33,091 nucleotides of DNA, from positions 1 to 33,091 of IMG/VR virus record IMGVR_UViG_3300042502_000251; one strand, given 5' to 3'. Source of the stretch: a virus. The notes under the pieces were generated by a model, which worked only from the letters and a program-made list of their open reading frames with translations, ran no database searches and was not told where the DNA came from. The translations under genes were made by a program, and so were the position numbers. Positions 1 to 33,091 of this stretch are shown here, piece by piece; within the stretch, counting starts at the first letter, position 1; each line of letters opens with the position of its first letter.

Positions 1-433
1 AAAAGATAAATTAATTATATCAAATAAAAGGTACATAATTAATACAATGACTCCCGAATTAACTACTGGCGAAACTTCCTTTGAGTTGATTTTAGATAAT
101 AGCGAAGCACAACAAGAGGGCAGCGAAATACTACGATTGACAAACATTCAAACGATGACACTTGACAATACAGCGCAATCAATAGAATTGCAGGTATTTA
201 TAAAAGACTTCGATTTGTGGCGGTCAAAAGCTGCGGCTGGTTTCCTAGCAGGGACTTATTCAAGCGGTGGAAATCAATACAAAGATGGACTTTTAAATGT
301 TGCAGTTCCAGCAAATACAACTGGCGTTAATCGAACTGACAATGTATTACTAGAGTACTTTAAAGGCGCAGTTTCAACAACTATTTCAATCCAAATCAAT
401 CAATATGCTTAAACAAATACTAGAAATGCTACA
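1..433. repeat. Terminal near-repeat, copy 1
   Basis: This stretch matches 31332-31764 at a constant offset of 31331. The first 127 bases are identical. The remaining ~306 bases differ at 13 positions by my count, and all but one of the coding differences are silent. After about position 434 the two copies become much less alike. It carries the end of the tail hub gene and the start of a small gene. I infer a circular or terminally redundant genome whose two window ends come from different strain variants. Confidence 0.9.
2..412 (+). CDS. Tail hub-like protein, 5'-truncated fragment (C-terminal part)
   Basis: The reading frame is open from base 2, so the gene is cut by the window edge; the ATG at 47 is internal and not a real start. 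The 136 visible residues match the C-terminus of the complete 836-residue protein at 29233-31743 with a single change (Ile to Val in the EILRL/EVLRL stretch). The fragment ends in a beta-rich, Thr/Asn-rich segment. Its stop overlaps the start of the next small gene. See the full-length copy for function. Identity as the same gene is certain; the role as a distal tail or hub protein is inferred from its place just before the tape measure gene. Confidence 0.9.
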   Translation, partial: KDKLIISNKRYIINTMTPELTTGETSFELILDNSEAQQEGSEILRLTNIQTMTLDNTAQSIELQVFIKDFDLWRSKAAAGFLAGTYSSGGNQYKDGLLNVAVPANTTGVNRTDNVLLEYFKGAVSTTISIQINQYA

Positions 434-539
434 AATAGCAGAGGACTATAAAGGCAACGAGACAATCGAAATTGCAAAGGGAAAATATCAATATACAAAT
501 AATTGGGAATTATTTAAAAAATTATCGAGATGGCAATAG
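405..539 (+). CDS. Small protein between tail hub and tape measure
   Basis: This is a 44-residue ORF starting MLKQILEML. Its ATG overlaps the stop of the upstream tail gene (ATG at 405, stop at 410-412) and its own stop overlaps the start of the tape measure gene (ATG at 530), so the three are probably translationally coupled. The other end of the window (31736-31882) has a homologue in the same place that keeps MLKQILEML and an IEIAKGKY segment although the DNA has diverged. This conservation at protein level argues that it is a real gene. I do not recognise a family; function unknown, possibly tail assembly. Confidence 0.7.
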   Translation: MLKQILEMLQIAEDYKGNETIEIAKGKYQYTNNWELFKKLSRWQ

Positions 540-2386
540 AGAAAGTAATTGATATAAAAGTACAAGGCAATGCAGACGAGGCGGTCGGATCATTACGCAG
601 CCAATTAAGACAAGCGCAGGCGGATGTAGCGGCATTATCTGAAAAGTTTGGAGCGACAAGTCGAGAAGCTGTTGAAGCGGCTAAAAGAGCGGGTCAATTA
701 AAGGATAGAATAGCAGATGCAAAAGCGTTAACCGATGCATTTAATCCGGATGCAAAATTCAAATCTTTATCGGCTTCTCTTGCTGGAGTGGCTGGTGGAT
801 TTGCTGTTGTGCAAGGAGGTATGGCTTTACTAGGTACTGAATCAAAAGAAGTTGAAAAAACACTTTTAAAGGTGCAAGCTGCTATGGCTTTGTCGCAAGG
901 TTTACAAACTATTGGAGAAAGCGTAGATAGTTTTAAACAGTTGGGCGCAGTAGTAAAATCCTATACTATTGTTCAAAGAATAAGCACCGCAGCGCAGGCG
1001 GTTTTTAATGCGGTTATGGCAGCCAATCCGATTGGGGCGGTTGTGGTTGCAGTTACCGCTTTAATTGCTGCGGGTTATGCACTTGTAAAAATGTTTCAAG
1101 CTAGTTCAGAGGAAACAAAAAGATCCGAGCAGGCGCACAAGGCATTAGGCAAAGAATTAAAAAATCAAGTTGAAGCGCAAAAAAATGCAACAATCGAAGC
1201 GGATTTATCTAGAGATGCGCAACTTAAAATGGCAAAGGCTTCGGGCAAAAGTGCGGATGAAATTAGAAAATTATCTGTTGAGTTAGCCAATCAAGAAGTA
1301 GCGCAGAAAATAGCCAATGCACAAACTTTGAGAGCGATTGCGATTGAAGCGATCCGAGTTGCTAATTTAGAGGATGCGAGCGAATCTCAAAAGACATTAG
1401 CAAAGAACGCATTAAAAGAATTTAACGATGCAAACGAAGCGGCAAAGACAGCATTAATAAATAGAAGAAAATTACTAATTGATAATAGGGCTGCTGAATT
1501 GCAGGAGCAAACAGATGCAACTAGAAAGGCAAATGACAAAGCGAATGAGGCAGCAGATAAAAAATCCGAAAAAGAAAAGGAAAAACGCAAAAAAGAACGT
1601 GAAGATTATTTAAAAGATGCCGAAGAATTGCAAGGTTTAATAAATAAATTAGAGCAGAACAGATTAGACAAAGAGGCAGAGGTTAAAAAGAAAGCAGATG
1701 AAATTCAACAAGGTTTAAAAGACAATGCGCTGACTCCTGCACAAAGGTTACAAAAAAAATACGATGAGGAACGAGCAATTTTAGAAGCTGCTCATCAATC
1801 AACTTTATTGCTAGATGCTAAATTTTATACAGACAAAAAAGCATTAGAGGATGCCGACACCGCAAACAAAAAAGAAAATGCAAAATCTCAAGAGCAGATT
1901 GAAAAAGAAAAAGCGCAAGCACGTGAGCAATATTTAGCAGCAGGGGCAAACACTTTAAAACAAGCTGCCTCATTGTTAGGAGAGGCAACCGGAGCAGGAA
2001 AAGCGTTGGCAATAGCGGCAACAACAATCGATACTTATCAAAGTGCAACCGCAGCTTATAAATCTCTTGCAGGTATTCCAGTAGTTGGACCAGCATTGGG
2101 AGGTATTGCGGCAGGGGTGGCAGTTGCATCGGGATTAGCAAACGTTAAAAAGATATTATCAGTAAAAGTTCCTGGAGGCGGAGGCGGTGGTGGTAACGTT
2201 CCAAGTGGAGGAGGCGCATCAAGCGCACCACAATTCAACGTCGTAGGTAATAGCGGAGTCAATCAATTAGCTGGTATAATGGCAACGAATGAACAAACGC
2301 CCGTTAAGGCTTACGTAGTTCCGAGCGATGTTACAACTGGGCAATCACTAGATCGTAACATCATTCGAAACGCCTCTCTAGGATAA
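530..2386 (+). CDS. Tail tape measure protein (allele 1)
   Basis: At 618 residues this protein would set tail length and probably take part in DNA ejection. It opens with a KVIDIKV segment and a long Ala/Lys/Gln-rich helical region. Hydrophobic stretches lie at about residues 83-102, 158-188 and 486-540, a charged coiled-coil region (many KEKEKRKKE-type runs) lies at about 330-475, and a Gly-rich linker at about 547-562. These are typical tape measure traits. Using the usual ~0.15 nm per residue, it implies a siphovirus-like tail of roughly 90 nm (inference). It overlaps the preceding 44-residue gene by 10 bases. A different allele starts at 31867 in the corresponding position, so this locus varies between strains. 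Confidence 0.85.
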   Translation: MAIEKVIDIKVQGNADEAVGSLRSQLRQAQADVAALSEKFGATSREAVEAAKRAGQLKDRIADAKALTDAFNPDAKFKSLSASLAGVAGGFAVVQGGMALLGTESKEVEKTLLKVQAAMALSQGLQTIGESVDSFKQLGAVVKSYTIVQRISTAAQAVFNAVMAANPIGAVVVAVTALIAAGYALVKMFQASSEETKRSEQAHKALGKELKNQVEAQKNATIEADLSRDAQLKMAKASGKSADEIRKLSVELANQEVAQKIANAQTLRAIAIEAIRVANLEDASESQKTLAKNALKEFNDANEAAKTALINRRKLLIDNRAAELQEQTDATRKANDKANEAADKKSEKEKEKRKKEREDYLKDAEELQGLINKLEQNRLDKEAEVKKKADEIQQGLKDNALTPAQRLQKKYDEERAILEAAHQSTLLLDAKFYTDKKALEDADTANKKENAKSQEQIEKEKAQAREQYLAAGANTLKQAASLLGEATGAGKALAIAATTIDTYQSATAAYKSLAGIPVVGPALGGIAAGVAVASGLANVKKILSVKVPGGGGGGGNVPSGGGASSAPQFNVVGNSGVNQLAGIMATNEQTPVKAYVVPSDVTTGQSLDRNIIRNASLG

Positions 2387-2412
2387 AAGTTTATAACAAA
2401 ATAATTTAATTC

Positions 2413-2419
2413 AGTCTTA
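2413..2419 (+). promoter_or_regulatory. AGTCTTA start-context motif
   Basis: AGTCTTA ends exactly 5 nt before the ATG at 2425. The same heptamer at the same spacing precedes the genes at 5218 and 26412. It may be a translation-initiation element or part of a late promoter; function unproven. Confidence 0.4.
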
Positions 2420-2424
2420 AAGAT

Positions 2425-3516
2425 ATGCAAACGTACAAAGTAGTATTAAACGAAAATGATGAAAGCGGAATTTACGCAATTTCTCTAGTGGATGATCCAG
2501 CCACAAAGGAACTTTTTATTTCACTTAGTGCAGAGCAAACAGATATACAACTTACAACGGCAAATGAGGAGAAAAGAATTGTAGTTGGGCCGGTATTAAT
2601 TCCAAACCAACTAATAATGAGAAACGATCCCGATGGAGGGGAGCCTTTTAACATTATGTTTGAAGCAGAAACGATTGCAGAAATTCACGAAAAGTTCATT
2701 AAAAATGGATTTCAAAATAATTCAACCATTGAACACGATGGGAAATTTATTGAGGATGTAACATTTACCGAAACGTGGATAAAGGAGGACGACGTACACG
2801 ATAAGTCGGTTTTATACGGATTTAAGCACCCGATTGGAACTTTGTACGGAATGCAAAAAATAAACAATGACGAGGTTTGGAACGATTATATTAAAACTGG
2901 AAAAGTTAAAGGCTTTTCAATCGATGGTACAAAATTCGGATTAGAGAAAATTAATTTAAATACTAACTATATGAATCTAGAAGCGATTGCAAATGCAATT
3001 AAAGAGGGGTTTGCAGCGATAAAATTATCGAGCGATAACCCAGCACCCGAAGTGGTGGATGTAAAACTAGCCCAAATGAAACTTAGCGATGGAGTTACAG
3101 TTTTAGAGGCAGAGAGTTTTGAAGCTGGTCAAGAGGTTGTTATTGTAGCCGAAGATGGCACGACTACTCCTGCTCCAGTTGGCGAACACGAATTAGAAGA
3201 CGGAAACGTTTTGATAATTACAGAAGCGGGAATTATCGCTGAAATCAGAGTTAAGGAAATGGAAGCTGAAGAAGTGGAAATGAGTAACGATGCAAAATTT
3301 GAGGCGTTAATCAAAACAATCGTAATGAACCTTTCTTCGGAAGTGGCTAAACAAATGAATGACTTGAAAGTTGAATTGAAAGCCGAAATTTCAGAAGCTA
3401 AAGAAATCCAACTTAGCGCAAGCACAAAAGCAAAACCAGAGGTTAAAGAATCAAAACCTTTCGAGGCGATGACAGCTTTGGAGCGACACAGAGAAATCAA
3501 AAAACAATTAAAATAA
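2425..3516 (+). CDS. Head maturation protease (XkdF-like) with C-terminal scaffold-like region
   Basis: This is a 363-residue protein. Residues ~50-175 look like the XkdF-type phage serine protease: VGPVLIPNQ, then a His in TIEHDG (H104) and a Ser in KGFSIDG (S165) as likely catalytic residues. This protease processes the prohead before DNA packaging. The rest, from about residue 183, is acidic and helical (Glu/Lys/Ala-rich), as in scaffolding domains, and ends with a basic REIKKQLK tail. An in-frame ATG at 2971 could give a separate scaffold. The gene lies directly before the capsid gene, the expected protease-scaffold-capsid order. I am confident of the protease type and less sure of the scaffold part. 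Confidence 0.8.
   Translation: MQTYKVVLNENDESGIYAISLVDDPATKELFISLSAEQTDIQLTTANEEKRIVVGPVLIPNQLIMRNDPDGGEPFNIMFEAETIAEIHEKFIKNGFQNNSTIEHDGKFIEDVTFTETWIKEDDVHDKSVLYGFKHPIGTLYGMQKINNDEVWNDYIKTGKVKGFSIDGTKFGLEKINLNTNYMNLEAIANAIKEGFAAIKLSSDNPAPEVVDVKLAQMKLSDGVTVLEAESFEAGQEVVIVAEDGTTTPAPVGEHELEDGNVLIITEAGIIAEIRVKEMEAEEVEMSNDAKFEALIKTIVMNLSSEVAKQMNDLKVELKAEISEAKEIQLSASTKAKPEVKESKPFEAMTALERHREIKKQLK
2971..3516 (+). other. Possible internal start giving a separate scaffold protein
   Basis: An in-frame ATG at 2971 (residue 183, MNLEAIANAI) follows an AT-rich stretch and lies exactly where the protease-like region ends and the helical scaffold-like region begins. Independent translation would give a 181-residue scaffold, as with lambda Nu3 inside gene C. 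This is inferred from architecture only; there is no Shine-Dalgarno to test. Confidence 0.3.
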
Positions 3517-3535
3517 CAACTAAAAACTAAAAAAA

Positions 3536-4555
3536 ATGGCAATAAGCTATACACCAGTAGACATTAGAGGGGTTGCAGTAGAACCAATCCTTGAGGAAGT
3601 ATTATTCGCAAATAAAACTATTAGCGATGGGTACGTAACATTTAACGACAACATCAAAGCAGGTACAATCTTTACAGAGGCTGGAGTTGACGTAACAGCA
3701 CAACTTTATACAGGAAGTGCTTTGAGTTCAAGCGGATCAATCAACATTACAGACCGTACAATCACACCTACAAAATTAGAGTACAAGCAAACATTCTTAC
3801 AAGAGGCTTTGCGTTCATCTAGATTTAACCGTTCAATGAATCCTGGAGCGTTTAACATCGAATCAAGCGAGTTTGCTTCAACTGTTTTGGCAATGGTAGG
3901 ACCAAACGTTTCACAAGATGCTGAAAACATTTTTTGGGGTGGTATTACAAGCACAACAAAAACCGCAATCGCTGCATTAACTCCAGGATCAGGACAAGGT
4001 TCAATGACTGCTGCAACACAAACTGCGGTTGCTGCCTTAACTGCTGGCTTAGTAGATGGGGTATTTGCAAAAGTACTTTACGATAACGCTGCGGTTGGTG
4101 GTTATATCAAAGTAACTGGAACAACGGTTACTGCTGCAAATATTGCAGGAGAAATGGCGAAAATCTTTGCTGCTATTCCTGCTGAAAACTTAGAAGATAC
4201 AGTTAGCCCAACAGTTATCTACTGCCCTAGAGCGTGGAAACAACTTTGCTACAACGCTAACAATGCGGTTGGTGCTGCACAACAAGTAAACTTTGCAATT
4301 ACTGGCGATAACTTCAATACTGCAAAAGTTTACTACAACGGAGTTGAATTGTTATTTGTACCTGCACCTAACAACTTGATGGCTTACGCTCAAAGAAAAG
4401 CGGCAGTATCTTGGAATACAGATTTACTTGATGACGTAAACAGATTTGAAGTAGGTAAATTGGTAAACGATGGCGATGTTCAATTTGTAAGATCAATCTA
4501 CACATTGGCAGCTAACGTTGGTCAAGCTACAAAAGGAGTACTTTACGGAGGATAA
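3536..4555 (+). CDS. Major capsid protein
   Basis: This 339-residue protein follows the head protease gene after 19 bases and is followed at once by a strong terminator, as expected for a very highly expressed gene. It begins PVDIRGVAVEPILEEVLF and has the mixed alpha/beta, Ala/Thr-rich composition of Bacteroidota phage capsid proteins, probably HK97 fold. It forms the icosahedral shell. The TCC/TCA/AAC/GCT-type codons are more C-rich than in neighbouring genes, consistent with high expression. The assignment rests on position, size and sequence style rather than on a catalytic motif. Confidence 0.85.
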   Translation: MAISYTPVDIRGVAVEPILEEVLFANKTISDGYVTFNDNIKAGTIFTEAGVDVTAQLYTGSALSSSGSINITDRTITPTKLEYKQTFLQEALRSSRFNRSMNPGAFNIESSEFASTVLAMVGPNVSQDAENIFWGGITSTTKTAIAALTPGSGQGSMTAATQTAVAALTAGLVDGVFAKVLYDNAAVGGYIKVTGTTVTAANIAGEMAKIFAAIPAENLEDTVSPTVIYCPRAWKQLCYNANNAVGAAQQVNFAITGDNFNTAKVYYNGVELLFVPAPNNLMAYAQRKAAVSWNTDLLDDVNRFEVGKLVNDGDVQFVRSIYTLAANVGQATKGVLYGG

Positions 4556-4564
4556 GAAGTAACT

Positions 4565-4592
4565 AGGGCGGTTTAGTTACCGCCCTTATTTT
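4565..4592 (+). terminator. Intrinsic terminator after the capsid gene
   Basis: There is a perfect 8-bp stem, AGGGCGGT at 4565-4572 and ACCGCCCT at 4579-4586, with the loop TTAGTT. It is followed by the T-rich sequence TATTTT. It lies 10 bases after the capsid stop and would limit read-through from the capsid gene. Confidence 0.85.
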
Positions 4593-4605
4593 AAAATATA
4601 TTATT

Positions 4606-5136
4606 ATGGCATATTGTCCTATCACAGCGGGGAGGCTTTTAAATAATTGTAAGAACCAAAGAGGGGGAATCAAAAACCTATACTTTGCGAATTACGATTC
4701 TTATGGTTTTGTAGTAGCTGCGCAAGCGGTTACCGATTTGGGAACTTTAGACGAAGTTTTTAAATATGAAGTAAAAGCAACTACCAACGCATTAACAGAA
4801 ACTGGCACAAGTTCAGAAGATAACGGAACTTATTTAGTTGCTCAATCTTTGGCGGTTACGCTTCCAAAATTGGCGGCAGACTTACAAGCGCAAGTACAAT
4901 TAATTTGCCAAGGCAGACCTTTTGTATTTGTTGAAGATTACAACGGTAATATTCACTTAGTTGGATTGACTAACGGAACGATGAGCAACTGTACAAAAGT
5001 AACAGGAGCAGCGGGTGGAGATTTATCAGGTTACACTTTGACAGTAGCTGCTGAAGAGGGTTCATTATCTCCATTTTTAGATAATACCACAAAAGCTGAA
5101 TTGTTAACTTTTGTATCTGCAACTGTTGTTTCTTAA
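4606..5136 (+). CDS. Putative major tail (tube) protein
   Basis: This is a 176-residue, beta-rich protein with few charged residues. Its features include a GTYLVAQSLAVTLP segment, an IHLVGLTNGTM turn, and a late SGYTLTVAAEEGSLSPFL segment that resembles tail tube proteins. It sits alone between two strong terminators (4565-4592 and 5159-5185), like the capsid gene before it, which suggests a separately tuned, abundant structural transcript. The tail tube is the most abundant tail protein and no better candidate exists in the window. I cannot exclude another virion protein such as a head decoration protein. Confidence 0.55.
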   Translation: MAYCPITAGRLLNNCKNQRGGIKNLYFANYDSYGFVVAAQAVTDLGTLDEVFKYEVKATTNALTETGTSSEDNGTYLVAQSLAVTLPKLAADLQAQVQLICQGRPFVFVEDYNGNIHLVGLTNGTMSNCTKVTGAAGGDLSGYTLTVAAEEGSLSPFLDNTTKAELLTFVSATVVS

Positions 5137-5158
5137 ATTTTAGCTTAACTTACTACTT

Positions 5159-5185
5159 AAACCCATCTTAATTGATGGGTTTTTT
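5159..5185 (+). terminator. Intrinsic terminator
   Basis: A perfect 9-bp stem, AAACCCATC at 5159-5167 and GATGGGTTT at 5174-5182, has the loop TTAATT and runs into six T residues (5180-5185). It ends the transcript of the putative tail tube gene. Confidence 0.9.
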
Positions 5186-5205
5186 GTTACAAATCGATAT
5201 ATTTT

Positions 5206-5212
5206 AGTCTTA
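5206..5212 (+). promoter_or_regulatory. AGTCTTA start-context motif
   Basis: AGTCTTA ends 5 nt before the ATG at 5218, as at 2413 and 26400. Here the shared block is longer: TTTTAGTCTTAT, then TAGTATGA. Confidence 0.4.
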
Positions 5213-5217
5213 TTAGT

Positions 5218-5526
5218 ATGATAGTCTTTTCAGTAGCAACAAATCACACGTTTAAATGTATTCCATCTTACTATAATGGTGGGGAAATTGTCTTTAATTT
5301 ACGTGATGAACTTAAAAATATTACCTATTCAATCGAATATGATAATGTTTTTTATCAAAACTTTCAATTAATAATCACATTTTCGGATTTTCAGACCATC
5401 GAGGGGCAGAGTTTTGAGTGTACAATACTCGAAAATGACGCAATTACGTACAGAGGCAAGGCTTATGTTACTGCTCAAACAGATCTAGAAAACTATGAAA
5501 TGAATAACGGGATTTTAAAAGTATAA
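5218..5526 (+). CDS. Small unknown protein before portal
   Basis: This is a 102-residue protein, beta-rich (FSVATNHTFKC, then IVFNLRDELKN, then an EGQSFECTILEN turn). It starts after the terminator at 5159-5185, with an AGTCTTA motif 5 nt before its ATG. Its stop is 2 bases before the portal start, so the two genes are co-transcribed and probably coupled. Its size and place suggest a small structural or connector protein, but I recognise no family. Confidence 0.65.
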   Translation: MIVFSVATNHTFKCIPSYYNGGEIVFNLRDELKNITYSIEYDNVFYQNFQLIITFSDFQTIEGQSFECTILENDAITYRGKAYVTAQTDLENYEMNNGILKV

Positions 5527-5528
5527 AA

Positions 5529-7436
5529 ATGGCTAATAAACCAACGCAAAGAGTATTCGAAATTCAATTATCAAACTACATTCGCCCAGAAATTAAAGAA
5601 GTTCAGGGCAAAAAGTGGGTATTGAATGGGCGAAATAACGAATTTTACAAAACGATTATTGATGCTTACAACGGATCAACTACAAATAGTGCAATCATTG
5701 ATAGTTATGCCAATTTCATTTACGGAAAAGGGATTAATTCCAACGAAAAGTTAACTAAGCCAAAGGAGTGGAGCGCATTAAACACCATATTTGATAAAAA
5801 GGAATTAAGAAAAATTTGTAAAGATTTTGAAATGTTTGGCGAGGCTTCGGTTGAAGTAAAATACTTGAATAATGAAGTCCGAAAAGTTTACCATATTGCC
5901 AAAGAAAGGGTTGCTCCCGAAGTAGCCAACGAGGATGGCGATATTACTGGATATTGGTATTCTTATGATTTTTCAAATGTGCAAAAATACAAGCCCGAGC
6001 GTTATGATGCTTTTGGTTTTGGAAGCGGTGGCGGAGAGCGTTCAGAAATTTATATTATTAGAGATTACCAAGTCGGACAATTTTACTATTCTAACCCTAG
6101 TTATGTAAGTGGTTTAAGTTGGGCAAAATTTGAGGAGGAATTTCAAAACTATTGTATTAAGCATATACAAAACGGTTTATCTTTTGGGTATATTATAAAT
6201 ATGAACGCTGGAGTTCAAGCCAGTGAGATTGAAATAATGGAAAGCACTCGGAGAATTAGAGAGAATTTAACAGGTTCAAATAAAGCTGGGAATTTCTTTT
6301 TAAATTGGAACGACAACAAAGATAGTGAGATTACAATAACCGCTTTGGAAGTTAGCGAGGCGCACAAACAATATGAGTACCTAACTGCTGAAGCTAGGCA
6401 ACAACTTTGCACCGCTCACAAACTTACTTCTCCTATGTTGGTAGGTATTAAAGAGGCAAGCGGATTTAGTTCAAACGCTGAGGAGATAAAAGTCGGATTT
6501 GCCGAGTTAATGATTAACGTTATAACACCAAAGCAAGAAATTATTTTGGATGGTTTGATGGAAATACTAGCGGCAAACGGTATTAGTTTAGATTTACAAT
6601 TTGAAAGTTTGAGAAGTGAGCAGGTTGCTGCAAATGTTTTAGACCAAACCGACAAAGGTAGTTCGGATGCTGCGGTTTCTTACAACGGGGCGCAGATTGC
6701 TAGTGCGATTGATATTTTTGCAAAGGTAAAAGAGGGCATTTTGACTACCGAACAAGCGATAGTTTTCCTAGTTCAATTCTTAAACATTCCTGCAAGCGTG
6801 GCGCAGGCGTTATTCACGCAACAAAGCGCAGCAGTTACGCAATTATCCTCACACGACTTTTCAGATTTAGGAGAGGACATAGATTTAAACGAGTGGGAGT
6901 TGGTTAGTTCCGATCCAGTTGACTACGATAAAGAAAAGGAGAGAGATGCCGAGATGGAAAGGTTAAACGCAACAACCGTTAAATTGATGAACGTTGCAAT
7001 GGAAGCGGTTAGCACTGGAACTGCACGAACTAAAAGCGTTTCCGAGCAAGACACAAAGTTATACATTACACGTTACAGATATAGCGGCAACCCAAATCCA
7101 GAACGAGAGTTTTGTAAGGCAATGATGAAAGCAAAAAAACTTTACAGAAAAGAGGACATCGAGTTAATGAGCCAAAGAAATGTCAATCCTGGATTTGGAA
7201 TGCGACCTGATCCAAATAAGCCTTACGATATATTCCTTTGGAAAGGTGGAGGTTTACTTTCAGATGCTTTCCCTTTTGGAACGTGCAAACATTTTTGGGT
7301 ACGTGAGATGTACAGAAAAATTGGAACGGGGAAAAATACCGCGGCACAACCATCAACTCCAGCAGATGTAAGAAAAGCGGGAGAGATAGCACCAACCAAC
7401 CCACAAAAAGTCTATATCGCGCCTCACGATATGTAA
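5529..7436 (+). CDS. Portal protein with extra MuF-like C-terminal region
   Basis: The portal is the dodecameric ring through which DNA enters the head. Of the 635 residues, the first ~420 look like a portal: an early YANFIYGKGI segment, a stem-like region at ~200-330, and a QQLCTAHKLTSPMLVGI stretch typical of portals that cross the head vertex. After ~510 comes an extra region with RYRYSGNP, an FCKAMMKAKKLYRK helix and a late GTCKHFW motif near residue 585. It recalls head-morphogenesis (MuF-type) domains with conserved Cys/His. So this could be a natural portal-minor head protein fusion. Portal is likely; the C-terminal assignment is tentative. Confidence 0.8.
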   Translation: MANKPTQRVFEIQLSNYIRPEIKEVQGKKWVLNGRNNEFYKTIIDAYNGSTTNSAIIDSYANFIYGKGINSNEKLTKPKEWSALNTIFDKKELRKICKDFEMFGEASVEVKYLNNEVRKVYHIAKERVAPEVANEDGDITGYWYSYDFSNVQKYKPERYDAFGFGSGGGERSEIYIIRDYQVGQFYYSNPSYVSGLSWAKFEEEFQNYCIKHIQNGLSFGYIINMNAGVQASEIEIMESTRRIRENLTGSNKAGNFFLNWNDNKDSEITITALEVSEAHKQYEYLTAEARQQLCTAHKLTSPMLVGIKEASGFSSNAEEIKVGFAELMINVITPKQEIILDGLMEILAANGISLDLQFESLRSEQVAANVLDQTDKGSSDAAVSYNGAQIASAIDIFAKVKEGILTTEQAIVFLVQFLNIPASVAQALFTQQSAAVTQLSSHDFSDLGEDIDLNEWELVSSDPVDYDKEKERDAEMERLNATTVKLMNVAMEAVSTGTARTKSVSEQDTKLYITRYRYSGNPNPEREFCKAMMKAKKLYRKEDIELMSQRNVNPGFGMRPDPNKPYDIFLWKGGGLLSDAFPFGTCKHFWVREMYRKIGTGKNTAAQPSTPADVRKAGEIAPTNPQKVYIAPHDM

Positions 7437-7454
7437 CCTACAAAAAAAAGTATT

Positions 7455-7973
7455 ATGAATATTTGGCTTAGAGAAAATGAACTGACAAAAAACACCTTAC
7501 TCGGTGGCAATATTGATATTGATTTATATATCCCTTGTATAGCAGATGCACAACGCACACGATTGGAGGAAATTTTAGGTGAAACACTATTTAATAAAAT
7601 TGATGTTGACTTCGGAAATGACGATTTAAGCGGTTTATATCTTACTTTGTTTGATGATTATATAAAACCATTTTTAATACATCAGAGCGCAGTAGAATAT
7701 CTTTTGGTGGGTGCTTATAAGATTACTAATAACGGGATTTATAAAACACAACCCGAAAACACTGCGGCAGTTGATAAAACGGAAGTAGATTATTTAGTAA
7801 ATAACCAAAGATTAAAAGCCGAAATGTATCAAGGTAGGTTAGAGCGATGGTTAATGCTTAACGAATTACCAGAATATTTAAGCGCAGATAGTCAAATCGT
7901 GCCTCCAGTTTACAACAAAAGTAGTATTTTAAATAGATGGTACTTTTTAGATCCGAATAACAACTATTTTTAA
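7455..7973 (+). CDS. Head-tail adaptor-like protein
   Basis: This is a 172-residue, mainly helical protein following the portal. The N-terminal segment (NIDIDLYIPCIADAQ) followed by a FLIHQSAVEYLL helix resembles the small adaptor/connector family common in Bacteroidota phages next to portals (DUF6712-like, recalled from general knowledge). Such proteins sit under the portal ring and join head to tail. Position and secondary structure fit; there is no catalytic motif to confirm it. Confidence 0.6.
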   Translation: MNIWLRENELTKNTLLGGNIDIDLYIPCIADAQRTRLEEILGETLFNKIDVDFGNDDLSGLYLTLFDDYIKPFLIHQSAVEYLLVGAYKITNNGIYKTQPENTAAVDKTEVDYLVNNQRLKAEMYQGRLERWLMLNELPEYLSADSQIVPPVYNKSSILNRWYFLDPNNNYF

Positions 7974-7974
7974 A

Positions 7975-8109
7975 ATGAGAAAAGTAGACAAAAGAACAGA
8001 GGACAATATAAAAAAATTACAAAAGTATTTATCAAATGAAAACAGTAAATTTCACGCACAAACGAGGGGATACATTTTACCAAACACCGATAAACATAAA
8101 GGTAAATAA
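7975..8109 (+). CDS. Possible small basic protein
   Basis: This 44-codon ORF starts MRKVDKRTED one base after the adaptor stop. It is very basic and overlaps the start of the next gene (8036) by 74 bases in another frame. The close spacing favours a real start, but the second half lies in the coding sequence of the next gene, which looks much more protein-like. The first 20 codons might act as a leader that couples translation to the gene at 8036. Doubtful. Confidence 0.3.
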   Translation: MRKVDKRTEDNIKKLQKYLSNENSKFHAQTRGYILPNTDKHKGK

Positions 8110-8356
8110 CGTTGATCTCGATTTAACGGGTGCAGTTATTTTGATGCAACTTCGAAAAGAGGCGGGAGGCGTTATTGCATTAACTCCCGATTTAACGATA
8201 ACCGATGCAGTTGGTGGGGATTTTCAAATTGATGAGCAAATTATAAATATTCCTGCGTGCACTTATCAATACGATATACAGATAACTTTAGCGGACGATA
8301 CGGTTGTAACGTGGATTAGTGGATTGTTTATTATTAACGACGATATTTCAAGATAA
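8036..8356 (+). CDS. Small beta-rich virion protein (baseplate/fibre attachment-like)
   Basis: At 106 residues it begins with HKRGDTFYQTPINIKV, continues with a LTGAVILMQLRKEAGG beta strand pair, and ends with a TYQYDIQITLAD segment. This resembles the N-terminal domain of BppU-type baseplate proteins that attach receptor-binding proteins. The last base of its stop codon is also the first base of the fibre ATG at 8356, so the two are coupled. I infer it helps mount the fibre; the family link is only by pattern. Confidence 0.6.
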   Translation: MKTVNFTHKRGDTFYQTPINIKVNNVDLDLTGAVILMQLRKEAGGVIALTPDLTITDAVGGDFQIDEQIINIPACTYQYDIQITLADDTVVTWISGLFIINDDISR

Positions 8357-10674
8357 TGGCAGTAGATATAGTAATTAACGAAACGATTGATGTTGTTGAT
8401 ATTACGGTTAACCCTAATATTATCGAGGTTAATGTAACACGCACAAGCGGCGGCGGAGGCGGTTCTCAAACACTAGCACAAACTTTAGATTTAGGAAATA
8501 CAACTGGAGGCGAAAATATACTTGTAAATAATGCCGATGCGATTGAATTAGAAAATACTTCTTTACTAAAAAAGGGAACTTACGATTTTGGTGGTGATGG
8601 TGGTATTTCTCGTATATGCTCTAATCAATACGAGGATATGTGGCAAAATGGATTTAGACACGTATTTGATCAAAGCGGATTTATTCGTAATTCAAGTAAT
8701 GGATTTGATTTAGTTCCTGATTCTAGCTTTGATGTTACTTTGCGCTTTAAAGTCGGTTCATTTTGGACTTTAGATAACGGAACAACTTACATTTGTACAG
8801 ATGCAACAGAGGGCGCAGCAGAATGGGAGTTATATAGCGTTGGTGCAACTCCTACACTTCAAGAGGTAACAGATGAGGGCGCAACAACTACAAATGATAT
8901 CACAGTAAGTAAAGAAACTGGAACATCTTTTATTCAAGTTGCAAATAACGATAATACATTAACATTACAAGTTGAAAGTGTCAATGGTTCTTTAATTGAA
9001 TTAAATGACACTAATAATAATAATTATGGTTCATTATCTTGCGGAGAATTGTTAATGACAAGTGGTAATTCTAGTGAAAATGTACAACTAAATTCTAATA
9101 ATATTTCACTACAAAGCGCAAGTGCAAAGCCATTAATTGCATTAGGTGGTTCAGATGGTACTTTGACTGGTTCAGTTGAAATTAAAACTGATTTAGTTGA
9201 TGGTAATTACACGCAACAACTACCTGACAAAAGCGGAACTTTTGCAATGCTTTCTGATATTGCTGGAGGCGGTGGTGCTTCTATATCTTTTTATCTTAAT
9301 GGTTCAGTTTCACAAGGCACATTTGGTGGAGTTGCATTTAGAGAAATGGATAGAACGCCAATTTTAGGTGCAGGTACTGATTTTACAATAAATGCAAATG
9401 GTTATATTCAATCTTTTATAACTGATGCTGGAGTACCAAATCAATTAGAGATACCAGCAGGAAATTGGAATTTTGAAACTTATTTTAGTGCTTCAAGCAA
9501 TGGAGGTTCGCCATCATTTTACATTGAATTATACAAATGGAATGGTACTACTTTATCGTTAATTGCAAGTAATTCAGCAAATCCAGAATTTATTACTGGT
9601 GGAACAAATACAGATTTATATGTAAGTGCTTTAGCAGTTCCACAAACGACATTATTAGCAACGGACAGATTAGCGGTAAGGATTTATGTTAGTAACAGTG
9701 GTAGAACAATTAAATTGCACACAGAGAACAGCCATCTTTGCCAAGTAATAACAACTTTCTCAACTGGACTTACTGCATTAAATGGACTTACAGCGCAAGT
9801 GCAGAATTTAGCAACTGGAACAAGCGGAACTGATTTTGGTATTAGTTCTGTTACAGAAACACATACATTTAATTTACCAACTGCCTCTGCTACAAATAGA
9901 GGTGCTTTAAGTGCTGCTGATTGGAGTACATTTAATGCAAAGCAAAATGATTTTTCTACTTTTCAAAGAAAAGAGGGAATTATATTTTTTGATGACTTTT
10001 TAGGAACGAATGATAATGCTGGAATTGCAACATCAACTGGAGTTACAATGTCTGGGGTTGGTACTGGTTCAATTACTAGAATAACTGGCGTTTATCCTAA
10101 TAGAACAAATCAACAAGGAGTTGTTCAGCTTGCTACTGGTACTTTGATTACTGGAAATGCGAGTTATAGATTAGGTTCGGTAAATACACCTACGTTTTTT
10201 ATTGGTAGTGGTGCTATTTCTTACGAGGTTTTAATCAATATAGAAACACTTTCAACTTTAGCCAATAGATTTGTTAATGTGTTTGGACTTTATACTGGTT
10301 CAAGCATAACAACGAGCAACAATTTAATTAGCTTTATTTACGATGAGGGCGGAGTTTTTGCAAGTGGTGGAATTGGTGCATCACCTAATTGGAAATGTGT
10401 AACAGGAAATGCAGGTACAAGAACATCAACTGATTCAACTATTGCGGTTACTGCTAGTGCTTGGACAAAATTACGAATAGAAATAAATGCAAATGCAACA
10501 TCGGTAGGTTTTTACATAAATGATACTTTAGTAGCAACGAACGCTAGTAATATTCCAGCTACAACAACTGCAATGTATTTTTTAAACGGTATGCAAAAAA
10601 CAACGGGATTGACTTCTGTTAATATGTACGCTGATTATTTATCCTTTAAACAAACATTCACAACTGCAAGATGA
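8356..10674 (+). CDS. Tail fibre / receptor-binding protein
   Basis: This 772-residue protein has low charge and is rich in Thr, Ser, Asn and Gly. It starts with a short IEVNVTRT strand and a GGGGGS linker, then has repeated beta-rich segments that include a TLQVESVNGSLIEL type repeat, a Gly-rich break near residue 305, an ADWSTFNAKQND segment near 520 (often seen just before terminal domains in phage fibres), and a C-terminal ~230-residue region like a concanavalin/laminin-G sandwich (SNLISF-type strands, WTKLRIEINANA, SVGFYINDTLVA). This architecture fits a receptor-binding fibre on the tail. Fibre tips vary fast, so the exact receptor cannot be judged. Confidence 0.75.
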   Translation: MAVDIVINETIDVVDITVNPNIIEVNVTRTSGGGGGSQTLAQTLDLGNTTGGENILVNNADAIELENTSLLKKGTYDFGGDGGISRICSNQYEDMWQNGFRHVFDQSGFIRNSSNGFDLVPDSSFDVTLRFKVGSFWTLDNGTTYICTDATEGAAEWELYSVGATPTLQEVTDEGATTTNDITVSKETGTSFIQVANNDNTLTLQVESVNGSLIELNDTNNNNYGSLSCGELLMTSGNSSENVQLNSNNISLQSASAKPLIALGGSDGTLTGSVEIKTDLVDGNYTQQLPDKSGTFAMLSDIAGGGGASISFYLNGSVSQGTFGGVAFREMDRTPILGAGTDFTINANGYIQSFITDAGVPNQLEIPAGNWNFETYFSASSNGGSPSFYIELYKWNGTTLSLIASNSANPEFITGGTNTDLYVSALAVPQTTLLATDRLAVRIYVSNSGRTIKLHTENSHLCQVITTFSTGLTALNGLTAQVQNLATGTSGTDFGISSVTETHTFNLPTASATNRGALSAADWSTFNAKQNDFSTFQRKEGIIFFDDFLGTNDNAGIATSTGVTMSGVGTGSITRITGVYPNRTNQQGVVQLATGTLITGNASYRLGSVNTPTFFIGSGAISYEVLINIETLSTLANRFVNVFGLYTGSSITTSNNLISFIYDEGGVFASGGIGASPNWKCVTGNAGTRTSTDSTIAVTASAWTKLRIEINANATSVGFYINDTLVATNASNIPATTTAMYFLNGMQKTTGLTSVNMYADYLSFKQTFTTAR

Positions 10675-10901
10675 TAAAATATAAATACACAATCGGAAAC
10701 CAAAGTATTGAAACTTTAAATTTGAGTGATATTCCACAAGGACTTTTATTTGAAACAATAGAGTTTGAAATAGAAGTTGAACAAGAAGTAATTGCGCCAA
10801 GTTTGACAGTAAACGAGGTTATCATAGATTTAGTTACTAGACAAGTTGAAGTAATGAGTGAAGAAGAAAAAAGCGAATTATTAACTTTACTTAATGCGTA
10901 A
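10671..10901 (+). CDS. Small acidic protein after tail fibre
   Basis: This is a 76-residue acidic protein that ends EEEKSELLTLLNA. Its ATG overlaps the fibre stop (TGATAA region), and its own stop shares a base with the start of the next gene at 10901. It may be a fibre chaperone or a small structural protein; many phages place such a gene here. I recognise no family. Confidence 0.65.
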   Translation: MIKYKYTIGNQSIETLNLSDIPQGLLFETIEFEIEVEQEVIAPSLTVNEVIIDLVTRQVEVMSEEEKSELLTLLNA

Positions 10902-11239
10902 TGAAAAAGATAATACAATCGATTTTAAGGGACATAAAGAGTTTAGATATGATAATACTTAACCGATGGCATTTACACGCACCAATAGCGTTTATTGCAG
11001 GTTGCATATTGTATTGGGCAATTAGCGGAACAATTAGCGATACATACGTTGCAACTGAGATAGCATTTAAAATATTCATTCCATCATTTATAGGGTTCAT
11101 TTTCTTATTTTCTTTTGAATCATTCCAACAAAGCGGCAGAATTATTGGCGAACTTGAAAAATTTGAAAGCGATAAAGATTTGTGGGTTGGCGAGTTTTTT
11201 TTAATTATAGGGGTAATATTAACACATTTGTTATGGTAA
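10901..11239 (+). CDS. Three-TM holin-like membrane protein
   Basis: This 112-residue protein has three hydrophobic segments: about residues 27-44 (APIAFIAGCILYWAIS), 55-73 (FKIFIPSFIGFIFLFSF) and 98-112 (EFFLIIGVILTHLLW). The N-terminus is basic. Three membrane spans with this size fit a class I holin, which times the release of lysozyme. It lies two genes upstream of the lysozyme gene. A plain membrane protein is the alternative; the function is inferred from position and topology. Confidence 0.6.
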   Translation: MKKIIQSILRDIKSLDMIILNRWHLHAPIAFIAGCILYWAISGTISDTYVATEIAFKIFIPSFIGFIFLFSFESFQQSGRIIGELEKFESDKDLWVGEFFLIIGVILTHLLW

Positions 11240-11583
11240 ATTTTTTTAGTGAATATTGGGAGGCAATTTTAGCGACATTAACTGCTCCGGTTGCGTGGTT
11301 CTTTGGAGGTAGAGCAAAACAAAGACAAGATGCAGTTTCAACGATGAAAACGATGTACGATGATTTTCTTTTAGTCTACCAATCTCGAATGAATGAAGTA
11401 ATGCAGGAAGTTACAGATTTAAAAAAACACAATCTTACCTTGCAACGAGAGTTTAACGACATTCAAAAACTACACGCCAAAGAATTGCAAAAATCTCAAA
11501 AGTTGGCAAAAGACTATGAGCAGTTGAAAGGGTTGTATGACCGATTAAAAACTGACTTCGATAACTACAAAAAATTAAAGTAA
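11233..11583 (+). CDS. Membrane-anchored coiled-coil protein of the lysis block
   Basis: I take the ATG at 11233 (overlapping the previous stop) as the start, not an upstream GTG-like codon. The product is 116 residues. It has a short hydrophobic stretch at about 10-25 (LATLTAPVAWFFGG), then a long heptad-like, charged helix to the end (many Lys, Gln, Leu, Glu). This looks like an inner-membrane protein with a periplasmic or cytoplasmic coiled coil. Candidate roles are an i-spanin-like protein or a second holin-type protein. The lysozyme gene starts at its stop (TAATG overlap). Confidence 0.65.
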   Translation: MVNFFSEYWEAILATLTAPVAWFFGGRAKQRQDAVSTMKTMYDDFLLVYQSRMNEVMQEVTDLKKHNLTLQREFNDIQKLHAKELQKSQKLAKDYEQLKGLYDRLKTDFDNYKKLK

Positions 11584-12029
11584 TGAAGCTAGACGAAAGC
11601 GGGTACAAATTAATTCAAGAGTTTGAGGGATTGTCTTTAGTTCCGTATTTGTGTAGTGCCAAAGTAGCCACGATAGGTTACGGATCGACATTTTATCCTA
11701 GTTCTAAAAAAGTTACGATGCAAGACCAGCCGATAAGTTTGGCAACTGCAAAATGGATGCTAAAAGAAACTGCCGATAAGTTTGCTACCGATGTAGATAA
11801 ATTAATCAAATCAAAACTTACACAAAATCAATTTAACGCATTGGTTAGCTTTGCCTTTAATTTGGGCGTAACTTCTCTAGGTAGAAGCACACTTTTAAAA
11901 AAGGTAAACATCAACCCAAACGATCCGACAATTGCTGCGGAGTTTGCAAAATGGAATAAAGCTGGAGGCAAAGTACTTAACGGACTTACTAAAAGGCGTG
12001 CAAAAGAAGCGAAGTTATATTTTGCTTAA
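11583..12029 (+). CDS. Endolysin, T4-type lysozyme (GH24)
   Basis: This 148-residue muramidase cleaves peptidoglycan at the end of infection. The catalytic Glu is E15 (QEFEG), followed by eight residues, then C24, five residues, and T30 of the ATIGYG motif. So the triad is E-8aa-C-5aa-T, with Cys in place of the usual Asp. This variant is known to be active in GH24 enzymes: changing T4 lysozyme Asp20 to Cys leaves most activity. The lower half has ALVSFAFNLG and KRRAKEAKLYFA, typical of the family. No signal peptide is seen, so release needs a holin. Length is normal. Confidence 0.92.
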   Translation: MKLDESGYKLIQEFEGLSLVPYLCSAKVATIGYGSTFYPSSKKVTMQDQPISLATAKWMLKETADKFATDVDKLIKSKLTQNQFNALVSFAFNLGVTSLGRSTLLKKVNINPNDPTIAAEFAKWNKAGGKVLNGLTKRRAKEAKLYFA

Positions 12030-12047
12030 AAAACCAAACAAAACATT

Positions 12048-13070
12048 ATGAGCGTAAAAGGAAATCAAAACGCGGCAACTTACAAAAAGGATATTATTTT
12101 ATCGTATTTGCAAAAGTTTCCAAAAGCCACAACGATGGCGATTTGCAGAATGATTTTTACAGAAAACCCTTTGGACTTTACAAGTTTGGAGGGAGTTAGG
12201 GGAATGGTGCGGCAATACAGATGCGAAAGTAAAAAAAATTCAAAAGTATCTCCCACCGCAGTTAGAACGCCCGAAGAAAAAAAATTGGCAATGCGTGGCA
12301 TTAGCGAACTGCCAGAAACAGACTACCAAAAAACAGAACCTTTTATTATTCCAAGAGGGCAAAACAACATACTAGTTTTATCCGATATTCATTTGCCTTA
12401 CCAAGACAATGAGGCGCTTACATTAGCTTTGAATTATGGACTTGAAAATAAGGTTAATGCGGTTTATTTGAATGGAGATACTATTGATATGTACCAAGCA
12501 AGCCGATTTACCAAAGATAGGCGACTTCGGGACCTAGCTGGAGAGTTGGAAATAACTAGAAATTTTTTAAAACTTTTGCAAGAGATGTTTAAATGTCCGA
12601 TTTATTTTAAAATAGGAAATCACGAGGCGAGATGGGAACATTTTTTAATGCTAAAGGCGCCCGAGTTATTAGGAATTGATGATTTTAAACTTGAGCAAAT
12701 TTTAAGATTTAGAGAGTTTGGGGTTACGCTAGTCAAAGACAAACAAATCGCAATGGCGGGTAAACTTCCAATACTTCACGGACACGAATGGTACGGAGGA
12801 TTTGCTCCTCCAGTTAATCCGGCGAGGGGATTGTTTTTAAAAGCTAAGGAGAGTGCATTAGTGGGGCATCACCATAGAACTAGCGAACATACCGAGAAAA
12901 GTTTGAGCGGAAACGTAGTAACAACCTGGTCGACTGGCTGTCTTTGTGGACTTGAACCAGAATATGCGCCTTACAATAATTACAATCACGGATTTGCACA
13001 CGTTAAAACTGATAAAGATGGTAATTACGAGTTAAAAAACATCCGCATTATCAACTATAAAATCGTTTAA
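12048..13070 (+). CDS. Metallophosphoesterase with N-terminal helical domain
   Basis: This 340-residue protein has a calcineurin-like phosphoesterase domain from about residue 105. Metal-binding motifs are SDIHLP (D113, H115), NGDTID (D144), GNHEAR (N191, H192), LHGHEW (H244-H246) and GHHHRT (H274-H276). It hydrolyses phosphate esters using a bound metal pair; the substrate is not known and could be a nucleic acid. The first ~100 residues are basic and helical, with a possible helix-turn-helix (KKDIILSYLQKFPKATTMAI). It sits between the lysozyme and the spanin-like gene, but the domain type is not lytic. The start follows the ACATT start context. Confidence 0.85.
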   Translation: MSVKGNQNAATYKKDIILSYLQKFPKATTMAICRMIFTENPLDFTSLEGVRGMVRQYRCESKKNSKVSPTAVRTPEEKKLAMRGISELPETDYQKTEPFIIPRGQNNILVLSDIHLPYQDNEALTLALNYGLENKVNAVYLNGDTIDMYQASRFTKDRRLRDLAGELEITRNFLKLLQEMFKCPIYFKIGNHEARWEHFLMLKAPELLGIDDFKLEQILRFREFGVTLVKDKQIAMAGKLPILHGHEWYGGFAPPVNPARGLFLKAKESALVGHHHRTSEHTEKSLSGNVVTTWSTGCLCGLEPEYAPYNNYNHGFAHVKTDKDGNYELKNIRIINYKIV

Positions 13071-13071
13071 T

Positions 13072-13569
13072 ATGAGATCAATAATACTGGCACTTTTACT
13101 CGTTTCCTGCGGGGCAAAAATAGTAGATAAAAGCGACAAAAAAACAGATAGCATCGCCAAAACTATTGCAGTTACCAAAACAGATAGCACTTCCACCGAT
13201 AGCACTTCGATTAAATTTGACGTTGTAAGTGAAGAAATAATTATTGAAGCGGTTGATAGCACCAAACCAATCGAGATTATAAATAATGAGGGCAAAGTAA
13301 CAAAGTACAAAAACGCTCGTATAAGCAAGAAAAAAAGAAAAGACAATACAATAGTAGTAAACGAGAAAACAGTTGCTAAAATCGTAGTTGATTCGCTCAC
13401 AAACGAGATTGAAGTCAATAAAGTTGAAAGCACAAAGATAGTTTATAAGGAACAATTCAACTGGAGTACTTTTATAATTCAACTTTGGTGGTTGTGGCTG
13501 TTGATCCTATTGGCTATTTATCTAGCTTACCGAAGATTTAAAGGCTATCTTAAATTTCCGATGATTTGA
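13072..13569 (+). CDS. Spanin-like lipoprotein (unimolecular type)
   Basis: This 165-residue protein has both a lipoprotein signal at the N-terminus (MRSIILALLLVSC, lipobox LVSC with C13) and a strong transmembrane helix at the C-terminus (about 131-152, rich in Trp and Leu), followed by a basic RRFKGYLK tail. A lipid-anchored N-terminus in the outer membrane plus an inner-membrane C-terminus is the hallmark of unimolecular spanins, which fuse or disrupt the outer membrane in the final lysis step. The periplasmic part (13-130) is Thr/Ser/Asp then Lys/Glu-rich. It starts one base after the upstream stop. Lack of a detectable family motif keeps this an inference. Confidence 0.65.
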   Translation: MRSIILALLLVSCGAKIVDKSDKKTDSIAKTIAVTKTDSTSTDSTSIKFDVVSEEIIIEAVDSTKPIEIINNEGKVTKYKNARISKKKRKDNTIVVNEKTVAKIVVDSLTNEIEVNKVESTKIVYKEQFNWSTFIIQLWWLWLLILLAIYLAYRRFKGYLKFPMI

Positions 13570-13685
13570 TACCGGAGTACGAGTGGATTAAACAAGGCAT
13601 CTATTGGGTGCGAGTTGAGAAACCAGTCAACAAATGGAACGGAATACCACCGATTGAAGATGAAATAAAAAAGCCGCTAGATTAA
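13566..13685 (+). CDS. Small ORF after the spanin-like gene (TTG start)
   Basis: A 39-residue frame starting at TTG 13566, overlapping the stop of the upstream gene, reads LIPEYEWIKQGIYWVRVEKP and ends just inside the terminator hairpin. The coding pattern looks genuine (WVRVEKPVNKW type). No ATG is present, so translation would rely on TTG or coupling to the upstream stop. Function unknown. Confidence 0.4.
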   Translation: MIPEYEWIKQGIYWVRVEKPVNKWNGIPPIEDEIKKPLD

Positions 13686-13696
13686 TAGCGGCTTTT
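13669..13696. terminator. Bidirectional intrinsic terminator
   Basis: There is an 11-bp perfect stem, AAAAGCCGCTA at 13669-13679 and TAGCGGCTTTT at 13686-13696, with the loop GATTAA. The A-run before it becomes a T-run on the minus strand. It therefore can end both the late plus-strand transcript and the minus-strand operon that runs from 14148 to 13747. Confidence 0.9.
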
Positions 13697-13746
13697 CTAA
13701 TTATCAAACCAAAACATTATGAATGACAAATGTATAAATTATTTAT

Positions 13747-13830
13747 TTACCAACAAACTAAAAAACCATAAGTTATCGCTAGTAAAAGCATAACTATTAA
13801 AATGATAATATCCTCGTTATCTTGTTTCAT
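13747..13830 (-). CDS. Tiny membrane protein, minus strand
   Basis: A 27-residue ORF reads MKQDNEDIIILIVMLLLAIT and then YGFLVCW: a short charged head, then one membrane helix. Its start at 13830 overlaps the end of the gene at 13817-13966, and it is the last gene of the minus-strand set before the bidirectional terminator. Very small, but the overlap and composition favour a real gene. Function unknown. Confidence 0.5.
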   Translation of the reverse strand: MKQDNEDIIILIVMLLLAITYGFLVCW

Positions 13831-13966
13831 TGTATCTTTTGGTTAAATATTCATAAGCCAGTCGATTACATTCCTTTGTGCCTCCGATCACTTCGATTTT
13901 ATACTTTTCAAGTTTGCCGTTATACGGTTCTCTTTTCTCTATTCCTTTTTTTGGTCTTCCTGCCAT
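13817..13966 (-). CDS. Small basic protein with AT-hook-like GRPKKG start, minus strand
   Basis: This 49-residue protein starts MAGRPKKGIEKREPYNG, then has GKLEKYKIEVIGGTKECN and ends YLTKRYNETR. The GRPKKG core resembles an AT-hook, which binds the minor groove of AT-rich DNA; the rest is basic, so a DNA-binding regulator is possible. Its start overlaps the end of the upstream 69-residue gene by 28 bases, and its end overlaps the following tiny membrane gene, so the three form one operon. Clear coding character; role inferred. Confidence 0.65.
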   Translation of the reverse strand: MAGRPKKGIEKREPYNGKLEKYKIEVIGGTKECNRLAYEYLTKRYNETR

Positions 13967-14148
13967 ACTATATTATTTGTTTGTTTATATTCCTTTGGTA
14001 TTTTTTCGATGATCCGCACACGCCAGCAACCTATTGCATTTTCCTCCATCACTCGAAAATTACTCGGCAAAGTTACAATAGAATTGTTATACTGCCGCAC
14101 TATTATAAACTTCGGATTTTGGATTGTGTTAATGTGGGATATTTTCAT
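13939..14148 (-). CDS. Small unknown protein, first gene of minus-strand operon
   Basis: This is a 69-residue protein (MKISHINTIQNPKFIIV, then a FRVMEENAIGCWRVRIIEKI segment and a basic QEDQKKE tail). A TAGGTTTG box lies 4 bases before the ATG on the minus strand, so the transcript would be nearly leaderless. The composition and the conserved-looking WRVRIIEK segment look like a real protein, and a long plus-strand frame over the same bases reads like noise. No family recognised; placement between divergent promoters would suit a regulator. Confidence 0.6.
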   Translation of the reverse strand: MKISHINTIQNPKFIIVRQYNNSIVTLPSNFRVMEENAIGCWRVRIIEKIPKEYKQTNNIVWQEDQKKE

Positions 14149-14152
14149 TTTG

Positions 14153-14160
14153 CAAACCTA
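14153..14160 (-). promoter_or_regulatory. Candidate minus-strand promoter -7 box
   Basis: TAGGTTTG (minus strand, 14160 to 14153) matches the Bacteroidota -7 consensus TAnnTTTG and ends 4 bases before the ATG at 14148. No clear -33 TTTG is seen in the AT-rich DNA upstream. The transcript would be leaderless or nearly so. Confidence 0.4.
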
Positions 14161-14207
14161 CAATAAAAATTTTATATAAAAAAATTTTTTTATTCCAAAT
14201 TAGATTC

Positions 14208-14215
14208 TATATTTG
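14208..14215 (+). promoter_or_regulatory. Candidate early promoter -7 box
   Basis: TATATTTG matches TAnnTTTG and lies 28 bases before the ATG at 14244. The -33 region is a T-rich run without a clean TTTG. With the minus-strand box at 14153 it forms a divergent promoter region. Confidence 0.55.
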
Positions 14216-14243
14216 CCTCATCAAACTTTAAAAAACATTTATT

Positions 14244-14333
14244 ATGAACAGATTTCAAAAAAATGATTGGCAGTATTTAATTGCGTTTGGCGCAGCGGTT
14301 TGGTTTTTAAGTCAAATAATATTTAGATACTAA
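14244..14333 (+). CDS. Tiny membrane protein at start of early operon
   Basis: A 29-residue ORF, MNRFQKNDWQYLIAFGAAV followed by WFLSQIIFRY, has one membrane helix (~residues 11-27). It is the first gene after the TATATTTG box, and the next gene starts 2 bases after its stop. Function unknown; such tiny early membrane proteins often interfere with host processes, but that is speculation. Confidence 0.55.
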   Translation: MNRFQKNDWQYLIAFGAAVWFLSQIIFRY

Positions 14334-14335
14334 TT

Positions 14336-14545
14336 ATGAAAACAGCAATGCAGGAGTTATTCTCACGATTAGAAACAGAACATCCGAATTTATTTAATTT
14401 ACATTCGGTAGATGGTAGAAAATTTATAAATGATTACTATGAATTTTTAGAACTAGAAAAGCAACAGATAATAGATGCGTTTGATGTAGCTTGTGAAGAT
14501 CAAAACAGAATAGGAAAAGAGTATTATAATCAAACCTTTAAATAA
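14336..14545 (+). CDS. Small unknown early protein
   Basis: This is a 69-residue protein, helical and acidic, with an EFLELEKQQIIDAFDVACE segment that recalls small phage early proteins. It lies 2 bases after the preceding tiny gene and 2 bases before the next. Coding character is good but no family is recognised. Confidence 0.7.
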   Translation: MKTAMQELFSRLETEHPNLFNLHSVDGRKFINDYYEFLELEKQQIIDAFDVACEDQNRIGKEYYNQTFK

Positions 14546-14547
14546 TT

Positions 14548-14796
14548 ATGAATTACGATTACGATGTGTTAGGAGTTGGAAACTCACTACACCCAGCGAA
14601 CCAAAAAGAAACTAACTACGATCCAAACGGATACGAGCAACTTGCAAACACTTTATTTAATGAGAAAATGGAGTGGATGAAAAAAGCGATTACTTTGGAA
14701 ATTTACATTAAAGAGATTAAATTTCTAGCGGATGGAATGTACGACAATAACGGATTAGCAACAATAATATCAAACCTTTTAAAAGACGTAGAATAA
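14548..14796 (+). CDS. Small unknown early protein
   Basis: This is an 82-residue protein (MNYDYDVLGVGNSLHPANQK at the start; a MEWMKKAITLEIYIKEIKFL helix in the middle). Its last stop base is the first base of the next ATG (14796), so translation is probably coupled. Function unknown. Confidence 0.7.
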   Translation: MNYDYDVLGVGNSLHPANQKETNYDPNGYEQLANTLFNEKMEWMKKAITLEIYIKEIKFLADGMYDNNGLATIISNLLKDVE

Positions 14797-15041
14797 TGGA
14801 AGATTTAATAAGATTTCAAGCACAACAGTTAAACGCAGTAAGACAAGAAAACGAGCGTTTAAGAAACGAACTACAACAAGCTAGGGAATTAATGCAAGCA
14901 CTCATTAACGAGTGGGAGGTGCAAGATGCGGAAGTATTAGAACCTACTCAACTCGATGAAGCGACTAAAGTCTTTGACGAGATATTCCAAAACCCTATTG
15001 AACAACTAAACAACTTGACAAATGGATTTTATAGAAGATAA
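14796..15041 (+). CDS. Small coiled-coil early protein
   Basis: This is an 81-residue protein with a helical, heptad-like stretch from residue 5 to ~45 (RQENERLRNELQQAREL), likely a coiled coil, then an acidic C-terminal half. It overlaps the start of the next membrane protein gene (15022). Function unknown; oligomerisation through the coiled coil is likely. Confidence 0.7.
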   Translation: MEDLIRFQAQQLNAVRQENERLRNELQQARELMQALINEWEVQDAEVLEPTQLDEATKVFDEIFQNPIEQLNNLTNGFYRR

Positions 15042-15156
15042 TATAGTGCTTTGTAGCTTACTAGCTGGATATATTTTAATGATGTTAATATTTATAGTTT
15101 TTATCTTATTTTTTCCAAAAGAGATTATACAAGAATTTAATGAAGATTGGAAATAA
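15022..15156 (+). CDS. Small single-span membrane protein
   Basis: A 44-residue ORF starts MDFIEDNIVLCS and has a strong transmembrane helix (about residues 9-31, LLAGYILMMLIFIVFILFF), ending in an acidic tail. Its ATG lies within the end of the preceding gene and its stop overlaps the next ATG (TAATG at 15154-15158), which argues that it is translated. Role unknown. Confidence 0.6.
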   Translation: MDFIEDNIVLCSLLAGYILMMLIFIVFILFFPKEIIQEFNEDWK

Positions 15157-15362
15157 TGGATAGAAGAAAAGATTATAGCAGATTCAAAATAACCATCATT
15201 GAATTATGGTTTAGGTTCGAGTACTTCGGGCGACAAACATTTATTAATCGAATGGCAATATCATCTAAAAAGATTAACAGAATTTTAGACGAGTGGGAGC
15301 AGAATGACGAGTGCATTTTAGTAGAAAGTAAGTTAAATTATACGCCAAAGAGTTATTTATGA
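15156..15362 (+). CDS. Small basic protein, possible DNA-binding
   Basis: I choose the ATG at 15156, overlapping the upstream stop, rather than an upstream TTG. The 68-residue product is basic with a helical FINRMAISSKKINRILDEWE segment that could form a helix-turn-helix, as in small phage replication or regulatory proteins. It overlaps the methyltransferase start by 4 bases (ATGA). No family recognised. Confidence 0.65.
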   Translation: MDRRKDYSRFKITIIELWFRFEYFGRQTFINRMAISSKKINRILDEWEQNDECILVESKLNYTPKSYL

Positions 15363-15988
15363 GCCTTACAATAACAAACGAGGACAATATGCTTTTAATG
15401 GCACGTTACCCAGACAACTATTTTGATTTGGCTATTGTAGATCCGCCTTATGGAATTGGATTTGACGGTTCAAGAAAAAGCACAAGCAAACACGGTGGAA
15501 GAAAAGAATATAAATTTAAGGGTTGGGATAATGAAATACCAACTGAAAAGTATTTTAATCAATTATTTAGAGTTTCTAAAAATCAAATTATTTGGGGTGC
15601 TAATTATTTCACCAAATTTTTACCAAGTTCAATGGGTTGGTTATTTTGGGATAAAGGACAAAGAATTTGTAATTCTGATGGAGAACTTGCTTATACTTCT
15701 TTTCAACAAGCATTAAGAGTAGTAGAGTATAATAGATGCGAAATACAAAAAATAGGTGGAGCAATACATCCAACACAAAAACCGCAACAACTTTATAAAT
15801 GGCTACTTGATAAATACGCAAAGCAAGGAGATAAAATACTTGATACACATTTAGGTAGTGGAAGTATTGCAATAGCTTGCCACGATTACGGATTTGATTT
15901 AATCGCTTGCGAATTAGACAAAGAGTATTTTGATAAAGCAATGCAAAGAATACAAAATCACACAAATCAAACTAAATTATTTGTGTAA
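15359..15988 (+). CDS. DNA adenine N6-methyltransferase
   Basis: This 209-residue enzyme would transfer a methyl group from S-adenosylmethionine to adenine N6 (or, less likely, cytosine N4) in phage DNA. Motif IV is DPPY at 28-31. Motif X-like HPTQKP is at 137-142, motif I is DTHLGSGS at 162-169, with ACELD at 183-187. The order (IV first, I last) is that of beta-class enzymes. There is no restriction partner nearby, so it probably protects the phage genome from host restriction. It is the last gene of this early unit, before the promoter at 15980. Its length is near the lower end for the family. Confidence 0.88.
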   Translation: MSLTITNEDNMLLMARYPDNYFDLAIVDPPYGIGFDGSRKSTSKHGGRKEYKFKGWDNEIPTEKYFNQLFRVSKNQIIWGANYFTKFLPSSMGWLFWDKGQRICNSDGELAYTSFQQALRVVEYNRCEIQKIGGAIHPTQKPQQLYKWLLDKYAKQGDKILDTHLGSGSIAIACHDYGFDLIACELDKEYFDKAMQRIQNHTNQTKLFV

Positions 15989-16010
15989 TTAAAAAAGTTT
16001 TCTATATTTG
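15980..16010 (+). promoter_or_regulatory. Promoter of structured leader A
   Basis: TTTG at 15980-15983 (-33) and TATATTTG at 16003-16010 (-7) are separated by 19 bases, an excellent match to the Bacteroidota vegetative promoter. It lies at the end of the methyltransferase gene and drives leader A and the gene at 16112. Confidence 0.75.
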
Positions 16011-16019
16011 CAAAACAAT

Positions 16020-16100
16020 CTGGTCAGAGATTGATAAAAAAACTATAATCGATCCTAATTTTGCCTACTCTGACCAGTAGGATTTAAGTTAGGATTTTTT
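16020..16100 (+). promoter_or_regulatory. Structured 5' leader A (pseudoknot-type, with terminator-like end)
   Basis: Arm CTGGTCAGAG (16020-16029) begins 9 nt after the -7 box and is perfectly complementary to CTCTGACCAG (16068-16077). The latter overlaps the loop CTGACC of a hairpin CCTACT (16064-16069)/AGTAGG (16076-16081). That hairpin is enclosed by ATCCTAA (16052-16058)/TTAGGAT (16089-16095), which runs into six T residues. The arm and inner hairpin cannot both be fully paired, so this could act as a pseudoknot or as an arm-controlled terminator. The gene starts at 16112. Confidence 0.65.
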
Positions 16101-16111
16101 AATTAAACATT

Positions 16112-16555
16112 ATGAGTAAAGATTTATTCCAGTTAATGCGCCAACAAGAGATTGACACGCAAAACTTTTTACCAAACCGACTTGAGATCCAGCTATCTGC
16201 AAAAACATTCATCAAAGATTTATTAGACGCTGGAGAAACAGACAAATTTGAACTACTAGCGCAAGCCAAACGAATGGGCGAAGCGTTGGAAGTGATTAAC
16301 GCTGAACTTTTAAAAGTACTCCCACAAGAAAACTTTGAGGCTTACGGACTTAAAGGAACCTACCGAAGCGGTGGCGAAACAATTAACTACAAAGATTGCG
16401 AAGTTTGGAGTGATATTAACCGAGAGTTAAAAGAACGTGAGGAACTTCTTAAACTAGCTTTGAAATCGCATAATGAAATATACGATGAGGCAGGAGTACA
16501 AGTGCCTAAAGTATCAACAACGCCTCGCAAAAGTAGTTTGGCTATATCATTTTAA
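16112..16555 (+). CDS. Unknown early protein with coiled-coil segments
   Basis: This 147-residue protein is helical with charged heptad-like stretches (KFELLAQAKRMGEALEVI and a NRELKEREELLKLALKSH helix) and a Ser/Thr-rich basic C-terminus (TTPRKSSLAISF). It has its own promoter and structured leader, and precedes the SSB-like gene. The neighbourhood suggests a DNA metabolism role. A relation to other phage coiled-coil replication proteins is possible, but I see no motif that proves it. Confidence 0.75.
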   Translation: MSKDLFQLMRQQEIDTQNFLPNRLEIQLSAKTFIKDLLDAGETDKFELLAQAKRMGEALEVINAELLKVLPQENFEAYGLKGTYRSGGETINYKDCEVWSDINRELKEREELLKLALKSHNEIYDEAGVQVPKVSTTPRKSSLAISF

Positions 16556-16568
16556 ATTACTATATTTA
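16537..16568 (+). promoter_or_regulatory. Promoter of the SSB-like gene
   Basis: TTTG at 16537-16540 and TATATTTA at 16561-16568 are 20 bases apart. The -7 box has A instead of the final G, so it is a slightly weaker match to the consensus. It lies across the end of the previous gene and drives leader B and the gene at 16635. Confidence 0.55.
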
Positions 16569-16578
16569 CATTTCATAA

Positions 16579-16616
16579 TTAACCGATGCAAGGTTCGGGC
16601 ATCTTAACTCCGATCC
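16579..16616 (+). promoter_or_regulatory. Structured 5' leader B (weaker case)
   Basis: TTAA-CC-GATGC (16579-16589) can pair with GCATC-TTAA (16599-16607), leaving a CC bulge. The 9-base loop contains GGTTCGG (16592-16598), which can pair six of seven positions with CCGATCC at 16610-16616. This is a hairpin whose loop pairs with a downstream segment, a mirror of leaders A, C and D. The match is shorter and imperfect, so this call is tentative. Confidence 0.35.
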
Positions 16617-16634
16617 ATAAACAAATATTTTATT

Positions 16635-17336
16635 ATGAGTACTTCAAACAGACGTGCAGCCTTTGCACAACCACAAACAAATCCAGCCACTAAATTTATC
16701 GAGTGGAAATCAAACGACAAATGTTTCAACTATTACGACAAAGAAGCGCAGAAAAATGTAGAAATACCTTTGCCTTTTAAGTTCTTAGTCTTAGATGAAT
16801 TGCACACTATTAAAGGTTGGAATGATGCTTCCTCAAGCAATATTTACTCCAACGAAGTGAAATTCATTTCAAAAGAAGTAATGACAGTTAAACCTTTCAA
16901 GGGTAACGAAATTGCCAAAGGTTATTACAAAGACATTAAGGATAAAGTTGTAGCTGCTGGAGGACATTACACCAAGTCTATTTATGTAATGCTTGAGGAT
17001 GGTTCACTAGCTAATATATCACTTAAAGGATCTGGAGTTCAAAAGTGGGGAGATTTCACGCAGAAAACACGCAACAGACTTGCTGATGAATGGGTAATAG
17101 TTGCCAAAGCAGAAGATGGTAAAAAAGGAGCAGTTAAGTTCTCAACACCAAGTTTCTCTTTTGTAAACTCTATTTCAGATGAAGAAGCTAATATGGCAGA
17201 CGAAGCGTTCAACATATTGGAATCATACCTTAAAACATACTTAGCAAAAGCAGATATTGATGTTGTATTAAATGGAGATATAGCACAAGACTTTAATGAT
17301 ATGCAGGATGCCGATGATGATGGATTAGACTTCTAA
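16635..17336 (+). CDS. SSB-like single-stranded DNA-binding protein
   Basis: This is a 233-residue protein. The C-terminus is acidic and ends DDDGLDF, closely like the protein-docking tails of bacterial SSBs (acidic stretch ending in Phe). The body (about 25-165) is mixed beta with aromatic residues (KCFNYYDKEA, then FKFLVLDEL, KGYYKDI and YVMLEDGSL) as in OB-fold phage SSBs. Its gene lies between the gene at 16112 and the origin-like region and primase. It would coat single-stranded DNA at phage forks and recruit partners through the tail. Fold assignment is by pattern, the tail is directly visible. Confidence 0.7.
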   Translation: MSTSNRRAAFAQPQTNPATKFIEWKSNDKCFNYYDKEAQKNVEIPLPFKFLVLDELHTIKGWNDASSSNIYSNEVKFISKEVMTVKPFKGNEIAKGYYKDIKDKVVAAGGHYTKSIYVMLEDGSLANISLKGSGVQKWGDFTQKTRNRLADEWVIVAKAEDGKKGAVKFSTPSFSFVNSISDEEANMADEAFNILESYLKTYLAKADIDVVLNGDIAQDFNDMQDADDDGLDF

Positions 17337-17358
17337 ACGCCAAACAACACAACTAATC

Positions 17359-17386
17359 AAAGCCACCTTAATCGGTGGCTTTTTTT
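17359..17386 (+). terminator. Intrinsic terminator after the SSB-like gene
   Basis: A 9-bp perfect stem, AAAGCCACC at 17359-17367 and GGTGGCTTT at 17374-17382, has the loop TTAATC and continues in T residues to 17386. It isolates the SSB transcript from the iteron region. Confidence 0.9.
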
Positions 17387-17389
17387 ATT

Positions 17390-17578
17390 ATAGTAAACAT
17401 TATGAGTGTTTCCCCTATACCCTTTACAAAACAGAGTTTATAAATTTAATAGGGGGGGTATCAAAATCAAAATAAATGTTTACTATGTTTACTTTGCTTT
17501 GTTAGCTGCCTATTTTATTGAGTTATTTAAGTAATCATTTTAAATAAAATGTTTACTATAAAAAAAAATGTTTACTAT
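17390..17578. repeat. Iteron-like 11-bp repeats, candidate replication origin
   Basis: The 11-mer ATGTTTACTAT occurs perfectly four times: inverted at 17390-17400, and direct at 17476-17486, 17549-17559 and 17568-17578. A fifth copy with one change (ATGTTTACTTT) is at 17485-17495. They lie in the only long gene-free stretch (17337-17703), between a terminator and the primase-helicase gene; the last copy touches the promoter of that gene. The region also has a run of seven G (17452-17458) whose GGGTAT can pair with ATACCC at 17417-17422. An origin bound by a phage initiator, or repressor operators, would both fit. Confidence 0.6.
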
Positions 17579-17610
17579 TGTATTTATATTGGTTTTTATT
17601 TTTATATTTG
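17578..17610 (+). promoter_or_regulatory. Promoter of structured leader C
   Basis: TATATTTG at 17603-17610 is a perfect -7 box. A TTG at 17578-17580 lies 22 bases upstream as a possible -33 element and abuts the last iteron, so a protein bound to the iterons could control this promoter. Confidence 0.6.
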
Positions 17611-17620
17611 CGAATGTAGT

Positions 17621-17687
17621 CTGGAAGCTATTATAAGAAATTATCAATGCCACTCTTTCACGACTTCCAGCGTGTTTGAGTGGCATT
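17621..17687 (+). promoter_or_regulatory. Structured 5' leader C (pseudoknot-type)
   Basis: Arm CTGGAAG (17621-17627) begins 10 nt after the -7 box. A hairpin follows: outer stem AATGCCACTC (17646-17655)/GAGTGGCATT (17678-17687), symmetrical TTT/TTT internal loop, inner stem CACG (17659-17662)/CGTG (17671-17674), and loop ACTTCCAG. The loop's CTTCCAG (17664-17670) is perfectly complementary to the arm, giving an H-type pseudoknot. The coding start is at 17704, so the structure lies wholly in the leader. Confidence 0.7.
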
Positions 17688-17703
17688 AACCTTTTATGTA
17701 TTT

Positions 17704-20064
17704 ATGGAATATAAAATTTCAGTATTTAAAGACCTTTTAAAATCTAAGGATGTACCCTACATTGTAGATTTAGAAAAAATTATCCAACGCATTAAAGTTG
17801 GTAAGTCAATTACAATTATTGACAAAGTTAGAAATGCAACCAATAAAAAAGATGCAGACCTTATAAAACAGAAATTGCCTTGCATTTTATTTGCTGGAGA
17901 ATTTTCAGAGCGCAACGGAAATAGCCTTGTTAATCATTCCGGACTTATGTGTGTTGATTTTGACAAATACGAAAACGAGCAGGTTATGATTGAGCATCGG
18001 GCGATACTTGAGCGAAATCCTCATTTTTTACTTTTATTTACTTCCCCATCCGGGAAAGGAATTAAAGGAGTAGTAAAAATACCAAACGCAAATAAAGAAA
18101 CGCATCCAAAGTATTTTACTGCATTTCAAAAAGAGTTTGATTTTGATTATTGGGATAAGTCTTGCTCAAATGTTGATAGGGTTTGTTACGAATCATACGA
18201 TCCAAATATATTTATTAATTACGATGCTATTGAATTTGCACCAAACTTAATTGATGTAGGTTATAGCGTTACAGAAAAAACTCCTTTAATACCTATAACC
18301 GATGAAGATAAGATAATTGAAAAGATAATGTCTTTTGATTGGAAAAAAGATTTTGTAGAGGGAGAGAGAAACGCCTTTATTTTTGATTTGGCTGGAATGT
18401 TTTGCGAGTATGGAGTTAGCCAAACAACTGCCGAGAATTATATTATTAACAACGTTGTAATTGGAGATTTTTCAGAAGCAGAGGCAAAGACCACAATCAA
18501 AAGCGGATATAAAAAACGCAACTTTGATAGTAAATTCTTTGAGGATTACCAAAAAATTGATAAGGTTAGAGTTGATTTAAAAAGAGGAAAAGATGCAGTA
18601 ATTAAAAAATACGGTATTACGGAGGATACTTTTGATGAAATAAAGGAAGTATTAGAACACGACGATTTCTGGTTCACTTCCTGCGATAAAAGCGGAAAGG
18701 AAAAGGTAACAATCGACGCGTTAAAGTATAAGTTTTTTTTAGAGCGCAACGGATATAAAAAACACTACCCAAACGATACACAAAAGCCAACTTGGGTTTA
18801 TATTAATTCAAATAAAGTGCGAATTACCTCCGTTGAAATTATCAAAGACTTTGTTCTTAATTACCTATTGGATAAAAAAGAGTTTGAAGTGTGGAACTAC
18901 TGCGCTAAATATCAAAACTTATTTAATGAAAACTTCCTTTTAATGCTTGAATCAATCGATTTAAAGATGTTAAACGATGACCGGCACAAATCTTATATTG
19001 CTTACAAAAATGGTGTCTTAGAAGTAACAAAAAACGAGTGTAAATTAATTGATTACATCGATGTTGATTTTTATATTTGGGAAAATCACATTTTGGATCG
19101 TGATTTTGTGGTATTGGATGAATTTGATAATGACTACAAATCTTTTATTAAGAATATATCTAACGAATCCGAACTACCAACCGAGAGCGTTATAGGTTAC
19201 CTAATATCAACTTACAAAAATCGTTCAAATAATAAGGCTATAATTTTAAATGATGAAGTTATTTCAGAGAATCCAGAGGGAGGAACCGGCAAAGGAGTTT
19301 TTGTGCAAGGTATTAGCCAAATAAGAAAAACAAGTATTATCGATGGTAAGTTATTTGATGGTAAAAAGTCTTTTCCTTATCAAACCGTTTCACTAGATAC
19401 AAAGATTTTAGTGTTTGATGATGTTATTAAGAACTTTAATTTTGAGGAAAAGTTTAGTTTGGTAACAGAGGGATTGACTTTGGAGCGTAAAAATAAGGAT
19501 GCAATTAAGTTAAATGTACACGAAAGCCCGAAGTTGGTTATATCGACAAATTACGCTATTCGTGGGGAGGGTAATAGCCACGACCGAAGAAGATACGAGT
19601 TGGAGATAGCGCAATATTACGGAAAGGACTTAACTCCAGAGGATGAGTTTAAACGCCAGTTATTTGATGATTGGGATATAACAGACTTTCAAAAGTTTGA
19701 TAATTATATGGTTTATTGTTTGCAGTTATTTTTAAGTAGTGGACTAGTTAAGCAAAATGCTAAGAATATTAAGATGCGGAAGTTTATTGCTGAAACTGCT
19801 ATGGAGTTCTACGAATTTATAAAGGATCCGGAAGTGGTCCTACAAAATGAAAGGCTAGATAAAAAGATAATTTTTGACAAGTTTGTGGAGGAATATCCAG
19901 ACTTTAAAAAATGGCTTACACGTAAGAAGTTTAATTTGTGGGTTCAAAAATATTGTTCATTTATGGGCTTTGAATACATAAGCGATACTTCCAACGGGAT
20001 GCAATGGTTTATTATCAAAAGCGGAATAATAAAAGAGGATGAAGATAACGATATAATGTTTTAG
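17704..20064 (+). CDS. Primase-helicase (BT4734-like N-terminus, SF3-type helicase)
   Basis: I choose the ATG at 17704 over a GTG at 17680 that lies in the 3' arm of the leader hairpin. The product is 786 residues. Residues ~45-180 resemble the BT4734/VirE-like primase-associated domain (CVDFDKYE with D85 and D87; SPSGKGIKG at 114-122). The C-terminal half is a helicase like those of phage D5/DUF5906 proteins: Walker A GGTGKG at 526-531, Walker B VFDD at 570-573, and STN at 614-616, then HDRRRYELE. It would prime and unwind phage DNA. It has its own promoter and leader beside the iterons and ends at a terminator. Confidence 0.85.
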   Translation: MEYKISVFKDLLKSKDVPYIVDLEKIIQRIKVGKSITIIDKVRNATNKKDADLIKQKLPCILFAGEFSERNGNSLVNHSGLMCVDFDKYENEQVMIEHRAILERNPHFLLLFTSPSGKGIKGVVKIPNANKETHPKYFTAFQKEFDFDYWDKSCSNVDRVCYESYDPNIFINYDAIEFAPNLIDVGYSVTEKTPLIPITDEDKIIEKIMSFDWKKDFVEGERNAFIFDLAGMFCEYGVSQTTAENYIINNVVIGDFSEAEAKTTIKSGYKKRNFDSKFFEDYQKIDKVRVDLKRGKDAVIKKYGITEDTFDEIKEVLEHDDFWFTSCDKSGKEKVTIDALKYKFFLERNGYKKHYPNDTQKPTWVYINSNKVRITSVEIIKDFVLNYLLDKKEFEVWNYCAKYQNLFNENFLLMLESIDLKMLNDDRHKSYIAYKNGVLEVTKNECKLIDYIDVDFYIWENHILDRDFVVLDEFDNDYKSFIKNISNESELPTESVIGYLISTYKNRSNNKAIILNDEVISENPEGGTGKGVFVQGISQIRKTSIIDGKLFDGKKSFPYQTVSLDTKILVFDDVIKNFNFEEKFSLVTEGLTLERKNKDAIKLNVHESPKLVISTNYAIRGEGNSHDRRRYELEIAQYYGKDLTPEDEFKRQLFDDWDITDFQKFDNYMVYCLQLFLSSGLVKQNAKNIKMRKFIAETAMEFYEFIKDPEVVLQNERLDKKIIFDKFVEEYPDFKKWLTRKKFNLWVQKYCSFMGFEYISDTSNGMQWFIIKSGIIKEDEDNDIMF

Positions 20065-20084
20065 TTGGCTATTAAAATAGCCAA
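20065..20084 (+). terminator. Terminator after the primase-helicase gene
   Basis: A perfect hairpin, TTGGCTAT at 20065-20072 and ATAGCCAA at 20077-20084, begins right after the stop and is followed by AAATACTTTT. The T-run is displaced, so termination may be partial. Confidence 0.65.
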
Positions 20085-20114
20085 AAATACTTTTAATTAT
20101 TGAAAATGATTTTG

Positions 20115-20122
20115 TATCTTTG
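20115..20122 (+). promoter_or_regulatory. Candidate promoter -7 box before leader D
   Basis: TATCTTTG matches TAnnTTTG. The nearest TTG upstream (20100-20102) is only 12 bases away, too close for a normal -33, so the -33 element is unclear. It lies 8 nt before the arm of leader D, in line with the other leaders. Confidence 0.5.
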
Positions 20123-20130
20123 AAAAAGCA

Positions 20131-20199
20131 AGTAGGACTGCTAACAAAATTTATTACAATTCCCGATTATTACAGATGTCCTACTCTGTTTTAATCGGG
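20131..20199 (+). promoter_or_regulatory. Structured 5' leader D (pseudoknot-type)
   Basis: Arm AGTAGGAC (20131-20138) is perfectly complementary to GTCCTACT (20178-20185). That sequence forms the loop of a hairpin with outer stem CCCGATTA (20162-20169)/TAATCGGG (20192-20199), a symmetrical TT/TT internal loop, and inner stem ACAG (20172-20175)/CTGT (20186-20189). The layout is the same as in leader C with no sequence shared in the stems. A T-rich stretch follows, then the ATG at 20217. Confidence 0.7.
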
Positions 20200-20216
20200 T
20201 TTTATATTTTAATGTT

Positions 20217-20735
20217 ATGGAAGTTTGGAAAACAATTAATGATTTTAACAATTATGAAGTGTCGTCTTATGGAAGTGTAAGAAGAAAGAAATGTCAGATT
20301 ATTTATTCTAATGGTATGGTAACTAATTACAAAGAAAAGTTATTAAATCAAGAATTGGTTAGAAAAATTTATAAAAGAGTTACTTTAAGTCAGAATAATA
20401 TTCAAAAAAGATACCAAGTACATAGATTAGTAGCTATGTATTTTATTCCAAATAATGAAAATAAACCTTGTGTAAATCATATTGATGGAGATGGAAAAAA
20501 CAATAATATTCTAAATTTAGAATGGGTATCTTATTCAGAAAATGAAAGGCACTCTTATGATGTTTTAGGTAAAATAAATTCAAATAGAAAATTGACAGAA
20601 TTTGATTTAATTGATATTAGGCAAAATTGTGTAAAAGGAAAAAATAGTAATGTTAAAAATTTTTCAAATAAATATTGTGTGAATGTTACTGTTATTTATA
20701 ATGTTTTAAAAAATAAATATTATGTTACAACTTAG
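20217..20735 (+). CDS. HNH homing endonuclease (NUMOD4-HNH type)
   Basis: This is a 172-residue free-standing endonuclease. Residues 2-60 look like a NUMOD4 DNA-binding module (VWKTINDFNNYEVSSYGSVR). The HNH nuclease core is VHRLVAMYFIP (H69), CVNHIDGDGKNNN (H88 and Asn 95-97) and LEWVSYSENERHS. The C-terminal part (about 122-172) is a likely helix-turn-helix. Such enzymes cut DNA to spread their own gene. It is richer in A+T than its neighbours, and its end overlaps the helicase start by 14 bases. This suggests insertion between leader D and the helicase gene, which it now shares. Confidence 0.85.
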   Translation: MEVWKTINDFNNYEVSSYGSVRRKKCQIIYSNGMVTNYKEKLLNQELVRKIYKRVTLSQNNIQKRYQVHRLVAMYFIPNNENKPCVNHIDGDGKNNNILNLEWVSYSENERHSYDVLGKINSNRKLTEFDLIDIRQNCVKGKNSNVKNFSNKYCVNVTVIYNVLKNKYYVTT

Positions 20736-22002
20736 AGATTATCAAGTCAAGTTGGCTACTGAAGGTTGTGATATTTTAAAAAGAAAGGGTTTAGTTTATT
20801 TCGCACTTCAGGTTCGTGTCGGCAAAACATTAACCGCACTCCAGACCGCGAAATTATTTCAAGCTAAGCGAGTATTGTTTTTAACAAAAAAGAAAGCAAT
20901 ATCCAGTATTCAATGGGATTACGACAACTTTGGATTTGACTTTGATTTAACAATTATAAACGATGAGAGTTTACATTTGGTCAATAAAGAGTTTGATTTA
21001 GTGATCCACGATGAACACCACCGATTTGGTGCATACCCTAAACCGAACGCAGTAGCAAAATTATTTAAGCAAAAATATTCGCATTTACCAATGATATTTT
21101 TAAGCGGAACGCCAACCGCTGAAAGTCACTCACAATGGTATCATCAATTTTGGGTAAGTGATAACAGTCCTTTCAAAGAATATACAAACTTTTATAAATG
21201 GGCGGCAGATTTTGTAAATGTAAAAGTTAAACATCTTGGTTATGCCAAAGTAAATGATTATTCAGATGCCGATATTAAACACATCGATAGGCGAATTAAA
21301 TACTTTATCTTAACTTTTACTCAAGAACAGGCGGGATTTACTTCAACAGTTAATGAAATGGTTTTGGAGGTTGAGATGAAGCCAATTACCTATCAAATTA
21401 TTGAAAGGCTTAAAAAGGATTTGGTTGTAAAAAATCCACAAGGACAAATAATTTTAGCCGATACTGGCGTTAAATTAATGCAGAAAGTCCACCAGCTTTC
21501 AAGTGGAACGTGTAAATTTGAGGATGGCACGAGCAAAGTAATTGACTACTCAAAAGCGGAGTTTATAAGAGATAATTTTAAAGAAGTAAAGATTGGTATA
21601 TTTTATAAATTTAAAGAGGAATTTAATGCCTTAAAATCGATTTTAGGGAATAAGTTAACCGATAACCTAGAGCAGTTTAATACAACAGACAAATGTATCG
21701 CTTTACAAATTGTTTCTGGGCGTGAGGGAATAAGTTTAAAAGAGGCAAAATATTTAGTCTATTACAATATTGATTTTTCAAGTGTCAGTTATTGGCAAAG
21801 TAGGGATAGACTTACTACAATGCAAAGAAAAGAAAACGAGATATTTTGGTTATTTTCCAAAGGAGGAATAGAATATAAAATTTATAAAACAGTTTTGCAA
21901 AAAAAAGATTATACACTTAACCTATTTAAAAAAGATGCTGGAATCAAAAATACAAACCAAAATAAAAAAGAAGTTGGAAGAAAAGGGGTATTTAGTAGTT
22001 AA
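20722..22002 (+). CDS. SF2 DEAD/DEAH-type DNA helicase
   Basis: This 426-residue ATPase has a Q-motif-like LRDYQ at the start, Walker A QVRVGKT (30-36), motif II DEHH (97-100), motif III SGTPT (128-132), and a late VSGREGISL then QSRDRLTTMQR as motifs V and VI. This is the small SF2 helicase common in phage replication blocks, which unwinds DNA or remodels protein-DNA complexes. The start ATG lies in the end of the HNH gene. Its end overlaps the VRR-NUC gene by 68 bases in another frame, so the two are coupled, as is often seen for these partners. Confidence 0.9.
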   Translation: MLQLRDYQVKLATEGCDILKRKGLVYFALQVRVGKTLTALQTAKLFQAKRVLFLTKKKAISSIQWDYDNFGFDFDLTIINDESLHLVNKEFDLVIHDEHHRFGAYPKPNAVAKLFKQKYSHLPMIFLSGTPTAESHSQWYHQFWVSDNSPFKEYTNFYKWAADFVNVKVKHLGYAKVNDYSDADIKHIDRRIKYFILTFTQEQAGFTSTVNEMVLEVEMKPITYQIIERLKKDLVVKNPQGQIILADTGVKLMQKVHQLSSGTCKFEDGTSKVIDYSKAEFIRDNFKEVKIGIFYKFKEEFNALKSILGNKLTDNLEQFNTTDKCIALQIVSGREGISLKEAKYLVYYNIDFSSVSYWQSRDRLTTMQRKENEIFWLFSKGGIEYKIYKTVLQKKDYTLNLFKKDAGIKNTNQNKKEVGRKGVFSS

Positions 22003-22198
22003 ATTAATTAAAACTTCTTGCAATGGTATTCCAGACTTAATGTGCCTTAAAGATGGCAAAGTTATTTTTATAGAAGTTAAGCAACCCAGTGGCGTTTTGT
22101 CTGAATTACAAAAATTAAGAATTAAGCAATTAACCGATCTCGGTTTTGATTGCAAGGTCTGGACAGACTACGAATGCGATTTTATGTTAAAAAATTAG
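21935..22198 (+). CDS. VRR-NUC domain nuclease
   Basis: This 87-residue protein is a single VRR-NUC domain of the PD-(D/E)xK class. Key residues are D34 (GIPDLMCL), E47 and K49 (FIEVKQPSG), with an early Glu in MLESKIQ and a late QLTDLGF helix. Such small phage nucleases act on branched or flap DNA, alone or with the helicase encoded just before. It overlaps the helicase gene by 68 bases. Length is normal for a stand-alone domain. Confidence 0.85.
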   Translation: MLESKIQTKIKKKLEEKGYLVVKLIKTSCNGIPDLMCLKDGKVIFIEVKQPSGVLSELQKLRIKQLTDLGFDCKVWTDYECDFMLKN

Positions 22199-22249
22199 TT
22201 TAATAAAAAAATTCTTTTAATATTTGTTCAAACATTAAAATATAACATT

Positions 22250-22387
22250 ATGAGAAAACAATTTTTTATCTGGACAGAAGAGAACCAACACTCTGAAAAT
22301 TATTACAGAACCGAAGAACACGCTAAATTAAGAGCGGAGCTAAAAGGTTATGAGAATTACGAAATAAGAGAAGTTTATACGCGATGA
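22250..22387 (+). CDS. Small unknown protein
   Basis: A 45-residue ORF, MRKQFFIWTEENQHSENYYR, has the recurring ACATTATGA start context and overlaps the next gene by four bases (ATGA). It is charged and rich in Glu and Tyr. It looks real by context but its function is unknown. Confidence 0.55.
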   Translation: MRKQFFIWTEENQHSENYYRTEEHAKLRAELKGYENYEIREVYTR

Positions 22388-22539
22388 TTTACAGAGGTTA
22401 CAACATCGAGCGAGATTATACTTCAAGTGAAGTAGTCTTTGATTTCTTTTGGGAAAAATCGTATATGGGAACAGGAACAAGTATAGAACATTGTCAAAAG
22501 CAAATAGATAGGTTATGGATTATAGAAGCCTCAATTTAA
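22384..22539 (+). CDS. Small unknown protein
   Basis: A 51-residue ORF starts MIYRGYNIERDYTSSEVVF and ends DRLWIIEASI. It overlaps both the upstream stop (ATGA at 22384) and the downstream start (22515). Starts of the type IYRGYNIE occur in many small phage proteins. Function unknown. Confidence 0.6.
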   Translation: MIYRGYNIERDYTSSEVVFDFFWEKSYMGTGTSIEHCQKQIDRLWIIEASI

Positions 22540-22769
22540 CATCAACGCCTCAACTTTCAAAGTTGGGCAGACCTTACAGGTTATCGGCTATTGCAAAGAA
22601 TTTACAAGTACCTAGCAAGTGGATTAATAGAGTTGATTGTTGGCATTGGTTTTATGTTTTTGTTTATACGGATGACAATAGCTTTTTTGGATTTGAGTTT
22701 GATTATAATGATAAATTTGTACAGAAGTTTAACCACGAGCAATCGTTAAAATTATTTAAAAATGGCTGA
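22515..22769 (+). CDS. Small unknown protein
   Basis: This is an 84-residue protein with an aromatic core (VDCWHWFYVFVYTDDNSFFG) and a basic N-terminal half. It starts within the previous gene and overlaps the following Cys-rich gene. No family is recognised. Confidence 0.65.
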   Translation: MDYRSLNLTSTPQLSKLGRPYRLSAIAKNLQVPSKWINRVDCWHWFYVFVYTDDNSFFGFEFDYNDKFVQKFNHEQSLKLFKNG

Positions 22770-22992
22770 TATAAGTAAATGCTCCGACCACCTTTGCCCC
22801 TCAAAAACTATTTGTTATCGATTTACTGCGCCATCAGACAAATTTAGACAAAGCTGGGTAAATACTAATAGAGAGGCGGATGCTTACAACTGCGATCTAT
22901 TTTGGCACAATGGAACTTGTAAAAATTGCGGACAAAATGTAGCAAATCACAAATTAAGCTGTGCTACATATAAAATACAAATAAACTTATGA
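22762..22992 (+). CDS. Small Cys-rich protein, likely zinc-binding
   Basis: This 76-residue protein has eight likely ligands: C7, C12, C18, C44, C53, C56, H63 and C67. The CKNCGQNVANHKLSC segment looks like a zinc knuckle. It lies in a run of overlapping small genes; the next starts 4 bases before its end. A nucleic-acid-binding or structural zinc protein is likely; the target is unknown. Confidence 0.65.
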   Translation: MADISKCSDHLCPSKTICYRFTAPSDKFRQSWVNTNREADAYNCDLFWHNGTCKNCGQNVANHKLSCATYKIQINL

Positions 22993-23243
22993 AACAAGAA
23001 ACACTTGAAGAATCTTTATATAAATATGTTAAAGATAGCTCACATGAACTTTATGAACTGAGAAAACAATGTTTCTTGGATGGTTATAAATTAGGACAAG
23101 AAAGAAGTTATAGTGAGGAAGATATGAAACTTGCTTATGAACAAGGAGCAAGACTAGCTCTTATTAGTCAATCCTCGTTAGCACTACATAAAGGTGAGTT
23201 TCCTACTCCTGATGAATGGTTTGAACAATTCAAAAAAATTTAA
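22989..23243 (+). CDS. Small acidic helical protein
   Basis: This 84-residue protein is mostly helical and acidic (EESLYKYVKDSSHELYEL, then YSEEDMKLAYEQGARLAL, then a TPDEWFEQFKK end). The AYEQGA and TPDEWFEQF segments are common in small phage proteins of unknown function. It ends a set of overlapping small genes and is followed by a hairpin. Confidence 0.65.
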   Translation: MKQETLEESLYKYVKDSSHELYELRKQCFLDGYKLGQERSYSEEDMKLAYEQGARLALISQSSLALHKGEFPTPDEWFEQFKKI

Positions 23244-23257
23244 CCTTTTACAACAAG

Positions 23258-23282
23258 ATAAACCCTAAAAAATAGGGTTTAT
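23258..23282 (+). terminator. Hairpin, possible terminator
   Basis: A perfect 10-bp stem, ATAAACCCTA at 23258-23267 and TAGGGTTTAT at 23273-23282, has an all-A loop. No T-run follows, so it may instead protect mRNA 3' ends or only slow the polymerase. Confidence 0.5.
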
Positions 23283-23300
23283 GTAACAACAAAAAGTAAG

Positions 23301-23666
23301 ATGATTTCATTAAAATATTCAACTAGGATTGTAATAATACTCAAGAATGTAGTTATAAAAATACCAATTTCCAAAAGAGGTTATTTACAAGGATTGAATG
23401 AGAAATACATTTGGGATAAGTATAAACAAATTGGTTGTTTAGCAGAACTAAAATGGATGTATTTTGGAATAGTTTGTCAAAAAAGATATAACCCAGTCAA
23501 AATAATTCCAAACACAAAAGTATGGCTCATAAAAGAATTAATACCTGAATTTGATTTTGACAACTGCGATCTTTACAAACCTGAAAACTGGGGAATAGAA
23601 AATAACAATTACATTTTATTAGATTATGGAATAAATGAAAATATATCAAAATTATATAAAATATGA
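23301..23666 (+). CDS. Minimal protein-kinase-like protein
   Basis: This 121-residue protein is far shorter than a kinase, yet keeps three landmarks in order: a Lys in VVIKIP (K20, as the VAIK lysine), then NCDLYKPENWG (D90, similar to the HRDLKPEN loop) and YILLDYG (D108, as the DFG aspartate). Similar small proteins with LLDYG are found in many phages. It lacks most of the C-lobe and the His of HRD, so catalytic activity is doubtful; it could bind nucleotide or act as a pseudokinase. It lies between the hairpin at 23258 and a tiny membrane protein. Confidence 0.55.
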   Translation: MISLKYSTRIVIILKNVVIKIPISKRGYLQGLNEKYIWDKYKQIGCLAELKWMYFGIVCQKRYNPVKIIPNTKVWLIKELIPEFDFDNCDLYKPENWGIENNNYILLDYGINENISKLYKI

Positions 23667-23755
23667 AGTATATTTTAATTGTAGCAGCATACGAATTTAT
23701 AAGACCAAAATTGATTTGGTTATTTTATTATTTAATTAAAAAAGGAGAAAAATGA
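23663..23755 (+). CDS. Tiny membrane protein
   Basis: A 30-residue ORF, MKYILIVAAYEFIRPKLIWL then FYYLIKKGEK, has one amphipathic membrane helix. Its start overlaps the previous stop and its stop overlaps the next start (ATGA at 23752), a tight coupling that supports translation. Confidence 0.5.
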   Translation: MKYILIVAAYEFIRPKLIWLFYYLIKKGEK

Positions 23756-23958
23756 TTGCAATTTTAACCACAGATAAAGGAGTTTACGATAATTTTAGAA
23801 TGGAGCATAATATCGATGCTAGGCACGCTAGGCAAATTTGCCGAAAAGAGGATTTAGATAACACCATTTATGATGATATAATTGACCTCGATCCAAAGCA
23901 AAATGTTACCGACTGGGTGCGAGTGAGAATAAAAAGTAAAACATTAGAAAATAATTAA
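23752..23958 (+). CDS. Small unknown protein
   Basis: This is a 68-residue, charged protein with a MIAILTTDKGVYDNFRMEHN start and a VTDWVRVRIKSK segment near the end. It overlaps the tiny membrane gene by 4 bases. Function unknown. Confidence 0.6.
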   Translation: MIAILTTDKGVYDNFRMEHNIDARHARQICRKEDLDNTIYDDIIDLDPKQNVTDWVRVRIKSKTLENN

Positions 23959-23967
23959 TACATTTGA

Positions 23968-24150
23968 ATGATGGAAAATTTAGAACGTATTACAAATAGA
24001 ATTACAATAGAACCTGCACAAAATGGATATATGGTTCGGATAAATGAGGATTTGTCTTCCGCAGTTATGAGACCAGTTCCTTATGTTTTTGAAAATATGG
24101 ATAATTTATTAGATTTTGTAAAACACAAATTTAATAAAGATATAAAATGA
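23968..24150 (+). CDS. Small unknown protein before the sigma factor gene
   Basis: A 60-residue frame from MMENLERITNRITIEPAQNG to FVKHKFNKDIK; either of two adjacent ATG codons may start it. The ITIEPAQNGYMVRINE and FENMDNLLDFVK segments look like a small beta-hairpin/helix protein of a kind common in Bacteroidota phages. The sigma factor gene starts 7 bases on. Confidence 0.6.
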   Translation: MMENLERITNRITIEPAQNGYMVRINEDLSSAVMRPVPYVFENMDNLLDFVKHKFNKDIK

Positions 24151-24157
24151 ATACAAT

Positions 24158-24595
24158 GTGATTGAACAACTTGCACAACGAGATAGCGACTGGCGATTGA
24201 TGGCTTTCAAAATTACGAAAGACAAAGACCTTGCTGACGATATTGTGCAGGAGATGTACTTAAAAGCGCATACGTTTAAGAATATAAATAATTCGTACAT
24301 TTACACGATTTTAAGAAATTTATTTTACGATAGTTTAAAGACAAAAGAAATACTAATCGATGACTTTACAAGGTTTGAGATTATTGACGATGAATACGTT
24401 ACGCTGCCAGAGTTTGATGAAATTTCAAAGCGGTTAACGTGGTACGAAAAAACAATGTTTGTTTGCTCAACATTAGAGGGGCAACGACCATTTTCAAGGC
24501 AAACAGGAATACACATCCAAACAGTTCACAGAATTAATAAAATGGTAAAAGAAAAATTGATATGGCAAGTAAAAAACCAAAAATCGGAACAATAG
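24158..24595 (+). CDS. Phage RNA polymerase sigma factor (ECF-like)
   Basis: The only good in-frame start is GTG at 24158. Of 145 residues, about 4-62 are sigma region 2 (KDKDLADDIVQEMYLKAH, then NNSYIYTILRNLFYDSLK), which binds the core polymerase and the -10 element. About 94-135 form a helix-turn-helix like region 4 (LTWYEKTMFVCSTLEGQRPF, then TGIHIQTVHRINKMVKEKL). It would redirect host polymerase to phage promoters. It lies directly before the packaging and tail genes, so control of late transcription is a reasonable inference. The next gene starts within it. Confidence 0.8.
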   Translation: MIEQLAQRDSDWRLMAFKITKDKDLADDIVQEMYLKAHTFKNINNSYIYTILRNLFYDSLKTKEILIDDFTRFEIIDDEYVTLPEFDEISKRLTWYEKTMFVCSTLEGQRPFSRQTGIHIQTVHRINKMVKEKLIWQVKNQKSEQ

Positions 24596-24849
24596 TAAAA
24601 GAGATTACAGAGGCAGTCGGAATTAAGCAATGCGCTAAATGTGAGGACAGACAATTTACAATGGATAAATGGACTCACAAAAAGCCAATTTGTAAAATTG
24701 ATTGTAAGGACTGCGAAGCGTTTAATAGTGATAATCCTAACATCCCAGCATTGTATCTTAAATACTTCGGCTTGGATAACACCAACACCAAAAGCGAAAA
24801 GGTTATGGCGATAATGTTTAAGGATTTAGATAAATTATTTAATAGTTAA
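24562..24849 (+). CDS. Small Cys-rich protein before terminase
   Basis: This 95-residue protein has a CAKC pair (C24, C27) and a CKIDCKDC cluster (C44, C48, C51), a probable zinc site, plus a basic start. It begins inside the sigma factor gene, so both are coupled. Proteins of this type often sit before phage terminase genes in Bacteroidota phages. Function unknown; a role in packaging or transcription is possible. Confidence 0.65.
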   Translation: MASKKPKIGTIVKEITEAVGIKQCAKCEDRQFTMDKWTHKKPICKIDCKDCEAFNSDNPNIPALYLKYFGLDNTNTKSEKVMAIMFKDLDKLFNS

Positions 24850-24861
24850 TTTCTATTAATT

Positions 24862-25125
24862 ATGGATAAAAGAAAAGAAAACGGAGGCCACAGTACAAAA
24901 GCAAAAGGAATTGACAAAAGGAAAAACGCTTTTAGAGAGGTTATATCTGAAAGCCAAACTCCCGAAGATGTTAAGAACGTTTTGAATATGGTTAAACACA
25001 AAGCAATAGCAGATCAAGATATTGCAGCAGCTAAACTGTATCTTGAATATACATTAGGAAAACCAGATCAAACAATCGAACTCGATGGAGCAATTCCGAT
25101 TGTAGATATGTCGCAATGGAAATAA
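24862..25125 (+). CDS. Putative terminase small subunit
   Basis: This 87-residue protein directly precedes and overlaps the large subunit gene by 10 bases. It has a basic start (MDKRKENGGHSTKAKGIDKR) and helices QTPEDVKNVLNMVKHKA and DIAAAKLYLEYTLGKP. The last, with the LEYTLGKP motif, is typical of small terminases and related DNA-packaging proteins. It would recognise the packaging start on phage DNA. It is short for a small terminase, so another DNA-binding role is possible. Confidence 0.65.
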   Translation: MDKRKENGGHSTKAKGIDKRKNAFREVISESQTPEDVKNVLNMVKHKAIADQDIAAAKLYLEYTLGKPDQTIELDGAIPIVDMSQWK

Positions 25126-26381
25126 TACCACCAAAATTAACGAGTTACCAAAAGAAAATACTAAACTCAAAGGCGCGTTTTACTATTACCGAGGCATCGA
25201 CTAAGGTAGGTAAAACGTTTTCGCATATTATTTGGTTATACGGAAAAGCACACGAGGGGCAAGATTTTCAAGGCCGTAACTTTTGGTGGGTTGCTCCAGT
25301 ATTTAATCAATCAAAAATAGCATTTAATAGATTAAGAAGATACCTATCAGCGACAAAAATGTATCGCTTTAATGAAACTAATTTAATTATCTATTGCCCA
25401 AATGGTGCTGAAATACATTTTAAGTCAGCAGAGAAACCAGATAACCTTTATGGGGAAGATGTTTACGCGTGCGTATTTGATGAAGCACCGAGAGCAAGAG
25501 AAGAGGCGTGGTTTGCTTTGCGATCAACATTAACATCCACAAACGCACCTTGCAAATTGATTGGAAACTTTGGTGGCATTTCTAATTGGGTGCATAAACT
25601 AAAAGAGAAAGCACGAAATGATAAAGAGTACGAATATTTTAGAGTTACTTGTTGGGATGCGGTGGCCGAGGGGATAATTGATGAGGAGGAAGTATTACAA
25701 GCCAAACGAGATTTGCCCGAAAAGATATTTAAAGAACTTTACGAGGCCGAGCAGTCAGAAGATGTAGGCCAGTTAGTAATGAATGAAAGTATTATTAAAT
25801 TATTCTCAAATGTACATCTTGAAAGCGGAGTGAAATTTATTACTGCCGATATTGCGCGATTGGGAAAAGATAAAACCGTTATTTTTGTTTGGGATGGTTT
25901 TAGAGTTTGTGAAATAATAGAAATGCAAGTTTCAACAGTTAACCAAAGCGTTGATGCAATAAATGAATTGGCCGCAAAATACAACGTAAACCGAAACAAT
26001 ATTATAGTTGATGAGGATGGCGTTGGAGGTGGCGTTAAAGATTATCTTAAATGCATAGGATTTACAAATAATGCAAGGCCAATAAAGTACAATAACAAAG
26101 AAGAAAACTTTGTTAACCTCAAAACGCAATGTTATTACAAATTGGCGGAGGTGATAAACAGAAATGAAATTTATATTGACTGCAACGAGTTTCAAGAAAG
26201 GCAACTTACAGAAGAGTTAGAAATGGTAAGACTGGCCAAAGAAATTGATGCCTCAAAAATTGCTATTATTAGCAAAGATGAAATCAAAAAGAAGATAGGC
26301 CGATCTCCAGATTATAGCGATGCGTTAATGATGCGCATCTATTTTGAATTAAAGCCAACACGAAAAGTTATTATAACATAA
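25116..26381 (+). CDS. terL: Terminase large subunit (packaging ATPase-nuclease)
   Basis: This 421-residue motor pumps DNA into the head and cuts it. The ATPase has Walker A STKVGKT (28-34), Walker B CVFDEA (119-124) and a possible coupling region near LIGNFGG. The RNase H-like nuclease has acidic residues in TADIARLGKD (D245), VDEDGVGGG (D299, D301) and SPDYSDALMM (D399, D402). The length is normal. It overlaps the small-subunit gene and precedes the tail chaperone gene. Confidence 0.93.
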   Translation: MEIIPPKLTSYQKKILNSKARFTITEASTKVGKTFSHIIWLYGKAHEGQDFQGRNFWWVAPVFNQSKIAFNRLRRYLSATKMYRFNETNLIIYCPNGAEIHFKSAEKPDNLYGEDVYACVFDEAPRAREEAWFALRSTLTSTNAPCKLIGNFGGISNWVHKLKEKARNDKEYEYFRVTCWDAVAEGIIDEEEVLQAKRDLPEKIFKELYEAEQSEDVGQLVMNESIIKLFSNVHLESGVKFITADIARLGKDKTVIFVWDGFRVCEIIEMQVSTVNQSVDAINELAAKYNVNRNNIIVDEDGVGGGVKDYLKCIGFTNNARPIKYNNKEENFVNLKTQCYYKLAEVINRNEIYIDCNEFQERQLTEELEMVRLAKEIDASKIAIISKDEIKKKIGRSPDYSDALMMRIYFELKPTRKVIIT

Positions 26382-26399
26382 AACAAAACACAAATTTTT

Positions 26400-26406
26400 A
26401 GTCTTA
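26400..26406 (+). promoter_or_regulatory. AGTCTTA start-context motif
   Basis: AGTCTTA ends 5 nt before the ATG at 26412; the block reads AGTCTTATAAGTATG and contains the palindrome CTTATAAG. Same heptamer and spacing as at 2413 and 5206. Confidence 0.4.
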
Positions 26407-26411
26407 TAAGT

Positions 26412-27104
26412 ATGAGAGTAGTAATTCCAACAGATTTAAAGGAGATAACCCTATCGCAGTACAAGCGATATCAAAAAGTCGTAGCCGATAATGCAGACGA
26501 TGAAACTTACATTTGCATTCAGATGGTTGCTATCTTTTGCAATATAGAAGTTAGCGATGTGATGAAACTTCCAGCGATTGAATTTGCAGATATCGTAAAA
26601 ACAATTTCGCAAACTCTCGACCAATCTCCTGCACTTACACGCACGTTTAAAATGAATGGCGTTAACTACGGATTTATTCCTAATATGGAACGAATATCAC
26701 TAGGGGAACACGCAACGATTGATACGTGTATGGGCAAAGATGAACTAACCGAGTTGATGTTAAGCGTAATGTACCGACCAATCAAAAGAAAAGCGGGGGA
26801 ATTTTACGAGATTGAAGAATTTACCGGAGATGAATCTTTGGCTTTAAATTTCAACGATACACCGATGCACATAGTAAGAGGCGCAATGGTTTTTTTTTGG
26901 AGTTTATTCAGCGAATTATTACAGACCACCCTCTCCTCTATTCCCAAGATGGCACAGAGGGAGAAGCTGAATTTGGAGGAAGTTTTACCGAACGATGGGG
27001 ATGGTATCAATCATTTATCACAATTAGCCGAGAACTTAAAATTAGAATTTCAGACGTTGGAAAAGAACCTCTTTTTGAATCACTCACGTTATTATCTTAC
27101 TTGA
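26412..27104 (+). CDS. Tail assembly chaperone, short (zero-frame) form
   Basis: This is the 230-residue zero-frame product. The N-terminal ~160 residues (TLSQYKRYQKVVADN, then SDVMKLPAIEFADIVKTI, then FIPNMERISLGEHATIDTC) look like a phage tail chaperone or related tail assembly factor. After the T-run at 26890-26898 the zero frame continues for 68 residues that look less like a protein than the -1 frame. It starts 30 bases after the terminase stop. Chaperones of this class hold the tape measure during tail assembly and are often made in two lengths by frameshifting. Confidence 0.65.
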   Translation: MRVVIPTDLKEITLSQYKRYQKVVADNADDETYICIQMVAIFCNIEVSDVMKLPAIEFADIVKTISQTLDQSPALTRTFKMNGVNYGFIPNMERISLGEHATIDTCMGKDELTELMLSVMYRPIKRKAGEFYEIEEFTGDESLALNFNDTPMHIVRGAMVFFWSLFSELLQTTLSSIPKMAQREKLNLEEVLPNDGDGINHLSQLAENLKLEFQTLEKNLFLNHSRYYLT

Positions 27105-27157
27105 TTGATGAAAGCAAAGAAGAGGCACGTAGAATAAAACAAACACAAAAGCAATGA
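26412..27157 (+). CDS. Tail assembly chaperone, long form by -1 frameshift
   Basis: At T_TTT_TTT (26891-26897) a -1 slip would join the first 162 codons to the frame that ends at 27157, giving about 248 residues. The -1 extension reads like real protein (ERWGWYQSFITISRELK, then KEPLFESLTLLSYLIDESKE), and its stop overlaps the next ATG (27154), as expected if it is the normal end of the gene. A homopolymer sequencing error is the alternative; in that case only this longer frame would be real. Confidence 0.6.
26891..26897 (+). other. Programmed -1 frameshift site
   Basis: The heptamer T TTT TTT, in the zero frame of the gene at 26412, fits the X XXY YYZ slippery pattern and lies in a run of nine T residues. 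It is located where the two overlapping frames of the chaperone gene meet. Confidence 0.6.
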
Positions 27158-27615
27158 ACCAATACTACACTTGTTTAAACTTTATCCGAGATAGCATAAA
27201 AGGCGCTCCTTTTGTGAATACAATTACGCAAGGAACTGATATAATCGATAACGTAAAGAAGAATATATTTCCGCTGGCCCACATTAATATTTTAAACGCA
27301 TCGGCACCCGGACAAAGCAATACTTTCACGTTTGAGATTGCGGTGCTGGATATTCGCAACGTGTCAAAGGTAAAATCAAATAATAAGTTTCTAGGCAACG
27401 ATAACGAGATCGACAATTTAAACACCTGCCACGCTATTATAAATTATGCTATTACCAAAATGCAGTTAACGAGAAATCAGTTTGATATTGAAATCGAAAA
27501 CGTTTCAGATTTAACTCCGATCCTTTTAGAATTTACAAATATGTTAGACGGTTGGAAAGTGGATTTAACGCTTTCAATTCCGAACAACGCAATGAGTGTT
27601 TGTTGTGAAGATTGA
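27154..27615 (+). CDS. Putative tail terminator / completion protein
   Basis: This 153-residue alpha/beta protein starts MNQYYTCLNFIRDSIKG and has alternating strands such as TFTFEIAVLDIRNV and GWKVDLTLSIPN. This is the style of tail terminator or head-tail completion proteins. Its ATG overlaps the end of the long chaperone frame and it overlaps the next gene by 20 bases. Function inferred from size and place. Confidence 0.55.
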   Translation: MNQYYTCLNFIRDSIKGAPFVNTITQGTDIIDNVKKNIFPLAHINILNASAPGQSNTFTFEIAVLDIRNVSKVKSNNKFLGNDNEIDNLNTCHAIINYAITKMQLTRNQFDIEIENVSDLTPILLEFTNMLDGWKVDLTLSIPNNAMSVCCED

Positions 27616-28150
27616 TAACGTACAAGCAGCGTTAAACGAGTTCGGAAAACTTGTTATTGATCGAGCGAAGTCTAACTTAAAGAAAGGAGGCAAATACGGT
27701 TCACATAATACAAGTAACAAGTTGACCAACTCGTTAAGGTTTGAAACAAAAGAAAGTGCTCGAAGTATTGAATTTGATTTTTACGCTGAAGATTATTGGA
27801 AGTTTTTAGATTATGGAGTAAAGGGAAAAATATCGAGCGCAAAAGCACCGAACTCTCCTTATAAGTTTGGAAGCGGAACGGGTAAAAAAGGAGGTTTAAG
27901 AACTGCAATCGATAGCTGGGTAGTTCGCAAAGGATTAGCAGGAACTAGGGGCGCAGATGGGCGATTTATGAGCCGTAAACAAATGGTTAGTATGATAAGC
28001 CGAAGTATATACTTAAAGGGTACACCAGAGACAAAGTTTTTCAGAGAAGCATTTGAAACGACTTACAAAAGTTTGGATGAAAATATAGTTGAGAAATACG
28101 GGTTGGATTTAGAAACGTTTTTGAAATTCACGTTAAAAGAAATAAAATGA
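27596..28150 (+). CDS. HK97 gp10-like tail completion protein
   Basis: This 184-residue protein starts at GTG 27596 (or 27605), inside the previous gene. The pattern of an early VIDRAKSNLKKGGKYG helix, then a KLTNSLRFE strand and the YWKFLDYGVKGK motif is that of gp10-like neck or tail completion proteins, which cap the tail for head joining. It is basic overall. It ends 4 bases into the next gene (ATGA). Confidence 0.7.
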   Translation: MFVVKIDNVQAALNEFGKLVIDRAKSNLKKGGKYGSHNTSNKLTNSLRFETKESARSIEFDFYAEDYWKFLDYGVKGKISSAKAPNSPYKFGSGTGKKGGLRTAIDSWVVRKGLAGTRGADGRFMSRKQMVSMISRSIYLKGTPETKFFREAFETTYKSLDENIVEKYGLDLETFLKFTLKEIK

Positions 28151-29232
28151 AAGTAATATTTGTAAGAAGTCCTTATAAAATTCTAGTTGATGAAGCCACG
28201 CAGGTTTACACGAAATGCGTGGTTGATATAATTGATCCAGCGGGAGTGCTACCAAATAAAATCGTAACACTAGAAAAGCAAATACCTGACACAGTCAATC
28301 GAGATTGCTGGTTTAATATTTCGCCTTACATAAAAGATGAAATCGAGAACATCGCACCGAGTGCAATCACGCCAACGGATGAAGACGCAAATATGTGGCG
28401 CAAGGTTGAAGTTACAACTTATTGGAAAGTAGATATAAACGATGACTGGACTGAATTAGAAGTACAAGAATTTGTCGCAGTAAATGGGTACAACAATTAT
28501 CAAGGTGGCTATAATCAATTTATTGAATCAGATGTTGTTTTATTAACCAATCCAAACGTAAATATATATCGTTCTGATAATAACCAATATTTTAATTTGC
28601 TGATTGATTTTACAACTGGAACTTATGATTTAATTTACAGATATAGAAATTTGGCGGGTACAACGATTGAAAATGTAGTTGTTATTGGTAGTGGTTATAC
28701 CTCTGGAATTTATATGTACAAAGTACCTTATCGAACTGCAACTGCTGGACTTGAAAACGGTAATAGCGTACAAGTGAGATACGATACTTCAGGAAGTGTT
28801 CCAGCACAACCACAAATTTACTTTTTAAATGGCGACGATTGTCTTTACACACCGATTAAATGTGCGTTTATAAACTCAAAAGGTGGGTGGCAGTACCTAA
28901 CATTTTTTAAAGCAAGAACAGATAGCTACGAAGTAAAGAGTAAAGGGTTTAATTTATTAGCCGATGCGGTTGATTACAATCCATTAAGAGGGCAACGCAA
29001 AGAATTTAATTTTGATTTAAAGCAAAATGTTAAATTGAACACAGGTTGGGTTGATGAAAACACAATCGAGTTACTTGTAGAGTTAATGACTAGCGAAACT
29101 ATTTTACTCGATAACGAGCCAGCAACTTTAAAAGACAAATCTTTGCAAAAGAAAACAAGGTTAAAAGATAAAATGATTAACTACGAGATGAATTTTGAGT
29201 ACTCGTTTAACCTTATAAACGATGTAGATTAA
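28147..29232 (+). CDS. Tail protein (distal tail-like)
   Basis: This 361-residue, beta-rich protein starts FVRSPYKILVDEATQV and has segments such as DCWFNISPYIKDEIEN, then KCAFINSKGGWQYLTFFKAR and EFNFDLKQNVKLNTGWV. The set fits tail proteins of Bacteroidota phages, possibly a distal tail protein at the tube tip. It is followed at once (no gap) by the large 836-residue tail gene. It carries no enzyme motif. Its exact position in the tail is inferred. Confidence 0.6.
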   Translation: MKVIFVRSPYKILVDEATQVYTKCVVDIIDPAGVLPNKIVTLEKQIPDTVNRDCWFNISPYIKDEIENIAPSAITPTDEDANMWRKVEVTTYWKVDINDDWTELEVQEFVAVNGYNNYQGGYNQFIESDVVLLTNPNVNIYRSDNNQYFNLLIDFTTGTYDLIYRYRNLAGTTIENVVVIGSGYTSGIYMYKVPYRTATAGLENGNSVQVRYDTSGSVPAQPQIYFLNGDDCLYTPIKCAFINSKGGWQYLTFFKARTDSYEVKSKGFNLLADAVDYNPLRGQRKEFNFDLKQNVKLNTGWVDENTIELLVELMTSETILLDNEPATLKDKSLQKKTRLKDKMINYEMNFEYSFNLINDVD

Positions 29233-31743
29233 ATGAAAAACGTTGCATTATACATTTACATAGATGAGTTAATTGATGACGTTTTAACGCCAATTAGACA
29301 CCGTTTAGAATTGTTTGCCGATGAGTCAATTTCGGTTACTTCATCCATTCAAAATTTTAGGGATTTAGGTAAGATTTTTACGGACTACTCCAAAGCATTT
29401 ACTATTCCAGCTTCAGACCACAATAACAAAATTCTTTACCATTGGTATAATAGCGAAGTAGGAGCAACGGTTGTAGATTTACCTTTAAATTTAACCGACG
29501 CATTTGACCACAGAATAACTTATTTTGGATATATTGAAATTGACACCATTCCTTTTAGATTTGGAAAGTGGTCGTTGAAAGGAAGTAAGAAAACAGACAA
29601 TAAAATCGAAAGTTACTCGATAAACTTTACTGGTAATTTAGTGCAATTAAAGGAGCGTTTTAAAGACGACAAATTAAACTCACTAGCGTACTTTGAAGAT
29701 GGCGTGAGAATTAGTTACTACGATGAATTAAATCACTTCTATGACCTTGCAAATGTACAAGCAAGGGTAACAGATGATAACTACGATATACTTTACCCAT
29801 TAATTGGAACAAAAAGAAAATTATTTTTAACTTCGGGTGCAACCGCAGCGGATAATATTTCAACTACTGCGGGAAAATTATTGTTTAATGAGATATTTCC
29901 AGCGATAAGAGTTACCAAAGTTTTAGAGTATATTCAGGGAGCATACGGAATTACATTTACTGGCGCATTTATTGAAAGTTTGACTTTTAGTAAATTGTTT
30001 CTTTATCTTAAAAATCAAGATAATTTCACAATAAAACCTGAATTATTAAAAATAGATTTTACAAGTAAAGATGCGAACACAAGAATAGAAACTTTATTTG
30101 GTGGTTTTATAGCTACTGCAACTGGAATAGGATTTGCAAATCTAAATTTGGCAACCGATTTACTTACATTTAATTCAACATCAATAAATCAATTTTACAA
30201 TCCTCCATCAACTCCATCGGGATATATGCCAACTATTGTAAATACTAGATTTTTAACGCTAAAAATAACAACTGCGTCAGCAAATCCTTATAATGTATTT
30301 GTCTATAATAATGGTATTTTGTTTTCGTCATTTTCAAATTTAGTAGGTACACAAGAATTATCAATTATATCAAATCAAACGGCAAATAATTTAAGTCCAA
30401 TTTATTCGTTTACTTTTTTTGTAAGTAGTGAAATAGGAATCACATTTACAAGTGAATTAAAGCGAACAATAAAAAGAACTGGAGTTTTTAACCCGCCACC
30501 ATTTAGCGGAGGATTTAATGGAATTTATTCAGAGTATCAAATAGTAAAAGCGACAAGCGCAAGTCAAACAACAGTATCAAATATCGATATAAAATCATTC
30601 GTTCCTGATATTAACGTTGTTTCATTTATGGAGGGTTTAATAAAGATGTTTAATTTAATGGTAATTCCAACATCGGAAACTTCTTTCAACTTGCAACCTT
30701 TGCCCGATTATTATTTAGATGGTATTAATCACGATATTACCGAGTATGTAAATACGGAAAGCATAGAGATAAACCCTCCACAATTATTCAAGCGTATTGC
30801 GTTTAAATTTGAGAAGTCTGAAAATGCTTTAAATGAAATTTTTAGAGGTTTATTCAATAGAGAATATGGCGACTTAAATTTTGAAAATCAAAATAGCGCC
30901 TTTGCTGAAACTTACGAGGTAGCGTTACCTTTTGAGGATTTTATGTTTGACCGAGAAACTGGAACGGATTTTATTACTGCTACGATGTTTGATAAAAATA
31001 GTCAAGCGTATGTTCCAAAGCCGAGTTTAATTTATTGCAACGGAGTTCAGTCAGTAACGCCAGACATTAAAATTTCAAATACTATAACGACAAATGATAT
31101 ATCGGAGTATGTTAGGTTTTCAAATGAGTTACAATTAGCAGGAAGTGACTTAAATTACGTTCAATCTTTGAATTGGGGTGCTGAAATTTCCTCTTGGTTT
31201 TTAGATATAAATTTCAATGGATTATACGATAGTTTTTATTCAGATTATATTGAAAACCTATTTAATCAACGCACTAGAATATTGAAATTAAAAGCGATGC
31301 TTCCAACTTCTTTGATTTGTTTAATAAGATTAAAAGATAAATTAATTATATCAAATAAAAGGTACATAATTAATACAATGACTCCCGAATTAACTACTGG
31401 CGAAACTTCCTTTGAGTTGATTTTAGATAATAGCGAAGCACAACAAGAGGGCAGCGAAGTATTACGATTGACAAACATTCAAACGATGACACTTGACAAT
31501 ACGGCGCAATCAATCGAATTGCAGGTATTTATTAAGGACTTTGACTTGTGGCGTTCAAAAGCTGCGGCTGGTTTCCTAGCAGGAACTTATTCAAGCGGTG
31601 GAAATCAATACAAAGATGGACTTTTAAATGTTGCAGTTCCAGCAAATACAACTGGCGTTAATCGAACAGACAATGTATTACTAGAGTACTTTAAAGGAGC
31701 AGTTTCAACAACTATTTCAATCCAAATCAATCAATATGCTTAA
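29233..31743 (+). CDS. Large tail hub-like protein
   Basis: This 836-residue protein follows the distal tail-like gene and precedes the tape measure. It begins ALYIYIDELIDDVLTPIRHR, then FTDYSKAFTIPAS and GYIEIDTIPFRFGKWSLKG, the pattern of tail-hub or baseplate proteins with a start like phage Dit/Tal. The middle is Asn/Ser/Thr-rich. The last 136 residues are the part found again at 2-412. The stop overlaps the start of the small gene at 31736. No enzyme motif seen. Likely part of the tail tip that contacts the cell. Confidence 0.65.
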   Translation: MKNVALYIYIDELIDDVLTPIRHRLELFADESISVTSSIQNFRDLGKIFTDYSKAFTIPASDHNNKILYHWYNSEVGATVVDLPLNLTDAFDHRITYFGYIEIDTIPFRFGKWSLKGSKKTDNKIESYSINFTGNLVQLKERFKDDKLNSLAYFEDGVRISYYDELNHFYDLANVQARVTDDNYDILYPLIGTKRKLFLTSGATAADNISTTAGKLLFNEIFPAIRVTKVLEYIQGAYGITFTGAFIESLTFSKLFLYLKNQDNFTIKPELLKIDFTSKDANTRIETLFGGFIATATGIGFANLNLATDLLTFNSTSINQFYNPPSTPSGYMPTIVNTRFLTLKITTASANPYNVFVYNNGILFSSFSNLVGTQELSIISNQTANNLSPIYSFTFFVSSEIGITFTSELKRTIKRTGVFNPPPFSGGFNGIYSEYQIVKATSASQTTVSNIDIKSFVPDINVVSFMEGLIKMFNLMVIPTSETSFNLQPLPDYYLDGINHDITEYVNTESIEINPPQLFKRIAFKFEKSENALNEIFRGLFNREYGDLNFENQNSAFAETYEVALPFEDFMFDRETGTDFITATMFDKNSQAYVPKPSLIYCNGVQSVTPDIKISNTITTNDISEYVRFSNELQLAGSDLNYVQSLNWGAEISSWFLDINFNGLYDSFYSDYIENLFNQRTRILKLKAMLPTSLICLIRLKDKLIISNKRYIINTMTPELTTGETSFELILDNSEAQQEGSEVLRLTNIQTMTLDNTAQSIELQVFIKDFDLWRSKAAAGFLAGTYSSGGNQYKDGLLNVAVPANTTGVNRTDNVLLEYFKGAVSTTISIQINQYA

Positions 31744-31764
31744 ACAAATATTAGAAATGCTACA
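31332..31764. repeat. Terminal near-repeat, copy 2
   Basis: This is the partner of 1-433, at a constant offset of 31331. Identity is exact for 127 bases and then about 96% to position 31764. Beyond that, the small gene and tape measure allele differ strongly from those at 434 onward. Confidence 0.9.
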
Positions 31765-31882
31765 TAATATCGAACACTGCAAAGGTTACGATAATATAGA
31801 AATAGCAAAGGGGAAATATAAATTAGCTACAACGTGGAAACAAGCGTTTAAACAAATTAAAAACGAATGGAAAAGAAAGTAA
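31736..31882 (+). CDS. Small protein between tail hub and tape measure (second allele)
   Basis: This 48-residue ORF is homologous to the one at 405-539: both start MLKQILEML and share an IEIAKGKY segment, but the C-terminus differs (basic here: KNEWKRK). It overlaps both the tail hub stop and the tape measure start (31867). The conserved arrangement in two divergent alleles supports a real small gene. Confidence 0.7.
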   Translation: MLKQILEMLHNIEHCKGYDNIEIAKGKYKLATTWKQAFKQIKNEWKRK

Positions 31883-33091
31883 TAGATTTAGAAGTAAATT
31901 CTAATATAGGTGAATCAATATCTGATTTAAAAGCATTAAAAAGACAGTTAAAAGATACTGCTGCTGGTAGTGAAGAATTTAAAAAGATATTTAACCAAAT
32001 AGATGATTTAGAAGACAAAATAAAATCAGCTAAATCTACTTCATCTGATTGGATTGATAGTTTAGAAAATGCAGGTGGCCCTTTAGGCGCAGTTGGTGCT
32101 GGTTTAAACAAAGCAAAAGTAGCAACGCAAAGTTTTGGTGGCGCATTAAAAGCTACTGGAATAGGTTTGTTTGTTTCTTTAATTGGTGGTTTAGTTGCAG
32201 CGTTTAGAGATAATGAAGAAGCTACTAAAAAACTACAACCATTACTTGACGGAATAGGTAAAATATTTCAGGGTGTATTTCGTGCAGTAGAACCTTTATT
32301 TAACACATTAGTTGATTTGGCTATTAGTGCCTTACCAATGGTAAGCGAAGCGTTTAGTGTTGTTTATGCTTCTGTTACTGCTGTATTTCAATCTTTAGGT
32401 TCTTTAGGTAGTGCGATTAAAAAACTTGTTTCAGGTGATTTTTCAGGTGCTTGGAAAGATGCAAAAAGTTCTGTTACTGACTTTAGTAAAAATTACGATG
32501 AATCTACAAAAAGATTTCAAGAGGGTACAAAGGAATTAACTAAAACAGAAAAAGAAGAAGCAGAAAAAAGAGAAGAAGCAAGAAAAAAAGCATTAGAGAA
32601 AAAAGAAGCAGCAGAAGAAAAAGCTAAACAAGCAGCAGTTAAAAAAGCAGAAGAAGAAGCGGCAGCATTAAAAGCTATTGCTGATAAAAAGTTAGCTGAT
32701 GATATGAAGTCGGCACAAGATGCACTTAATATAATAACTGCATTAAATCAATCTTACGAAACACCAGCTGAAAAAGAAACTAGGGAATACAACGAAAAGA
32801 AAGCAATATTAGAGGCGAATAATTTAAGTACTGAATTATTAACACAAAAGCATTTAGAAAATTTAGCTGGAATAGTAAAAACAGATGCAGATAAAAAGGC
32901 GGCTGAAGATGCTAAAATAGCTGCTGATAAAAAGACTAAAGATGATGCGGCAGCAAAAGAAGAATTAGATAGAGAACAAGCGGTTGCAGACCAAAAGAAA
33001 GCTATTCAAGATTCTCAATTAGGTTTAGCTTCAGCAGCAGTTGGTTTTTTAAGTGCGGTTGCTGGTAAAAATAAGGCATTACAAAAAACTG
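31867..33091 (+). CDS. Tail tape measure protein (second allele), 3'-truncated
   Basis: The frame is open from the ATG at 31867 to the window end (408 codons visible). It begins EKKVIDLEVNSNIGESISDL, like the KVIDIKV start of the first allele, has hydrophobic segments near residues 75-120 (including FVSLIGGLVAAF) and 125-190, and then a long Lys/Glu/Ala coiled coil. It is clearly a tape measure protein but differs from allele 1 over almost all its length, so tail length or ejection traits may differ between the strains. The gene continues past the edge. Confidence 0.85.
   Translation, partial: MEKKVIDLEVNSNIGESISDLKALKRQLKDTAAGSEEFKKIFNQIDDLEDKIKSAKSTSSDWIDSLENAGGPLGAVGAGLNKAKVATQSFGGALKATGIGLFVSLIGGLVAAFRDNEEATKKLQPLLDGIGKIFQGVFRAVEPLFNTLVDLAISALPMVSEAFSVVYASVTAVFQSLGSLGSAIKKLVSGDFSGAWKDAKSSVTDFSKNYDESTKRFQEGTKELTKTEKEEAEKREEARKKALEKKEAAEEKAKQAAVKKAEEEAAALKAIADKKLADDMKSAQDALNIITALNQSYETPAEKETREYNEKKAILEANNLSTELLTQKHLENLAGIVKTDADKKAAEDAKIAADKKTKDDAAAKEELDREQAVADQKKAIQDSQLGLASAAVGFLSAVAGKNKALQKT

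Follow-up and report, generated by a model that had tools for sequence, protein, structure and literature searches.

The leader of the phage T4 gene 32 mRNA folds into a 5′ pseudoknot of the H type near the transcription start, which is read by the gene's own single-stranded DNA-binding protein (SSB), gp32. In ColE1, RNA I and RNA II meet through loops of 6-7 nt that pair fully, with sequence free and structure recognized, in an intermolecular antisense control of copy number, and Rom is a protein that reads kissing loops. The ompA and aprE leaders stabilize their mRNAs through a 5′-terminal stem-loop. The put RNAs of phage HK022 (putL and putR) are transcript-start RNAs of ~70 nt at early phage promoters, which fold into two stem-loops and suppress termination without a dedicated protein; putL lies directly downstream of its promoter, and put acts on distant terminators via the RNA polymerase zinc-binding domain (PMC9378689). 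The guanidine-IV riboswitch is a ligand-binding leader RNA of metabolic and transport genes, with conserved nucleotides; its kissing loop has been proposed to act on a terminator and promote read-through (PMC11611296).

Three leaders in the viral record IMGVR_UViG_3300042502_000251, positions 1 to 33,091 (hereafter the window), can be compared with these systems. Their sequence shows each to be a copy of the same structured RNA, which is ~85 nt long and specific to phages. A small hairpin (H1, stem P1) begins at about +1 of the predicted transcript and is followed by a second hairpin (H2, stems P2 and P3); the two loops pair with each other over 6-7 bp to form a kissing complex. H2 has a long stem followed by a U-tract and ends ~17 nt upstream of the ATG. 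The features are as follows.

16003-16010, + strand: leader 1 −7 box TATATTTG, host primary sigma type (sequence; F. psychrophilum consensus, PMC9723704)
16016-16033, + strand: leader 1 H1, with P1 CAATCT/AGATTG (16016/16028) and kissing loop GGTCAG at 16022-16027 (RNAfold MFE)
16051-16096, + strand: leader 1 H2, with P2 16051-16061/16086-16096, P3 16064-16069/16076-16081 and kissing loop CTGACC at 16070-16075
16095-16104, + strand: leader 1 U-tract after H2, TTTTTTAATT, with the ATG at 16112
16112-16555, + strand: gene behind leader 1, 147 aa, conserved in Muminvirus
17603-17610, + strand: leader 2 −7 box TATATTTG (sequence)
17616-17631, + strand: leader 2 H1, with P1 GTAG/CTAT including one G-U (17616/17628) and kissing sequence CTGGAAG at 17621-17627
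17646-17687, + strand: leader 2 H2, with P2 17646-17655/17678-17687, P3 17659-17662/17671-17674 and kissing loop CTTCCAG at 17664-17670 (covariation, covariance model)
17704-20064, + strand: primase-helicase behind leader 2 (BT4734-like_N, PriCT_1, DUF5906)
20115-20122, + strand: leader 3 −7 box TATCTTTG (sequence)
20127-20142, + strand: leader 3 H1, with P1 AGCA/TGCT (20127/20139) from the predicted +1 and kissing sequence GTAGGAC at 20132-20138 (RNAfold MFE)
20162-20199, + strand: leader 3 H2, with P2 20162-20169/20192-20199, P3 20172-20176/20185-20189 and kissing sequence GTCCTAC at 20178-20184
20200-20210, + strand: leader 3 U-tract TTTTATATTTT, with the ATG at 20217
20217-22002, + strand: genes behind leader 3, a NUMOD4/HNH endonuclease (20217-20735) and an SF2 helicase (20722-22002)

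A preliminary description of this DNA had pointed to −7 boxes at 16003, 17603 and 20115 and to arms complementary to the loop of a later hairpin built from an outer stem, a small internal loop and an inner stem, and the sequence bears out both. The pairing of arm and loop is present in all three leaders, but the kissing core of leader 1 is only 6 bp (GGTCAG/CTGACC), and the outer bases assigned there to the arm pair inside the hairpins. The leaders had also been called pseudoknot-type, which overlooked the 5′ stem P1 around the arm. Because the arm lies within its own hairpin, they are not H-type pseudoknots, which have a single-stranded 5′ arm, and the complex consists of two kissing hairpins; P1 (score of at least 8) is found in 61% of representative elements compared to 9.5% of shuffled flanks (31 non-redundant elements). 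P1 of leader 1 covaries (CAATAC/GTATTG in L055), and P1 of leader 3 has the counterpart AGCG/CGCT in a relative (L102). A minority subtype (e.g., ACCGCCAA) lacks P1, and in these an arm of 8-12 nt at +1 pairs directly with the H2 loop. The U-tract after the second hairpin is absent from the preliminary description.

Like the T4 gene 32 leader, these are 5′-proximal folds of phage mRNA, but they are kissing loops, precede many genes, and occur in phages without that SSB. They share loop-loop pairing with ColE1 RNA I/RNA II, although here it is intramolecular, in cis and in phage mRNA. A hairpin at the extreme 5′ end is also found in ompA and aprE, which have no kissing partner, terminator-like hairpin or repeated phage cassette. 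The put RNAs are alike in size, position, two stem-loop fold and lack of a dedicated protein; they differ in that a kissing loop is not reported for them and each genome has two copies, which share their sequence (PMC9378689). The leaders, in contrast, are free in sequence, occur in several copies at separate promoters, and hold a terminator-like hairpin within the element; this contrast is drawn by description, with sequence constancy assessed among the leaders, where there is none across elements. In contrast to guanidine-IV, the leaders showed no conserved aptamer core, and the promoter and U-tract hold the only nucleotides common to all families. Rfam 15 gave no match in the window at the gathering threshold, and the three sub-threshold matches obtained in the window at a relaxed threshold do not lie over a leader.

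The structured element is almost certainly real, judging from its occurrence in related phages. A descriptor search (score of at least 50) in 518 kb of relatives found 19 matches on the + strand and none on the − strand, while 2.59 Mb of shuffled sequence gave three. When a promoter anchor was added and 175 related phage sequences (2.0 Mb) were scanned (score of at least 52), 171 matches were on the gene (+) strand, three were on the − strand, and none were found in two shuffled copies. A match in phage FPSV-S1 (L174:25680) has no downstream gene or U-tract and was taken as false. The architecture is common to 49 elements with less than 80% mutual identity, and the distance from H2 to the ATG is 7-24 nt in nearly all, with a mode of 16-18 nt.

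Formal counting of pairs was limited to the leaders of primase genes, because MAFFT misplaces stems by 1-2 columns between distant families. Among these leaders covariation was 0.451, compared to 0.189 in shuffled alignments and at most 0.161 when the pairing was slid, and 42 double-change cells were counted against 15.7 in shuffles. Pairing in their kissing helix is complete (100%) and includes G-C/C-G and U-A/A-U swaps. The remaining families are recovered by a covariance model for which only primase leaders were used, and the match of this model at leader 1 covers 16003-16115. In two cultured Flavobacterium phages, the leaders are nearly identical except that AG is replaced by GA in one loop and CT by TC in the other, so that on the predicted fold the kissing helix has undergone a double compensatory swap. 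The preliminary description had named a lack of homologous leaders with compensatory changes as grounds for rejecting its proposal; such leaders were looked for and found. Scans, divergent elements, pair count, covariance model and cultured-phage swap all agree with its proposal of a shared device kept by structure, and strongly support one RNA device in which pairing is held while the letters change freely. Its observation is confirmed and is wider than was stated.

Since a U-tract follows H2 and H2 ends ~17 nt before the ATG, this hairpin looks like an intrinsic terminator that is linked to the 5′ end of its own transcript. It has the stable stem and directly 3′ U-tract expected from sequence, with leader 2 of the window as a weak case (AACCTTTT). 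At least five T within the first 8 nt past P2 were found in 94% of representatives, compared to 10% of control gene starts at equal distance from the ATG. In both U-tract and folding energy, H2 is at least on a par with the hairpins that follow stop codons in these phages (median energy −16.9 versus −13.4 kcal/mol). A promoter together with a U-tract hairpin was found at 83 gene starts; 68 of these were called as kissing elements, and inspection by eye shows the kissing pairing in about 12 of the other 15. A classical attenuator or antiterminator working by strand exchange was considered but is not supported: alternative upstream partners for the P2 strands were not clearly above chance (6.12 versus 5.04 shuffled for the 5′ strand; 6.86 versus 6.64 for the 3′ strand), and only the H2 loop pairs with the arm. 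With no pairing that excludes the terminator stem, a mutually exclusive antiterminator is unlikely, and any effect must therefore be kinetic, steric or on the polymerase.

Our best guess, held tentatively, is that the leader may be a promoter-proximal RNA attenuator or antiterminator that gates transcription. H2 would be a promoter-proximal intrinsic terminator; H1 with its kissing arm would be transcribed first, and H1 would capture the H2 loop while the 3′ half of H2 has yet to emerge from the polymerase. How often H2 terminates, and so the entry of RNA polymerase into the gene, would then be set by the kissing contact. The contact would most likely weaken termination, because the genes must be expressed during infection, making the leader an RNA-only antiterminator built into each promoter, although this direction is a guess. 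The paired 5′ nucleotides should also shield read-through mRNA from 5′-end-dependent decay. The HK022 put RNAs and the guanidine-IV riboswitch offer precedents for such control. Against gating stand the weak U-tract of leader 2 in the window and the lack of the element at about half of orthologous gene starts, which indicates that it is dispensable to the genes.

Alternatively, H2 may be a stabilizing structure with a U-rich translation signal, and the 5′-end mRNA stabilizer offered in the preliminary description is a live rival to gating, if a somewhat doubtful one. Here P1, or the arm in the P1-less subtype, would start at the first transcribed nucleotide, the kissing complex would lock the 5′ end so that host enzymes needing a free end cannot start decay, and the long H2 and the kissing contact would only hold that end. 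The F. psychrophilum promoter consensus, TAnnTTTG at −12 to −5, gives the spacing between −7 box and transcription start (PMC9723704). By this spacing the first paired base, with a mode of 4 nt past the −7 box, falls at +1 as predicted from the −7 box only, and the P1-less subtype mostly keeps the same offset. This position would suit a stabilizer, given that RppH of Bacillus subtilis requires at least two unpaired 5′ nucleotides (PMC3997798), as would a fold kept with free sequence before many unrelated genes. A plain hairpin at +1 would suffice for this purpose, however, and the U-tract directly after H2 and its coupling to the kissing loop are left unexplained; furthermore, pairing in leaders 1 and 2 of the window begins at +2, not +1.

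It is improbable that the leader is an operator bound by a protein that, like T4 gp32 or Rom, recognizes the fold and is blind to sequence, and that would control translation of the gene behind. Structure without sequence conservation suits such a protein, the end of H2 is close to the 30S landing site, and a gene for an SSB-like protein, proposed earlier as the reader, sits among the leaders. That gene's own leader, however, differs from the elements in both sequence and architecture, elements precede genes of very different function, and the start codon does not appear sequestered, as the 30 nt after P2 pair with the leader at chance level. Among 56 long loci with an element, 11 lack the SSB-like protein, and phages tooticki6-1 and mymlan6-1, whose complete genomes carry elements, have no homolog of it. 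Reading by the SSB-like protein is therefore unsupported; it is rejected as a common reader, and gp32-type autoregulation likewise finds no support. We consider it quite improbable that the leader is instead a free small RNA of ~85 nt, ended at H2 and acting in trans as a decoy or by kissing the leaders of co-infecting phages, with the gene served by read-through. H1 at +1 and H2 with its U-tract would be typical small-RNA ends, and cross-kissing loops (score of at least 14) were seen in 0 of 114 pairs within a genome compared to 4.4% between genomes, but nearly every element is at a fixed short distance before an ATG, and the lack of cross-kissing is not significant under a permutation that preserves gene family (0 observed, 0.46 expected, P 0.61). 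Loop orthogonality within a genome, striking at first, was rejected on this result. Chance folds are a negligible explanation: the window is AT-rich and short pairings in intergenic DNA are easy to spot by eye, but shuffles, opposite strand and slid controls do not reproduce the elements and refute this reading, as do the compensatory swaps in cultured relatives.

The preliminary description placed the leaders in front of replication genes, but the element also precedes other genes and occurs in other genomes; the genes behind it include primases, homing nucleases, helicases and methyltransferases, among others. In two sets of 41 flavobacterial genomes (about 80), no genuine element was found outside phage contigs. 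The sole strong match belonged to a contig already known as phage; 10 others, which were weaker, lack the kissing pairing and thus look like ordinary terminators or chance. An additional scan of 299 host genomes was uninformative, as its strict filter overlooked a known positive too. No earlier description of the element was found in the literature searched, in which subscription papers were thinly covered. These RNAs thus form a large, apparently undescribed class, which seems to have escaped notice because almost no sequence is kept and the key helix runs from loop to loop, a pairing that standard RNA searches ignore. In phages of flavobacteria, which are major environmental bacteria with little-known phage gene regulation, many promoters of DNA-metabolism genes bear the element, and it gives the impression of a new type of on/off or stabilizing switch at the start of phage messages. 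A more far-reaching version, which we think unlikely as a whole, is a phage-borne, protein-free promoter accessory, in which the RNA at +1 would kiss the loop of the following terminator and the transcript's own 5′ end would decide read-through, as an interchangeable cassette at many promoters with private loop sequences preventing cross-pairing. With the 5′ end of the message linked to a terminator-like hairpin, control of termination or decay by RNA alone can be tested directly, and since four cultured virulent phages carry the element, experiments can start at once.

Three window leaders, upstream of the gene at 16112, the primase-helicase gene and the HNH/SF2 helicase pair, share a fold in which two hairpins are joined by their loops. 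Both hairpins were predicted by RNAfold in every leader (z-scores of -4.5, -4.1 and -3.3). The preliminary description had proposed pseudoknot-type leaders whose 5' arm matches, by complementarity, the loop of a hairpin further downstream, and our descriptor recovered these pairings at the same positions, perfect over 7-10 bp. The arm does pair with the later loop, but it sits inside the loop of its own small 5' hairpin (H1), so that the contact is one between the loops of two hairpins. The outer arm bases of the leader 1 pairing as first drawn belong to stems within the hairpins, leaving a true loop-loop core of only 6 bp. The predicted H1 sequences are as follows, with the arm in the bracketed loop.

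Leader 1 (-7 box at 16003): CAATCT[GGTCAG]AGATTG
Leader 2 (-7 box at 17603): (G)TAG-T[CTGGAAG]-CTA(T)
Leader 3 (-7 box at 20115): AGCA-A[GTAGGAC]-TGCT

From 5' to 3' the element comprises a -7 box (TAnnTTTG), H1, a linker, a second hairpin (H2), a U-tract and the start codon.

H1: a 4-9 bp stem, P1, closing a loop of about 6-10 nt
Linker: AU-rich, about 15-25 nt, with an extra small hairpin in some elements
H2: P2 (outer stem, 6-14 bp) and P3 (inner stem, 3-8 bp), separated by a small internal loop and capped by a loop of about 6-12 nt

The distance from the -7 box to the first paired base has a mode of 4 nt. Because the box spans -12 to -5 in Flavobacterium psychrophilum (PMC9723704), pairing is predicted to begin at about +1, with the start site taken from this host relative; the same spacing gives +2, +2 and +1 for leaders 1, 2 and 3. 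In nearly all elements 7-24 nt (mode 16-18) separate the end of P2 from the ATG. P1 is missing from a minority subtype, in which the H2 loop pairs directly with an arm of 8-12 nt located at about +1. A further subtype carries the linker hairpin (related phage sequences L011:4935, L015:4938, L021:5895, L040:198 and L063:3818, position after the colon), with partly conserved letters past the arm (CTACnTTAAAG) and around the second loop (GGAGTGG). In one family (L006:5908, L008:5910, L017:291, L136:3300 and L176:519) the H2 internal loop places UGAA across from GGAU, which would permit tandem sheared G-A pairs; no other family has this.

The element is more frequent than expected by chance. A descriptor combining the arm and its complementary loop with the outer stem, internal loop and inner stem, applied to the window together with 44 primase relatives, gave 19 matches on the plus strand at a score of at least 50, none on the minus strand and three in a five-fold larger shuffled set. 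Promoter-linked matches scoring at least 48 numbered 119 on the plus strand and none on the minus strand (175 sequences, 2.04 Mb), and a promoter-anchored scan at 52 or more returned 171, three and, in two shuffled copies, none; these counts are not independent because loci overlap, and representatives below 80% identity number 49. Thresholds were set after inspecting the data and were identical in all controls. P1 lay outside the first descriptor and served as an independent test, reaching a score of at least 8 in 61% of 31 representatives versus 9.5% with shuffled flanks. In regions chosen regardless of the element, it preceded 14 of 30 orthologous primase genes and 16 of 31 orthologs of gene 16112, versus none in shuffles.

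Structure is maintained while sequence changes. Among 11 distinct primase leaders, 91.3% of cells were paired versus 77.4% when shuffled, 42 cells were doubly changed versus 15.7, and the covariation score was 0.451 versus 0.189 (at most 0.161 with slid partners). The kissing helix was 100% paired, with swaps including G-C/C-G and U-A/A-U. Trained on primase leaders alone, a covariance model covering P1, P2 and P3 recovered leaders of the HNH gene (window 20115, E 1e-5) and of gene 16112 (window 16003, E 0.018) despite their differing sequence. A second model found all three window leaders at E of 8e-7 or below, its training set of 84 matches including them, and located elements in each of the four Muminvirus/Lillamyvirus genomes retrieved. 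The clearest case comes from cultured Flavobacterium phages, where GTGAGACG/CGTCTCAC in tooticki6-1, filifjonk9-1 and lillamy9-1 is replaced by GTGGAACG/CGTTCCAC in mymlan6-1, the remainder of the leader being nearly identical among the four. Homologous leaders with compensatory changes, as the proposal of a shared RNA device anticipated, are thus present in relatives. The kissing sequence GGTCAG/CTGACC (L058 and relatives) persists in distant phages and ahead of different genes even as the surrounding stems vary freely, and may be ancestral or form a loop of particular stability.

Elements precede genes for primase-helicases, NUMOD4/HNH and GIY-YIG homing nucleases, SF2 helicases, VRR_NUC, an MT-A70 methyltransferase, an AAA ATPase, DUF6291 and small unknown proteins. 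Members of one leader family, ACCGCCAA, are found before several different genes, so promoter and leader move together as a cassette. In searches that were not exhaustive, elements in three bacterial metagenome bins were confined to phage contigs, and two sets of 41 flavobacterial genomes yielded no genuine element outside such contigs. The TATATTTG promoter at 14208 has a short leader without the kissing element, so not all promoters of the window phage carry one.

H2 looks like an intrinsic terminator. At least five T occurred among the eight bases past P2 in 94% of representatives, versus 10% at matched distances upstream of control genes, although the U-tract of leader 2 is weak. T was also more frequent past H2 than past the hairpins that these phages carry 3' of stop codons, with median folding energies of -16.9 and -13.4 kcal/mol, respectively. 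The U-tract remains adjacent to P2 where the ATG is more distant. The kissing element was called at 68 of 83 gene starts with a promoter and U-tract hairpin, and about 12 of the 15 others show kissing pairing by eye; terminator-like hairpin and kissing partner therefore co-occur.

The sequences establish the structure, its covariation, the predicted position near +1, the U-tract and the short distance to the ATG; beyond this, we infer that H2 would be a promoter-proximal terminator whose read-through probability is set by the kissing contact, which could be established while the 3' half of H2 is still to be transcribed. Strand exchange is an unlikely means, because the arm contacts the loop alone and P2 has no conspicuous alternative partner in the leaders. 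The effect on termination would instead act through kinetics, steric constraints or the polymerase, as with HK022 putRNA (PMC9378689); the closest design with both kissing loop and terminator is the guanidine-IV riboswitch (PMC11611296). The main rival to termination control is protection of the mRNA 5' end, and both may hold jointly. Cross-kissing loops were absent within single genomes, which is suggestive and not significant with a proper control. A reading role for the SSB-like protein (gene at 16635), also put forward in the preliminary description, was not supported. The leader of its gene (16561-16634) is not a kissing element and has a different compact fold (AACC-GATGC-AAGGTTCGG-GCATC, with CCGATCC downstream) behind TATATTTA, common to L067 only among 11 aligned relatives.

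Two other window features were observed. Positions 1-412 are repeated at 31332-31743 (400 of 412 bases identical), and the sequence past the copies differs, with distinct tape-measure-like genes (at 530 and at 31867), a pattern resembling a circular genome joined across two strains. A small protein with sigma-70 region 2 (PF04542) is encoded at 24158-24595 and may serve as a phage sigma factor for a different class of genes.
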